Shown here: positions 1 through 48,929 of the stretch, piece after piece
Layout of the letters: each line of letters begins with the position of its first letter
Numbering within the stretch: the first letter of the stretch is position 1
Assembly: GCA_014191035.1 (NCBI GenBank)
Contig: BJGX01000003.1
Span: 1 to 48,929 of the forward strand
Direction of reading: 5' to 3'
Length of the DNA: 48,929 nucleotides
Source: Candidatus Saccharimonadota bacterium
GTDB lineage: Bacteria > Patescibacteriota > Saccharimonadia > CAILAD01 > BJGX01
Notes under the pieces: model-generated
Databases searched by the model: none
What the model saw: only the letters and a program-made list of their open reading frames with translations
Told to the model about the DNA's origin: nothing
Program-made: the position numbers and the translations under genes

Positions 1-299
1 GTGCTGATTTTTCCTGCTTTTAAGAATAGGTATGCAAAAATACCGCCACCGACAAGTAGCAGAAATATAAGTGTAAAAATAATTCCTTTTTTAATCTTCT
101 TTTTCCTTTTAGGCTTTTTGTCTGGATCAGACTTTTTATTAGGGGTGTCTAGTATATCTGTATTATTCATTGGGTCTAATTCGTTGGCCAGAGATTTTTC
201 GGAAGTGTCGCCACTGTGCTTTTCTGGATCATACACAAAATCAGGTTGCGACTCTTTCTTTTTAGCCTTTTTATGAGGCTTGTTTGATTTATCTGGCAT
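1..299 (-). CDS. Partial CDS (N-terminus only, runs off the left edge): Lys-rich cytoplasmic tail plus one TM helix, membrane-anchored protein
   Basis: Minus-strand translation from ATG at 299: MPDKSNKPHKKAKKKESQPDFVYDPEKHSGD...KKGIIFTLIFLLLVGGGIFAYLFLKAGKIST; open to the window edge. Confidence 0.75.
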   Translation of the reverse strand, partial: MPDKSNKPHKKAKKKESQPDFVYDPEKHSGDTSEKSLANELDPMNNTDILDTPNKKSDPDKKPKRKKKIKKGIIFTLIFLLLVGGGIFAYLFLKAGKIS

Positions 300-392
300 A
301 CAGACTATTATAACGCCTTTGAACAAATAATGTGACTAGTATTTTAAGCATAAATATGTTATTATATGTGCTCTTGCTACGGAAGGAGCAAA

Positions 393-713
393 ATGGATAT
401 CCGAAAAAGGATTCCAATTTCACCAACCTGTCCAGCCCACATGAAAACCTGTCAGGACTGCGCTTGGGGATTTGTAACACCAGATGGCCGTGGCCAGGGT
501 GAACCGATCGACGAACAGCATTTCGAAAGTGCAAATAAGATTGGTGCTTACACAAGTTCTTGTGGCGAGGTAGATATTTACCAGCTTGCAGATGGAAAGA
601 TTGGTGCTATCAAGTCAAATCTTTTTTGGCCGGCAAGACGCGAGATTGAAGCTTACTCAAGGTACATGAAGGCGAACAACCTTGTTCATCTAGACCCCGA
701 GCTTGCCATCTGA
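393..713 (+). CDS. Hypothetical small Cys-containing protein
   Basis: ORF with GGAAGGAG SD just before ATG393; the track ORF starts upstream at 366. Confidence 0.6.
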   Translation: MDIRKRIPISPTCPAHMKTCQDCAWGFVTPDGRGQGEPIDEQHFESANKIGAYTSSCGEVDIYQLADGKIGAIKSNLFWPARREIEAYSRYMKANNLVHLDPELAI

Positions 714-722
714 AATACTTAA

Positions 723-749
723 AGGGCCGATGTTATTCATATCGGCCCT
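723..749 (+). terminator. Rho-independent-like terminator hairpin
   Basis: GGGCCGAT...ATCGGCCC hairpin just after the 393-713 ORF; weak U tract. Confidence 0.6.
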
Positions 750-766
750 AATTATTTGAACTAATT

Positions 767-1732
767 ATGAATATCTGGAAAAAATTACAGTCTAATAAAA
801 AACCTTTTTATGTACTAGCACCAATGGACGATGTGACCGACACGGTGTTTCGTGAAATTGTAGCCAAACACGCACCGGCCGATTTAATGATGACCGAATT
901 CGCAAATGCTGACGGGTACTGTAGTCCTGGCAAACACGCCATAATGAGTCGGCTTAAATACAACCCAATCGAAGGACCTGTGGTTGCCCAAATTTGGGGG
1001 ATTGACCCGAAAAATTATTACAACATGGCTAAGGATATGAAGGACATGGGCTTTGTAGGAGTGGACATAAATATGGGCTGCCCAGTAAAAGACATGATTA
1101 AAAAGGGTGCTTGTAGTGCGATGATTCAAAACCCAACTTTGGCAGCCGAAGTAATCGCAGCCACCAAAGAGGGTGCAGGGGATTTGCCAGTAAGCGTTAA
1201 GACAAGAGTTGGCTTTGATAAAATCGACACCGAAAATTGGATCGGATTTTTATTAGAACAAAAATTGGACGCATTAATTGTTCACGGCAGAACCCGTAAA
1301 GAAATGAGCAAAGTTCCTGCTCATTGGGAAGAAGTAGAAAAGTCAGTTGAGCTTCGCAATAATATCGCACCCGAAACAGTTATTGTTGGAAATGGCGATG
1401 TATTAAGCCGAGAAGATGGTGATTCAAAATCCAAACAAACTGGAGTGGATGGCATAATGATAGGCCGAGGCATATTCCAAAATTTGTTTGTTTTTGATGC
1501 AAAGGACAAAAAACATACCCAAAAAGAGATGTTATCGATAATGGCTGAGCATATAAAATTGTATGAAAAGACATGGGGAGAACATAAGTCGTATGAACCG
1601 CTTAAGAAGTTTTATAAGGTGTACATTAATAATTTTGATGGTGCAGCAAGGCTTCGGGCAAAATTTATGGAGACAAAAAACGCAAAAGAAGCACTTAATT
1701 TAATCGAAAACGCTTCGAGTAGTGTAGAATAA
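767..1732 (+). CDS. dus: tRNA-dihydrouridine synthase
   Basis: APMDDVTDTVFR, GVDINMGCPVKDMIKKGACSAMI, SVKTRVGF, VHGRTR motifs. Confidence 0.93.
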   Translation: MNIWKKLQSNKKPFYVLAPMDDVTDTVFREIVAKHAPADLMMTEFANADGYCSPGKHAIMSRLKYNPIEGPVVAQIWGIDPKNYYNMAKDMKDMGFVGVDINMGCPVKDMIKKGACSAMIQNPTLAAEVIAATKEGAGDLPVSVKTRVGFDKIDTENWIGFLLEQKLDALIVHGRTRKEMSKVPAHWEEVEKSVELRNNIAPETVIVGNGDVLSREDGDSKSKQTGVDGIMIGRGIFQNLFVFDAKDKKHTQKEMLSIMAEHIKLYEKTWGEHKSYEPLKKFYKVYINNFDGAARLRAKFMETKNAKEALNLIENASSSVE

Positions 1733-1760
1733 ATTTATCGAGATACAAAAGGAGGGTAGA

Positions 1761-2030
1761 GTGAGTAAGACGAGCCACGCGAAACACGAACATAAGAATA
1801 AGAAAAAGCATCAGGACATGAGTTACGAAAAGCCACATGAAGATTATCATGCTGGAGCCTTTGGTGATGTAATCATAGGTGTCTTAATTTTAGGACTAGG
1901 GCTTTTCTTTATTATTCCTTTTTATGCCTATATTCCAGTGCCTGGCCAAATAACAATTTTAGTACTGTTTGGCTTGGTAATACTCGGATTTTCTCTGTTC
2001 GTCTGGAACAAACGCCGACGTAATAAATAA
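1761..2030 (+). CDS. Small two-TM membrane protein
   Basis: ORF with GGAGGG SD and hydrophobic segments. Confidence 0.7.
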   Translation: MSKTSHAKHEHKNKKKHQDMSYEKPHEDYHAGAFGDVIIGVLILGLGLFFIIPFYAYIPVPGQITILVLFGLVILGFSLFVWNKRRRNK

Positions 2031-2047
2031 AATTAGTACAAAATAAA

Positions 2048-2082
2048 GAGTCGCCTATGGATAAGCCCATAAGCGACTTTTT
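2048..2082. terminator. Terminator between convergent genes
   Basis: AGTCGC...ATGG...CCAT...GCGACT followed by TTTTTAATT. Confidence 0.7.
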
Positions 2083-2084
2083 AA

Positions 2085-2849
2085 TTACCGGATAATCGTG
2101 CCGGCACTTGGGTTGGTAAGGATCTCTTCAAGTCCACCGACCTTAAGGCCATCAAAGACAATGATTGGCATCTTGTTGTCCTCGGCCAGCGCGGTGGCAG
2201 TGATGTCCATCACCTTCAATTTCATTTCGTTGACCTGGCTGTGCTCAAGCTCACGAAAGCGCATGGCATCTGGGTTGGTCTTGGGGTCTGAACTGTAGAC
2301 TCCATCGACACCATTTTTGGCCATTAGGACTGCATCTGCTCCGAGCTCAGTGGCACGAAGTACGGCGGCAGTATCGGTGGTAAAGAACGGATTGCCAGTA
2401 CCGGCAGCCAAAATTACAACTCGGCCTTTTTCTAGGTGTCGAATTGCTCGACCCTGAATGTAAGGCTCGGTAACCTTATTGATTTCAATCGCGCTCATTA
2501 CTCGGGCGTCTTGGCCCATGTCCTCGAGCATGCTCTTCATCACTTTGGCATTCATAACTGTCGCCAGCATGCCATTGTAATCGGCTGTGGTTCTATCCAT
2601 GTTGGGGTGTTGTGCTCCACGCCAGATATTTCCACCACCCACGACAATTGCGATCTGCACCAGCAAGTCATTCTTAGCTTCGATAATCTCTTTAGCGATT
2701 CGCTTGGCAACGGTTTCATCTACACCGTAACCGAGTTCACCCGCAAGAGCTTCGCCACTGAGCTTAAGCAGGACTCGTTTGAATCCAGAAAACTGGCTTT
2801 CATCTTCATCCATGTCAAACAGTCTTAGCTGTAGGTAATCGGGTTCCAT
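2085..2849 (-). CDS. pyrH: UMP kinase
   Basis: KRVLLKLSGEALAG, VVGGGNIWRG, DYNGMLATVMNA, AAGTGNPFFTTDTAA motifs. Confidence 0.93.
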   Translation of the reverse strand: MEPDYLQLRLFDMDEDESQFSGFKRVLLKLSGEALAGELGYGVDETVAKRIAKEIIEAKNDLLVQIAIVVGGGNIWRGAQHPNMDRTTADYNGMLATVMNAKVMKSMLEDMGQDARVMSAIEINKVTEPYIQGRAIRHLEKGRVVILAAGTGNPFFTTDTAAVLRATELGADAVLMAKNGVDGVYSSDPKTNPDAMRFRELEHSQVNEMKLKVMDITATALAEDNKMPIIVFDGLKVGGLEEILTNPSAGTIIR

Positions 2850-2961
2850 GCTCCTCCTTATCTCGACTGAGCATTGCTATTAGTTTTATCAGATTGCATA
2901 TTTTTATACAAGCACGAGCGTATCTGGAAAAATAATTTGTTTATTGCTATAATCGCTCATT

Positions 2962-3831
2962 ATGTCGAGCAATATTTTTGTACTACTGTATTACAAATTC
3001 ACTCCGTTAAAAGATGCGAAGTTTGAAGCCAAACAGCACAAGTTGGTTTGTATGGGGATTGGCCTAAAGGGCCGAATCCTTATTGGCGATGAAGGAATCA
3101 ACGGGACCGTGGCAGGAACTCGAGCTCAGCTTAAGCAGTACACTGAGTATATGGACAGCCACCCAGACTTCAAGGGAATTGTGTTTAAGCGCTCAACTGC
3201 ACCAAAAATGCCGTTTCCAAAGATGATTGTTAAATACCGCCCAGAAATAGTAACGCTTGGAAAAGATGTGGATCTTAAAAAGACTGGCAAATATCTTAGC
3301 CCCGAACAAATGCACGAAATGTTTGAAAATAACGAAGATATGGTGGTTGTTGATATGCGCAATAACTACGAATGGGAAGTGGGCAGGTTCGAAGGTGCAA
3401 TACAGCCTGACACTGTGCGTTTTTATGAACTGCCAGAAAAGGTAAAGAATCTAAAGATCGATAAAGACAAAAAGGTTGTTACCTACTGCACCGGCGGAAT
3501 CCGTTGCGAAAAAGCCACTGCGCTACTTGCCGAAGAGGGCTTTACAGATGTTTATCAGCTCGAAGGTGGAATTGTTAAATACCTGGAAAAGTACCCAGAC
3601 GGGCATTTTGTTGGTAAAAACTTCGTGTTTGATGACCGAATGGTTACCAATACAGAAACCAAGAGCGGCGAAAGGGTTTTAGGTAAATGCGCGCATTGCA
3701 AAAAGGCGAGTGATCGCTACATTGATTGTGCCAAGCCAGACTGCCATCAGCTATTTATTTGTTGCAAAGATTGCGATAAAAAGCACAAAGGCTTGTGCCC
3801 AGTCGCGATTAAGGATTTGGCAAATAAATGA
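2962..3831 (+). CDS. trhO: Rhodanese-domain tRNA uridine(34) hydroxylase (TrhO/YceA)
   Basis: Rhodanese core VVDMRNNYEWEVGRFEGA and TYCTGGIRCEKA; C-terminal Cys-rich segment. Confidence 0.9.
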   Translation: MSSNIFVLLYYKFTPLKDAKFEAKQHKLVCMGIGLKGRILIGDEGINGTVAGTRAQLKQYTEYMDSHPDFKGIVFKRSTAPKMPFPKMIVKYRPEIVTLGKDVDLKKTGKYLSPEQMHEMFENNEDMVVVDMRNNYEWEVGRFEGAIQPDTVRFYELPEKVKNLKIDKDKKVVTYCTGGIRCEKATALLAEEGFTDVYQLEGGIVKYLEKYPDGHFVGKNFVFDDRMVTNTETKSGERVLGKCAHCKKASDRYIDCAKPDCHQLFICCKDCDKKHKGLCPVAIKDLANK

Positions 3832-4211
3832 AAACAATACTCGTAGATGCTATAGATGGGCTGATACTAAAAGATGGAACAATCTTTGAAGAAATGCATC
3901 AGCTTTTAGAAAAATATCCAAATCCAAAACTTGTACTAACAGGTGCTAACGATGAACAGTTTAAAGAGTTTAATTTAGACCAATCTCCTTACGAAGTTTT
4001 TACTCTGAAGCATAACCCTGAAAAGACCGACCCAAAATATTTTGAAATAATGCTTGATAAATATAATTTGAAGCCTGAAGAAGTTGTTTATTTTGAGCAC
4101 AACAAAGAGGCCGCTGAGATTGCTAAGTCAGTTGGTATTAATACAATCTTTTATGATAGTGCAAAGAGAGACTTAATAGAGCTTAAGAATTTCCTAGATT
4201 CAAATTTATAG
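3828..4211 (+). CDS. HAD-like small hydrolase
   Basis: Short ORF overlapping trhO by 4 nt; VYFEHNKEAAEIAKSVGINTIFYD resembles the HAD C-terminal motif. Confidence 0.65.
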   Translation: MKTILVDAIDGLILKDGTIFEEMHQLLEKYPNPKLVLTGANDEQFKEFNLDQSPYEVFTLKHNPEKTDPKYFEIMLDKYNLKPEEVVYFEHNKEAAEIAKSVGINTIFYDSAKRDLIELKNFLDSNL

Positions 4212-4286
4212 ATTTTTTAGTTCTTCCTTTACAACTTTTCTATCATCCCAAAGGCTGGATTTGCCACCAGCTTTTATTTGCTGCAA
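4206..4286 (-). pseudogene. Truncated duplicate of the 3' end of the adjacent MurE-type ligase gene
   Basis: Minus translation LQQIKAGGKSSLWDDRKVVKEELKNL* versus intact MurE C-terminus EQSIVIGGKSSPWDDRMAVKEELNAIYKK*; preceded by an in-frame stop. Confidence 0.8.
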
Positions 4287-4305
4287 GGATTGCAATAATT
4301 AAGCT

Positions 4306-4749
4306 TTAAAGTTGTTGTATAACCCATACGCCCAAGCCTATTATGCCCAAAATAATTACTATTGCTATTAAAGCACCGAGCAAGCTCCCACTGTTACTAG
4401 GTTGCTGTTCGTTCACCCTGTTTTTCCTTGTTTTTAAGTATATAATTTTACAAAGTAGCGCAATAATCAAAGTGACTGTCACTATAATTAGGTAATTAAC
4501 AGTAACACCGATATCATTAAAATAATAACTACAAGCCCATTCAATAACATCGAAAGGGAAACCCTTGCTTGCAGGCGGTGGCGTTACTACTTGCAGACAC
4601 AACATTGGCTCATTATTATTGTCTAAAAAAGGCCATTTAAAAATAGAACCTACAATTTTAATAGTTGTGTTATTTAGTAGATAAGAAGCAATTAAGCCCA
4701 CAATTAGGGCTGAACTTAATATTATTTTATTACTTTTTATAAATTGCAT
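4306..4749 (-). CDS. Hypothetical multi-TM membrane protein
   Basis: ORF with three hydrophobic segments, overlapping the 3' end of the MurE-like gene. Confidence 0.65.
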   Translation of the reverse strand: MQFIKSNKIILSSALIVGLIASYLLNNTTIKIVGSIFKWPFLDNNNEPMLCLQVVTPPPASKGFPFDVIEWACSYYFNDIGVTVNYLIIVTVTLIIALLCKIIYLKTRKNRVNEQQPSNSGSLLGALIAIVIILGIIGLGVWVIQQL

Positions 4750-6055
4750 TTAATTCTTCTTTTACAGCCATTCTATCATCCCAAGGGCTAGATTTGCCAC
4801 CAATCACAATTGATTGTTCGGCACCCTTGCCGGTGATTAAAACTAAATCGTCCTTTTTGGCTAACTGCAGAGCTTTGCGGATACCTTCACGACGGTCGGG
4901 GACAATAAACATACTTTTGCCTTCTTTGGCTCCAGCCTTATTAGCACCCTTTTTGATGTCATTAATAATGTCCATTGGGTCATCTTCGTAAGGGTCGACA
5001 TTACTCAGAATAATTATGTCCGAGCCTTTGGCGCAGATTTCACCCATTTCGGGGCGTTTGGCACTGTCGCGTCCGCCACCTTCGGCACCAAGTAGGGTAA
5101 TTACTTTGGCACCTTTTGGCTTCATGTCTTTGGCGCTATTCATAAGTGCAGTCATGCTGGCTTGCTCGTGAGCGTAATCGACCACGACAGTAAAGGGCTG
5201 TTTGCCTTCAATTACTTCCATGCGCCCTGGAATGGTTGGGAGCTTGCTTAGTCCCGATGTAATGGCTTTTTTATTAGCCCCAAGTGCAGAGGCGGTAGCG
5301 ATGGCTCCGGCGGCATTGATGGCGTTGATTTTACCTAGTATTTTTACCTTGTAGCTCGTGCCATTAATATCAAAGCTAATACCGTTTTGGGTATCTTGCA
5401 CATCAGTGATTTTATAATCAGCATCGGCCTTTGTTCCAAAAGTTAGCTTTTTATCAGCCTGGAATATCAAATAGTCTTTGGCATGTTTGTTGTCGGTATT
5501 GGCAATAATCATCTTTGGTGTGCGGGCAAGATCAATGGTTTTGCGCCTGGAGTGGGTGAGGCGCTTGAACACGCGCTTGTTGTGTTTGTGCAGTGTTTCC
5601 ATACTAAAGTCGTGCGCGGCCATGAGCTCCTTGGTGACATTGGTAAATACAAGCACATCGAAATTAATTCCAATATGTCGATACTGGGTTTGACCTTCGG
5701 ACGGGACTTCCATGATTACATATTTGCATTTCATAGAGGCCATCTTGGCTAGGATCTTTTGCATAACAAACGCACCCGGCATAGTCATATGATAGGGGTT
5801 CATTTCTTCTTTATTACCATAGCGAATGTTGGCAGTACCGATTAAGCCGACCTTGTGGCCATCAGCGCTCAAGATAGACCAAAGCATATTGGCGGTGGTG
5901 GTTTTGCCCTTACTGCCGACAATACCTATAACAATCATCTGCTCGCTGGGCTTTTTATACTTTTGCGCTGCGGCAATTGATTCGGTGTAGTGAAAAAAGT
6001 TGATCAATGATTTAGGGACAATTGGCTGAACAACTTTTTTAAGTGTTTTTTTCAT
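4730..6055 (-). CDS. murE: Mur ligase family (MurE-type UDP-MurNAc-tripeptide synthetase)
   Basis: GIVGSKGKTTTANML, MEVPSEG, PGRMEVI, VVDYAHEQASM motifs. Confidence 0.88.
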   Translation of the reverse strand: MKKTLKKVVQPIVPKSLINFFHYTESIAAAQKYKKPSEQMIVIGIVGSKGKTTTANMLWSILSADGHKVGLIGTANIRYGNKEEMNPYHMTMPGAFVMQKILAKMASMKCKYVIMEVPSEGQTQYRHIGINFDVLVFTNVTKELMAAHDFSMETLHKHNKRVFKRLTHSRRKTIDLARTPKMIIANTDNKHAKDYLIFQADKKLTFGTKADADYKITDVQDTQNGISFDINGTSYKVKILGKINAINAAGAIATASALGANKKAITSGLSKLPTIPGRMEVIEGKQPFTVVVDYAHEQASMTALMNSAKDMKPKGAKVITLLGAEGGGRDSAKRPEMGEICAKGSDIIILSNVDPYEDDPMDIINDIKKGANKAGAKEGKSMFIVPDRREGIRKALQLAKKDDLVLITGKGAEQSIVIGGKSSPWDDRMAVKEELNAIYKK

Positions 6056-6111
6056 AACTACATTATAACCTTATAGGGGTAGATAATTAAACATTTGTTA
6101 TACTAATTGAG

Positions 6112-6906
6112 ATGAAAAAAAATATACTAATGTGCCCACCGAAATTTTTCGGTATTGAATATGAGATTAACTCTTGGATGCATACCGAGAATGATGTCAA
6201 TCAGGATGTCGCCACTAAACAGTGGGACGATTTATATAATATTTACAGCCAAAAGCTTTCTTGGAATGTGAATTTGATCGAGCCAATTAAAGGTTTGCCA
6301 GACATGGTTTTTGCCACTGATTGTTGTTTGATAAAAGATGGGAAGATACTTTTAAGTAACTTTCGCTACCCCGAGCGCCAGGCCGAAACTCAGTATTTTG
6401 AAAAGTGGCTACACGCTAATGGTTTTACAAACACCCAGCACGCCCAAAATCGCTTTGAGGGTGGGGGAGATAATTTGGTGTGTGGTGATAAGATTTTGGC
6501 TGGACACGGCTTCCGCTCGGACGAGGCTGCGGCAGATGAAATGCGTGAGTATTTTGGCTGTGAAGTGGTGAGCTTAAAGATTGTTGACCCTGACTTTTAC
6601 CACTTAGACACCTCGCTAGCAGTGCTTTCTGACGATACCGTGGCTTATTATCCGGGTGCGATTGATGAAGAAAGTAGAGAGAGATTAAAAAAAGCTATTC
6701 CAAATCTAATAGAGGCCACTCACGAAGAGGCCAAGGGCTTTGGCTTAAATGCCGTAAGTGATGGTAGGACCATAATTACCAGTAATGAATCAGAAAGTTT
6801 ATTACAAAAGTACCGCGATGCCGGATTCGAGGTAGAAGGCACATCAATACTTGAATTCCGTAAATCGGGCGGTGGAGTTAAGTGTTTAACATTAAGTTTA
6901 GATTAA
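6112..6906 (+). CDS. Amidinotransferase / dimethylargininase-like hydrolase (guanidine-modifying superfamily)
   Basis: FEGGGDNLV, YHLDTSLAVL and C-terminal GGGVKCLTL catalytic-type motifs. Confidence 0.85.
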   Translation: MKKNILMCPPKFFGIEYEINSWMHTENDVNQDVATKQWDDLYNIYSQKLSWNVNLIEPIKGLPDMVFATDCCLIKDGKILLSNFRYPERQAETQYFEKWLHANGFTNTQHAQNRFEGGGDNLVCGDKILAGHGFRSDEAAADEMREYFGCEVVSLKIVDPDFYHLDTSLAVLSDDTVAYYPGAIDEESRERLKKAIPNLIEATHEEAKGFGLNAVSDGRTIITSNESESLLQKYRDAGFEVEGTSILEFRKSGGGVKCLTLSLD

Positions 6907-6950
6907 GCACTAGCGCTTTATTAAAGTTTTATTTATACTAATAAGTAATC

Positions 6951-8384
6951 ATGGATCCGCAAAGCAATCCTATTAATAATACTCAGGGGGATGACGTACC
7001 GGCGGGGGACGCTAGTTTGCCTTCGGGTGGTTCGACTTTTCAGCCTCAGGACAATCCTGCGGGCGGTACAGCTATACCAATGGGCGATACAGGTGCGATG
7101 GGTGCGACACCACCACCAACTCCTGGCTGGCAAAATGAAGCTGCAGCAGATGCTGCTGGAGTTTATGGAGCACCTCAGCCAGAGCAGGGTGCATCAACCA
7201 TGCCTCCAAACCCGCTATTAAATGACACAAATGCTGCAGATACCACCGCCGCCACAACTGCAATGAGCAATGATTTTAATCAAGCAAGCCAGATGGCATC
7301 GCCAACTGCAATGCCTAGCCCTGAGCCAATGCAGACAACTCAGCCAATGGCAGATGCATCTTCTACTATGCCGCCAAACCCGTTAATGGCTGAGAACCAG
7401 CCAGCATCGCCAGCTCCACAAGAACCAGTAATGCCTTCAAGCGAGCCAGTATCTCCTATGCCACAGCCCGAGACTCCTGCCACTATGCCAGAACCAGCCA
7501 TGGCTCCGACAGCCGAGCCAATGCCAGCTAATGATATGGGTGGTTCGCCACCTCCAGATGTGCCAGGCGCTGCACCAGAAATGGCTCAACCTGCACAAAA
7601 TGAAGTGCCAATGCCGCAGCCTGAACCTACCGGTGCACCTACACCTATTTTGGCACCTCAGCCAGGCACTTTGCCAGGGGCAGATCAGCTAGGGGCAGCT
7701 GCTGCTGGAATGGATCAGTCTGCAATGCAAAATCCTGGTATGGCTGCGGGCATGGGTACATATGGCCCGCCCCCTAAAAAGAGTAAAAAGGCTTTATTTA
7801 TAATTATTGGTGCTATTATTGGTGTGATAATTATTTCTGTGGTTATAGCGGTGTTGATATCGTCAAGAAGACAACCAGCACAAGATATTAATACATCCAC
7901 CCAGCCTACAGAGCAGCCAGCAGAGGTTGCGACTCCTTCATCAGGACCGGCTACACCGCCAGAGGGGTATGAAACTATCGAAAAGCAGTGCTATACTTTT
8001 GCGCTTATTACCCCAAACACAGTTCCAGATGATGAGGCCTGCACATTCAAAAGGTCTAACTTTGGCCAAAAAGCCACTAGTATTATTAGCGTCGACACTT
8101 CTACCAATGCATTTAAAACTGTCGATGAATATTTAGATGTTTTTAGGCAGGATAAAACTATAGAAAGTGAAGAAGATATAAAGCTAGATAATTTTGATGC
8201 TAAGCAAATTATTTATAAGTTTAGTGATGGCAAAACTTATTCATACGTAGCTGCACTTATTACAGGTAAAAACTATCAGCAAGACGGCAAGGCAGTAACT
8301 GCAATTGGAATTACAACCAGCTATCAAGATACATTTTCTAAAGATGTAACCAAGAATGTTCTCGATACATGGCGCTTTAAGTAG
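6951..8384 (+). CDS. Pro/Met/Ala-rich low-complexity protein with one TM helix and a C-terminal extracellular domain
   Basis: Long Pro-rich N-terminal half, then KKSKKALFIIIGAIIGVIIISVVIAVLISS, then a soluble domain. Confidence 0.85.
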   Translation: MDPQSNPINNTQGDDVPAGDASLPSGGSTFQPQDNPAGGTAIPMGDTGAMGATPPPTPGWQNEAAADAAGVYGAPQPEQGASTMPPNPLLNDTNAADTTAATTAMSNDFNQASQMASPTAMPSPEPMQTTQPMADASSTMPPNPLMAENQPASPAPQEPVMPSSEPVSPMPQPETPATMPEPAMAPTAEPMPANDMGGSPPPDVPGAAPEMAQPAQNEVPMPQPEPTGAPTPILAPQPGTLPGADQLGAAAAGMDQSAMQNPGMAAGMGTYGPPPKKSKKALFIIIGAIIGVIIISVVIAVLISSRRQPAQDINTSTQPTEQPAEVATPSSGPATPPEGYETIEKQCYTFALITPNTVPDDEACTFKRSNFGQKATSIISVDTSTNAFKTVDEYLDVFRQDKTIESEEDIKLDNFDAKQIIYKFSDGKTYSYVAALITGKNYQQDGKAVTAIGITTSYQDTFSKDVTKNVLDTWRFK

Positions 8385-8444
8385 CTTGAATTTTTAGCAC
8401 ATTTTTGCTATATTTATTTATCACGGATATGAAAAGGGGGAACT

Positions 8445-8759
8445 TTGTCTTACTACAGACAAGACGAAGCCGAAGCAAAAGCCAAAGCCAAACTTGAAAG
8501 CCTCAAGACTGCCAGAACTTCGCAAATGAAGCGATACTGGGTGGCTTACACCAAGCTTTCAGAACAGATGGGGATTGAGGAAATTCTCGATATTTTCTGC
8601 AGGTACCGTGACTCTGTAATGTACACGAACTGGTGCAACAACGGAGTTTACTTTCTCAGCGACGACAACGTGAGAAGGGTTTTTAACAACATCATCTCCA
8701 ACATCAGATCTGAAGAAGATCGAATCAATCGCCCAAGTTTCGCCAAAAACTTCGGTTGA
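8445..8759 (+). CDS. Hypothetical protein
   Basis: ORF with non-ATG start and upstream AAGGGGGAA SD. Confidence 0.6.
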   Translation: MSYYRQDEAEAKAKAKLESLKTARTSQMKRYWVAYTKLSEQMGIEEILDIFCRYRDSVMYTNWCNNGVYFLSDDNVRRVFNNIISNIRSEEDRINRPSFAKNFG

Positions 8760-8830
8760 TCCAAGCGCCCTTATTGGGTGCTTTTTATTTTATTTGCTTT
8801 ATTCACTTCATATGCGACTATAATAGGGTT

Positions 8831-10579
8831 ATGAATGACGTCGAAGAAGTTAAGTCTAGAATAGATATTGTTGATGTAATCGGGGGGTATGTTCCTCTTA
8901 AGCAAACTGGCAAAAGCTTTAAGGGATTGAGCCCATTTAAGACCGAAAAAACGCCGTCTTTTATAGTTAGCCCAGAAAAGAATATATGGCACGACTTTAG
9001 TAGTGGCAAAGGTGGAGATGTAATAACTTTTGTAATGGAAATGGAGGGCTTAAGTTTTCCTGAGGCTTTGGAAATGCTTGCCAAAAGAGCGGGGGTAAAA
9101 CTAAAGCCCAGAAAGCAAAATGAAAAAGATTCAAGCAATAAGGCTGAGATTTATGACTGCCTTGATGCTGCTATGGCTTATTTTCATGTAGTACTTTCTA
9201 AGAATGAAAAAGCCAAGAATTATTTTGTAATGGAGCGTAATTTAAAATCTGAAACAATTAAAAAATTCAGACTTGGATACTCGCCTGATAGCTGGGATTC
9301 TCTAAGAAACTATTTAAATAAGAAGGGTTTTAAGGATGAAGTTTTGGTAACTGCTGGGCTTTGTGCGAAGGGAAACAATGGCAGGGGAGCTTACGACCTA
9401 TTTCGTGGTCGTGTAATGTTTCCAGTATTTGATATGCAAAATAGAACAATAGGGTTCAGTGCACGCATACTAAGTGAAGAAAAGACTGCTAAATACATTA
9501 ATACACCCCAGACGCCTGTTTATAACAAAAGCTTGGCAATATATGGTTTGTCGCAAGCCAAAGAAAGTATTAGAGAAAAGGATCAGGTAGTTATCGTGGA
9601 GGGAAATATGGACGTTTTGGCACTTGCTAATGCTGGCTTTAATAATATTGTAGCCTGCAGTGGCACGGCCTTTACTGAACTTCAGCTCAAACAGCTATCG
9701 AGACTTACCAAAAATATTGCACTTTGCTTCGATAGCGATGAGGCAGGCATTAATGCTACCCTTCGAGCTATTGAAATAGCCGCTGATGAAGAAGTAAGAC
9801 TTGATGTAATAAGCTTAAATCATGCAAAAGATCCTGATGAATTATTAAAAAAGGGTCAAGCTGAATGGAAAAAAGCTCTCAAAAATGCAAAATATGCTCC
9901 AGACTTTATGATTGATTTCGCAAAACAAAAATATGGAATTACGACGGCACCTGGCAAGAAGAAATTTACTGCATTTGTATTGCCATTATTGAAATCCTTA
10001 AAAGACGAGATTGAGTTTCAGCATTACCTAAAAAAAATATCACAACTTTTAGGTGTTAAAGAAGAAAGTATAAATAATTTAATTAATCAAAAATCAAATG
10101 AAACAAAGTTCAAAAATATTGATCAACCCGAAAGTGAGCCGTCTATTAATGAAGTTAAAAAATTATCTAGACAAGAAAATCTAGAAAAAGAGCTTTTGGA
10201 GCTAGTTTTTGCGTTTCCCGAATTAAACTCGGCAATCGAGGATTTAGAAATTGAACATACTAGCAATTTGCACAGACCGTTATTTGAGTTTTTGAAGCAA
10301 AATCCAAAATTCAATTTTGATAAAGCTTTAAATGAGTTGCCGAATCAGGCAGAATATGTTAAAATTTTGTCATTAAGGGGTGAACAACAATTCGCCAACA
10401 TACCGGCGCACGATAAAAGGCTCGAAGCCTTCACCCAGGTCGCAAGGATCGAAGATATAAACAAGCAAATAGCCAAACGCCAAATTGCTAGGCAATTATC
10501 AGTTGCCGAAGCCGAAGGTGATTCCAAAAAAATAAAACAACTGCTCAAGCAGTACCAAGCACTATTAAACGAGGACTAA
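8831..10579 (+). CDS. dnaG: DNA primase
   Basis: MNDVEEVKSRIDIVDVIGGYVPLKQTGKSFKGLSPF, VVIVEGNMDVLAL toprim, CFDSDEAG. Start set at ATG8831. Confidence 0.93.
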   Translation: MNDVEEVKSRIDIVDVIGGYVPLKQTGKSFKGLSPFKTEKTPSFIVSPEKNIWHDFSSGKGGDVITFVMEMEGLSFPEALEMLAKRAGVKLKPRKQNEKDSSNKAEIYDCLDAAMAYFHVVLSKNEKAKNYFVMERNLKSETIKKFRLGYSPDSWDSLRNYLNKKGFKDEVLVTAGLCAKGNNGRGAYDLFRGRVMFPVFDMQNRTIGFSARILSEEKTAKYINTPQTPVYNKSLAIYGLSQAKESIREKDQVVIVEGNMDVLALANAGFNNIVACSGTAFTELQLKQLSRLTKNIALCFDSDEAGINATLRAIEIAADEEVRLDVISLNHAKDPDELLKKGQAEWKKALKNAKYAPDFMIDFAKQKYGITTAPGKKKFTAFVLPLLKSLKDEIEFQHYLKKISQLLGVKEESINNLINQKSNETKFKNIDQPESEPSINEVKKLSRQENLEKELLELVFAFPELNSAIEDLEIEHTSNLHRPLFEFLKQNPKFNFDKALNELPNQAEYVKILSLRGEQQFANIPAHDKRLEAFTQVARIEDINKQIAKRQIARQLSVAEAEGDSKKIKQLLKQYQALLNED

Positions 10580-10585
10580 TAAAAT

Positions 10586-11695
10586 ATGCCAAAAAAGGCC
10601 AAAGTAGAGAAAGCTGCAGAGGTAAGCAGTAATTTTAGCGAGGAAATTGAAAAGTTAATTGTAAAAGGCCGCCAGCACGGTTTTGTAACTCAGCAAGAAA
10701 TACAAAAAGCTATTCCAGAAGCTGAAGATAACGTCGATCTTTTGGATGAGCTTTATTCCAAGCTAATTGATAAAGGAATCGATGTTACTGACCAAAAAGA
10801 CAAACTTTGGGAAACAGAACCAGAAGAAGATGTTGAAAGTGCTACCAGCGAAGAGAATATTAAAGACATCGCTGATGATTCAGTGCGCTTATATTTGCGC
10901 GAAATAGGAAAGATTCCGCTGATTACTGCTGATGAAGAAGTTGCATTAGCAAAAAGAATCGAAAAGGGTGATAAGGCCGCAAAAGATGCATTGGCAGAAG
11001 CTAATATGCGCCTTGTGGTGAGTATTGCTAAAAAATACATCGGCCGTGGGTTGGATCTGTTGGATCTTATTCAGGAAGGTAATACCGGTCTATTACGGGC
11101 AGTCGAAAAATTCGACTATCACAAAGGATTTAAATTCAGTACTTATGCAACCTGGTGGATTCGCCAAGCGATTACACGTGCTATTGCTGACCAAGCTAGG
11201 GTGATTCGTATTCCAGTGCACATGGTTGAGACCATTAATAAACTTATACGTACCCAGCGCAGACTTACTCAGGAGCTAGGACGCGAACCGCTTCCAGAGG
11301 AATTGGCTGCCGAAATGGAAATTGATGTCGATAAGGTCAATCATATCCTAAAAATTTCTCAAGACACCACCAGCTTGGACGCTGCAGTTGGAGAAGATGA
11401 AGATTCAAGTTTAGGAGACTTTATTCAGGATGAAGACACCGTAAGCCCAGAAGAGGCCGCAACCTATGAGCTCTTAAAAGAACATATCGATGAAACCTTG
11501 GACCTACTAACTCCACGTGAGCAAAAGATTTTGAGAATGCGTTTTGGTTTAGAAGACGGCCGCAGTCATACTTTAGAAGAAGTAGGGCAGGAATTTGGTG
11601 TGACTCGTGAACGTATTCGCCAAATTGAAGCTAAAGCTCTTACTAAGCTACGAAAGCACAAAGACAGCAAAAGACTCAAAGATTATATAGGTTAA
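10586..11695 (+). CDS. rpoD: RNA polymerase primary sigma factor
   Basis: [68 protein letters not shown], region 4.2 [18 protein letters not shown]. Confidence 0.97.
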
Positions 11696-12033
11696 GGTGT
11701 ATTGGGGTTGCTTGGAGGAGTAGAATTATTTCTATTCTGGGCATCTTCTAAAGCTTTGCGAGCAGCCGGAATACCTTTTCTGGCTGCTTCTTTATGACTT
11801 TCATCTGGTAGTTGGTCTGCAATATATTTTGGGGTTGGCGGTTTTGGTGGTGGGGCAGTTTTGTATCCTCCGCCAAGGCTTTCTGCCCCAGTTTCTGCAG
11901 CCGGGTCGGGCAAAAAAGTCTGGTTTAATTCAGAGCTAGATTCTTTTTGGTTTTGCCTGATTGCTTTAAGTTTCTCGTAAGTCCTACTGGCATCTTCTTC
12001 GTTTTCGTGTGGTGGCTTTGGCATTTCATTCAT
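11692..12033 (-). CDS. Hypothetical Pro-rich, probably disordered protein
   Basis: [25 protein letters not shown]...; start trimmed from the track. Confidence 0.5.
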
Positions 12034-12111
12034 AAATCTATTAAAACACATTATTATGATCAATTCATTTTGTTTGAGCTTAATGTTTGTAACTTAAGGT
12101 ATAATTTAACT

Positions 12112-14850
12112 ATGACTAAAAGAAAAAAACTCGTAATTTTCGATGGACATGCCCTAGTTCACAGAGGCTATCACGCAATTCCTTATTTGAACACAAAAGA
12201 CGGAACTCCAACTAACGCAGTTTATGGGTTTACTATGATGATGTTATTAGCACTTCGTGAGCTCAAGCCTGATTATGTCGCTGTCGCCTGGGACGCACCC
12301 GGAAAAACATTTAGACACGATGACTTTAAGGAATATAAGGCGACTCGCAAGAAAGCCGACCAGGAGTTATACGATCAGCTCCCAATAACCAAGGAAGTGA
12401 TTTCGGCTTTTAATATTCCATTATTAGAGCAATCGGGGTTTGAGGCAGACGATATTATTGGCTCGCTTTCTAAACAATACGAAGACAAAGTTGATGTAGT
12501 AATCGTTACAGGAGATATGGACGAATTACAGCTAGTAAGCGATAAAACAACAGTGTTTACTATGCGTAAAGGCTTTAGCGATACTTTTATTTACGATAAA
12601 AAGGCAGTCCACGATAAATACGGAGTTACCCCTGAGGAGTTCATCGTTTATAAGGCTCTCAAGGGCGACACAAGCGATAACATCCCAGGTGTTGCAGGTG
12701 TTGGTGATAAGACCGCCACAGATTTGGTTAGCAAATACCAAACACTGGATAATATTTACAAACATCTTGCTGATTTAAAGCCAGCAGTTCGAAACAAAAT
12801 GGAAGCAGGTAAAGATAGCGCGTATCTTAGTGAAAAACTTTCAACTATTAAACGCGACATGAAGCTTGATTTTGATTTGAAAGACTCTGTAGTCCACGAA
12901 TATGATCGCAAAAAAGTCTACGATTTGTTTCATAAACTTGAATTTAGAACTCTGCTTTCAAAGCTGCCGGCCGAAAAAATTACAGACGAACAAACCGAGC
13001 TCAGCCAAGATAGTGAACAAAAAATTGCTACAAAATATAACCGCACTCACTTAAAAAGTGTAAAATACCATCTAATAACTAATTTAGCTGAACTTAAGGA
13101 TCTCTCTAAAAAACTTAAGGCTCAAAAACTAATATCATTTGACACTGAAACAGATAGTGTTGATGAAGTCGAGGCTAATTTAGTGGGAGCTTCATTTAGT
13201 TTTAAAGAGGGCGAGGCATATTATGTGCCACTCGCTCACGATGAATTAACCGAAATCGGATATGAAGAATTTATAGATTTGATTGGCCCCATTTTAACAG
13301 ACAAAAGTATCGGTAAAATTGGTCATAACATCAAATACGATTATGTTGTGATGAAGCAGTTTGGTATTGATGTCGCACCAATTGCTTTCGACACAATGGT
13401 GGCGGCATTTCTAATTAGCCCAATTGGCAGGGCACAAACATTAAGCCAATTAGCTTATGAAGAGCTGGGTATTTCAATGATTGATATTGAAGAGCTTATT
13501 GGTAAAAAAGGCAAAAACCAGCTAACTTTTAATAAAATCGCTATTAAGGAAGCAGGCCAGTATGCGGCCGAGGACGCCGATATCACTCTAAGACTTTACA
13601 ACAAGCTTAAGTCCGAGCTAGATAAAATAGGCGAACTAACCAAGCTTGCTGAGCAAATGGAATGGCCTCTAATTGAAGTATTGGGCGACATGGAATATAA
13701 AGGCGTTGAGCTTGATGTAGAATTTTTAAATAAATTATCAGACAAGTACAGCGCAATCATAGAAGATTTACAGAAGAAAATATGGAAAATTGCAGGTGGG
13801 CAGTTCAATATAAGTTCGCCAGCTCAACTTCAAAAAATATTATTTGAAAAACTCAATATCGATTCAACAGGCCTTAAAAAGACCAAGACAGGCATAAGTA
13901 CCGCTGCCAGTGAGCTAGAAAAGCTACGTGGTAAGCACGAAATAGTAGATATGATGTTCGAATATCGTGAACTAACTAAGCTCACAACTACCTATGTTGA
14001 TGCTTTGCCAAAATTAGTCAAGCCGGATGGTAGAATTCACACAAGCTACAATCAGACCATCGCTCAGACAGGGCGCCTGAGTAGTACCAACCCAAATTTA
14101 CAAAATATACCTACTCGAACCGAAGCTGGGCGAGAAATACGCAAGGCTTTTGTCGCACCAAAGGGTAGAGTATTTATTTCTGCCGATTATAGTCAGATAG
14201 AACTACGTTTAGCTGCGGCTTTGGCCAAAGACGAGCCTATGATAAAGGCCTTTAAGAGTGGTGCAGACATCCATACCGCAACAGCAGCCGAGATGTTTGG
14301 TGTAAAGCAATCAGAAGTCACCAAAGATCAGCGTTATGGTGCCAAAACCATAAACTTTGGCGTTTTATATGGCATGAATCCACATGGCTTATCAGTGGCA
14401 ACAGGATTTGATTACGACAAGGCTCGAGAATTTATAGACCGATACTTTAGTTTAAGAAAAGGCGTGGCAGACTATATAGCTAGTGTTAAAAAATTTGCAC
14501 ACGATAATAACTACACCGAAACTATATTTGGCCGCAGGCGACCGTGTCCCGATGTGCGCTCGAGCAACTTTATTATTCGTGCTGCCGCCGAGCGCGCAGC
14601 AGTGAATATGCCTCTCCAGGGTACAGCTGCCGATATGATGAAAATAGCAATGATAAATATACACAAAAAGCTGCCTAAAGATGCTGACCTTATTCTTCAA
14701 ATACATGACGAACTTATAGTTGAGTGTAACCAAGAAGACGCAAAAAAGGTTGAAAAAATAGTTAAAGACGAAATGGAAAAGGTCCATAAGTTTGATGTGC
14801 CAATCGAGGTGGAAGTTCACCATGGCACAAGTTGGGGAAGTCTTAAGTAA
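12112..14850 (+). CDS. polA: DNA polymerase I
   Basis: 5'-nuclease domain, 3'-5' exonuclease DTETDS/NIKYDYV/YAAEDAD, polymerase motifs DYSQIELR and QIHDELIVE. Start MTKRKKLVIFDGHALVHRGYHA. Confidence 0.96.
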   Translation: MTKRKKLVIFDGHALVHRGYHAIPYLNTKDGTPTNAVYGFTMMMLLALRELKPDYVAVAWDAPGKTFRHDDFKEYKATRKKADQELYDQLPITKEVISAFNIPLLEQSGFEADDIIGSLSKQYEDKVDVVIVTGDMDELQLVSDKTTVFTMRKGFSDTFIYDKKAVHDKYGVTPEEFIVYKALKGDTSDNIPGVAGVGDKTATDLVSKYQTLDNIYKHLADLKPAVRNKMEAGKDSAYLSEKLSTIKRDMKLDFDLKDSVVHEYDRKKVYDLFHKLEFRTLLSKLPAEKITDEQTELSQDSEQKIATKYNRTHLKSVKYHLITNLAELKDLSKKLKAQKLISFDTETDSVDEVEANLVGASFSFKEGEAYYVPLAHDELTEIGYEEFIDLIGPILTDKSIGKIGHNIKYDYVVMKQFGIDVAPIAFDTMVAAFLISPIGRAQTLSQLAYEELGISMIDIEELIGKKGKNQLTFNKIAIKEAGQYAAEDADITLRLYNKLKSELDKIGELTKLAEQMEWPLIEVLGDMEYKGVELDVEFLNKLSDKYSAIIEDLQKKIWKIAGGQFNISSPAQLQKILFEKLNIDSTGLKKTKTGISTAASELEKLRGKHEIVDMMFEYRELTKLTTTYVDALPKLVKPDGRIHTSYNQTIAQTGRLSSTNPNLQNIPTRTEAGREIRKAFVAPKGRVFISADYSQIELRLAAALAKDEPMIKAFKSGADIHTATAAEMFGVKQSEVTKDQRYGAKTINFGVLYGMNPHGLSVATGFDYDKAREFIDRYFSLRKGVADYIASVKKFAHDNNYTETIFGRRRPCPDVRSSNFIIRAAAERAAVNMPLQGTAADMMKIAMINIHKKLPKDADLILQIHDELIVECNQEDAKKVEKIVKDEMEKVHKFDVPIEVEVHHGTSWGSLK

Positions 14851-14859
14851 TAAAAAAGC

Positions 14860-15177
14860 CTAGTATTTATCTCTAGGCTCTGGGTTTTTACTGATAACTA
14901 TTTGAAAATCCTTTTCAAGCGGATTTTTTATATAAAGCGCGACTTCATCGAAAATACCAATTCTATTTTCGGCTAAGATGTATTTTTCAGATCTTACATA
15001 AACGTAAAATCCCATCAGGTCGCCGAATCCGTTGAAGCCATAAAGCAATGTATTCCCATCTCGAAAGAAGTCTATGCTAAATTCTGAAGCACCTGTCGTG
15101 CGAAAAATTTTTTGCTTCTGTTTTTGTCTATAAAAATCAACTGAATTAGCCATTTCATTGAGAAGGATAATATTCAC
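14860..15177 (-). CDS. Hypothetical protein
   Basis: Complete ORF downstream of GGAGGA-like SD. Confidence 0.55.
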   Translation of the reverse strand: MNIILLNEMANSVDFYRQKQKQKIFRTTGASEFSIDFFRDGNTLLYGFNGFGDLMGFYVYVRSEKYILAENRIGIFDEVALYIKNPLEKDFQIVISKNPEPRDKY

Positions 15178-15241
15178 CGTTCCTCCTAGGTGCGAAAGTA
15201 TTGTATAAGATTAGCAGATAGTAGAGTATTTTCAAGCATAA

Positions 15242-15280
15242 AAAATTCCCCCAGAGCCATCTATGTATAAATAGCTGTGG
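15242..15280 (-). terminator. Terminator of the 33-aa ORF transcript
   Basis: On minus strand CCCCCACAG...CTCTGGGGG followed by AATTTTTT. Confidence 0.65.
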
Positions 15281-15325
15281 GGGAGCGACAACCGCTAAGG
15301 CCTAAACCTTAGCGTCGCCCCATAA

Positions 15326-15427
15326 CTAGATGTAAATGATAATTAGACCGACAAGAACAGCTGCAAAGATGAGTACGGCAGAGCCGATAAATCCATCGCG
15401 CAGTTCCTTTTTGGTAGTACTTTTCAC
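15326..15427 (-). CDS. 33-aa single-TM microprotein, not in the ORF track
   Basis: GTG start after GGAGGAAAT SD: M(V)KSTTKKELRDGFIGSAVLIFAAVLVGLIIIYI*; own promoter and terminator. Confidence 0.65.
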   Translation of the reverse strand: MKSTTKKELRDGFIGSAVLIFAAVLVGLIIIYI

Positions 15428-15499
15428 ATTTCCTCCAGCAGGGATTGGGGTTGTCGAATTTCTAGTCAAAGACCCAAAAAGGACTTCAACAAGAAAAAT

Positions 15500-15528
15500 A
15501 TATTAACACAAAATACACTATATGTCAA
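15500..15528 (-). promoter_or_regulatory. Sigma70-like promoter for the microprotein
   Basis: Minus-strand TTGACA - 17 nt - TAATAT. Confidence 0.7.
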
Positions 15529-15563
15529 TCTGTAAAATTTTAGCTTTCAGGTATAATACCTGT

Positions 15564-16445
15564 ATGCCAGAACTACCAGAAGTAGAAACAGTGCGCTTGG
15601 GCTTGCAAGAGTTTTTGCCAGGCCAAGCTATTAAATCCATAACCAAGGATTGGCCCAAAAGCCTGCCAGTCTCTGAGGAGCTTATTAGCGCTAGTTTAAT
15701 TGGCGCAAAAGTCGAATCGGTTCAGAGGCGCGGAAAACTTATAATTATGCCCCTTAGCAGTGGCTATAGCTTGTTAATTCATCTGAAAATGACAGGGCAG
15801 TTGGTTTATCGTCCAAATAAGGGCAAAGGCTTTGGCGGCGGGCACCCAAACGATAGTTTGATAGATAAATTACCCGATAGATCCACCCGGGTAATTATTG
15901 AACTAACAAATGGTACATTATTTTTTAATGACCAACGCAAATTCGGCTGGGTTAAACTAGAAAAGTCCGAAGGCCTGTACGAAAATAATGCCTTTTTAAG
16001 CAAGCTTGGGCCCGAACCACTCGAAGATAATTACACTTTTGAGCAATTCAAAAACGCTATAAAGCGCCGGGCTAATACCAGTATCAAGGCGGCCATTCTT
16101 GATCAAACAGTGGTGGCTGGAGTTGGTAATATTTATGCCGATGAGTCATTATTTGATGCTAGAATTCACCCATTAACAAAGGCAGGCGATGTCAGTACTA
16201 TCAAGCTAAAAAGGCTCTACAATGCAATACGGGAAGTGATGAGCTTGAGCATATCTTTAGGAGGCAGTAGTGATAGAAACTATGTAGATGCTAAAGGAAA
16301 TAGAGGAAGCTACTTAAAGTTTGCCAAGGTTTTTCGTAAAGAAGGTAGTCCATGCCCAGAGTGCGGTGGGGAAATTAAAAAGATTCGTGCGGCTGGAAGG
16401 GGAACTCATATTTGCCCGCGCTGTCAAAAAATTGTCAAAAAATAA
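15564..16445 (+). CDS. mutM: Formamidopyrimidine-DNA glycosylase
   Basis: MPELPEVETVRLGL N-terminus; C-terminal zinc finger CPECGGEIKKIRAAGRGTHICPRCQK. Confidence 0.96.
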   Translation: MPELPEVETVRLGLQEFLPGQAIKSITKDWPKSLPVSEELISASLIGAKVESVQRRGKLIIMPLSSGYSLLIHLKMTGQLVYRPNKGKGFGGGHPNDSLIDKLPDRSTRVIIELTNGTLFFNDQRKFGWVKLEKSEGLYENNAFLSKLGPEPLEDNYTFEQFKNAIKRRANTSIKAAILDQTVVAGVGNIYADESLFDARIHPLTKAGDVSTIKLKRLYNAIREVMSLSISLGGSSDRNYVDAKGNRGSYLKFAKVFRKEGSPCPECGGEIKKIRAAGRGTHICPRCQKIVKK

Positions 16446-16448
16446 AAA

Positions 16449-16466
16449 ACCCCGATAAATCGGGGT
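16449..16466. terminator. Terminator hairpin
   Basis: CCCCGATAAATCGGGG after an A-rich stretch. Confidence 0.55.
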
Positions 16467-16909
16467 CAGGCATTACGAACATTCCTACAGCTTGGCTTAG
16501 GATCGTTCATTGCTAGATAAATATCTCGCAAAGCAGTAATCTCTCTACCAAGCATGCGATGTTGGTATCCACACTTATCGCACTCTACGATTGCGTGAAG
16601 TCGCGACAAGTGGAAACGAGCTGGCTTTATAATGGTGCAAAGAAGAATGATGTAGTTCTCGTCTTCGTCCCAAAGCTCAATGATTGGGCTTCTGTCGTTG
16701 GGTCGTCTGTTCCGAAAGCTAATGTGGATCGTTTCGTCCTCATCGATTCCACGGATCATTCGTCTGGCAAGCCTTGTGTACTTATTGCGTTCTTTGGCTG
16801 CTTCTTTTTCGTACTTAGCATAAAGTTTTTTAACTTTTTGCTGGTCTTTAGCCATTCTTGCTGCTTCAGAATCAAGGTATGCTTCTTTTGCACGGTGCTT
16901 GAGTCCCAT
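16466..16909 (-). CDS. Hypothetical basic protein with CxxC
   Basis: MGLKHRAKEAYLDSEAARMAKDQQ... with GGGGAGGTC SD; C-terminal VECDKCGYQHRM. Confidence 0.65.
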   Translation of the reverse strand: MGLKHRAKEAYLDSEAARMAKDQQKVKKLYAKYEKEAAKERNKYTRLARRMIRGIDEDETIHISFRNRRPNDRSPIIELWDEDENYIILLCTIIKPARFHLSRLHAIVECDKCGYQHRMLGREITALRDIYLAMNDPKPSCRNVRNA

Positions 16910-17023
16910 TTGACCTCCCCCGGGGTTGAGGACTGCAATGCCGAAATTATACATCTGGAAATTGATTAAATCAATCCGTATTGGATGTGCTTATTGGTCT
17001 AACCATAGGCTATACTAAGGTTT

Positions 17024-17938
17024 ATGATTATTTATTTGTATGGCGATAATAGCTTTGGAATAAGCAGACAAGCAAGGCTTCTAAAGCAAAAATATCTAGA
17101 TAGCACTGGTCCAGAGGGCGATTTGGAGAGCATTGATGTCGCCGAAAAAGGACTTAACTACTTGCTTGGTGGACTTTCAGTGATGCCTATGTTTGTGAGT
17201 AGTAGGCTAATAATGGCTAGTAATCTGTCTAAGGCAAAGCCAACTAGTGAACAGATTGACGAAATTATATCCAGCACAGCAGAATCTACTAATTTAGTGA
17301 TAATTGATCCTAAGCCAGACAAGCGTACGGTGATGTACAAAAAATTATCAAAGCTCAAAGGCGCTAAGGAATTCAAAAACTTAATCAGTGGCGAACTAAT
17401 TAGTTGGATTATAAGCGAGGCTAAGAGGAGGGGCGCTGAAATAACTGCTGCAGATGCAAAGTATCTGGCTGATAAGGTTGGTGAAGATCAATGGACACTT
17501 AATAACGAAATAGATAAGCTGTCTAACTATAATCGTAAAATAACTAAAGCAACCATTGAAGAACTTGCTGTACCTAGTTTAGAGAACAATACATTTGTTC
17601 TTACTGAAGCTTTGGCTAACAAAGATTTGTCCCGAGTACTAAAATTGTACAAAGATATTAAACTTCAGGGGCATGCAGACCAGCTAATTCTTGGCGCCAT
17701 TACTTTTCAATATAGAACAATTATGCTGGTTTTACTCGGGGACAGTGAGCTTAACAGAGCTTACAAAATGTCTCCATATTCACTCTCTAAGTCACAGTCT
17801 TTAGCTAGTAAATATGATTTAGATGATATCAAAAAAGCCTATAAAATTATTGCCGACTCAGATATGGCAACCAAGAGCGGGGAGCTATCTTCAGCCGAGG
17901 CCATGAATAGGTTATTTTACAGACTTTGTAGTATCTGA
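17024..17938 (+). CDS. holA: DNA polymerase III delta subunit-like protein
   Basis: YLYGDNSFGISRQ start and overall HolA-like layout. Confidence 0.75.
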   Translation: MIIYLYGDNSFGISRQARLLKQKYLDSTGPEGDLESIDVAEKGLNYLLGGLSVMPMFVSSRLIMASNLSKAKPTSEQIDEIISSTAESTNLVIIDPKPDKRTVMYKKLSKLKGAKEFKNLISGELISWIISEAKRRGAEITAADAKYLADKVGEDQWTLNNEIDKLSNYNRKITKATIEELAVPSLENNTFVLTEALANKDLSRVLKLYKDIKLQGHADQLILGAITFQYRTIMLVLLGDSELNRAYKMSPYSLSKSQSLASKYDLDDIKKAYKIIADSDMATKSGELSSAEAMNRLFYRLCSI

Positions 17939-18610
17939 CAATCTGAAAACTGCCATGTATGCGGGGTGTAATTTAACATGTTTGAATATAAATTTTGGCC
18001 AATAGGGCATATATGATTCTTGCAATAGTTCAAACCCTTCATCTGTAAATAATTTTATTACCTCTTCGCCCTTAGGCATGTAAACATGGGTCGGATCTTT
18101 GGCGTAGGTTTTGCTATAAAGCCAGCCAGAAAATTTATTATTAATGGTTGGCAGGTGGATAATTACCAATCCATCCTTGTTCAGTAGTGTTTTGATATTT
18201 TTTATTCCATCCTTTGGCTTGCTTAGGTGCTCGATAACATTTATGGCTAAAACTAGATCGAATTTGTGTTTAATCTTTAATGGCTTCAATATATCCATTT
18301 GCGAAACTTTGTATTTAGAATTACGACTTTGGGCAATCTTTACAGCTTCGTTCGATATGTCCGTGCCATTCACTTCTTTGGCAGCCGAAAAGCTATCCAT
18401 CAGGTAGCCATAACCGCATCCTATATCGATTATCGAAGATTTGCTTAAGGACTTTTTGGAATATTTATTAAATAATTTAACAAAAATCCCGTCTCGCATT
18501 TTATCGAAACGGGATTGTTTGAATTCACCTGATTTATCAGATTTATATACTACTTTAAAATAATCCTTGGGCTGCTTAGTTGTCCCAGTTTGGGTTTTTT
18601 TAGCCCTCAT
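17912..18610 (-). CDS. Class I SAM-dependent methyltransferase
   Basis: IIDIGCGYGYLMDSF, FDLVLAINVIEHL. Confidence 0.88.
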   Translation of the reverse strand: MRAKKTQTGTTKQPKDYFKVVYKSDKSGEFKQSRFDKMRDGIFVKLFNKYSKKSLSKSSIIDIGCGYGYLMDSFSAAKEVNGTDISNEAVKIAQSRNSKYKVSQMDILKPLKIKHKFDLVLAINVIEHLSKPKDGIKNIKTLLNKDGLVIIHLPTINNKFSGWLYSKTYAKDPTHVYMPKGEEVIKLFTDEGFELLQESYMPYWPKFIFKHVKLHPAYMAVFRLSDTTKSVK

Positions 18611-18618
18611 TGAATTAT

Positions 18619-18996
18619 TTATTTAGCTGATTTTTTAGGAGTAGCTTTTTTGGCTGGAGCCTTCTTGGTGGGGGCTTTTTTAGCAGTTGCTTTCTTAGTA
18701 CCTGCTTTGCCTGGGTTTTCAGTTCCAAATGGCTTAGCAGCAACGGCGTTGTAGCTCTTTGTCAAACGGCTCTTTTTACGAGCAGCAGTTTGCTTTTTAA
18801 TTACACCCTTACGAACTGCACGATCGATTTCTTTGATAGCAGCGATTAGCTCGGCGTTAGTTTTAACCTTACCGGTAGCAACTTCGTCGCGAACTGCTTT
18901 GAATTTAGCTTTTACACCAGATTTAACGCTCACATTGTATGCTTTGCGCTTTTTTTCTTGGCGAACTCTTTTGATTGCTGATTTGATTACTGGCAT
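18619..18996 (-). CDS. rpsT: Ribosomal protein S20 with Ala/Lys/Pro-rich C-terminal tail
   Basis: MPVIKSAIKRVRQEKKRKAYN... S20 N-terminus; tail KKATAKKAPTKKAPAKKATPKKSAK. Confidence 0.92.
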   Translation of the reverse strand: MPVIKSAIKRVRQEKKRKAYNVSVKSGVKAKFKAVRDEVATGKVKTNAELIAAIKEIDRAVRKGVIKKQTAARKKSRLTKSYNAVAAKPFGTENPGKAGTKKATAKKAPTKKAPAKKATPKKSAK

Positions 18997-19133
18997 ATTT
19001 AAATAAGTCTTTCTAAAAAGTTATAAGGAGTAGTATAGCGCATTTTGCCTTATCTGTAAAGAGGAGGGGTGAATGATTGATTTACTTATTAAAATGTTGA
19101 CAAAAGCTAACAACAATGGTACATTATAAGCAT

Positions 19134-19892
19134 ATGCAGATTACAAATTTAGCCAAAAGATTAGAACTAGCTGGGCTTACCGAAAAACAAGCCTTGGTGT
19201 ATGTTGCTGCCTTGTTTTTAGGCCCAGCTGCTGTACAGCGTATTGCTGAACAGTCAGGCGTAAATCGCGCTACTACATATGTAATACTAGCTGAACTTGC
19301 CGAAATGGGATTGGTTTCTGAAACCACTGAAGGCAAAAAGACTGTTTATGTAGCCGAAGCTCCAGAAGCCATCGAAAGGCATCTTAATTCTCTCGAAAAA
19401 GAAATCGAAGCTCGCAAAGATGAGCTTAAAAAGACAATGAAAGAACTCAAAGAAGTCAGCAGGGTAGAAGTTGCAGACGCACCTGTGGTTAGGTTTTTTA
19501 AAGGACCTGAAGCAATTAGTGCTATAGAAGCTTATACTAAGAGAAAAGCTAGAAAAGACGATATTGTATACAGCATCTCAGACGTCGATGAAATACTAAA
19601 AGTTTTTCCAGATCTTCTGAAGACTGGTCCTGAAAGACGCAAAAAAAAGAATATATCAAGCAAGATGTTCTACTCTGGGAGTATTCAAGTTGGTGATGAT
19701 CCAAAAAGTAATCGTCAGACTAAAAAAATAAGTGAAAAAGCTAGAGGGGACGTAAGTATCTATAGTGACAGAATGACCATCGTCAGCTTTAAAGGTAATG
19801 ACTCTACAGGGGTTATTATTGAAAGTAAAGAAGTGGTGGCGGTTATGCGTCAGCTGTTTGAACTAGCCTGGGAAAAACAAAGCAAAAAGTAG
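19134..19892 (+). CDS. TrmB-family HTH transcriptional regulator
   Basis: LAGLTEKQALVYVAALFLGPAAVQRIAEQSGVNRATTYVILAELAEMGLVSE winged-helix pattern. Confidence 0.85.
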   Translation: MQITNLAKRLELAGLTEKQALVYVAALFLGPAAVQRIAEQSGVNRATTYVILAELAEMGLVSETTEGKKTVYVAEAPEAIERHLNSLEKEIEARKDELKKTMKELKEVSRVEVADAPVVRFFKGPEAISAIEAYTKRKARKDDIVYSISDVDEILKVFPDLLKTGPERRKKKNISSKMFYSGSIQVGDDPKSNRQTKKISEKARGDVSIYSDRMTIVSFKGNDSTGVIIESKEVVAVMRQLFELAWEKQSKK

Positions 19893-19906
19893 TTTGTTAC
19901 TAAAAC

Positions 19907-19935
19907 TTGACAAAAAATAAAACTTAGGCTATAAT
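19907..19935 (+). promoter_or_regulatory. Consensus sigma70 promoter
   Basis: TTGACA - 17 nt - TATAAT. Confidence 0.9.
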
Positions 19936-19941
19936 CTTTTT

Positions 19942-20309
19942 GTTGTTCGACGACTATGACCCTTAGGAGGGCCTTATGGGTGGCGTATAGCCAACCGTCC
20001 CCTCTGGGGGAGTCGTTGGGGCCTGGGGGGCTCGTAGGCCCCCCAGGTTACCCGGCTTCGGGTGCAACATAGAAGAAGGGAAGAAGGATGTCTGGATACT
20101 GATATCCTGTAAGAAGAGTGAAAGCTCTATTCCTTGAACAGCGTCGATTTGTGTGTCTGAATAAGACGCTAATATCGACTATTTACCCCGCACAGTTTCT
20201 TAGCTGAGTGGGGTGGCACATGGCCGGGGGAGGGCGTAAAAACCCTTTCCCGGCCAGCCAAACCTCTTAATAAGTCACTATTTGATAACACCTAAAAGGG
20301 TGTTTTTTT
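19942..20309 (+). ncRNA. Unidentified large structured ncRNA (~370 nt)
   Basis: Between a consensus promoter and a terminator; no convincing ORF. Stems: TTCGACGACT/AGTCGTTGGG, CCTGGGGGGC/GCCCCCCAGG, ACCCG/CGGGT, GAGT-GAAA-GCTC, CCCC..GGGG, GGCCGGG..CCCGGCC. Confidence 0.8.
20288..20309 (+). terminator. Rho-independent terminator
   Basis: ACACC-TAAAA-GGGTGT followed by TTTTTTG. Confidence 0.85.
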
Positions 20310-20406
20310 GTTGTATTTTTTCATTTATTTTAAATTATAAAACAATAAAATATATCTATTTAACACATATAATAAGCTAATTATATAAATAAACTGCCAA
20401 AAAGTG

Positions 20407-20435
20407 TTGACAAAAAATATAATCTATGATATCAT
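20407..20435 (+). promoter_or_regulatory. Sigma70 promoter of the structured tmRNA operon
   Basis: TTGACA - 17 nt - TATCAT, followed by hairpins GTCAG..CTGAC and GCCGG-TTCG-CCGGC. Confidence 0.85.
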
Positions 20436-20532
20436 ACTTCACGTTGTCAGAGAGTGTTAAAGCTCACTGACATAAATTCGCACCCAAAAAACGCCGGTTC
20501 GCCGGCCCAAGTCACCAAAAGGAGGTGATTGA

Positions 20533-20742
20533 ATGAAGCGTGACCACCGAATCCCAGACCAGCCCCAGAAGTTCCGAATGGACATCTGGCTGGTCGAAGT
20601 CAAGGAGACTGGAGAACCCATTGTGGTGCTGAACAAGACGTTCATGGAGCTCAACACTCTCATGAATGAGGAGTTCGGTATCAACGGATGGGAAATCCAT
20701 GATCGGGAATCGACCGGCATGCTGACCGCCCAGGCGGGTTAG
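20533..20742 (+). CDS. 69-aa hypothetical protein (ORF1)
   Basis: AAAGGAGGTGAT SD before ATG: MKRDHRIPDQPQKFRMDIWLVEVKETGEPIVVLNKTFMELNTLMNEEFGINGWEIHDRESTGMLTAQAG. Confidence 0.75.
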   Translation: MKRDHRIPDQPQKFRMDIWLVEVKETGEPIVVLNKTFMELNTLMNEEFGINGWEIHDRESTGMLTAQAG

Positions 20743-20750
20743 TATGGCTT

Positions 20751-20804
20751 CGGGGCCTATGGAGAAGGCCTGGCAACAGAAGAGTCGCCTAGGCGATTTA
20801 CTCC
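20751..20804 (+). ncRNA. Pseudoknot module, copy 1 (8 nt after ORF1 stop)
   Basis: CGGGGCCTATGGAGAAGGCCTGGCAACAGAAG; stem1 GGCC/GGCC, loop GGAG pairs with CTCC 20801-20804, hairpin AGTCGCC/GGCGATT inserted. Confidence 0.75.
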
Positions 20805-20898
20805 TTTCGCAGTCAGGTAAAAAGACTTAAAAACCAAGCCAGCGAGATGTGGCTTTCAAGTGCTTACAGCACAGCTCGAAGAGGCGCTTATGCGTACT

Positions 20899-20957
20899 CG
20901 GGGCCTTTTATGGTAAGGCCCGGCAACACAAGCAATCGTTTTATGTTTGCAGCCCCG
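20899..20957 (+). ncRNA. Pseudoknot module, diverged copy
   Basis: CGGGGCCTTTTATGGTAAGGCCCGGCAACACAAG; stem1 GGGCC/GGCCC; possible stem2 ATGG/CCGT. Confidence 0.55.
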
Positions 20958-21045
20958 TCCGGGGGTAACCCCGGGTGAGTGATAGTCCGAGGATGTGTGT
21001 CCTCGCTGATGAGTCCAAAAGGACGAAACTTGCTTCAAACAAAAC
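20938..21045 (+). ncRNA. Hammerhead ribozyme, type III-like (core 20984-21030)
   Basis: AGTC | CGAGGA-TGTGTG-TCCTCG | CTGATGA | GTCC-AAAA-GGAC | GAAAC. Possible distal stem III GTTTT-AT-GTTTG with CAAAC-AAAAC. Predicted cleavage after C20987. Confidence 0.9.
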
Positions 21046-21131
21046 TTTCCCCGCGTTGGCAATTTTAATACGCCCTTATAGCGCATGTGTGGAAAGGTAT
21101 GTGGTTAGCACCATCAGATGCACATTTACAC

Positions 21132-21180
21132 CTGGAAGTCTCGTACTTCCAGCATAGGATCTAAAGAACTAGGTTTTATG
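21132..21180 (+). ncRNA. Tandem-hairpin module, diverged copy C (upstream of tmRNA)
   Basis: CTGGAAGT..ACTTCCAG then CATA...TAGGTTT-TATG. Confidence 0.5.
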
Positions 21181-21200
21181 CCGGAAGTACGCTTCCTAAC

Positions 21201-21554
21201 GGGGCCGAACGGTTTCGACACGGAGAAAGCAAAGTTTTTTCGCAACCCGAGTTGCTCAGACTCGTTAAACAGGGCAACCCTAATAAACGCCGCCTGATAG
21301 CACGTTTATTGTCATCCGCTCGGCGGAAAGGACGGGGCTTAGTCACTTAGCCTGGCAACAGAAAAGGGACTGACGGTAGCAAAGACTACTGACCTATCTG
21401 GAAAGACAGATTGACCTCAGCGAAAGTGCTGGCTGCTGGCCGAAAGGTACAGGCGACCCGTCGCCCTGACTGCAGATGAGTCAAAATACCGGGAATGGTT
21501 GTAGCGGAGTGCTTATGCGCTTCGTGGACGGGGGTTCGATTCCCCCCGGCTCCA
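21201..21554 (+). ncRNA. ssrA: tmRNA (transfer-messenger RNA)
   Basis: 5' GGGGCCGAACGGTTTCGACACGG and 3' GGACGGGGGTTCGATTCCCCCCGGCTCCA; 7-bp acceptor pairing including G-U; tag frame ends GCC GCC TGA TAG; several pseudoknots. CCA not encoded. Confidence 0.97.
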
Positions 21555-21606
21555 CATGGCCCCTTCTAGTGGGGTAGGCAGGGCTGGCTGTAGCCCATTT
21601 AGACGA

Positions 21607-21655
21607 CTTGCAGGTTGACTCTGCAAGGGCTCCTAGTTCGAAAGAACAAAGTCAA
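21607..21655 (+). ncRNA. H-type pseudoknot with inserted GNRA hairpin
   Basis: CTTGCAG-GTTGACT-CTGCAAG; loop TTGACT pairs with AGTCAA 21650-21655; inserted GTTC-GAAA-GAAC. Confidence 0.65.
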
Positions 21656-21713
21656 AAAGGAGAGAAAGACTAGACAAGCTTGCCGCTTGTGATTTCTCAC
21701 CAAACAGCACACC

Positions 21714-21780
21714 CTCGCGGGTTCCATTGGGACTCGCGAGATCCCACCAGAGTTTATGAATATTCGTAGGTTTTGGTGGG
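21714..21780 (+). ncRNA. Tandem-hairpin module, copy A (upstream of ORF2)
   Basis: 12-bp hairpin CTCGCGGGTTCC..GGGACTCGCGAG, then CCCACCA-GAGTTTATGAATATTCGTAGGTTT-TGGTGGG. Confidence 0.7.
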
Positions 21781-21835
21781 GAAAACTTCCTCAGCGGTGG
21801 CAGCCGTCTCGAACTCTCGAAAGGAGGTGAGAAAT

Positions 21836-22180
21836 ATGCACAAGATCAAGTTGTTCATGGCTATGGTCGTGGTCGCCGTCGGGGTTCTCCTGACTGGCTG
21901 TGGCAATTCTGCACAGCAGATCGCCGACGACTTCCCCTGCTCCCAGAGCATGAAGACGTCGACCACGGCCGGCCTGGACCTGATTGTGGAGAGCACGTTC
22001 CCGCGTTGGTACGTGTCCAACTCCCGGTCCTTCTTCGGCGAGTCCTACGACTTCAAGAAGGAGTGGCGCCGTCAGATCGTGATTCGTTCGGGAGTTTCCG
22101 AACCAATCGTGGTCGACACGGAACTGAAGGTGCCTGCAAGGTGCTCGAAGTCCGACGAAGCCAAGGCCAAGTTGAACTGA
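21836..22180 (+). CDS. Small putative lipoprotein, 114 aa (ORF2)
   Basis: AAAGGAGGTGAG SD; N-terminus MHKIKLFMAMVVVAVGVLLTGCGNSA has a lipobox-like LTGC. Confidence 0.8.
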   Translation: MHKIKLFMAMVVVAVGVLLTGCGNSAQQIADDFPCSQSMKTSTTAGLDLIVESTFPRWYVSNSRSFFGESYDFKKEWRRQIVIRSGVSEPIVVDTELKVPARCSKSDEAKAKLN

Positions 22181-22187
22181 CTTAGAT

Positions 22188-22236
22188 CGGGGCCTATGGA
22201 GAAGGCCTGGCAACAGAAGTTACTAGCTAACACTCC
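22188..22236 (+). ncRNA. Pseudoknot module, copy 2 (7 nt after ORF2 stop)
   Basis: Exact 32-nt match to 20751-20782; GGAG pairs with CTCC 22233-22236; inserted hairpin GTTA..TAAC differs in sequence from copy 1. Confidence 0.75.
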
Positions 22237-22239
22237 CAC

Positions 22240-22311
22240 GCGCTTCTAGCTCAACGGTAGAGCACCGGACTTTTAATCCGTAGGTTCTGGGTTCGAATCC
22301 CAGGGGGCGCA
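22240..22311 (+). tRNA. tRNA-Lys (anticodon TTT)
   Basis: Acceptor GCGCTTC/GGGGCGC, anticodon loop CTTTTAA, T arm CTGGGTTCGAATCCCAG; CCA not encoded. Confidence 0.95.
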
Positions 22312-22314
22312 CTA

Positions 22315-22374
22315 TCCCATAAGCTTCGGCTTGTGGGACCACCAAAGTTTATTTAATAAAGTAGGTTTTGGTGG
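22315..22374 (+). ncRNA. Tandem-hairpin module, copy B (after tRNA-Lys)
   Basis: TCCCATAAGC-TTCG-GCTTGTGGGA, then CCACCA-AAGTTTATTTAATAAAGTAGGTTT-TGGTGG. Confidence 0.7.
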
Positions 22375-22380
22375 AACTTA

Positions 22381-22407
22381 AAAACCCCTCAGATGAGGGG
22401 TTTTTGC
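22381..22407 (+). terminator. Rho-independent terminator of the structured operon
   Basis: AAAACCCCTC-AGAT-GAGGGGTTTTTG. Confidence 0.88.
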
Positions 22408-22409
22408 TT

Positions 22410-22901
22410 TTACTTTACTGTTCCTTGCATGTCCATCGGGGATGGGTTGGGCTGCTTATTGTTTAGCTCTTGTTTGAATATATCAAGCTCATTTGGAGAT
22501 AGATCATCAAGATATTTTTTAACATTCGCTCTGTAATCAGCTGCTTTTTTTTCCATATCATCGAGGTTTTCAGTGGTCGAAGGGCTTTGATTTTCGTTAG
22601 AGAAATTATTAAAGGGAGGATCGTTCGGTGGCGGTGGTGCAGCAGCTGCAATTTCTTGTTTGGGCTCATCAGCAGGCTTTTCATAAATTTGCGGTTGGGC
22701 CATATTCATATTTCCATTTTGCATCATATTTGGCGCCTGAATCGCGTTGGGTTGCTGTAGAATTGCCTGATTTTCAGGCTGTTCTGGTTGCATATTGAGC
22801 TGAGCTTCTGGTGAGGCTGGCTGCTGGGTCATCTCGGGTGATTGCATTGGTTGACCCATTTGCATGCCCATATCTTGCATTTGTTGCGCTTGTGGTTGCA
22901 T
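22410..22901 (-). CDS. Gln/Met/Pro-rich low-complexity protein
   Basis: MQPQAQQMQDMGMQMGQPMQSPEMTQQ... with GGAG SD. Confidence 0.7.
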   Translation of the reverse strand: MQPQAQQMQDMGMQMGQPMQSPEMTQQPASPEAQLNMQPEQPENQAILQQPNAIQAPNMMQNGNMNMAQPQIYEKPADEPKQEIAAAAPPPPNDPPFNNFSNENQSPSTTENLDDMEKKAADYRANVKKYLDDLSPNELDIFKQELNNKQPNPSPMDMQGTVK

Positions 22902-22994
22902 AAATAACTCCTAATTAAATAGTTATGTTTATCATAAAACATCATAGGCATAAGCACAATATGTCAATTTAACCTGATGAACACCACAAAGACC

Positions 22995-23023
22995 TTGACA
23001 AAAGCGCTTATGTTGTGTATAAT
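22995..23023 (+). promoter_or_regulatory. Consensus sigma70 promoter
   Basis: TTGACA - 17 nt - TATAAT upstream of the DHH-like gene. Confidence 0.88.
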
Positions 23024-23043
23024 AGCCCATTGACTAAAAAATT

Positions 23044-24087
23044 ATGAGTATGAATCAAGAATTAACACCTAAACAGCAAGCCAGCGAGCTTATTAGACAA
23101 GCCGATAATATTGTTATTATTACTGGTCGCGAACCCAATAATGATCAGCTTTCGGCTGCTATTGCTATGCAAAGAGTCTTAAACAAGCTTCATAAGCAGG
23201 CTAGTGTTGTTATTACCGATAAACTCCCAAAGAGCGCTGAGCTATATGACACTCAGTTTATTAGCAATGATATCGAAGGTGTACGTGATTTTGTAATCAA
23301 AATTGATATGCACGATGTGGTTGTAGATAAGCTAAAATACAATGTTGAAGGCGATAGCCTTGACGTTACAGTTACTCCATTAAACGGTAACTTTACCGCT
23401 AAGGATGTGAGCTTTGAACACGGTCCATTTAAGTTTGATTTAGTAATCGCACTGGGCGTTCCACAGATACTTAAAATGGATAAAATTGTTGAACAAAACC
23501 CAACTATTTTTGATGGACTTCACCTTATAAACATCGATTACCACCGTATAAATGAGCAGTTCGGTAGTGTGAATTATGTTGATCAAAACGCTAGCTCAGT
23601 TTGCGAAATGCTAGTATCGCTTTTTGAATCATTGGAGCAGGGCATTATCGACGAATCTATTGCCACTGCACTTTATACTGGGATCACTTCTGCAACTCAT
23701 AATTTTACTATTGCCGATACAACCGCTAAGGCCATGACTGTAGCTGCTCAGATGCTAGCTGCAGGTGCCAAGCAGCAGGAAGTTGTAAAGGTAATGAACT
23801 CTAAAAACAGCAGTAATCACCAGTCTAAAGCTAAAAAAGAAGAAGTAAAGGTTCCAGATGCAACTGCCCCAACAAGCATAAAAGAAGCTATGGAGCAGGC
23901 TAAAAAAGAATCCAGTACAGATAAGTCTGAAGAAAAAGACGAAGTTAAAAAAGAATCAAAAAATGATGGCTCAAAAAAAAACAGCAAGTCTGGAATAAAG
24001 GACAGTTCGAAGCCGAAAGCTTCAAGCCAGGACCATTCCAAGGACGAATCGGCCCCCAAACAGCCTAAAAGCCCTCTAGAAAAATAA
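23044..24087 (+). CDS. DHH/nanoRNase-like fold protein with degenerate motifs and a charged C-terminal tail
   Basis: ADNIVIITGREPNNDQLSAAIAMQRVL, INIDYHRINEQFGSVNYVDQNASSVCEML, TALYTGITSATHNF. Confidence 0.75.
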   Translation: MSMNQELTPKQQASELIRQADNIVIITGREPNNDQLSAAIAMQRVLNKLHKQASVVITDKLPKSAELYDTQFISNDIEGVRDFVIKIDMHDVVVDKLKYNVEGDSLDVTVTPLNGNFTAKDVSFEHGPFKFDLVIALGVPQILKMDKIVEQNPTIFDGLHLINIDYHRINEQFGSVNYVDQNASSVCEMLVSLFESLEQGIIDESIATALYTGITSATHNFTIADTTAKAMTVAAQMLAAGAKQQEVVKVMNSKNSSNHQSKAKKEEVKVPDATAPTSIKEAMEQAKKESSTDKSEEKDEVKKESKNDGSKKNSKSGIKDSSKPKASSQDHSKDESAPKQPKSPLEK

Positions 24088-24101
24088 GCTAAAATAGTAT
24101 T

Positions 24102-24740
24102 ATGAATTTCCAAAAAGAAGGTTTGTATCTTATAAACAAGCCTCGTGGCCGAAGTAGTTTTAGTATTGTTGCTCAAGTCAGGCGATTAAGCGGCATCAAA
24201 AAGGTCGGCCATGCCGGCACACTAGACCCAGAAGCCGAAGGACTACTTGTTATTTTGCTTGGCAAGGAATTTACCAAGCAAGCCGAAAAGTATTCAAAGC
24301 TAGATAAGACTTATGAATTTGAAATAAAGCTTGGTGAAGTTTCTACTACAGACGATGAAGAGGGGGGCAAGACTAAGGTATCTGATGCCAAGCCCACCAA
24401 AACCGAAATTATTAAAGCCCTAAGTAACTATGAAGGGGAAATTGAGCAAACCCCGCCAGTCTATTCGGCTATCAAAATTGATGGCCAGAGAGCGTATAAA
24501 AGAGCTCGCAACGGCGAAGTAGTTGATATGCCAACTCGCAAGGTAAATATCAAAAGTATTGAGCTTTTGGGATATAAGTATCCTTTTGCAAGCATCAAAG
24601 CCGATGTTAGCTCTGGTACATATATAAGATCTCTCGCTCGCAGTATCGGCGAGGACCTTAAAACGGGTGCTTATTGTACAAAAATAGTGCGCACCAGAGT
24701 AGGTGAATTTAGCCTCGATGATGCGCTAGCAGTTGATTAA
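24102..24740 (+). CDS. truB: tRNA pseudouridine(55) synthase
   Basis: INKPRGRSSF, KKVGHAGTLDPEAEGLLVILLG. Confidence 0.95.
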   Translation: MNFQKEGLYLINKPRGRSSFSIVAQVRRLSGIKKVGHAGTLDPEAEGLLVILLGKEFTKQAEKYSKLDKTYEFEIKLGEVSTTDDEEGGKTKVSDAKPTKTEIIKALSNYEGEIEQTPPVYSAIKIDGQRAYKRARNGEVVDMPTRKVNIKSIELLGYKYPFASIKADVSSGTYIRSLARSIGEDLKTGAYCTKIVRTRVGEFSLDDALAVD

Positions 24741-24770
24741 TTTGGCTTTATCTGGTAGAATACTTTGTAT

Positions 24771-25037
24771 ATGATTCAAAAAACTACTAAAGCTAAGCTA
24801 ATGAAAGACAACGGTATGCATGCCAAAGATACTGGTTCTGCCGAGGTTCAGATAGCGCTTTTTACAGAAAAGATCAAAGAATTAACTGATCATCTTAAGA
24901 CTCACAAAAAAGATAATCACTCAAGACGTGGACTACTTGCTATGGTAAGTAAAAGACGACGTTTATTGGATTACTTGAGTAAAAAAGATCACAAACGCTA
25001 CGAAGCTATTGTTAAAAAGCTTGGTCTACGTAAGTAG
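24771..25037 (+). CDS. rpsO: Ribosomal protein S15
   Basis: [50 protein letters not shown]. Confidence 0.97.
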
Positions 25038-25085
25038 TATTTGAATTCGTACATTATAAATAATTAAACCAGTTTGAGGGTTGGC

Positions 25086-25141
25086 TTGGTTGCGGAACGG
25101 ATTGATCACTAATAGGTTTGATCAATTGATTCCGAAACTAA
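25086..25141 (+). promoter_or_regulatory. Long hairpin in the pnp 5' leader
   Basis: TTGGTT/AACTAA, CGGAA/TTCCG and TTGATC/GATCAA nested in one arm. Confidence 0.65.
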
Positions 25142-25174
25142 CTAATTAAGATTCTCAATCTGAGAAAGGAAAAT

Positions 25175-27313
25175 ATGGAAATAATCCATCCTTTTGGAGG
25201 CAAAACTCATAAATTCGAAACTGAGTTTGCCGGCAAAAAACTAACAATCGAAACAGGTAATATGGCCTTTAGGGCTGACGGAGCAGTGACTGTTCGTTAC
25301 GGCGATACAATGCTTTTGGCGACTGCTGTAGTACAGCCTAAACCAAAGCCAGATACTGACTTTTTTCCGCTATTAATCGACTATGAAGAGCGCTGGTATG
25401 CTTCAGGAAAGATTTCTGGAAGCCGATACATTAAGCGCGAAGCTAAGCCTTCAGACAAGGCCGTGCTAACCTCAAGACTAATCGACCGACCAATTCGTCC
25501 ATTGTTCCCCAAGGGGTATCGCAATGATGTTCAGGTAGTAGTAACTGCTTTAAGCGTAGATCTGGAAAATGAACCAGATGTGATTGCAATTATCGCAGCC
25601 TCAACTGCTTTAATGTTAACTGGTGCTCCTTTTGAAGGCCCAGTTGCCGCAGCTAGAATTGGCCAAATCGATGGTAAGCTTGTAGTGAATCCAACTGTCA
25701 GTGAGCAAGAAAACAGCAAGCTTAACTTGACTGTAGCTGGAACTAAAGACGCTATTATGATGGTGGAATCAGTTGCAAACGAAGTTCCGGAATCAGTGAT
25801 TTTGGAAGGTTTCGAGCTAGCCATAAAAGAGTGGCAGCCTGTAATTGAAATTCAAAACAAGATTGTAAAAGAACTTGGTATTGAAAAGAAAGAATACGAA
25901 TTATTCACCCCAAATGAAGAAGTCGAAGCCAAAGTTTATGATTATCTTAAAGACAAGCTGGGCGAAGGGGTTCGTAGCCCTAATAAAAATGAGCGCCATG
26001 AAGCAATCGAGCAGTTACATGATGATGTAATGGCCGAGTTTGCTTTGCTTCCAGACGATGTAGAAGATGATGGCAAAGAGCGCTTCGGACACCCAGATGT
26101 CGAGCTAGCCTTTGAAAAAGTAATCGATAAAGAAATTCGTCGATCTATCTTAGAAGAGGGTACCCGACCAGATAATCGTAAAAACACAGAGATTCGACCA
26201 CTTAGTATGCAAGTTGGAATTATTCCACGCACCCACGGAAGTGGATTGTTTACTCGCGGTGCTACCCAGGGCTTAACACTTACTACCTTGGCTCCTGCTG
26301 GCGCTGCTCAGCAAATTGAAACTATGGAAGAAGATACCGAGAAGTTTTATATGCATCATTATAACTTCCCGCCATTTTCTATCGGCGAAGCACGCCCAAT
26401 GCGCTCAGCAGGACGTCGCGAAATCGGCCATGGAAACTTGGCTGAACGTGCACTACTAGCAGTGTTGCCAGAAAAAGAAGAATTTCCTTATACCATTCGC
26501 ACAGTTACCGAAATCTTGAGTAGTGCTGGTTCAACCTCGATGGCTGCAACCTGCGCGAGCACCTTGAGCTTGATGGATGCTGGTGTACCAATTAAGCGCC
26601 CGGTAAGTGGTATTGCAATGGGCCTTATGGTAAACCACAATAACCCAAGCGAATACGTAGTACTAAGTGATATCCAGGACGCCGAAGACTTTGCTGGCGA
26701 TATGGACTTTAAGGTAACTGGAACATCCGAAGGTATTACTGCTTTACAGATGGACATCAAGCTTAAAGGCTTGAGTCTAGAAATACTTAAGGCTGCATTA
26801 GAACAGGGCAACGAAGGCCGAGCGGAAATACTTAAGGCCATGACTGATGTTATAGCCGAGCCTAGAGCCGATCTAAGTGAGTTTGCCCCACGCATTACCA
26901 AGCTTATGATTAACCCAGATAAAATTCGCGAAGTAATTGGTAAAGGTGGCGAAACCATCCAAAAGATTACTGGAGAAACTGGTGTAGATATTGACATCGA
27001 CGATAGTGGGTTAATTATGATTGCCAGCGCCGATGCAAAGGCTGCCGAAACTGCCAAGCAGTGGATTGAATCAATCGTCGCAGAGCCAGAAATTGGCCAG
27101 ATTTATGATGGTAAGGTTGTAAAGGTGATGGACTTTGGTGCATTTGTTGAAATCTTACCAGGTAAAGAAGGTATGGTTCATGTTAGCCAAATACGTGATG
27201 AACGTGTTGAAGATATTCACAAAGAGCTTAGTGAAGGCGATGAAGTCAAAGTTAAGCTTATGGAAATTGATGATCGTGGCAGACTAAATCTTTCGATGAA
27301 AGCCGCTAAATAA
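25175..27313 (+). CDS. pnp: Polynucleotide phosphorylase
   Basis: Two RNase PH-like domains, KH domain VIGKGGETIQKI, S1 domain. Confidence 0.97.
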   Translation: MEIIHPFGGKTHKFETEFAGKKLTIETGNMAFRADGAVTVRYGDTMLLATAVVQPKPKPDTDFFPLLIDYEERWYASGKISGSRYIKREAKPSDKAVLTSRLIDRPIRPLFPKGYRNDVQVVVTALSVDLENEPDVIAIIAASTALMLTGAPFEGPVAAARIGQIDGKLVVNPTVSEQENSKLNLTVAGTKDAIMMVESVANEVPESVILEGFELAIKEWQPVIEIQNKIVKELGIEKKEYELFTPNEEVEAKVYDYLKDKLGEGVRSPNKNERHEAIEQLHDDVMAEFALLPDDVEDDGKERFGHPDVELAFEKVIDKEIRRSILEEGTRPDNRKNTEIRPLSMQVGIIPRTHGSGLFTRGATQGLTLTTLAPAGAAQQIETMEEDTEKFYMHHYNFPPFSIGEARPMRSAGRREIGHGNLAERALLAVLPEKEEFPYTIRTVTEILSSAGSTSMAATCASTLSLMDAGVPIKRPVSGIAMGLMVNHNNPSEYVVLSDIQDAEDFAGDMDFKVTGTSEGITALQMDIKLKGLSLEILKAALEQGNEGRAEILKAMTDVIAEPRADLSEFAPRITKLMINPDKIREVIGKGGETIQKITGETGVDIDIDDSGLIMIASADAKAAETAKQWIESIVAEPEIGQIYDGKVVKVMDFGAFVEILPGKEGMVHVSQIRDERVEDIHKELSEGDEVKVKLMEIDDRGRLNLSMKAAK

Positions 27314-27363
27314 TTATCAGTCCAGAATCTGCTCACCATCCGTGAGCAGGACTGGGGGGATAT

Positions 27364-27966
27364 ATGAAACTCGAGCAGAAACAAGCCAAGCTAAATGCTA
27401 TTGCAAAGCGGATAATGAACCGTGAAATAGATATTGATTTGGCCAAGGACTGTCTCAACCCCGTACCTGGAGAAGGAAACGCCAATGCCGAGCTGATGTT
27501 TATCGGTGAAGCGCCAGGCGCTCAAGAAGACAAGCAGGGCCGACCATTCGTTGGTGCCAGCGGTAAGTTTTTAGCTGAAATGCTTGAAGGCATTGGCTTG
27601 AAACGTGAAGATGTTTTTATAACCAACATCGTGAAGTTTCGACCACCCGAAAACCGCGACCCCAAGCCAGATGAAATCAAAGCCTGTATGCCAATTCTTT
27701 TTGAGCAGATTGAAGTGATTAGGCCAAAATTATTAATATTTTTGGGCCGTCACTCAATGAATGTTTTCTTTCCCAAGTTAAAAATTAGTGAAGCTCATGG
27801 TGAAATGATTAAGACAAATGTTCAAAAACCCGATGGTTCAGAGTTTGAACAAAATTGTTTACCACTTTATCACCCAGCGGCCGCACTATATAACGGGTCA
27901 ATGCGAAAAGTATTATTAGAAGACTTTGCAAAAATCCCCAAATTATTAGAAATTATCAAAAAATAA
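27364..27966 (+). CDS. Uracil-DNA glycosylase, family 4-like
   Basis: ELMFIGEAPGAQEDKQGRPFVGASGKFLAEML, YHPAAAL. Confidence 0.9.
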   Translation: MKLEQKQAKLNAIAKRIMNREIDIDLAKDCLNPVPGEGNANAELMFIGEAPGAQEDKQGRPFVGASGKFLAEMLEGIGLKREDVFITNIVKFRPPENRDPKPDEIKACMPILFEQIEVIRPKLLIFLGRHSMNVFFPKLKISEAHGEMIKTNVQKPDGSEFEQNCLPLYHPAAALYNGSMRKVLLEDFAKIPKLLEIIKK

Positions 27967-27997
27967 GAACATTTAAGAAAGGATAATTAACAAAAAA

Positions 27998-30052
27998 ATG
28001 TCAAAAGACAATTTAAAAAGCCGTCCATTGACGGCGCAAGACCTGGGCTTAAATAACAAGCCTGAGCCTCAAAAACAAAATGACACAAAAGCAACTCAGC
28101 CTCCGGCCAGAGCTGCCAATACAAACCAGAGACCAAATCAAAGCTCAAACCAGCAAAGACCTGGACAGGGTGGGGGTCGTAATAACCAACAGGGCAACCG
28201 TGGAAACAATCAGGGTCGACCTGGCGGAAACAGAAACAACAATCGCGGTGGTGGCGGGAATAATCGCCGACGCTTCGATAAGGGGCCAACTAAATTTGCG
28301 GTTGGTAGTTTTAACCAGAACACTCCGGTTTCTAAGCCCACAGCCCAAGTAAGTATGAGCAAAATTGATGCTGGTAAACTCAAGATTGTGCCACTTGGTG
28401 GACTTGGTCAAATTGGTAAGAACCTTATGGCGCTCGAATATGAAGACGACATTATCATTATGGATATGGGCTTTACCTTCCCGGGTGAAGATCAGCCAGG
28501 AATCGATTTGATCGTTCCAGACATCACTTACCTAGAAGAACGAAAGCATAAAATTCGAGGAATATTTATTACTCACGCACACGAAGATCATGTAGGTGGT
28601 ATTCCATTTTTGCTGCCAAAGATACCTGCGCCAATTTATGCTGCGCAATTTACCGTAAAGTTTATTGAACGTAAGCTCGAAGAATATCACCTGGATTTCA
28701 AGCCAGAACTTCACATTGTCGACCAAGACAAGCACGATAAAATTCAGCTTGGTGTATTCACTGTTGAATTTATACGTATAACTCACTCAATTCCAGATGC
28801 CTGTGCATTAGCCATAACTACACCAATAGGTAAGATTGTGAATACCGGCGACTGGAGATTTGAAGAGCAGCCATTAGACGGTAAAGAATCGGATAAAACT
28901 CGACTTAAGGAGTTGGGCGATGAGGGTGTCATGCTTTTAATGTGCGATTCAACCAACTGCGAACAGCCAGGCAGAACACCATCTGAAACTGAAATTATCG
29001 AAACCTTAGACGAAATCATGGTTCGAAATTACAACAAACGTGTAATTATATCTTGTTTTGGTAGTCAGGTAACTCGTATGCAGATTATTGTTAATGCAGT
29101 TGCTAAAGCTCATCGTAAATTAGTGGTAGTAGGGCGAAGCATGCTTAACAACCTCGAGCTTTCTGTGAAGCTTGGTTATATCAAAATTCCACCAGGGCTT
29201 ATTATTAAGGCTCAGGATATGAAGAGCTATGAAGACAGTGAGCTTGCCGTAATTACCACCGGTTCTCAGGGTGAAGAGTTTTCAGCCCTTCAGAGAATGG
29301 GTACAGGTGAACATCGCGATGTTAAATTGAAAGAAGGTGATGTAATTGTGCTTTCATCTTCAATTATCCCAGGAAATGAAAAGTCAGTATGGGGAATGGT
29401 AGATAACCTGTTTAGATGGGGATCTTACGTTTATCAATCAGCTACAAGGCAAATTGACGACTTAGGCATTTTCCATATTTCAGGACACGCTAATGTTGAT
29501 GAAGTCAAAGAAATGATTGAGCTTGTAAGGCCGAAGTACTACTTACCAATTCACGGTGAATTACACCATATGAAGCACAACGCCAAGATAGCTCTTGATA
29601 TGGGATTTGATCCTAAAAATGTATTCGTTGTTGAAAACGGACAAACTATCGAATTAGATAAAGAAGGTGCAAAGCTCGGTAAGAAAGTTAAGTCTGGTGA
29701 AGTGCTTATCGATGGCGCAGGAATTGGTGATGTTCAAGAAATTGTACTAAAAGACCGAATGGCGATGAGTAGCGACGGTGTGTTTATGATAGTTACAACT
29801 ATTGATAAAAAGACCGGCAAGCTGGTTACCAGTCCAGACATCATCAGCCGTGGTTTTATCTATGTTAAAGACAATGCCGAAATTTTGAATAACTCACGAA
29901 AAATTGTCAAAAACATTGTAGATACCAAGACCCCAGGTTTGCCTGCAAACTCGCCAGTATTTAAGGCGCGTATTCGTGACGAAGTAAGCAATTACTTGTA
30001 TAAAATTACCAAGCGCAATCCAATTGTTCTTCCAGTTGTAATCGAAGTTTAA
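27998..30052 (+). CDS. rnj: Ribonuclease J with a disordered RG/N-rich N-terminal extension
   Basis: VPLGGLGQIGKNL, THAHEDHVGGIPFLL, CDSTN; N-terminal QRPGQGGGRNNQQGNRGNNQGRPGGNRNNNRGGGGNNRRR. Confidence 0.95.
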   Translation: MSKDNLKSRPLTAQDLGLNNKPEPQKQNDTKATQPPARAANTNQRPNQSSNQQRPGQGGGRNNQQGNRGNNQGRPGGNRNNNRGGGGNNRRRFDKGPTKFAVGSFNQNTPVSKPTAQVSMSKIDAGKLKIVPLGGLGQIGKNLMALEYEDDIIIMDMGFTFPGEDQPGIDLIVPDITYLEERKHKIRGIFITHAHEDHVGGIPFLLPKIPAPIYAAQFTVKFIERKLEEYHLDFKPELHIVDQDKHDKIQLGVFTVEFIRITHSIPDACALAITTPIGKIVNTGDWRFEEQPLDGKESDKTRLKELGDEGVMLLMCDSTNCEQPGRTPSETEIIETLDEIMVRNYNKRVIISCFGSQVTRMQIIVNAVAKAHRKLVVVGRSMLNNLELSVKLGYIKIPPGLIIKAQDMKSYEDSELAVITTGSQGEEFSALQRMGTGEHRDVKLKEGDVIVLSSSIIPGNEKSVWGMVDNLFRWGSYVYQSATRQIDDLGIFHISGHANVDEVKEMIELVRPKYYLPIHGELHHMKHNAKIALDMGFDPKNVFVVENGQTIELDKEGAKLGKKVKSGEVLIDGAGIGDVQEIVLKDRMAMSSDGVFMIVTTIDKKTGKLVTSPDIISRGFIYVKDNAEILNNSRKIVKNIVDTKTPGLPANSPVFKARIRDEVSNYLYKITKRNPIVLPVVIEV

Positions 30053-30107
30053 ATATTGCCATCGCTGTTTGGTGGGCGTATATTGAATTCATAAATAAGG
30101 AGTTTTT

Positions 30108-30794
30108 ATGAAGGATATTAAAGCTTACGCAACAGAAGCTATCGGCACAGGTATACTTGTGCTTGGTGGCTGTGGTACAGCCGTTTTGGCTGCCAATAAA
30201 GTCGGAGTCTTGGGTGTGGCTCTGGCTTTTGGTTTGTCACTATTAATTATGGCCTACGTGATTGGTCATATTTCAGGGGCACACATTAACCCAGCAGTAA
30301 CAATTGGTCTTGCCACAATCAAAAAGTTTGATTGGAACAAAGTACCGGGCTATATCGTGGCTCAGATAATTGGTGGTATTTTGGGAGGCTTAGTTATATA
30401 TATTATTGCCACAAATACACCAGGCTTCGAATTAACTGCCCAAAACTTTGCCGTAAACGGCTGGGGAGAGCTATCGCCAACTGGTGTTGGGATTCGCACA
30501 GTGTTCTTTACCGAAATAGTTATGACTGCACTATTGGTATTTGCAGTTGCTTCAACAACTGATAAAAAGTTTGCATCAGGTTTTGGTGGGATTGCAGTTG
30601 GTTTTATGCTGGCCCTGGTTCACCTAATTAGTATTCCTGTGGACAATACATCGGTTAATCCAGCAAGAAGTATGGGTGTTGCCGTATTTGTGGGCGGGCA
30701 GGCCGTTAATCAGCTATGGCTGTTTTTTGCGGCACCAATAATTGGTGGAATTCTAGGAGCCCTTGCTTACAAATTCATTTCCGATAACAAGTAG
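30108..30794 (+). CDS. Aquaporin / MIP family channel
   Basis: SGAHINPAVTIG and NTSVNPARSMG double NPA motifs. Confidence 0.93.
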   Translation: MKDIKAYATEAIGTGILVLGGCGTAVLAANKVGVLGVALAFGLSLLIMAYVIGHISGAHINPAVTIGLATIKKFDWNKVPGYIVAQIIGGILGGLVIYIIATNTPGFELTAQNFAVNGWGELSPTGVGIRTVFFTEIVMTALLVFAVASTTDKKFASGFGGIAVGFMLALVHLISIPVDNTSVNPARSMGVAVFVGGQAVNQLWLFFAAPIIGGILGALAYKFISDNK

Positions 30795-30828
30795 TTAAAG
30801 TTCGGTTTTTCCGGTTTTGGACTGTATG

Positions 30829-30856
30829 TTAAATAACTAGGCATACAGTCCTTTGA
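30829..30856 (+). terminator. Terminator after the aquaporin gene
   Basis: Perfect 10-bp stem GGACTGTATG/CATACAGTCC followed by TTTGATTT. Confidence 0.65.
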
Positions 30857-31011
30857 TTTAAGCTGACAATTTATAAAAAAACTAACCAAACTTATGTTTG
30901 ACAACCGTTGTATTTATTACATAAATGTGCTATAATGCTTATACTTTGAAGAGAAAAACACTTAAAAATACTCTGGCAAACGTCCAAGGTTTAAGGCTAT
31001 AATAAACAGAT

Positions 31012-33144
31012 ATGGCTAAACCAAAACGCGGACGACCACCAAAAAATAAAAAAGCAATCAAAAAGGATCAGGCCGAACAAGAGGAGGGACTGAAGCGTTC
31101 AGTATTGAAAGAAATACTGGCGATTATTCTTATAACTGTTGGCGTATTTATTATTTTGGCAATTATTGGAGTTGCCGGTAGTTTAGGCAAATGGGTAACA
31201 GACGCTATCAAGTTCTTGGTAGGCCAAAGTATATACGTTGTGCCAGTTGCGCTGTTTGGAATTTCTTACATGCTATTTGCTCAGGAAAAGCATCCGCTTA
31301 AGACTCATAATTTGGTAGGAATTTTAAGCTTTTTCATTTGCTTTAGCACTATCCTTCAAGCTTTGCTTGGCTCAGATGTTGGCTTTGATGTATCGACGGT
31401 TGGTAATTATGGCGGTGTTATTGGTTGGGGAATTTATGCTCTAGTGTCGCCAATACTCACCAGATGGGTTCTAGTATTTATCTTTGCAATGTTAACTATT
31501 ATTTCAATAATTGTTGCAGCAAATGCCAGAATGAAGCATATTGTTCAAAAGTTATTGCCTGGCCGTAAAGATAAAGAAGAGAAAGAAGCCGATGAGGGCT
31601 TTAAAATTAATAATCATTCATTGCCTATTAAAGGAACAATAGGAAATGATAAGCCCAAAGAAGAAGAAAAAGAACCCGCCGGGCCAATTGTTGCAAGCTT
31701 TGATAAAGACTGGAAATATCCGCCGACTAATTTATTAGAAACAACAACTACCCAGGCAGACCCTGGTGATGCAAAAGCTAATAGTAATAAGATCAAGTCT
31801 GTTTTTGAGGATTTCGGTTATGCGGTCGACATGAAAGGTGTGGATATTGGTCCGACCGTTTCGCAATATGCCCTAAAACCACCTTCAGGCGTAAATCTAG
31901 CAAAATTTAATAATTTGGATAAGAACCTCGCACTTGCACTTGAGGCCGAACAGGTTCGTATAGAGGCTCCAATACCTGGTAAAAGCTTGGTTGGTATTGA
32001 AGTTCCAAATAAAAAGAATTCAACAATTCGCTTAAGAGATATTATTTCATCTGATGAAGTAAAAGATAGCAAAAGTAAGCTTAATTTTGTTCTTGGTAGA
32101 GACGTGCACGGTGAGATTTTTACTGCCGATTTAGATACTGCACCCCATATGCTTATTGCAGGTGCTACTGGTTCTGGTAAGAGTGTTATGATCAACACTC
32201 TTATTGTCAGCCTGCTTTACAGAAACAGCCCAAGCGAACTTAAAATGATTATGGTTGACCCTAAACGTGTTGAGCTGTCTTTCTATAATGATATTCCGCA
32301 CTTGTTAGCTCCCGTAATTCATGATGCAACTGGCACAATATCTGCTTTGAAATGGGCTACAGCAGAAATGCAAAGAAGACTAACACTATTGTCTGAGCAC
32401 CATAAAAGAGATATTGGTGAATATAACAAGCAAAAGGGCGTAGATAAAATGCCTTACATTGTTATAGTCATAGATGAGTTGGCCGACTTAATGCTAGTAG
32501 CAGCTAAAGACCTTGATAATCTGATTGTCTCTATAGCTCAGATGGCACGCGCAGTTGGAATTCACTTGGTGCTTGCTACTCAAAGACCTAGTGTGAATGT
32601 TATTACAGGTACTATTAAGGCTAATGTTCCAACCAGAATAGCTCTAAACACTTCCAGTCAGATTGATTCAAGAACTATTATAGATGTTGCAGGAGCAGAA
32701 AAGCTTTTGGGAAAAGGTGATATGTTGTTCTCAAGTCCATCTTACGTCAAGCCAAAACGTGTGCAAGGTGTTTATTTGAGTGAAGAAGAAGTAACAAAAG
32801 TGGCAAAGTATCTGAAAGAACAAAGAGAGCCACAATATAACGAAGAAGTTTTGAATCAAACATCTAAAATGAAGGGTGGCGTTGGCGTTGGCGTTGGCGG
32901 TGGCTTTGGTGATGACGAAGATGATGAAATGCTAGAATCGGCAGCTGAGTTAGTTATTCAAAACGGTAAAGCCTCAGCAACTTTACTACAAAGAAGACTC
33001 AGGGTCGGGTATCCTAAGGCTGCCAGGCTAATTGACTTATTGGAAGACAAAGGTGTAATCGGCCCAGCTGATGGTTCGAGACCAAGAGAGGTATTGATTT
33101 CAAGCGTGGATGAACTAAGAGGGGGAAATAGTGAGTCCGAATGA
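31012..33144 (+). CDS. ftsK: DNA translocase FtsK/SpoIIIE
   Basis: TM N-terminus; MLIAGATGSGKSVMINT, VIVIDELADLM, LATQRPSVNVITG; C-terminal gamma domain. Confidence 0.96.
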   Translation: MAKPKRGRPPKNKKAIKKDQAEQEEGLKRSVLKEILAIILITVGVFIILAIIGVAGSLGKWVTDAIKFLVGQSIYVVPVALFGISYMLFAQEKHPLKTHNLVGILSFFICFSTILQALLGSDVGFDVSTVGNYGGVIGWGIYALVSPILTRWVLVFIFAMLTIISIIVAANARMKHIVQKLLPGRKDKEEKEADEGFKINNHSLPIKGTIGNDKPKEEEKEPAGPIVASFDKDWKYPPTNLLETTTTQADPGDAKANSNKIKSVFEDFGYAVDMKGVDIGPTVSQYALKPPSGVNLAKFNNLDKNLALALEAEQVRIEAPIPGKSLVGIEVPNKKNSTIRLRDIISSDEVKDSKSKLNFVLGRDVHGEIFTADLDTAPHMLIAGATGSGKSVMINTLIVSLLYRNSPSELKMIMVDPKRVELSFYNDIPHLLAPVIHDATGTISALKWATAEMQRRLTLLSEHHKRDIGEYNKQKGVDKMPYIVIVIDELADLMLVAAKDLDNLIVSIAQMARAVGIHLVLATQRPSVNVITGTIKANVPTRIALNTSSQIDSRTIIDVAGAEKLLGKGDMLFSSPSYVKPKRVQGVYLSEEEVTKVAKYLKEQREPQYNEEVLNQTSKMKGGVGVGVGGGFGDDEDDEMLESAAELVIQNGKASATLLQRRLRVGYPKAARLIDLLEDKGVIGPADGSRPREVLISSVDELRGGNSESE

Positions 33145-34159
33145 GAAGCCTAAATATATAGTTAAATCAGGCAATTCAAATAATAAAAATGAATTAAAAT
33201 TGTCAGATCTTTTTAGTCGTCGCCGAAAAGAATTGGAATTAAGCCTTGATGATATTGAAAAAAATACTCATATTCGCAAAAAATATCTGCGTCTTTTAGA
33301 AAAGGGTGATTATGCCAATCTCTCGAATGATGTATATACCAGAGGTTACGTAAAAAATTATGCTGAATTTTTAGGCTTTGATACCAAAGAAATTCTCAAG
33401 CTTTATTCGAGCGAAAGACTTCAGTACGAGCAAACAATCGGTATTTATAATAAAAAATCCAAGTCTAAGTCTTTAAACCCTATAGACTCACAAACATTTA
33501 CAATAACTCCTAAAACAATTTTGGTAGGCTTAGCAAGTATTTTTGTACTAATTATGGTTGGGTATGTCTCTTGGCAGTTTTCTCAGTTATCTGCACCTCC
33601 AATTATCAGGCTGGCAAATCAAGACAGTTCAAGTACCGATTCTAGCTTTGTTATTGTTAGTGGAGAAGTCGATAGTGGCTCAGACGTATTTATTAATGAC
33701 TCACCAATACTTTCTTCACCTGATGGCTCATTTAGCGATAGAGTGGCCTTAATTAATGGCTCTAATCAAATTAAAGTTAGTGCCCGAAATAAGTTTGGAA
33801 AAGAGTCTTCGAAGACAATAATAGTTGAGTCGACCGTGCAGGGCTTAAATGCCAATATCGAAAATGATATTAGTAACAATAAAATTGATGGAGTTGAAGT
33901 TCTTGTCGAAGCTAAGGAGCAGGCAATTTTTGTTAACGTTAAGTCTGATGGTAAAGACGTTTTTAAGGGCACGATGCTTCCGGGCTCCAAGCAGCTTTTT
34001 AAGGCTAAAGATACAATTAAGATTTCAACGGGTAACGCAGGTAGTACTTCGGTTAACGTAACTAATAGTTTGGTCGTTAACAAAAATGTTGGTACACTAG
34101 GCCCAGAGGGTGAGCCCAGGCAAGACATTATTTTTAATAAGGATACAAATATTCAATGA
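33131..34159 (+). CDS. RodZ-like HTH membrane protein
   Basis: N-terminal HTH LSDLFSRRRKELELSLDDIEKNTHIRKKYLRLLEKGDY, TM helix, extracellular domain. Confidence 0.78.
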   Translation: MSPNEKPKYIVKSGNSNNKNELKLSDLFSRRRKELELSLDDIEKNTHIRKKYLRLLEKGDYANLSNDVYTRGYVKNYAEFLGFDTKEILKLYSSERLQYEQTIGIYNKKSKSKSLNPIDSQTFTITPKTILVGLASIFVLIMVGYVSWQFSQLSAPPIIRLANQDSSSTDSSFVIVSGEVDSGSDVFINDSPILSSPDGSFSDRVALINGSNQIKVSARNKFGKESSKTIIVESTVQGLNANIENDISNNKIDGVEVLVEAKEQAIFVNVKSDGKDVFKGTMLPGSKQLFKAKDTIKISTGNAGSTSVNVTNSLVVNKNVGTLGPEGEPRQDIIFNKDTNIQ

Positions 34160-34653
34160 GTAAAACTTCATCTTTTGACATAGTAAGCGAATTTGATCAG
34201 GCCGAAATGAACAACGCCGTCGATCAAACAGCCCGCGAAATACAAACCAGATATGATTTTCAGGGTACAAATTCTAAAATTACTTATGATAAAGAAAATC
34301 AGAATATTGATATTTCATCTAATTCCGAACTTAAGTTAGAGGCAATTGTGGATGTCCTAGAGTCAAAATTTATAAAGCGCGGTTTGAATCTAAAACACCT
34401 CGATAAGTCGGCCGAGGTATTGCAGTCTGGCATGGACTATAAAAAGACGCTTAATTTGGTTCAGGGCCTAGATCAAGAAAAGGCTAAAAAGATAACAAAG
34501 CTCATCCGCGAAAAACACCCAAAAGTTAAGACTCAAATTCAAGGAGAAGAAGTAAGAGTTATGTCTCCATCAAAAGATGAATTACAGAGCGTTATGAGTT
34601 TACTAAAAACTTCAGAACTAGACATGCCTCTTAATTTTGTTAATTTCCGTTAG
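34156..34653 (+). CDS. yajQ: YajQ family nucleotide-binding protein
   Basis: SFDIVSEFDQAEMNNAVDQTAREIQTRYDF. Confidence 0.95.
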   Translation: MSKTSSFDIVSEFDQAEMNNAVDQTAREIQTRYDFQGTNSKITYDKENQNIDISSNSELKLEAIVDVLESKFIKRGLNLKHLDKSAEVLQSGMDYKKTLNLVQGLDQEKAKKITKLIREKHPKVKTQIQGEEVRVMSPSKDELQSVMSLLKTSELDMPLNFVNFR

Positions 34654-35187
34654 TTATTCTGTAACTACTTTATCAAGCCAAATGTCTCCACCAGAGCTTA
34701 GTACTAAACTGCTTTTAGTGTTGTAGTATCTGCTAGTATTAAAGCATTTTAGGGGTCTAGATACTGGATTATTTAGCGGGTAGTCGGTTGCCAAGTTGTC
34801 TTCAATTGGCTTGATTTCATCTGGAATGTTAGTAACACCAATATCAAGTTTCGCGCCTGATCGATTCCAGCCATAAACGCAAAATTTATTTTCTGGCAAA
34901 CTAAAAGGCGTGTTTATAGTCGACAACTTATTCATGTAGTATATGTCGGATCCGGCGCTTGATTTAATTTTGGCAATATTATCTAATTTTGATTCTCTTT
35001 GTGATAGCAAGCTCACAAAAGAATACTCGCCAGGTTTTTGGGTTTCAATTTTTCTAGATGCGTAGCTATTAAAAACCAAAGCTGTCCCAGCTATAGCAAC
35101 TATTGCTATCATTATCATTAATTCATCGACACGTCTTCGTCTTTTGATATTTTTTGTACTTAGATACTGGTTTACTTTAGGTTTCAT
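34654..35187 (-). CDS. Hypothetical single-TM protein
   Basis: MKPKVNQYLSTKNIKRRRRVDELMIMIAIVAIAGTALVF. Confidence 0.65.
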   Translation of the reverse strand: MKPKVNQYLSTKNIKRRRRVDELMIMIAIVAIAGTALVFNSYASRKIETQKPGEYSFVSLLSQRESKLDNIAKIKSSAGSDIYYMNKLSTINTPFSLPENKFCVYGWNRSGAKLDIGVTNIPDEIKPIEDNLATDYPLNNPVSRPLKCFNTSRYYNTKSSLVLSSGGDIWLDKVVTE

Positions 35188-35612
35188 TTTTTGCCTCTCC
35201 TGGGCGTGTTAATTAAATCGTATCCGAACAGTATCGCAGCGGTCGATAAAGCTATCAAGCCAAGGCCAGCTAGAGTTTTGCCAATGTTATTAAACAATAG
35301 CAGTCTTTCAAAGGAGTTGTTCCCACTTAATACTCCAAATTTAATTATCCCGTAGAGCATCAAGGCATCGATAGTAACCCAGAGGATATTAGATATGATA
35401 AGTGGCTTAATCCTGTTTGAAATAGCATATGCAAATGGCACTAAGCCGCCAATGAAATAAATAACCCATGTGTCTAAGGACAAGCCTGTAGTGACTTGTG
35501 TCTGGTATAGGTTGAGTACACCTGGAACGTGCGAAAGCGGCATAGCAAAAGCCACTACATACATTGCATAGCCAATAATTTTTTTACTTGTATTGTTTTT
35601 TTTCGCTGTCAT
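35184..35612 (-). CDS. Hypothetical multi-TM protein
   Basis: Start set at MTAKKNNTSKK rather than the longer track start, which overlaps the divergent gene at 35633. Confidence 0.65.
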   Translation of the reverse strand: MTAKKNNTSKKIIGYAMYVVAFAMPLSHVPGVLNLYQTQVTTGLSLDTWVIYFIGGLVPFAYAISNRIKPLIISNILWVTIDALMLYGIIKFGVLSGNNSFERLLLFNNIGKTLAGLGLIALSTAAILFGYDLINTPRRGKK

Positions 35613-35632
35613 TTCTATAATACTTATACTTA

Positions 35633-35857
35633 ATGATATCAAAAAAACACCACAAAAGAACACTTTATAGTTTGGATAGAAAAATAGGCTTCTATCTATT
35701 AGCCCTTGGTATAGCACTATTTGTGCTTTCATTTCTAATTCAATTCTTCTTTATAAGGGGTACAAATTTTAAGCAGGAGTATCAAAAAGCTCAGTACCAA
35801 GATTGTATAGAGAAGGGTAATTCAGAACCGGCTTGTACAAAGAAATACCCTCAGTAA
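35633..35857 (+). CDS. Small single-TM protein
   Basis: MISKKHHKRTLYSLDRKIGFYLLALGIALFVLSFLIQFFF. Confidence 0.65.
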   Translation: MISKKHHKRTLYSLDRKIGFYLLALGIALFVLSFLIQFFFIRGTNFKQEYQKAQYQDCIEKGNSEPACTKKYPQ

Positions 35858-35911
35858 AATCTTAAGCTTTAATAGTTAGGTGAATTTTGGTTAAATAGTT
35901 AGATAAAGTTG

Positions 35912-35963
35912 TTGACATGTTCGATGTCTGTTCGGTATTATAAATACAAACATTAACCGAACA
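35912..35963 (+). promoter_or_regulatory. recA promoter with TGTTCG repeats and inverted repeat
   Basis: TTGACA - 18 nt - TATTAT; TGTTCG at 35918, TGTTCGGT at 35929, ACCGAACA at 35956. Confidence 0.7.
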
Positions 35964-35973
35964 AGGAGGGAAT

Positions 35974-37020
35974 ATGCCAACAAAAACAATTACCAAAAAG
36001 GAGGAAACAGTGAGCAAGGAATCAGAATCGAAAGAAAAGAATGCAAGGTTAAAGGCTGTCGAATTAGCTGTCGAGCAGATCGAGCGTCAGTTTGGGCAGG
36101 GATCTATCATGAAGCTTGGAGAGGGTATGAAAGTTGCTGTTGAGACAATTCCGACAGGAAGCTTGTCCCTAGATCTTGCATTGGGCGGTGGAATCCCGAA
36201 AGGGCGAATTGTCGAAATATACGGGCCAGAGTCTAGCGGTAAGACTACTCTAGCTTTGCACGCAGTTGCTGAAGTGCAAAAACAAGGTGGCTTGGCAGCA
36301 TTTATAGATGCCGAACATGCTGTTGACCCAGAGTATGCAGCAAAAATAGGAGTTAACTTGGACGATCTTTTAATTTCTCAGCCTGATACTGGTGAGCAGG
36401 CCCTAGAAATATGCGAAACCTTAGTACGCAGTAGCGCTGTAGATATCGTGGTGGTGGACTCGGTTGCAGCCCTTGTTCCACGAGCCGAAATTGAAGGCGA
36501 CATGGGCGATAGCCATATGGGCTTGCAGGCTCGATTAATGAGTCAGGCACTCCGCAAGCTAACTGGAGTAATTGCCAAGTCTAAAACGACTGTAATATTT
36601 ATCAACCAGCTTAGGATGAAGATTGGTGTTATGTTTGGTAACCCAGAAACTACTTCAGGTGGTAATGCCCTTAAGTATTATGCATCGGTTCGCTTGGACA
36701 TTCGCCGTACCGAAGCACTGAAAGATGGCGATAACGTAATTGGCAACCACGTTAAGGTTAAGGTAGTTAAGAACAAAATCGCTGCACCATTTAAAATTGC
36801 AGAATTCGATATTATGTACAACGAAGGCATCAGTACAGCTGGCGATCTGATTGATCTCGCTGTTAAGGACGGACTTATTAACAAAGCTGGAGCTTGGTAT
36901 TCGTACAATGATGAAAAGATTGGTCAAGGCCGAGAAGCAGCTAAGCAGTTTTTGAAGGATCATCCAAAAATTATGCTTGATTTAGATAAGAGCATTCGCG
37001 CCAAGAACTCTGCCAAGTAG
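35974..37020 (+). CDS. recA: Recombinase RecA
   Basis: [57 protein letters not shown]. Confidence 0.98.
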
Positions 37021-37025
37021 ATTCT

Positions 37026-37649
37026 ATGCCAGTCATATCGAAAATCTCTCCGCAGGTTAAACGGCAAGGCTATTACAACATTTATATAGATGGTAAATAT
37101 GAACTGTCCCTGAGCGAGCTAGATTTGGTTAGCTCTGGAATTAAAACAAACCAAAACATCGATGAAAAGAAATTAAAGGAACTTAAGAACACTCAGGCTA
37201 AATCAAAAAGCTACAATTTTGCAATTCGCTATTTGGCTTTAAGGCCCAGAAGTTCTCATGAAGTTAATGAGTATCTTGTATATAGAAAAGGATTTACTCA
37301 GGAAGAAGCGGAATATACTATTCATAGGCTTACCAATGAAAAGTATATAAATGATCAAGATTTTGCTGAAATATGGGTTCGAAACAGGATGCTTTTAAGC
37401 CCTAAATCAGAGCGCGTCTTAAGACTTGAACTTGTTAAAAAAGGAATAGATAAGCAGATTATAGACAATGTATTGGTGAGCTTGACCGAGCAAGACATGC
37501 TTGATTCGATTATGGATGTAATAAACAAAAAACTACGTCAACAAAAATTTAGAGACAAACAAAAACTTACCGAAAGCCTTTCTCGGCAAGGATACAATTA
37601 TGGTCTTATTAAAAAGGCCTTTGAAGAATTAACTCTTTTTCAAGATTAA
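37026..37649 (+). CDS. recX: Regulatory protein RecX
   Basis: Directly after recA; repeats ending LAL RPRSSHEVNEYL, KYINDQDFAEIWVRNR. Confidence 0.88.
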   Translation: MPVISKISPQVKRQGYYNIYIDGKYELSLSELDLVSSGIKTNQNIDEKKLKELKNTQAKSKSYNFAIRYLALRPRSSHEVNEYLVYRKGFTQEEAEYTIHRLTNEKYINDQDFAEIWVRNRMLLSPKSERVLRLELVKKGIDKQIIDNVLVSLTEQDMLDSIMDVINKKLRQQKFRDKQKLTESLSRQGYNYGLIKKAFEELTLFQD

Positions 37650-37697
37650 CTTAAATAAAACTGCGGCAATAATTGCCCAAACTGCTACTACTAACAA
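37629..37697 (-). CDS. Candidate 22-aa TM microprotein antisense to the recX 3' end
   Basis: TTG start after CGGAGGTGAGT: MLVVAVWAIIAAVLFKLILKKS*. Confidence 0.35.
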   Translation of the reverse strand: MLVVAVWAIIAAVLFKLILKKS

Positions 37698-37726
37698 ACT
37701 CACCTCCGTATAATAGAATTATATGC

Positions 37727-38251
37727 TTAATTTGCTTTTGCTTGCAATACTTTACTATTTTTAATCTTAGATTTCACTCGAGCACTTTTGACAATAACCA
37801 TGTCTTTTTTTACTTTTACTATTTGCGATCTGTCTATAATCAAGCTTTGATTTAATATTCTTTTAAGTAATGGTGCTTTAAGGTGTATTTTTGATAGCTT
37901 AAATTCAACATAATCAATCGTATAATCTTTGATTCTACCTAGATATGCATTGTCCTCGCTAAAAACTTTTAAGCCAATGATACTAAAATTACCTTTTATT
38001 ATTTGCTTGTATCTGATTAGTTCATCATCTAGAGCTAGTTCATCTTCGGAATTAATGCTAATGAAAATATATGATATTGATTTAATGTCTTTAGTTAATA
38101 GGTATGTTTTGCCTTTATCATTCGAAACCTGAAGCAAGTCAATCTTAAGTGTGCTTTGGTTAATATAGAATTTTGTAACTTCACCGACGGATTTTCCACT
38201 ATGGAAACTTAAGATGCTTTTGCCAATAATTTGTGAGGCGAAGTGTTGCAT
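37727..38251 (-). CDS. PRC-barrel-like domain protein
   Basis: ASQIIGKSILSFHSGKSVGEVTKFYIN and GLKVFSEDNAYLGRIKDYTIDY. Confidence 0.6.
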   Translation of the reverse strand: MQHFASQIIGKSILSFHSGKSVGEVTKFYINQSTLKIDLLQVSNDKGKTYLLTKDIKSISYIFISINSEDELALDDELIRYKQIIKGNFSIIGLKVFSEDNAYLGRIKDYTIDYVEFKLSKIHLKAPLLKRILNQSLIIDRSQIVKVKKDMVIVKSARVKSKIKNSKVLQAKAN

Positions 38252-38343
38252 GAAACCAGTATATCAAACCAGCGCTCATACTTGACTACATAATAAAAAT
38301 AAAGCATAATATGCAAGTTCTAGTACCTGCGTAAGGAGTAGGC

Positions 38344-38925
38344 ATGACGAAATTTGATGAGATGTCATCCTATGTAAGTGATGCTTCAAGGCATGCGGTT
38401 TGCGGTGAAATGGCTAGTGCTATTGGTGTTAAAGATAGTGACACCAAGGATAAGTTAGCCTTTGAAACGATTGAAATTGCTCTTTCAAAAGCGAGAGAAG
38501 TTGGGGTCGAAGATAGCCAAGTTCCGTATCTTTGCCAATTTTGCCAGTTTTGGCACCTGGGCAAAAATATTCGAATTGGTTTTGATGAGAGAATCTTCTA
38601 TATTCCAAAAAGAGAAATTCACTTACTAAGAGAAGAGGTTAAGCCCGACAGGCCTCTTGCTAAGTCGGCTGCTGAGCTTCAGATGCTTAGCCATAATACA
38701 CCAACACCAGAAGTTTTTAAGCTTGAAAGGCTAATGAAGCAAAATAAGCTTCAAAGATTTAATCTTCATAAGCTACAAAGCTTCACAATTAACCCTCAGT
38801 ACCGCGCTATTATTTGGGCGCTTCATATGCCAGCCCAAAGGCAGCCTGTTTTTCTTAAGACAAGTCGTGACATCGTCTTTAGAAGCAGAGCGGGGGATTA
38901 TTGGGCGGAAGACATCGAGCTTTAA
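38344..38925 (+). CDS. Hypothetical protein with PYLCxxCxFWHxGKN motif (paralog A)
   Basis: Intact ORF with AAGGAG SD; shares motifs with 39044-39628. Confidence 0.75.
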   Translation: MTKFDEMSSYVSDASRHAVCGEMASAIGVKDSDTKDKLAFETIEIALSKAREVGVEDSQVPYLCQFCQFWHLGKNIRIGFDERIFYIPKREIHLLREEVKPDRPLAKSAAELQMLSHNTPTPEVFKLERLMKQNKLQRFNLHKLQSFTINPQYRAIIWALHMPAQRQPVFLKTSRDIVFRSRAGDYWAEDIEL

Positions 38926-38935
38926 TATTCTATAG

Positions 38936-38959
38936 CCCCTGAAATTATTCAGGGGTTTT
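38936..38959 (+). terminator. Terminator
   Basis: CCCCTGAA-ATTA-TTCAGGGGTTTTG. Confidence 0.8.
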
Positions 38960-39043
38960 GTATTTAGCGTTGTTATCTTTTGACAACAGTATGATTTTAG
39001 TATATAATTATATTTCTCGTACCTACAAAAGAAAGAAAGGGAA

Positions 39044-39628
39044 ATGACTGGCAAAAAGCATAGCAAGCCCTCGATTGATGGGCTACAAGTTGTTTGTAGC
39101 AATTTGCAAAAAAAGTACCCTGAAAAGTACAAGAATGCTTACGTAAAGATTTCTTACGACTCAAAATCAGAGGCCAAAGCGGGGGCAAAAAAGTTTGACC
39201 CTAGTCATGCACAAAAGCCTTATTTGTGCAGATGGTGCTGTTTTTGGCACGTAGGCAAAAATAATAAAATTACAGTCAAAGAACAGAATTTTGTTGTGCC
39301 GGTCAAAGAGCGGCTTTTGGTCTCGGAGTTTTTGATTCCAGATTCACCATTGGCACTCGAAGTACAAAAGCTAGAACTCGAAGACTTCTTTCCTATTAAC
39401 AAGGATCAGTTTAAAAGCCTCAACGGCTATATTCGAAACTACAGAAACCTTTACAATATGGACGATATGAAAATTTTTTCTATTCAGCCATATGCTAGAG
39501 CTGTAGCCTGGATGATCCACATCGTTCCCCAGCAGCCAATTTTTCTTAAGGACGGAGATTTCTTCGCCTTCCATAAGAATGCTGGCAACTACTGGATATA
39601 TCGACCTAAGCTGTTTTCTGATAGCTAG
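39044..39628 (+). CDS. Hypothetical protein with PYLCxxCxFWHxGKN motif (paralog B)
   Basis: Intact ORF with GAAAGGGAA SD; shares motifs with 38344-38925. Confidence 0.75.
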   Translation: MTGKKHSKPSIDGLQVVCSNLQKKYPEKYKNAYVKISYDSKSEAKAGAKKFDPSHAQKPYLCRWCCFWHVGKNNKITVKEQNFVVPVKERLLVSEFLIPDSPLALEVQKLELEDFFPINKDQFKSLNGYIRNYRNLYNMDDMKIFSIQPYARAVAWMIHIVPQQPIFLKDGDFFAFHKNAGNYWIYRPKLFSDS

Positions 39629-39634
39629 TCATTG

Positions 39635-39664
39635 ACCCCCCCGAAAGGGGGTTTTATTTTTTTT
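39635..39664 (+). terminator. Terminator
   Basis: ACCCCCCGAAAGGGGGTTTTATTTTTTTT. Confidence 0.82.
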
Positions 39665-39753
39665 CTAATCTTGACGAAACCTGATAAATAAGTTAAAATA
39701 ACCAAGTTAAATTAATTAACCTTTTTGCTCTAAAAATAAATTTAGAGACGATT

Positions 39754-39793
39754 GTGTCTAAGACACATGGGCCGTAGAGAGGAGATCTACAAT
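39754..39793 (+). promoter_or_regulatory. Candidate rpsF leader element sequestering the SD
   Basis: GTGTC-TAA-GACAC hairpin, CCG, then GTAGA-(GAGGAGA)-TCTAC placing the SD in a loop. Confidence 0.6.
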
Positions 39794-40168
39794 ATGCGCA
39801 ATTACGAAATTGCAGTGGTTTTGCACCCAGATTTAGAAATCGATTTGGCTGCAACACTAGAAAAAATAGAAAATATCATCACCAAAAACGGTGGTAAAAT
39901 CAACAAAAAAGACAATTGGGGTAAACGCAAACTTGCTTATAAAATTAACAAGCAAGATTGGGGTATTTACGTATTTTACGAAGTTTCAATTGATGGCGTT
40001 AAAGTTAACAAAATTAATCAGACACTTCGAATCACCGAAGAAGTTATGCGTTATCTAATCGTGTCGCTTGAAAATATCCGTTACATCAACAAGCCACAAA
40101 AGAAATCCACAACTAAGCCTAAAGCCAGTAAAGAAGTAAAAGAAACCAAAGAAGGGGATAAAGAGTAA
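39794..40168 (+). CDS. rpsF: Ribosomal protein S6
   Basis: MRNYEIAVVLHPDLE; the track start is upstream. Confidence 0.95.
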   Translation: MRNYEIAVVLHPDLEIDLAATLEKIENIITKNGGKINKKDNWGKRKLAYKINKQDWGIYVFYEVSIDGVKVNKINQTLRITEEVMRYLIVSLENIRYINKPQKKSTTKPKASKEVKETKEGDKE

Positions 40169-40623
40169 TGGCAAAAGATTTTAACCAAGCAATCGTTATG
40201 GGTAATCTTACCCGAGATCCAGAAATGCGAACCACTCCGGGTGGACAAAACGTAACATCATTTAGTGTTGCCACTAACCGTAGCTGGCAAGACCAAAGTG
40301 GCGAAAAGAAAGATGCAGTGGAGTACCACAACATCGTAGCCTGGGGAAAGCTTGGCGAACTAGTCAATGAATACCTTAAAAAGGGTCGAAAAGTATTGGT
40401 AGTTGGTCGTTTACAAACCCGTAACTGGGACGCCGAAGACGGCTCAAAGCGCAATCGTACCGAAATCGTAGCAACCGACATTAATTTTGTTGGTGGCCAG
40501 AACGATGGCGGAGGTGACTTTGGCTCAAACGAAATGAATCAAGACAAGCCAGCTAAAAGCGATGAAGCTCCAATCGATGATTTGGGAGATGGCGATATTA
40601 ACCTGGATGACATTCCATTCTAA
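40168..40623 (+). CDS. ssb: Single-stranded DNA-binding protein
   Basis: NQAIVMGNLTRDPEMRTTPGGQNVTSFSVATNRSW; C-terminal DDIPF. Confidence 0.97.
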   Translation: MAKDFNQAIVMGNLTRDPEMRTTPGGQNVTSFSVATNRSWQDQSGEKKDAVEYHNIVAWGKLGELVNEYLKKGRKVLVVGRLQTRNWDAEDGSKRNRTEIVATDINFVGGQNDGGGDFGSNEMNQDKPAKSDEAPIDDLGDGDINLDDIPF

Positions 40624-40638
40624 ATAGAGGAAATAATT

Positions 40639-40857
40639 ATGGCAGAATTTTATAAAGCAAAGCAGAATAAACTATACAACGAAGAAATCGAAAACCTCGA
40701 TTATAAAGATGTTAAGACATTACAAAAATACGTAAACAGTCTTGGTAAAATCGACGGACGCAAAAAGACTGGCGCCAGCATGAAGCACCAAAGAATGCTA
40801 GCAGTAGCCCTAAAGCGTGCTCGACACTTAGCACTATTACCATTTGTAGTTAAGTAA
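40639..40857 (+). CDS. rpsR: Ribosomal protein S18
   Basis: [50 protein letters not shown]. Confidence 0.96.
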
Positions 40858-41417
40858 TGTTTAGTCCTACAGATTTACGCAAAGATACTTTAATAGATTT
40901 CGAAGGCTCTCCATATAAAGTAATGGAATACGCCCAAAAACAAATGGGGCGGGGTGGAAGTATTGTTAATACTAAACTCAAAAATATGATTACTGGACAG
41001 GTTATCGATAAGACTTTTCGTAATGATGAAAAGGTTTCACCAGCCGAGATAGATCGAAAGACTATGCAGTTTTTATATAGCTCCGGCAGTAATTACAGCG
41101 TTATGGACCAAGAAAGCTACGAAACTATTGAGGTGGATAATTCGATTGACGATAGTGTTCCAAAATACATTGTCGAAGGTGGAACTATCGACGCCTTGGT
41201 GTATGATGGTAAAATCATTGGCTTTGATTGGCCCAAAAATGTTACTTTAAAGGTGGTTAGCGCACCTGGTGCCGACAAAGGCAACAGTGCTAGTGCTACT
41301 ACCAAAGAAGTTGAACTTGAGACCGGGCTTAAGATCCAAGCCCCACAGTTTATCAAAGAGGGCGATGTCATCAAGGTAGATACTCGCAGCGCAACTTATT
41401 TAGAACGTGCTAAATAG
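40857..41417 (+). CDS. efp: Elongation factor P
   Basis: Three-domain EF-P pattern; tip loop KQMGRGGSIVNTKLKN. Confidence 0.95.
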   Translation: MFSPTDLRKDTLIDFEGSPYKVMEYAQKQMGRGGSIVNTKLKNMITGQVIDKTFRNDEKVSPAEIDRKTMQFLYSSGSNYSVMDQESYETIEVDNSIDDSVPKYIVEGGTIDALVYDGKIIGFDWPKNVTLKVVSAPGADKGNSASATTKEVELETGLKIQAPQFIKEGDVIKVDTRSATYLERAK

Positions 41418-41429
41418 ACTAAATAAAAA

Positions 41430-41456
41430 AGACCCCAGCTTAAGGGGTCTTTTTTA
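41430..41456. terminator. Terminator
   Basis: AGACCCC-AGCTTAA-GGGGTCTTTTTT. Confidence 0.85.
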
Positions 41457-41465
41457 ATATGCAAA

Positions 41466-42539
41466 TTAGCTATGTCTAAATACCGCAACATCGCCATCTT
41501 GGAATTCATAATCCTTACCCTCAAGCCTGGCTTTACCAGCTTCTTGGGCGCCTTGCCAGCCATTACCAGCCACGAAGTCTTTATAGCTCACTATTTCGGC
41601 ACGAATAAAGTTCTTTTCGAAATCTCCATGAATTACCCCTGCAGCTTGTGGGGCAAGAGAGCCTTTGCGAATTGTCCAAGCGCGAGTTTCCTGCGGGCCA
41701 CTTGTAAAATAACTAATGAAGCCCAGGGTTTCATAACCTAAACGAATCAAAGTATTTAAACCAGATTCATTTTGACCCATGCTTTCTAGTAGCTCTTGAG
41801 CTTCGGCTGGATCTAAATCCATTAGCTGAGCTTCAGTTTCGGCACTTAAAAACACGCTTGGGTTTGGCGCAACCATTTCGGCTAGCTTTGCTTTAGCTTC
41901 ATCATTCCCCAAATCATTTTCATCAATATTAAATACGTAAATAAATTTTTTAGCAGTCAAAAGCTGCAAATCTTTTACAATTTCTAAATCAATATCGCTA
42001 TGCTCCGAAATAAGCTCTGTATTATTAAGAATCTCTTCGATTTTTTTAAGTTCATTTAGAACAGGGCCTAGCTTTGGATCGGTCTTTAGCTCCTTCTCAA
42101 GCTTGGCAATTCGATTATGAACCGATGCGATATCGGCCAAGCAGAGTTCAGTGCGGATGATATCAATATCCCTTTTTGGGTCAATATGTCCTTCAACGTG
42201 TATGATGTCGTCATTTTCAAAAGCACGCACAACCTGAACGATAACATTGTTTTCGCGAATGTGGCTAAGGAATTTATTACCAAGGCCAGCACCTTCAGAT
42301 GCACCAGATACAATCCCTGCGATATCCACAAAAGTACAGCTAGCGGGTATAGTTTTGGCGCTTCCGCTTATTTCGGCAAGCTTATCAACTCGGCTGTCGG
42401 GTACGTTAACAACACCCACGTTGGGCTCAATAGTTGCGAACGGGTAGTTTGCTGCCAGCACGCGATTTTTGGTTAAGGCATTAAATAGGGTAGATTTACC
42501 AACATTTGGCAAACCAACGATTCCAATAGATAGACTCAT
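41466..42539 (-). CDS. ychF: Redox-regulated ATPase YchF
   Basis: SIGIVGLPNVGKSTLFNALTKN, PASCTFVDIAGIVSGASEGAGLGNKFLSHIRE. Confidence 0.96.
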   Translation of the reverse strand: MSLSIGIVGLPNVGKSTLFNALTKNRVLAANYPFATIEPNVGVVNVPDSRVDKLAEISGSAKTIPASCTFVDIAGIVSGASEGAGLGNKFLSHIRENNVIVQVVRAFENDDIIHVEGHIDPKRDIDIIRTELCLADIASVHNRIAKLEKELKTDPKLGPVLNELKKIEEILNNTELISEHSDIDLEIVKDLQLLTAKKFIYVFNIDENDLGNDEAKAKLAEMVAPNPSVFLSAETEAQLMDLDPAEAQELLESMGQNESGLNTLIRLGYETLGFISYFTSGPQETRAWTIRKGSLAPQAAGVIHGDFEKNFIRAEIVSYKDFVAGNGWQGAQEAGKARLEGKDYEFQDGDVAVFRHS

Positions 42540-42624
42540 AAGGTGTAATTATACCAGTTTCACAGGTTTACAACTAGTTAAATAATTAAAGCATATGGGT
42601 TATAATGTTTATAAAGAGGGTTAA

Positions 42625-43182
42625 ATTATCAACAGTCAACAGCCTAGTAGTATCAAAGCAAATAGAACTTATCACTTAAGCCATAAGAATACTCCAAAGT
42701 ATAGAAGGCGTAAGTATTTAATCATTACTGCAGCTTTAGTAATAGTAATAATGATTTCTTTGGGCTTAATTTTTTATTATGGCTACAATAATAGAACAAA
42801 ACCTACAACCACAAACAAACCTAGCGCAGAGCAACAGGCCTATTCTAAGGATTTTATTAATTCAAATAATAGCGAGGAAAATAAAGCAAAACTCAGCGAA
42901 AAATATTCTCAGGCATATGCAGATTCACTGCAGTCAATTTCTGGAAGCAACCCATCAGAATGGAATAGAGAAAAGGTCAACAATGCCTGTGCCACACTTT
43001 TGTATGTAAACAAGATGGGTTCTTATTCCCAGGCACTTCAGTACCTGGCCCTTTTAGATGAAGCAAAAGCCAATGGTGTAAATATAGATGATAATGATTA
43101 TGGCGTTAATCAAAAATTAAGAGATGAAATATATGCTAAATCAAAAGAAGCCTCCGATAAGGCATCCCAGGGAGGGTCTTAG
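42625..43182 (+). CDS. Membrane-anchored hypothetical protein, possible non-canonical AUU/AUC start
   Basis: Open frame upstream of the track ATG 42751: INSQQPSSIKANRTYHLSHKNTPKYRRRKYLIITAALVIVIM..; AGAGGG SD at 42615-42620; in-frame stop just before ATT 42625. Confidence 0.6.
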   Translation: MINSQQPSSIKANRTYHLSHKNTPKYRRRKYLIITAALVIVIMISLGLIFYYGYNNRTKPTTTNKPSAEQQAYSKDFINSNNSEENKAKLSEKYSQAYADSLQSISGSNPSEWNREKVNNACATLLYVNKMGSYSQALQYLALLDEAKANGVNIDDNDYGVNQKLRDEIYAKSKEASDKASQGGS

Positions 43183-43185
43183 CAA

Positions 43186-45096
43186 ATGAAAATGCTAGCC
43201 AAAATATTTTTTGTAATTGCTATTTCTTTTTTGAGCCTAGCGCTTGTCCAAGGAAAGGCTGAGGCTCAAGAGTGGGAGACCACTAGTGCTTCTGCAACTC
43301 CAACTTCTAACCGAGCTGCTTGTCTAAAAAATGCCAACGGAAATCCCATAGAGCTAAATGACTTTGCGGTCAATATTTCAAATATAACTTTCAATGTAGA
43401 TACTGGCACATTTGCGTACAAAGTTAATGTAGCTTGGGGCAGATGCAACCTTCAAGGAGAGTTGAGTAGGGCGTATGCAATTTATGGACCCACTAGTATC
43501 TGTCCAATTTCCGGCTGGTATGGCTTGAATGGTACTGCTACTGACTGCGTTAAATACGTAGGAGATCCTCCGTACTCTCCACCGAGTGATTTAAAATGTT
43601 CTGGGGGTAGAACAAATGCACAATGCACTACCAGTGCATTCAACGCAGCAATAATAGCCCTGCAAGACCCTGGATTTCTGGACACTAACAATAAAAGAAG
43701 CTATGCCCAAACCTTTACGATACCAAATTGGACAAATGTCCGTAGCAGTTCGACGAGCTACAGTATAAAAGAGCAGATGTGCCAGTACTACAAGGACATA
43801 AGGGTTGGTGTAAAAAACCCAATCGACGTTACCAACAATAGATGTGAGTCAATTAATATAACCGCCAATTGGAGAAAGAAATTACCACCTCCACCATCCC
43901 TCGATGTTAGCTGCACCCCAGATTCAAATACAGAAAATGCCAAGATTACAGTAAAGGCTGTTTCTAGTGACCCTGCAGATAGTGGAGCAATTCTAATTAA
44001 AGAGGACTACGATAAAAACCCACCGGCTTCAGACAGGAATTTATCCTCTAGCACCTACACATTTGGTATAGATGAAAAATACAGAGACAACAAAGAGCAC
44101 ACGTATTTTGTAAGTTTCAAAGGGCTAAATAAATCTATAGTTTTTGGGCCCAATTCTCAGTGCAAGGTGGCTTCATGGTACTATCCATGGCTCCAAACCA
44201 GTCGTGGCAATGTTGTTGCTGAAGGTAGGATAAATGGCCAACGAATATCTAATGGTAGCGATTTCCTTGGCGCCAGACGAAGTGGAGATGAAGCAAAAGA
44301 AGCCGAATTCCTAGTAATATCTGCAGTTGGTGGTGGAGGTCCATTCTGCAGTACATACAATTACATACTCACAAACATTTACGCAACAGACCAGGGCGAT
44401 CCTAACCAATGCAGTAACGGTGCAGGCTACAACTTCAATTCCGCAGGCATAAACATAAATAATGGCAATGTAGATAGGGTGGTTGGTGGAACGAAGCAAG
44501 CCTTCGCAGATAATGGCGCAAACTCAAGCTCCACCCCAAGCGCCTGTAATGCCAATGGCATAGCTACTGCAACAGTAACCACGATACCAACCACAATATC
44601 CACAGACTGCTCCGGGGGAGTTATCTACAAATTAAATTCCAACACTCTCACAGCTACAACAATACAAAAAGGCAGAGTAACAATTTTTGTTGAAGGTGAC
44701 CTTTCAATTAATGATTCAATTCAATACGCAAACACAGCCTATGCAGATCCAAAGCAAGTACCAAATTTGGCAATAGTAGTTAGTGGAAATGTTAACATTA
44801 GCAGTTCGGTCACAAGAATTGATGCCGCAATATATTCTGGCGGCACAATAAATACTTGTAACAACAACCCTCAGAACTGCTCAACTGCCCAATTAAAGGT
44901 TAATGGCTCACTATCTTCCAAGAACGGATTTAATTTCAACAAAACATTCATTAATGATTCTAGAATACCAGCAGAACTAATAGTCCTAGCCCCACAGAAC
45001 ATACTATTCCCACCTCCAGGAATTGAAGGAAGATACTTCTACGATGACGCCGACAGTTACAAACTAGATTCAGCAGAATACGATCCGAGATTTTAA
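43186..45096 (+). CDS. Secreted surface protein with shared C-terminal module
   Basis: Signal peptide MKMLAKIFFVIAISFLSLALVQGKAEA; C-terminal ~278 aa identical to the next ORF. Confidence 0.85.
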   Translation: MKMLAKIFFVIAISFLSLALVQGKAEAQEWETTSASATPTSNRAACLKNANGNPIELNDFAVNISNITFNVDTGTFAYKVNVAWGRCNLQGELSRAYAIYGPTSICPISGWYGLNGTATDCVKYVGDPPYSPPSDLKCSGGRTNAQCTTSAFNAAIIALQDPGFLDTNNKRSYAQTFTIPNWTNVRSSSTSYSIKEQMCQYYKDIRVGVKNPIDVTNNRCESINITANWRKKLPPPPSLDVSCTPDSNTENAKITVKAVSSDPADSGAILIKEDYDKNPPASDRNLSSSTYTFGIDEKYRDNKEHTYFVSFKGLNKSIVFGPNSQCKVASWYYPWLQTSRGNVVAEGRINGQRISNGSDFLGARRSGDEAKEAEFLVISAVGGGGPFCSTYNYILTNIYATDQGDPNQCSNGAGYNFNSAGININNGNVDRVVGGTKQAFADNGANSSSTPSACNANGIATATVTTIPTTISTDCSGGVIYKLNSNTLTATTIQKGRVTIFVEGDLSINDSIQYANTAYADPKQVPNLAIVVSGNVNISSSVTRIDAAIYSGGTINTCNNNPQNCSTAQLKVNGSLSSKNGFNFNKTFINDSRIPAELIVLAPQNILFPPPGIEGRYFYDDADSYKLDSAEYDPRF

Positions 45097-45097
45097 G
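44261..45097 (+). repeat. 837-bp direct repeat, copy 1
   Basis: Same length and apparently the same sequence as 48093-48929. Confidence 0.93.
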
Positions 45098-45154
45098 TAT
45101 TAACACTTTAATTAAAAAAGTTTATAATTCTTATAGTATTTAAGAAGGGTGAGT

Positions 45155-48100
45155 GTGGATCAAAGTAATTTGCCTCCTAGCCAGGAACAGGCTAGTAACA
45201 ATTTAAAACATAGAATGCCTCTGCCAAAAAACAGAAAGCCTTTAATTATAATTGCTTCAGCCTTATTGGCTTTAGGCCTGATTGTAGCTTTAGTTTATTC
45301 ATATTTTAATTTTTTATACAAAGCGCCACCCGCTGGCTTTTATGCTGTTTTAGCAGACCAAAAAATAACTAATAAAGAGTTTAAAGAGATCTACAATTCT
45401 TATTTAAAATTCGATGAATCAAATGCCAGTGATGGCGCAAAGGTAGACAAGAAGCAGGTTGAAAGAAAAGTCGCGGACGAGGTTCTGCTAAGGCTCTCGC
45501 TACAAAGTGAAGCCGAAAAGAGAAATGCCCAAAAATGTACAGACGATGTAATAAAGGATCGGCTTAAATCTCGTTTTGAGGACGCCGGTGGAGAACAGGA
45601 ATATTTTGACAAATTAAGCGCCCAATATGGTTGGACAAGAGAGGTCACAAAACACAAAGAGTGTCTGGACTTTTATCAGGAAACTTTAGCCAAATCATTG
45701 ATTGGCTCAGTTGAATTATACGGTATTTACATAAGATGGGATATTGCAAAAGGAGCCCAAAACCAACCAGCCGATATCCAGCAAAAAGTAGATGATTATG
45801 CTAAAAAACGCCTCGAAACAGAGTATTTGCCAATGTTTGAAAGGGGAGATACCGAAAAGCAAATTTCATCTAAGGCCGATATTGATCCAGCAACAGTTAC
45901 TCAAGAACAGTTTGATCAAAGGGTTTTAAATATTGATCGCTCCCCAAGTCGAGTACTGGTTCTGCCTCAGATGAACAGAGCAACCTATAGCGAGTTCCAG
46001 CAGTACGAAGAGGGCGAAAGCGAACTGCCTTATTTCGAGAACCTTAAGGTTGGTGAAAACACCAAGCCGTTCAAATCTAAAACGGGTTATTGGGTTATAT
46101 ATAGAGCCACAGGCAGAACAGATGCGCCTTACCAGAGCCTAGAGGCCATGCGAGCTGATTACATTAAAAAGGGAAGTGTGGCAAAGTCATATTTTAAATT
46201 GCCAGAGCCAGTAAAGCCCAAAAACGAAGATGACCCTACTAGAAACTTTAGTCTTTCTGTGGCAGACCAAATAATAAATACCTTAATACCCAAAGCCAAC
46301 GCGGTAACAGCCAACTCAGTACGGTGCTTTACAGGCGGTACAATTCATAATTTGCCGATGACAATTCAGTATAAAGACAAAGCCACTGGTAATGATATTC
46401 AAACCTCTGGAGCATATCCAGGGCCTGAAATGATTAGTACTACGAACGTACAGTTTCCTTGTGCTGATGAGCCGGACCCGGCTGCGTATGCAAAGTATGG
46501 TGTATTAGTAGAGTATTTTGCTGGAGCAGTCGCAATAAAGCCAGCCGCTATACCAGCCCCGACCTGGAACTTTGGTTTGTCTTGCTATACCGGCTGGGAC
46601 TTTAGGTTCAAAGCTCCTAATGGTTATAATACTTTAACGGCTGCTGACTATGATGATCCAAATAGATTTTATCTGAACCTGCAATATGCCACTAGCACAA
46701 CAAGTGGCTACTATGCATCTGGCACGCCGAGCACATCTCCTCAAGATTTATACAGAATACCTACAAGCTTGTACAGTGGTATTGCAAATGGCGCCAAGGG
46801 CTTCACTATAAAAGTCTACTTTACAAAGACCCCAGTAAATACCAATGGCACACTAAGAACTACAAAGATGTTTTTTGGTAAATCTGCCGATACAAATATT
46901 CTTGCTTCTGGGTCTACGCTTCAAGCTGGGGAGAGCATAACTTCTGCCAACGGTAGGTATTTAGCGCGCATGCAGACCGATGGTAATTTTGTACTCTATG
47001 ATAAGGCTTATAACCAAGCACTTTTCAGTACTGGAACTAATGGCAATCCTGGAGCAAAAGTAACAATGCAGACCGACGGCAATCTAAAAGTTTTTAGTTC
47101 TACTAATGCAGTTTTGTATACCGCCCCAAACCCTGCCCCAGGTAAAAATACAGCTACTGCCGGCTCAAAATTACATATGCAAAATGATGGTAATTTAGTC
47201 ATTTGGAATAGTACTACAACGGAATTTTTCTGGAACACGGGCTTTGATAGGCCGAATGGAGTTGCGCAGCAGTTTGTGCCAGATGTGATCACAAACATGA
47301 ATTTGCAATATGTAGATTTCAACAGCTCCAATGTTGTTTATCAGGGGACTGCCAACCCATACACAGTTACAACCCTAGTACAGGCAGATGGGTATAAAGT
47401 AAAGTTTGATGTGCCGACTGGGTACAGACTAGCAAGTGCTTTTGGTAGCCAGCCAGATGGAAGCTTCGCCAATGGCTCTGGCTCAAATATATCCTGCACA
47501 GGCGCTAATAATACTGGCACCTGTACAAAGTCTGCAATCTCAATTAGAACTGGGCAAACCTTTAACTTAGACCTTGTATTCCAGCTAGATGCTAAAGGTA
47601 GTCTAGATGATGTTTGTAATAAAGTATATGGAGCTGAGACAGATCAGTGGTTTTCAGACAGGAGTACAACTAAATTAGCAAATAAAGACAAAGCTTGGGG
47701 TTGGGTTTATGATCCATCGCTACCGCAAACAACTGCTAAAGGCGTTACTGCAAGTAACGCAAGGATAGTATTTGACGAAGGTAAGAGCAATCAAGCATCT
47801 ACTGTAAAATTGGCAGATGAAGAACGGGCAAATCTGCTTATAAACGACTCCACACTAAAAAGTATTTATCATTCATTCAGGGCCGAATTACCTCTTGAGG
47901 TTTTTGATGGCCTTAGCCATAAGGCTAATTTATATATGGAAAAAGACCTCGGCAATGGTACGGTTTTGACTTTTATTGAATCCTTAGATTTTACATGTGG
48001 TGATAAATATTATTTCCCTTGGCTCCAAACTCAAAAAGGAGATGTAGTGTCGGATGGTAAGATTGTAGGTCAAAAAATTTCTAATAATAATAATTTCCTT

Positions 48101-48928
48101 GGCGCCAGACGAAGTGGAGATGAAGCAAAAGAAGCCGAATTCCTAGTAATATCTGCAGTTGGTGGTGGAGGTCCATTCTGCAGTACATACAATTACATAC
48201 TCACAAACATTTACGCAACAGACCAGGGCGATCCTAACCAATGCAGTAACGGTGCAGGCTACAACTTCAATTCCGCAGGCATAAACATAAATAATGGCAA
48301 TGTAGATAGGGTGGTTGGTGGAACGAAGCAAGCCTTCGCAGATAATGGCGCAAACTCAAGCTCCACCCCAAGCGCCTGTAATGCCAATGGCATAGCTACT
48401 GCAACAGTAACCACGATACCAACCACAATATCCACAGACTGCTCCGGGGGAGTTATCTACAAATTAAATTCCAACACTCTCACAGCTACAACAATACAAA
48501 AAGGCAGAGTAACAATTTTTGTTGAAGGTGACCTTTCAATTAATGATTCAATTCAATACGCAAACACAGCCTATGCAGATCCAAAGCAAGTACCAAATTT
48601 GGCAATAGTAGTTAGTGGAAATGTTAACATTAGCAGTTCGGTCACAAGAATTGATGCCGCAATATATTCTGGCGGCACAATAAATACTTGTAACAACAAC
48701 CCTCAGAACTGCTCAACTGCCCAATTAAAGGTTAATGGCTCACTATCTTCCAAGAACGGATTTAATTTCAACAAAACATTCATTAATGATTCTAGAATAC
48801 CAGCAGAACTAATAGTCCTAGCCCCACAGAACATACTATTCCCACCTCCAGGAATTGAAGGAAGATACTTCTACGATGACGCCGACAGTTACAAACTAGA
48901 TTCAGCAGAATACGATCCGAGATTTTAA
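45155..48928 (+). CDS. Large surface protein: TM anchor, SurA/PrsA-like PPIase region, B-lectin-like repeats, shared C-terminal module
   Basis: LKVGENTKPFKSKTGYWVIYRATGR (rotamase-like); MQTDGNFVLYD / MQTDGNLKVFS / MQNDGNLVIWN (B-lectin repeats). Confidence 0.85.
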   Translation: MDQSNLPPSQEQASNNLKHRMPLPKNRKPLIIIASALLALGLIVALVYSYFNFLYKAPPAGFYAVLADQKITNKEFKEIYNSYLKFDESNASDGAKVDKKQVERKVADEVLLRLSLQSEAEKRNAQKCTDDVIKDRLKSRFEDAGGEQEYFDKLSAQYGWTREVTKHKECLDFYQETLAKSLIGSVELYGIYIRWDIAKGAQNQPADIQQKVDDYAKKRLETEYLPMFERGDTEKQISSKADIDPATVTQEQFDQRVLNIDRSPSRVLVLPQMNRATYSEFQQYEEGESELPYFENLKVGENTKPFKSKTGYWVIYRATGRTDAPYQSLEAMRADYIKKGSVAKSYFKLPEPVKPKNEDDPTRNFSLSVADQIINTLIPKANAVTANSVRCFTGGTIHNLPMTIQYKDKATGNDIQTSGAYPGPEMISTTNVQFPCADEPDPAAYAKYGVLVEYFAGAVAIKPAAIPAPTWNFGLSCYTGWDFRFKAPNGYNTLTAADYDDPNRFYLNLQYATSTTSGYYASGTPSTSPQDLYRIPTSLYSGIANGAKGFTIKVYFTKTPVNTNGTLRTTKMFFGKSADTNILASGSTLQAGESITSANGRYLARMQTDGNFVLYDKAYNQALFSTGTNGNPGAKVTMQTDGNLKVFSSTNAVLYTAPNPAPGKNTATAGSKLHMQNDGNLVIWNSTTTEFFWNTGFDRPNGVAQQFVPDVITNMNLQYVDFNSSNVVYQGTANPYTVTTLVQADGYKVKFDVPTGYRLASAFGSQPDGSFANGSGSNISCTGANNTGTCTKSAISIRTGQTFNLDLVFQLDAKGSLDDVCNKVYGAETDQWFSDRSTTKLANKDKAWGWVYDPSLPQTTAKGVTASNARIVFDEGKSNQASTVKLADEERANLLINDSTLKSIYHSFRAELPLEVFDGLSHKANLYMEKDLGNGTVLTFIESLDFTCGDKYYFPWLQTQKGDVVSDGKIVGQKISNNNNFLGARRSGDEAKEAEFLVISAVGGGGPFCSTYNYILTNIYATDQGDPNQCSNGAGYNFNSAGININNGNVDRVVGGTKQAFADNGANSSSTPSACNANGIATATVTTIPTTISTDCSGGVIYKLNSNTLTATTIQKGRVTIFVEGDLSINDSIQYANTAYADPKQVPNLAIVVSGNVNISSSVTRIDAAIYSGGTINTCNNNPQNCSTAQLKVNGSLSSKNGFNFNKTFINDSRIPAELIVLAPQNILFPPPGIEGRYFYDDADSYKLDSAEYDPRF

Positions 48929-48929
48929 G
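48093..48929 (+). repeat. 837-bp direct repeat, copy 2 (reaches the window edge)
   Basis: See copy 1. Confidence 0.93.

Follow-up and report, generated by a model that had tools for sequence, protein, structure and literature searches.

A conserved structured-RNA unit with a second tmRNA, a hammerhead ribozyme and tRNA-Lys in Patescibacteria, and the class of hammerhead-associated GC-rich units to which it belongs

Bacterial and phage tmRNAs (RF00023) combine a tRNA-like domain bearing an acceptor G-U pair with PK1, a tag frame and further pseudoknots. Hammerhead ribozymes flanking single genes in prophages are already known (PMC3088659); these type III ribozymes (RF00008) have an invariant core and covarying stems and are placed between short gene blocks. 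In phage tRNA/tmRNA clusters, short ORFs lie close to a tmRNA and to tRNAs without CCA, and GOLLD and ROOL are large structured phage RNAs associated with tRNAs. The known hosts of Saccharibacteria are Actinobacteria, and phages co-targeted by spacers of both groups have been reported (PMC10746230).

The locus described here resembles all of these RNA systems and departs from each. Its tmRNA has the tRNA-like domain, acceptor G-U pair and pseudoknots of the family, but is the second copy in its genome, has what we interpret as a two-codon tag, lacks an encoded CCA in a genome where no CCA-adding enzyme was found, and lies inside a hammerhead operon. The hammerheads of such units share the prophage core, covarying stems and placement, but sit 3′ of GC-rich genes in patescibacterial chromosomes and, here, are combined with a tmRNA and a tRNA. 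As in phage clusters, a tmRNA and a CCA-less tRNA lie near short ORFs, whereas this unit stands alone, spans 2 kb, has its own promoter and terminator, and contains repeated pseudoknot and hairpin modules. Like GOLLD and ROOL it is a large structured RNA with a tRNA, yet no Rfam match to these or similar large-RNA families was found in the region at E up to 10.

The window, by which we mean the whole 48,929-nt stretch analysed, lies on contig C3 of a 685-kb assembly (18 contigs, 94% complete). Its small size, the genes it contains and the composition of its class lead us to infer a patescibacterium, probably of the Saccharibacteria, so that the class name is an inference. The unit occupies 20407–22407, with all parts on the + strand. 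It opens with an AT-rich promoter, TTGACA-17-TATCAT (20407–20435; 11/12 consensus matches, with TG preceding the second hexamer), followed by 5′ leader hairpins (20444–20530; folding z −3.3) and ORF1, which encodes 69 aa with a GC3 of 0.74 and a strong Shine-Dalgarno site (20533–20742). Next come a pseudoknot module (copy 1, GGGGCC..GGCCUGGCAACAGAAG..CUCC, 20750–20812), whose core is common to four units and to viral tmRNAs, a diverged copy 2 (20906–20950), and a type III hammerhead (20977–21036) with a predicted cut after GUC, immediately 5′ of CGAGGAUGU. Module C, a long hairpin (21134–21196; z −7.4), precedes the tmRNA (21201–21556), which is followed by the two stacked hairpins of module A (21714–21781; z −5.9, with compensatory changes across four units) and by ORF2, encoding a lipoprotein-like protein of 114 aa with a GC3 of 0.82 and a AAAGGAGGTGA site (21836–22180). 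The unit closes with pseudoknot copy 3 (22187–22232), a tRNA-Lys(UUU) without encoded CCA (22240–22312; 70.5 bits, UUU-anticodon cloverleaf present), the two stacked hairpins of module B (22315–22375; z −8.6 jointly with the terminator) and a strong intrinsic terminator with a 12-pair stem (22379–22406). No internal + strand terminator was found within the unit by a consensus-type scan; promoter and terminator scans rest on consensus matches only.

All parts named in the original prediction (tmRNA, hammerhead, tRNA-Lys, two ORFs, repeated modules, one promoter and one terminator) were thus recovered. The 33-nt pseudoknot module occurs at both 20750 and 22187 without a single difference (100% identity), with a relative inside the tmRNA at 21332 and the diverged copy at ∼20906, and a CCACC..GGTGG module occurs at two sites (21744 and 22339). 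The claim that nearly every stretch forms hairpins held for the modules against dinucleotide shuffles (z −5.9 to −8.6), and the non-tmRNA stretches 20743–21200 and 21558–21835 gave z −4.7 and −4.6. One standalone pseudoknot copy folded no better than shuffles (z −0.06), which is expected because the folding method ignores pseudoknots; the standalone pseudoknots rest on comparison, not on folding energy. The predicted elevation in GC was also confirmed (0.53 within the unit vs 0.36 before and 0.41 after it).

The flanks carry a TrmB-like gene on one side and a phosphoesterase/truB/rpsO/pnp block on the other (gene names read by eye). These are housekeeping genes, and no prophage gene or integrase was recognised beside the unit in a non-exhaustive reading of the ORF list by eye. 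ORF1 has no convincing match in Pfam, NCBIfam or PHROG, protein searches with ORF1 and ORF2 against viral contigs and with ORF2 against phages returned no match, and the exact 31-nt module is absent from the viral contigs searched. Just upstream, at 19907–20310, lies another structured RNA gene, whose promoter matches the consensus perfectly (12/12; 19907–19935) and which has GC-rich hairpins and a terminator (20287–20304); it has no above-chance Rfam match, and none of the unit-bearing loci compared contains a relative.

The tmRNA of the unit (RF00023 at 21201–21557, 101.4 bits against a cut-off of 47, E 1.5e-38) is additional to the cell's own and of a foreign type, as the model match, alignment and tree show. 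A full-length tmRNA is present in 16 of 17 genomes of the order, and the ordinary one of this cell (C4:18455–18847) ends in CCA and carries the tag APAYAPAFA (ARAGORN); the two are 31% identical. In the tree, the unit tmRNA clusters with tmRNAs of GC-rich viral contigs (support 100/99). After PK1, the viral frame reads GCC AAC AAG CAG TTC GCT CTC GCC GCC TAA, a full tag, whereas the aligned place in the four units known to us reads GCC GCC/GCU UGA, with GCC-GCY-UGA kept in 4/4 at 11–12 nt past PK1 (GCC-GCC-UGA-UAG, ∼12 nt past PK1, in the window). We interpret this alignment as a tag reduced to two codons, Ala-Ala-stop. The alanine-identity G-U pair of the acceptor stem (GGGG...CUCC) is likewise present in all four. 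Among the 393 genomes searched, the short-tag tmRNA was confined to these four, and none of 2.9 million viral contigs contained its exact pattern. A genome search with the pattern gave 30 matches, two of which are known units (on G005 and G006 contigs); the other 28 belong to unrelated taxa and were judged chance matches from their titles alone.

Relatives of the whole unit were found by a DNA search of 13 family genomes, which recovered the tmRNA in two others, and by the tmRNA model, which added a fourth genome from the same taxonomic order. Four Patescibacteria genomes (that of the window, G005, G006 and G014) therefore bear the same unit type, at no fewer than three unrelated sites: beside the genes described above, upstream of a kinase-like gene in G005 and G006, and upstream of genes reading as rpmF and nusB in G014 (all by eye). 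The shared order is promoter, short ORF, pseudoknot module, hammerhead, structured RNA, tmRNA, hairpin module, ORF and terminator, with the hammerhead 0.8–1.4 kb upstream of the tmRNA in the relatives vs 0.2 kb in the window. All related loci have a GGCAACAGAA pseudoknot 5′ of the hammerhead and short ORFs near both ends. Hairpin modules of the CCACCAGAG..GGUGG type show compensatory changes in the relatives, and a stem of the upstream pseudoknots co-varies between G005 and G006 (CAAGAA/UUCUUG vs CGAGAAA/UUUCUCG). Both ORFs have homologues in the G014 unit, at 38% identity for ORF1 (L054:6234-6434; E 2e-11, GC3 0.70) and 26% over 100 aa for ORF2 (L054:8563-8895; E 9e-10, GC3 0.81), a divergence too large for useful dN/dS. 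The unit is thus real, conserved and present at several unrelated positions. In G006, contig C616 (L299, L040) of a 2.2-Mb assembly that probably mixes genomes carries another CCA-less tmRNA, whose tag reads GNTQYAMAA.

The prediction that the unit forms a single precursor cut into several RNAs is supported by sequence and synteny, because one promoter and one terminator enclose an embedded hammerhead and the same order recurs at unrelated sites in relatives; neither a single transcript nor cleavage has been demonstrated. The case that would have refuted it, relatives carrying this tmRNA alone with the neighbouring modules missing, was looked for, and the relatives did not refute the reading. 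What the prediction could not include is that the tmRNA is a second, foreign-type copy with an apparent two-codon tag, that the tRNA and tmRNA lack CCA, and that the unit is one of a widespread hammerhead class.

The missing CCA sets the tRNA-Lys and tmRNA of the unit apart. The genome has 40 distinct tRNA genes (ARAGORN on tRNA loci), 39 of which encode CCA, the tRNA-Lys of the unit being the sole exception; all four unit tmRNAs likewise lack it, whereas the ordinary tmRNA encodes it. The CCA-adding enzyme family PF01743 was not found in the window genome, in the unit-bearing G014 genome (99% complete) or in 270 of 283 class genomes at ≥ 95% completeness, and was present in 10/10 bacterial controls. 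PF12627 was also absent from the window genome, and the archaeal-type PF09249 was found in 0/17 genomes of the order, with positive controls. It is established tRNA biology that an RNA without CCA cannot be charged. Because CCA is not encoded and no CCA-adding enzyme was found, the tRNA-Lys and tmRNA of the unit cannot be finished in this cell by a known route. Three options follow: these RNAs never function as a tRNA and a tmRNA; there is an enzyme not yet known; or their completion takes place in another cell. The first option is disfavoured by the retained acceptor stem with its G-U pair, T-arm and normal UUU anticodon, the last kept in two units. Our strongest argument would fall if CCA were added by an enzyme of an unknown family or by one encoded in the 6% that the assembly lacks.

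Two other roles were rejected: the unit is not the only tRNA-Lys source of the genome, since Lys-UUU and Lys-CUU exist elsewhere in it, and it does not supply missing tRNAs for GC-rich codons, since the tRNA set of the genome is broad. A separate array in another genome (G008:C10; L012 1097-1576) places four CCA-less tRNAs in a GC-rich stretch 5′ of a trigger-factor-like gene; two have abnormal anticodon loops, one of them UACG. There, tRNA-like parts recur, yet some are not ordinary tRNAs.

The hammerhead of the window matches RF00008 at 20980–21034 with 41.9 bits (E 4e-7), just below the curated gathering cut-off of 48.5; most of its relatives also score below it. The full catalytic core, CUGANGA...GAAA, and the UH cleavage site are present, and stems I and II are strong. 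Stem III has only 3 contiguous pairs next to the core, perhaps with an AAGCAA/UUGCUU helix farther out, and is weaker than in most relatives, where at least 4 contiguous pairs occur in 75 of 77 loci. From its ribozyme core we infer that it would self-cleave, without cleavage data. All 77 loci retain an intact core and show covariation in stem III, whose positions 2 and 3 are paired at every locus (77/77; shuffle means 32.5 and 30.5, respectively).

These relatives define a wider class. RF00008 matches (E up to 1e-4) occur in 63 of 393 genomes of this Patescibacteria class, up to eight per genome, whereas none of the 14 control genomes has one; beyond the class, a phylum-wide sample added 18 genomes with a match. 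Often a GC-rich ORF precedes the hammerhead, with 40–250 nt between its stop codon and the ribozyme. Median GC3 is 0.72 for the nearest upstream ORF and 0.49 for the remaining ORFs at these loci (p 9e-14), and the upstream ORF has the higher value in 37 of 40 paired loci. Promoter-like sites scoring ≥ 10/12 precede 21/48 units vs 1/48 shuffles, and GC drops at the promoter and at the hammerhead. Shine-Dalgarno motifs are fivefold enriched in the start zones of unit ORFs relative to their bodies (12.2% vs 2.4%), and barely enriched in native genes (3.1% vs 1.7%). Units were selected by hammerhead matches only; ORF choice for the Shine-Dalgarno and promoter statistics, and in one survey behind the ORF spacing and protein content, favoured high GC3, a choice of which the GC3 test is free.

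The proteins encoded by these units are diverse (NUDIX, ThiF, TelA, Band 7, glycosyltransferases, GH113, and secreted and lipoprotein-like proteins), and 16 PHROG families were matched among 46 of them. One glycosyltransferase gene common to two units is 91% identical between two genome families, with a dN/dS of ∼0.13. On the basis of the PHROG matches and this shared gene, units do move. In about a dozen units (L162, L147, L148, L184 and others) the leader carries TGACAAGCAGACA and its reverse complement, TGTCTGCTTGTCA, lies just 5′ of the hammerhead; pairing of the two could conceivably close the message as a panhandle just before the cleavage site. Tandem hammerheads split by single GC-rich ORFs were seen at L147 13974-18330 and L133 5951-7889, with related ORFs repeating between them in the latter. 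The unit of the window is a member of this class of hammerhead-plus-GC-rich units, which is common in this Patescibacteria class. The unit class is probably undescribed: in the literature searched, which leaves out most subscription papers and preprints, we found no paper joining a hammerhead ribozyme with Saccharibacteria or the candidate phyla radiation, and none linking a CCA-adding enzyme with Saccharibacteria.

Absence of the hammerhead from phages can be rejected, as a bare type III core occurs in 46 IMG/VR contigs (L242–L287), in many directly after an intergenic hairpin. A hammerhead pattern with TA preceding the core gave 0 viral matches, no markedly GC-rich stretch precedes the viral hammerheads sampled, and Pfam searches of the viral contigs were uninformative as to an actinobacterial host.

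Our leading reading is that the RNAs made from the unit are destined for another cell, one of high GC. It is unproven and rests on judgement, with neither a computed probability nor an experiment behind it, and we consider it slightly more apt to be wrong than right. On this reading, the RNA polymerase of the patescibacterium would transcribe the unit from its AT-rich sigma-70 promoter, of which the sequence is shown and the activity inferred. The hammerhead would cut the precursor in two, giving the ORF1 mRNA a defined 3′ terminus and leaving the tmRNA, ORF2 and tRNA-Lys on the downstream product. These RNAs would be delivered, by an export route that has not been identified, to a high-GC host, for example the actinobacterium on which such epibionts live; that the host of this lineage is actinobacterial is itself an inference. 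There, RNase P and a CCA-adding enzyme may finish the tRNA and tmRNA, and the GC-rich messages may be translated from their Shine-Dalgarno sites. The tmRNA would free stalled ribosomes while adding almost no tag, which may protect tagged proteins or weaken the host's own rescue, although SmpB-dependent trans-translation is undemonstrated. A bolder version, which we infer and regard as no more than possible, is that epibionts make mRNA, tRNA and tmRNA for the host cytoplasm, the messages ending at a hammerhead and resembling the host in codon use, and the CCA-less RNAs being ones that only the host can finish.

Support for the host-directed reading comes from the recurrence of the same unit type in four genomes at unrelated sites, with no occurrence outside this group in the collections searched; from the absent CCA with no enzyme found, the viral-type second tmRNA and its conserved tag frame; and from the high GC3, Shine-Dalgarno enrichment, promoters, stem III covariation and glycosyltransferase dN/dS of the wider class. 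Against it, recently transferred phage genes would also be expected to show GC-rich ORFs, Shine-Dalgarno sites and a foreign tmRNA, and stem III of the window's own hammerhead is short.

The main rival, possible and ranked just below the host-directed reading, is a phage-derived mobile cassette: it would come from phages with tmRNA, tRNA and hammerheads, spread horizontally, and act in the infected cell or be decaying, with the missing CCA reflecting origin. It accounts for composition, tmRNA type and mobility, given that the tmRNA is nearest those of viral contigs, that the same hammerhead core is found in 46 of these and has a prophage precedent (PMC3088659), that spacers of Saccharibacteria and Actinobacteria co-target phages (PMC10746230), and that unit proteins match PHROG families and include a gene 91% identical in two families. 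However, no integrase or phage gene was recognised beside the window unit, the exact short-tag pattern is missing from the 2.9 million viral contigs, and the viral hammerheads sampled have no markedly GC-rich stretch ahead of them. The ORFs are still open, with high GC3, at 26–38% identity, and the units span from an AT-rich promoter to a hammerhead or terminator, unlike random fragments. The cassette explains neither these boundaries nor why, within the collections scanned, the unit is confined to these genomes.

It is less likely that the tmRNA and tRNA-Lys stay in the cell and never receive CCA, serving as decoys, as RNase P processing punctuation or as stabilising folds for the two mRNAs. 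The lack of a detected CCA-adding enzyme, the odd anticodon loops of the CCA-less tRNA-like array in G008 and the structured modules flanking both ORFs favour this view, but a mere fold needs no conserved alanine acceptor end with a G-U pair, T-arm and Ala-Ala-stop frame, nor does it explain the normal UUU anticodon retained in two units or why the ORFs have high GC3 and Shine-Dalgarno sites. The view that independent genes merely happen to be neighbours, or that the assembly is chimeric, draws only on the promoter and terminator calls being consensus matches; it is contradicted by synteny, with the same order at different sites in four genomes, and by housekeeping genes on both flanks of the window unit, and is all but excluded.

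The demonstrated part alone is a conserved operon uniting a tmRNA, a hammerhead and a tRNA, and it belongs to a class in ultra-small bacteria that appears to be unreported. Were the host-directed reading right, RNA would be passed between bacteria, and charged and translated in the recipient, a specific and testable account of the way in which epibionts manipulate their hosts despite tiny genomes.

Follow-up and report, generated by a model that had tools for sequence, protein, structure and literature searches.

A predicted hammerhead ribozyme upstream of an extra phage-type tmRNA in Saccharimonadota

Introduction

We know of no established biological role for most bacterial and phage hammerhead ribozymes. 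Hammerheads have been described close to prophage genes and between genes of phages (PMC3088659), and a passage in PMC10085705 cites their enrichment near genes of Mu-like phages. Another self-cleaving class, the theta ribozymes, adjoins phage tRNAs (PMC10879173). Among tmRNAs, 25 sequences with a two-residue Ala-Ala tag have been reported, commonly from Fermentibacterota (PMC11915505). A search that reached little of the subscription literature found no paper linking hammerheads to tmRNA operons, Saccharibacteria or CPR.

The locus analyzed here lies in a stretch of 48,929 nt from a Candidatus Saccharimonadota bacterium (contig BJGX01000003.1; hereafter "the window"). Its hammerhead resembles the bacterial and phage members of Hammerhead_3 (RF00008; PMC3088659) in the stem order III-I-II, the invariant core, the GUC triplet, stems I and II and the phage or prophage-like setting, and copies from PaP3-like Pseudomonas phages are similar to it in sequence. 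Unlike those members, it shares its unit with a tRNA and a second tmRNA, and its inner stem III, of only 3 bp, is combined with an outer stem and a hairpin inserted between them. It shares small size, self-cleaving type and linkage to phage-type tRNA-like RNAs with the theta ribozymes of gut phages, which are HDV-like and tRNA-associated (PMC10879173); however, theta ribozymes cut within a few nucleotides of tRNA 3' ends, whereas the predicted cut lies at least 213 nt from the mature RNA end in all four genomes with the window-type arrangement. Agrobacterium arrays of several hammerheads flanking ardA likewise lie between genes of polycistronic phage-like transcripts, but without a tmRNA (PMC3088659). 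The tmRNA itself is like Ala-Ala-tag tmRNAs (PMC11915505) and phage tmRNAs (PMC4131195) in its GCC GCC stop frame and its phage-type 5' and 3' domains, and differs from them in being the second tmRNA of a host that also has a canonical one, and in lying within a ribozyme-bearing unit.

Identification of the ribozyme

The hammerhead and its surroundings comprise the following elements.

20938..20953 (+), extended outer stem III, 5' arm (folding)
20959..20974 (+), hairpin CCGGGG-GUAA-CCCCGG, immediately 5' of the ribozyme (folding)
20984..21030 (+), type III hammerhead core, predicted cleavage after C20987 (Rfam, covariation, folding)
21032..21045 (+), extended outer stem III, 3' arm (folding)

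The core is intact, with the cleavage triplet GUC (20985-20987, of the NUH type), CUGAUGA (21006-21012) and GAAA (21025-21028). Stem I (20988-20993/21000-21005) has 6 bp and stem II (21013-21016/21021-21024) has 4 bp; both are closed by loops and stem III is open, which defines type III. The inner stem III consists of the three pairs A20984-U21030, G20985-C21029 and U20986-A21028. A first-pass annotation made from the sequence alone had proposed exactly this complete core, these stem lengths and a proximal stem III of about 3 bp, and each element is found in place. It had also pointed to a scan with the Rfam model, whose outcome is divided: the match (20980-21034) scores 41.9 bits, short of the curated gathering score of 48.5 bits, so that a default Rfam scan misses the ribozyme, yet with an E-value of 3.3e-7 over all 4227 Rfam families the match stands far above chance. 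Most of the covarying relatives also score under this cut-off, which is therefore strict for this group of ribozymes, and a model built from 31 relatives, the window copy included, gives the window hammerhead 65.6 bits. Together, these comparisons confirm at the sequence level a genuine hammerhead ribozyme, for which self-cleavage is predicted.

In a search of 100 related genomes, including that of the window, hammerhead matches are present in 28. The core, whose conservation the first-pass annotation had made a condition of its reading, is conserved in relatives. An alignment of 31 of these copies (window included) has 91.4% of its cells paired; 182 cells are compensatory as opposed to 57 expected in shuffles, and compensatory changes affect three of the four stem II pairs and all six stem I pairs. 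A loop I starting with UG accompanies a loop II of AAAA in 12 of 12 copies, as opposed to 5 of 19 with other loop II sequences (p = 9e-5, a statistic that ignores relatedness), an association that suggests a conserved loop-loop contact. The hammerhead of G014, a genome from another family, lies at the syntenic place, and the 47 nt containing the core and stems I and II are identical to those of the window despite diverged flanking DNA.

Across the family, 82% of stem III cells are paired, while the window copy has only its three inner pairs and a predicted outer stem; the GC hairpin at 20959-20974 is inserted between the two, inside the extended stem. The arms proposed earlier for an elaborated stem III, GTTTT-AT-GTTTG (20938-20949) and CAAAC-AAAAC (21036-21045), are exact. 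In the folded ensemble, the pairs 20945-20949/21036-21040 (GUUUG/CAAAC) and AGC 20951-20953/GCU 21032-21034 reach a probability of 0.96-1.0, the outermost five pairs about 0.1-0.47, and the inner stem III pairs about 0 under nearest-neighbor folding. The lowest-energy structure (-38.4 kcal/mol) and the hammerhead fold (-31.3 kcal/mol) are about 7 kcal/mol apart under parameters that ignore the tertiary core. Alignments of relatives give no sign that the outer stem is shared; since these mostly have an ordinary stem III of 4-7 bp with a hairpin before it, the elaborated stem seems to be a local variant of the window copy.

The predicted transcription unit

The ribozyme lies within a series of features on the same strand.

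19907..19935 (+), promoter TTGACA-17-TATAAT, perfect sigma-70-like, directly 3' of the TrmB-like gene (prediction)
19942..20304 (+), putative noncoding RNA unit without an ORF, terminator-like hairpin at 20287-20304 (prediction)
20407..20435 (+), unit promoter TTGACA-17-TATCAT with TG extension (promoter prediction)
20533..20742 (+), ORF1, 69 aa, strong Shine-Dalgarno (ORF call)
20743..20979 (+), structured RNA from the ORF1 stop to the ribozyme (folding z -2.3)
20750..20782 (+), pseudoknot-like repeat (GGGGCC..GGCCTGGCAACAGAAG) just 3' of the ORF1 stop (repeat search)
21120..21191 (+), element X (double hairpin), copy 1, its end 10 nt short of the tmRNA (inverted and direct repeats, by eye)
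21201..21557 (+), second, phage-type tmRNA (Rfam, 101.4 bits)
21289..21297 (+), probable tag reading frame GCC GCC TGA, Ala-Ala-stop (alignment to phage tmRNAs)
21710..21780 (+), element X, copy 2 (repeat comparison)
21836..22180 (+), ORF2, 114 aa, lipoprotein-like, with Shine-Dalgarno (ORF call)
22187..22219 (+), identical second copy of the pseudoknot-like repeat, just 3' of the ORF2 stop (repeat search)
22240..22312 (+), extra tRNA-Lys(TTT), no encoded CCA (tRNA search)
22315..22376 (+), element X, copy 3 (repeat, comparison by eye)
22379..22406 (+), intrinsic terminator closing the unit, with a stem of 12 bp (terminator prediction)

From the promoter at 20407, the order is thus ORF1, structured RNA, ribozyme, tmRNA, lipoprotein ORF, tRNA-Lys and the terminator at 22379. 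Between 20436 and 22378, no promoter or terminator is predicted on the plus strand, and the stretch from ORF1 to tRNA-Lys is accordingly predicted to be one transcript with a single promoter and terminator, both of them strong. This agrees with the earlier placement of ribozyme and tmRNA in one unit about 210 nt apart (C20987 and the 5' end of the tmRNA, at 21201, are separated by 213 nt), and with the proposal that cleavage at C20987 would split the ORF1 mRNA from the tmRNA precursor. Extended -10 promoters occur at the same place in L071, L072, L073 and L096, and similar promoters lie 5' of the ORF and ribozyme in relatives, that of G016 being spotted by eye.

ORF1 is 37% identical to an ORF of G014 (L071:6234-6431) and has no Pfam or PHROG match; ORF2, for which the Pfam and PHROG searches likewise return nothing convincing, is 25% identical to L071:8563-8892, downstream of the tmRNA in that genome. 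The structured RNA upstream of the ribozyme folds better than shuffles, with z-scores of -4.3 in G014 and -4.0 in G016; the hairpin of the window itself is not exceptional (z -1.0). No known RNA family exceeds its Rfam cut-off in the ribozyme flanks.

The pseudoknot-like motif ends in (G/A)GCAACAGAA, lies directly 3' of ORF stops and resembles one of the pseudoknots in the tmRNA itself. Besides the two window copies and a variant near 20901, it is seen in L071, L072, L073, L077 and L096. The window island has three copies of the 10-mer GGCAACAGAA, which is absent from the rest of the window. Element X, with a second hairpin of CCMACCAGAG...GGTGGG, adjoins the tmRNA, the tRNA and ORF2, and is also present at about 7445-7530 and 8445-8515 of L071 and, in reverse, at about 9500-9580 and 10285-10345 of L072; in G010, one copy lies just 5' of a terminator. 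Speculatively, its two adjacent hairpins recall PUT antiterminators. The GC-rich unit at 19942-20304, predicted to be separate from the ribozyme unit and just 5' of it, matches no Rfam family over cut-off. Its promoter is found at the same position in G014 and with 11 of 12 positions in G001, and promoter and terminator are similarly placed after TrmB in both genomes.

The extra tmRNA and tRNA-Lys

The tmRNA, which the first-pass annotation had placed correctly 3' of the ribozyme without recognizing it as an extra, phage-type copy, shows the features of RF00023: a tRNA-like domain, the G3-U acceptor stem pair of alanine identity and, by alignment, a tag frame. It has no encoded CCA. The canonical tmRNA of the same genome, with encoded CCA, lies on another contig, so that the window tmRNA is not the only one of its host. 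With the copies of G014, G010 and G006 it makes up a group of its own, which can be aligned to tmRNAs from IMG/VR contigs; over 36 nt in the 5' domain the identity is 97%. ARAGORN misses the window tmRNA. Judged from the alignment to phage tmRNAs, it probably encodes a two-residue Ala-Ala tag. An alternative reading from 21274 gives ATLINAA, and tags of seven residues (ATLINAA, GTKINAA, GTQSNAA, GTAIIAA) were considered until this alignment replaced them with Ala-Ala; the two-residue tag is already published (PMC11915505) and its novelty was dropped. In G010, a bin of 2.2 Mb that looks like a mixture of organisms, several different tmRNAs lie on contigs C398, C616, C542 and C206.

The nearest phage matches of the island tRNA-Lys are tRNA-Lys genes. 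It is 73 nt long as opposed to 77 nt for the host's own tRNA-Lys(TTT), whose presence rules out the island gene as the sole host copy.

Conservation of the island

Among 17 genomes of the order in which orthology was compared, a TrmB-like gene precedes the island, and in most of those checked it is followed by genes for a DHH-type phosphoesterase and truB. The interval measures between 201 bp (G003) and 5.7 kb (G006), and the GC content of filled islands is 0.45-0.50 as opposed to 0.40-0.43 in the flanks. In G014, TrmB and the island stay together and the other flanking genes differ. The layout of promoter, ORF, pseudoknot motif, structured RNA, hairpin and hammerhead recurs in G014, G016, G010, G006 and G001, with a motif matching the repeat at 20750-20782 (GGCAACAGAAG or AGCAACAGAA) 5' of the ribozyme in all five. 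Ribozyme and extra tmRNA lie on one strand in four genomes (window, G014, G010 and G006), which share ancestry and are not independent cases, at distances of 213-1405 nt. In G001, the syntenic island retains the ribozyme but has no tmRNA match, and the contig of G016 ends about 700 nt after the ribozyme. Among the 41 ribozyme matches listed, none adjoins any of the canonical host tmRNAs listed, and most are far from any tmRNA.

Hairpins upstream of hammerheads

In relatives, a significant fold lies within 60 nt upstream of 25 of 39 hammerheads as opposed to 9 of 39 downstream, a comparison that followed hairpins seen by eye in the same sequences and is not independent of them. In the independent set of viral sites, the counts are 40 of 54 upstream and 3 of 54 downstream; the contigs were picked by an exact core pattern, which favors similar ribozymes, and include near-duplicates. 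Here, the median distance is 28 nt from a stop codon to the hammerhead and 35 nt from its end to a start codon, giving the tight order stop codon, hairpin, hammerhead, start codon. This excess of upstream folds and the spacing point to a hairpin-capped 3' end for the upstream message. The rule that a hairpin precedes the hammerhead may already have been noted elsewhere. Many IMG/VR contigs among L148-L181 carry two to five hammerheads, all on a single strand and in the same order; L153 has five.

A tmRNA or tRNA beside viral hammerheads was also sought and not borne out. ARAGORN finds no tmRNA in 34 hammerhead-bearing viral contigs, a weak result since it misses the window tmRNA, and no hammerhead passes E 0.5 in 31 tmRNA-bearing phage contigs.

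Discussion

The hammerhead is probably a functional device that makes the 3' end of the ORF1 transcript within a phage-derived RNA island. This reading draws on the intact core, the family covariation, the single predicted unit, the hairpin-before-ribozyme rule and the conserved layout, all read from sequence. Against it stand features of the window copy: the inner stem III of three pairs with near-zero folding probability, a predicted optimum more stable than the hammerhead fold, and a hairpin no better than shuffles would give. Transcription would begin near 20442 and extend to the terminator at 22379, and the ribozyme would cut after C20987 co-transcriptionally. The upstream product would comprise the ORF1 mRNA and about 240 nt of structured 3' RNA, ending in a strong hairpin followed by a short tail that bears a 2',3'-cyclic phosphate; judged from its position, the hairpin should shield this product from 3' exonucleases. 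The downstream product, starting with a 5'-OH, would carry the tmRNA, ORF2 and tRNA-Lys, and host enzymes, for instance RNase P and the CCA-adding enzyme, may then mature its ends. The proposed role is thus a hairpin-protected 3' end inside a polycistronic RNA without a terminator, and the viral order of stop codon, hairpin, hammerhead and start codon, together with the recurrence of this module in a conserved island on the chromosome, makes it concrete and testable. The link to an extra minimal-tag tmRNA further raises a question about the rescue of ribosomes by phage-type RNAs in episymbiotic bacteria. Tentatively, and with considerable doubt, the islands might even represent a phage-derived module for RNA expression that is under selection and has not been described before. 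In it, an ORF, a pseudoknot, a structured RNA and a 3' end made by hairpin and hammerhead would come before a minimal-tag tmRNA and a tRNA that adjust translation and ribosome rescue, and the double-hairpin elements might act on RNA polymerase in an antitermination-like way.

It is unlikely that the ribozyme is instead a dedicated processing step freeing the precursor of the tmRNA (and tRNA-Lys) from the mRNA to allow its folding and maturation, similar in spirit to theta ribozymes next to phage tRNAs. All four genomes with the extra tmRNA do have a hammerhead upstream on the same strand, and no other same-strand promoter is predicted between the two in the window, G014, G006 or G010. However, the ribozyme never lies at the tmRNA end, and its variable distance and separability from the tmRNA weaken a tmRNA-specific role. 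Terminator-like hairpins intervene in G006 and G010, the phage tmRNAs examined have no hammerhead nearby, and most listed hammerheads of relatives are remote from any tmRNA. The variable distance, the tmRNA-less island of G001 and the viral order favor a general 3'-end role over dedicated tmRNA maturation, so that the first-pass reading stands as to a genuine hammerhead in a predicted tmRNA transcript and not as to a feature dedicated to the tmRNA.

We consider it quite improbable that the hammerhead is a passive relic which was brought in by phage DNA and plays no role under selection in this genome, its weak inner stem III marking early decay. Hammerheads are common in phages and near prophages (PMC3088659), and there are three inner pairs here as opposed to 4-7 in most relatives, but the new outer stem appears to compensate, the layout is preserved in several genera, and the core with stems I and II has stayed identical to that of G014 across diverged flanks.

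A regulated switch, in which the upstream structured RNA and hairpin control stem III and cleavage answers a ligand, ribosome passage or RNA level, is very improbable. The better-than-shuffled folding upstream would suit it, as would an alternative pairing in G014 and G016, where CTGCTCC of the upstream hairpin complements the stem III 5' strand GGAGCAG, but no conserved ligand-binding core is recognized in six sequences and no known riboswitch matches over cut-off. Mere chance resemblance, to which a score below the gathering cut-off might point, is extremely improbable given the E-value across all of Rfam, the strong covariation of relatives and the 47 nt shared with G014 at a syntenic place.

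Additional observations

A further hammerhead lies near mutM and holA in three relatives (L072:14936-14993(-), L073:2856-2913 and L096:4397-4476(-)), with upstream flanks that have no strong hairpin. Another is found just 5' of an apparent rlmH in two genomes (L084 and L086), with conserved flanks, and the motif TCTGCTTGTCAT is common to L081, L092, L103 and L107, just 5' of several hammerheads. Elsewhere in the window, the neighboring genes at 43186-45096 and 45149-48928 have apparently identical ends of about 300 residues or more, which suggests a recent duplication or gene conversion.

Follow-up and report, generated by a model that had tools for sequence, protein, structure and literature searches.

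What do the tandem hairpins that recur at gene borders in this saccharibacterial DNA mark off, and what could they be for? In the window (the whole stretch of 48,929 nucleotides that was analysed), the original prediction had described two copies (A and B) of a tandem-hairpin module and a diverged copy (C) ahead of a tmRNA, and had read them as processing or protein-binding sites.

The module and its fold

Two covariance models were used: R1, built from five copies (A, B and one each from genomes G014, G010 and G006), and R2, built from 17 R1 matches. Copies A and B were located where the original prediction had put them, and the parts of the three copies, with their hairpins named hp1 to hp3, are as follows.

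21130..21192, + strand: copy C, a probable degenerate module upstream of the second tmRNA (tmRNA2); no score with R2, positional homologues 25-40 bits
21714..21740, + strand: hp1 of module A, 12 bp; from folding and the hp1 survey
21743..21780, + strand: hp2 of module A, 17 bp, G.U-rich; R1 60.9 bits, R2 55.3 bits
21777..21793, + strand: hp3 of module A, TGGGGAAAACTTCCTCA; excludes the base of hp2
22315..22338, + strand: hp1 of module B, 10 bp; from folding and the hp1 survey
22339..22374, + strand: hp2 of module B, 16 bp, a terminal module without hp3; R1 52.7 bits, R2 47.9 bits

The 36-nt hp2 copies of A and B are 78% identical. Their 24-nt inserts had been correctly described, as had the two compensatory changes between them. 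Shuffled sequences fold much worse than either module (z of -6.1 for A and -7.2 for B). The 6x6 internal loop that had been proposed, also as a recognition feature, is ruled out by energy and covariation: the RAGTTT and AGGTTT strands pair throughout (R-U, A-U, G.U, U.G, U.G, U-A), the continuous helix gains 7.7 (A) and 7.6 (B) kcal/mol over the looped form, pair probabilities along this stretch stay at 0.85 or above, and two-sided changes among relatives fall in these very columns. Therefore hp2 is a helix of 16-17 bp closed by a 4-nt loop. Its centre is symmetric, reading 5'-AGNUU-3' on both strands, with G.U and U.G pairs on either side of a variable pair, and its loops resemble AUAU or UAAU.

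The claim that C is a diverged copy fared less simply, since R2 finds nothing there and the sequence folds as a single long hairpin. However, G010 (40 bits), G014 (27 bits) and G006 (25 bits) each have a module in the corresponding position ahead of their homologous tmRNA, and for this reason copy C is probably a degenerate module.

Distribution and covariation of the RNA family

The search of CPR genomes with a covariance model, which had been suggested as a check, showed that the module family occurs across Saccharimonadia and also in a second CPR family. With R2, 32 of the 298 genomes of the class, only about 10% of those sampled, were matched at E<=1e-3 (about 0.3 expected by chance), with some 45 matches; elsewhere in the phylum, matches were found in G470 and G364 (CPR family f78), among others. 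The class in question is probably Saccharimonadia, as two TM7-specific primers fit a 16S sequence of G039 without a mismatch. Three matches were discounted as due to chance or unclear: one within the 16S rRNA of G423, one in an rRNA spacer of G039 where a tRNA ends at its 3' side, and an antisense one on a short contig of G036. No Rfam 15 family covers A, B or C at its gathering score or at credible E-values. Simpler searches gave little: a 14-mer scan of genome contigs returned chance matches only, a strict pattern search matched G006 alone, and two patterns run on viral contigs hit 72 loci, none of which passed R2.

In the alignment of the family (A4), two-sided changes occur at 15 of the 17 pairs and 95% of cells are paired, which none of 500 shuffles equalled, and sliding the pairing partners destroys the signal; A4 was fitted to the structure, and the unfitted five-copy alignment gives the same picture. 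The original prediction had named homologous loci without the pairing as the evidence that would speak against it, and what the homologues display is pairing kept with covariation. On the sense strand of hp2 we counted 45 G.U cells against 5 A.C cells, so it is the sense strand, and hence an RNA, that is under selection. We are nearly certain that the module is a genuine RNA element and that it stands at the borders of RNA units.

Architecture of the units

At most loci hp2 closes the 3' end of a unit of 300-700 nt, in which an AT-rich promoter is followed by an SD-led ORF of 40-240 aa, hp1 and hp2. The first hairpin, a GC-rich one that hp2 usually follows, is absent from the covariance model and hence can serve as an independent test. 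In 35 of 52 matches hp2 is directly adjoined by a hairpin of at least 6 bp, as compared with 17% of random positions. In several matches without hp1, an inverted repeat of 9-13 nt links the 5' leader with the sequence that immediately precedes hp2 (as with GACAGAGTAGT/ACTACTCTGTC); single repeats are not always significant against shuffled tails, and their exact abutment on hp2 recurs. The third hairpin (GGGaaauNCCC) is found where an SD-led ORF starts within ~55 nt and is mostly absent from terminal modules (p about 1e-5 to 7e-5, with the ~55 nt threshold chosen post hoc). Since hp3 and the base of hp2 share one G run, the two are mutually exclusive.

An SD-led ORF precedes hp2 in 39 units. 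Its GC3 exceeds that of the flanking genes in 36 of them (0.70 versus 0.51, p=4e-10) and is reversed or equal in the other three, some units having little excess, and TTA is rarer in unit ORFs (0.15% versus 0.99%). Judged by these compositional measures, the unit ORFs have actinobacteria-like codons. They are mostly orphans, for which a PHROG search returned only weak or generic matches, and the majority of units contain neither a tmRNA nor a tRNA. The window carries a further, separate unit on its other strand, where the GGTTGTCG repeat abuts hp2.

15243..15285, - strand: hp2 of the separate unit; R2 29.2 bits
15286..15458, - strand: rest of this unit, with a 33-aa ORF (15326-15427) between the inverted repeats CGACAACC and GGTTGTCG

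In the two f78 genomes, belonging to two genera, hp1-hp2-hp3 modules occur in islands (L320 in G470, L321 in G364) whose ORFs are small and mostly GC-rich. These islands sit between groEL and an LTD-like gene, the site being shared and the ORFs different.

The island in the window

In the window the module separates the ORF1/hammerhead RNA, a second tmRNA, ORF2 and an extra tRNA-Lys, in an island laid out as follows.

20407..20435, + strand: promoter-like site (TTGACA..TATCAT) of the island transcript, repeating the site at 19907-19935
20533..20742, + strand: ORF1, 69 aa, with a strong SD (AGGAGGTG); from the sequence
20750..20782, + strand: D1 element, GGGGCC..GGCCTGGCAACAGAAG; identical at 22187-22219, also within tmRNA2
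20980..21034, + strand: putative type III hammerhead ribozyme (a type defined by a CUGAUGA..GAAA core and three helices); Rfam RF00008 at 41.9 bits, below the gathering score of 48.5
21201..21557, + strand: tmRNA2, the second tmRNA of the genome, tag GCC GCC TGA (Ala-Ala), CCA not encoded; RF00023 at 101.4 bits
21836..22180, + strand: ORF2, a 114-aa lipoprotein-like protein; GC3 0.82 versus 0.36 in flanking genes
22187..22219, + strand: second D1 copy, identical to 20750-20782 by sequence comparison
22240..22312, + strand: tRNA-Lys2 (UUU), CCA not encoded; closest external match in Acidimicrobiales
22380..22412, + strand: intrinsic terminator of the island transcript, AAAACCCCTCAGATGAGGGGTTTTTGC; from the sequence

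The order rpsT-TrmB-island-DHH-truB-rpsO-pnp is common to the window genome (G000), G001, G006 and G010, and its TrmB side is also present in G014. A syntenic position in five genomes means that this is an old saccharibacterial locus; a recent insertion or a contaminant is rejected as the origin of the island by the same synteny. By inspection, G014 has homologues of ORF1, just upstream of its GGCAACAGAAG element, and of ORF2, in the same place and with a GC3 of 0.81. At this syntenic locus the homologous ORF2 copies of two families keep a GC3 of about 0.8, and high expression was rejected as its cause in the window because rpsO and rpsT have values of only 0.30-0.32.

Other RNA motifs recur along the islands. 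The D1 motif stands directly after upstream ORFs in the G014, G006 and G001 islands, and the tmRNA-type GGCAACAGAA motif was found outside tmRNA in four of the five islands; in the window, the tmRNA-type pseudoknot-like motif GGGGCC..GGCCTGGCAACAGAAG occurs at 20750-20782, ~20900-20932, 21332-21364 and 22187-22219. Hammerhead cores are present in all five islands (window, G001, G006, G010 and G014) and in no other part of the 1.25 Mb scanned on both strands; they lie at 20980-21034 in the window, at 2736 and 5150 in L199, at 4714 in L218, at 4554 on the reverse strand of L219 and at 883 in L220. Between the hammerhead and tmRNA2, L218 (4800-6100) and L199 (5150-6700) contain a long, intricately structured RNA with recurring hairpins, which could represent a new class of large ornate RNA. 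A separate promoter-driven, GC-rich and highly structured transcript with its own terminator was also observed at 19907-20310 of the window, with no credible match in Rfam.

A second tmRNA and a tRNA without encoded CCA

What the modules bound had been missed by the original prediction, namely a second, host-type tmRNA and a tRNA of the same kind. By its RF00023 score and its alignment to an Acidimicrobiales tmRNA, tmRNA2 is a tmRNA, a type defined by tRNA-like ends, PK1 and a tag ORF with a resume codon, and its tag ORF is only Ala-Ala. It occurs alongside a native tmRNA in G000, G006, G010 and G014, the native one of the window genome lying on another contig (G000:C4:18455-18847, tag APAYAPAFA), and it adjoins modules in the other three genomes as well. 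Its identity to the Acidimicrobiales tmRNA is 61-65%; no native saccharibacterial tmRNA, nor any other compared, exceeds 48.5%. The tree groups the four tmRNA2s with one Acidimicrobiales tmRNA (support 100/99), from an actinobacterial sample of four genomes of which one, a MAG, carries the signal. In Acidimicrobiales the tag is the usual degron, DNKSSVALAA, whereas all four tmRNA2s read GCC GCC/GCT TGA (Ala-Ala-stop) at the aligned resume position. Similarly, tRNA-Lys2 is 89% identical to its Acidimicrobiales match, above every native saccharibacterial tRNA compared.

CCA is encoded by nearly all native tRNAs and by all ten native tmRNAs, but neither by tmRNA2 nor by tRNA-Lys2. The CCA-adding enzyme family PF01743 is absent from 13 of 13 Saccharimonadia genomes and present in the two f78 genomes and in 10 of 14 control bacterial genomes; this argument concerns one Pfam family, and another enzyme could serve. 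Because the f78 genomes carry both units and PF01743, the module is not limited to CCA-lacking hosts. In G001 (C10:1790-2270, L341), four clustered tRNAs without encoded CCA were observed in a GC-rich transcript upstream of the trigger-factor gene, two of which look unfit for normal decoding because their anticodon loops have 6 nt. A second tmRNA with neither degron nor CCA, in an organism with no detected CCA-adding enzyme, calls for an explanation.

Discussion

The boundary role of the module is well supported. As far as position is concerned, the original reading of processing or protein-binding sites at gene borders stands: the modules are at the 3' end of RNA units, with hp1 on the 5' side and hp3 when another ORF comes next. 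Binding or cleavage is the part that we infer: the module is probably a place where the RNA is cut or bound, with hairpins on its flanks that protect. The mutual exclusion of hp2 and hp3, together with their positions, suggests a cut-and-cap element. According to this model, hp1 would cap the 3' end of the upstream RNA, a dedicated protein or an RNase specific for double strands would bind the hp2 duplex and probably cut it, and in polycistronic transcripts hp3 would re-form at the 5' end of the downstream RNA. An RNase III gene is present in G014. The idea of a riboswitch, in which hp3 competes with the base of hp2, is retained only as a suggestion within this model.

The RNAs of the window may well be made for action in an actinobacterial host cell and not in the Saccharibacterium. 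This is the reading that best joins the observations, because it covers the missing CCA and its enzyme, the actinobacterial types of tmRNA and tRNA, the removed degron and the codon use, and from these features it is quite possible, if short of probable, that the cargo RNAs act in the host. A boundary element for RNAs meant for an actinobacterial partner is our best explanation as a whole, and we hold it tentatively, at a little less than even confidence. In its most developed form, a bacterium-to-bacterium RNA effector system in which a degron-less actinobacterial tmRNA, CCA-less tRNAs and mRNAs with actinobacterial codons would be cut, capped or sorted by hp1-hp2-hp3 and work in the host, it is conceivable but somewhat doubtful. 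The literature searched held no pairing of a Saccharibacterium with Acidimicrobiia, and foreign origin by horizontal transfer would likewise yield host-like sequence.

The main rival is a purely internal element with cargo of foreign origin, that is, a local processing or stability element whose RNAs are used only inside the Saccharibacterium and whose host-like cargo consists of domesticated phage or host genes. We consider it a serious possibility, though not a probable one. The structure and position of the boundaries need no transfer to explain them, the terminator after B and the promoter-like sites before units make ordinary transcription units, and phages common to Saccharibacteria and Actinobacteria have been predicted (PMC10746230), which offers a route for actinobacterial genes. 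It accounts less well for a tmRNA2 and a tRNA-Lys2 without CCA where no CCA enzyme was detected, or for a GC3 near 0.8 that persists at a single syntenic locus in the ORF2 copies of both families. As to phages, their records contain no match to ORF2, the similarity of their tmRNAs is confined to ~31 nt of the T arm, and the PHROG matches are weak or generic.

Could the module instead work as DNA? In that case hp2 would be where mobile cassettes recombine or transpose, in the manner of integron attC or of IS200/IS605, and the units would be the cassettes that are swapped. Some loci have that appearance, since in G041 and G218 (L200, L206) the place and the unit ends are equal and the ORFs unrelated, as if the ORF had been swapped, tandem units occur (607-bp in G015, 691-bp in G470), and the ORFs are mostly orphans, some of them flanked by inverted repeats. 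We nevertheless find this improbable, as the sense-strand bias of 45 G.U to 5 A.C is the mark of an RNA, hp2 stems vary within one genome, the alignment has no attC R-boxes (RYYYAAC/GTTRRRY) and the island keeps a fixed syntenic place. A processive antitermination element of the put or LoaP type, by which RNA polymerase passes terminators in long structured transcripts, is very unlikely: tandem hairpins do lie within such transcripts here, and some copies (A and those of G006 and G014) are in leaders before ORFs, but most copies are at unit 3' ends, B is directly before a terminator, and the LoaP element is a different one, a single UNCG-tetraloop leader hairpin (PMC12691694). That these are ordinary mRNA 3' hairpins or terminators with nothing special about them can scarcely be credited. 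They do follow stop codons, and some T-rich stretches stand behind hp2 (e.g. G120), yet there is no consistent U-tract, strand letters and wobble positions are conserved beyond pairing, and B is followed by a separate terminator.

If boundary elements for host-directed RNAs are what the modules are, a parasitic Saccharibacterium would possibly have an RNA-based weapon or tool against its host, and a tag on each unit of host-type RNAs would give a handle on how Saccharibacteria manipulate the bacteria they live on. Even if no RNA leaves the cell, there is here an undescribed, covarying RNA boundary element in Saccharimonadia and one other CPR family. The literature searched on tmRNA, CCA addition, integron cassettes and noncoding RNA in Saccharibacteria and on hammerheads in Patescibacteria contained no description of the module or the island, and we know of no precedent for the system that the module bounds.

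Comparison with known systems

The double-stranded sites for RNase III in pre-rRNA and polycistronic operons border stable RNAs and genes. The module resembles them as dsRNA at borders, at times with long-range pairing of unit ends, but it differs in its conserved short helix with fixed wobble positions, in the independent hairpin that precedes it and in an optional hp3, and its cleavage is predicted. The put RNA of HK022 also has two adjacent stem-loops, which are near the promoter and act directly on RNA polymerase, whereas the module is found at 3' ends and is set apart by position in most copies. The attC site of integrons, an imperfect hairpin with RYYYAAC/GTTRRRY boxes at the stem base, follows the 3' end of a small ORF in cassettes arranged in tandem; an imperfect hairpin 3' of a small ORF and tandem units are the points of likeness, while the module, on reading A4 column by column, has no R-boxes and shows the wobble bias of an RNA strand and a syntenic locus. 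As an intrinsic terminator hp2 was rejected, being neither GC-rich nor followed by a consistent U-tract, and B has its own terminator downstream.

Among its cargo, tmRNA2 has the tRNA-like ends, PK1 and pseudoknot series of the Acidimicrobiales-type tmRNA, from which it differs in a tag ORF of Ala-Ala-stop, in the CCA that is not encoded and in its residence in a saccharibacterial genome that has a tmRNA of its own. The dfn/mln RNA element bound by LoaP consists of just one hairpin, with a UNCG tetraloop, in long-operon leaders (PMC12691694); it is like the module as a hairpin RNA recurring in long transcripts, but the module has two or three hairpins, mostly at unit 3' ends, with an hp2 lacking UNCG, and so falls outside the LoaP definition. 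Taken simply as a hairpin element at boundaries, the module adds a new RNA family to a general kind that is already known.
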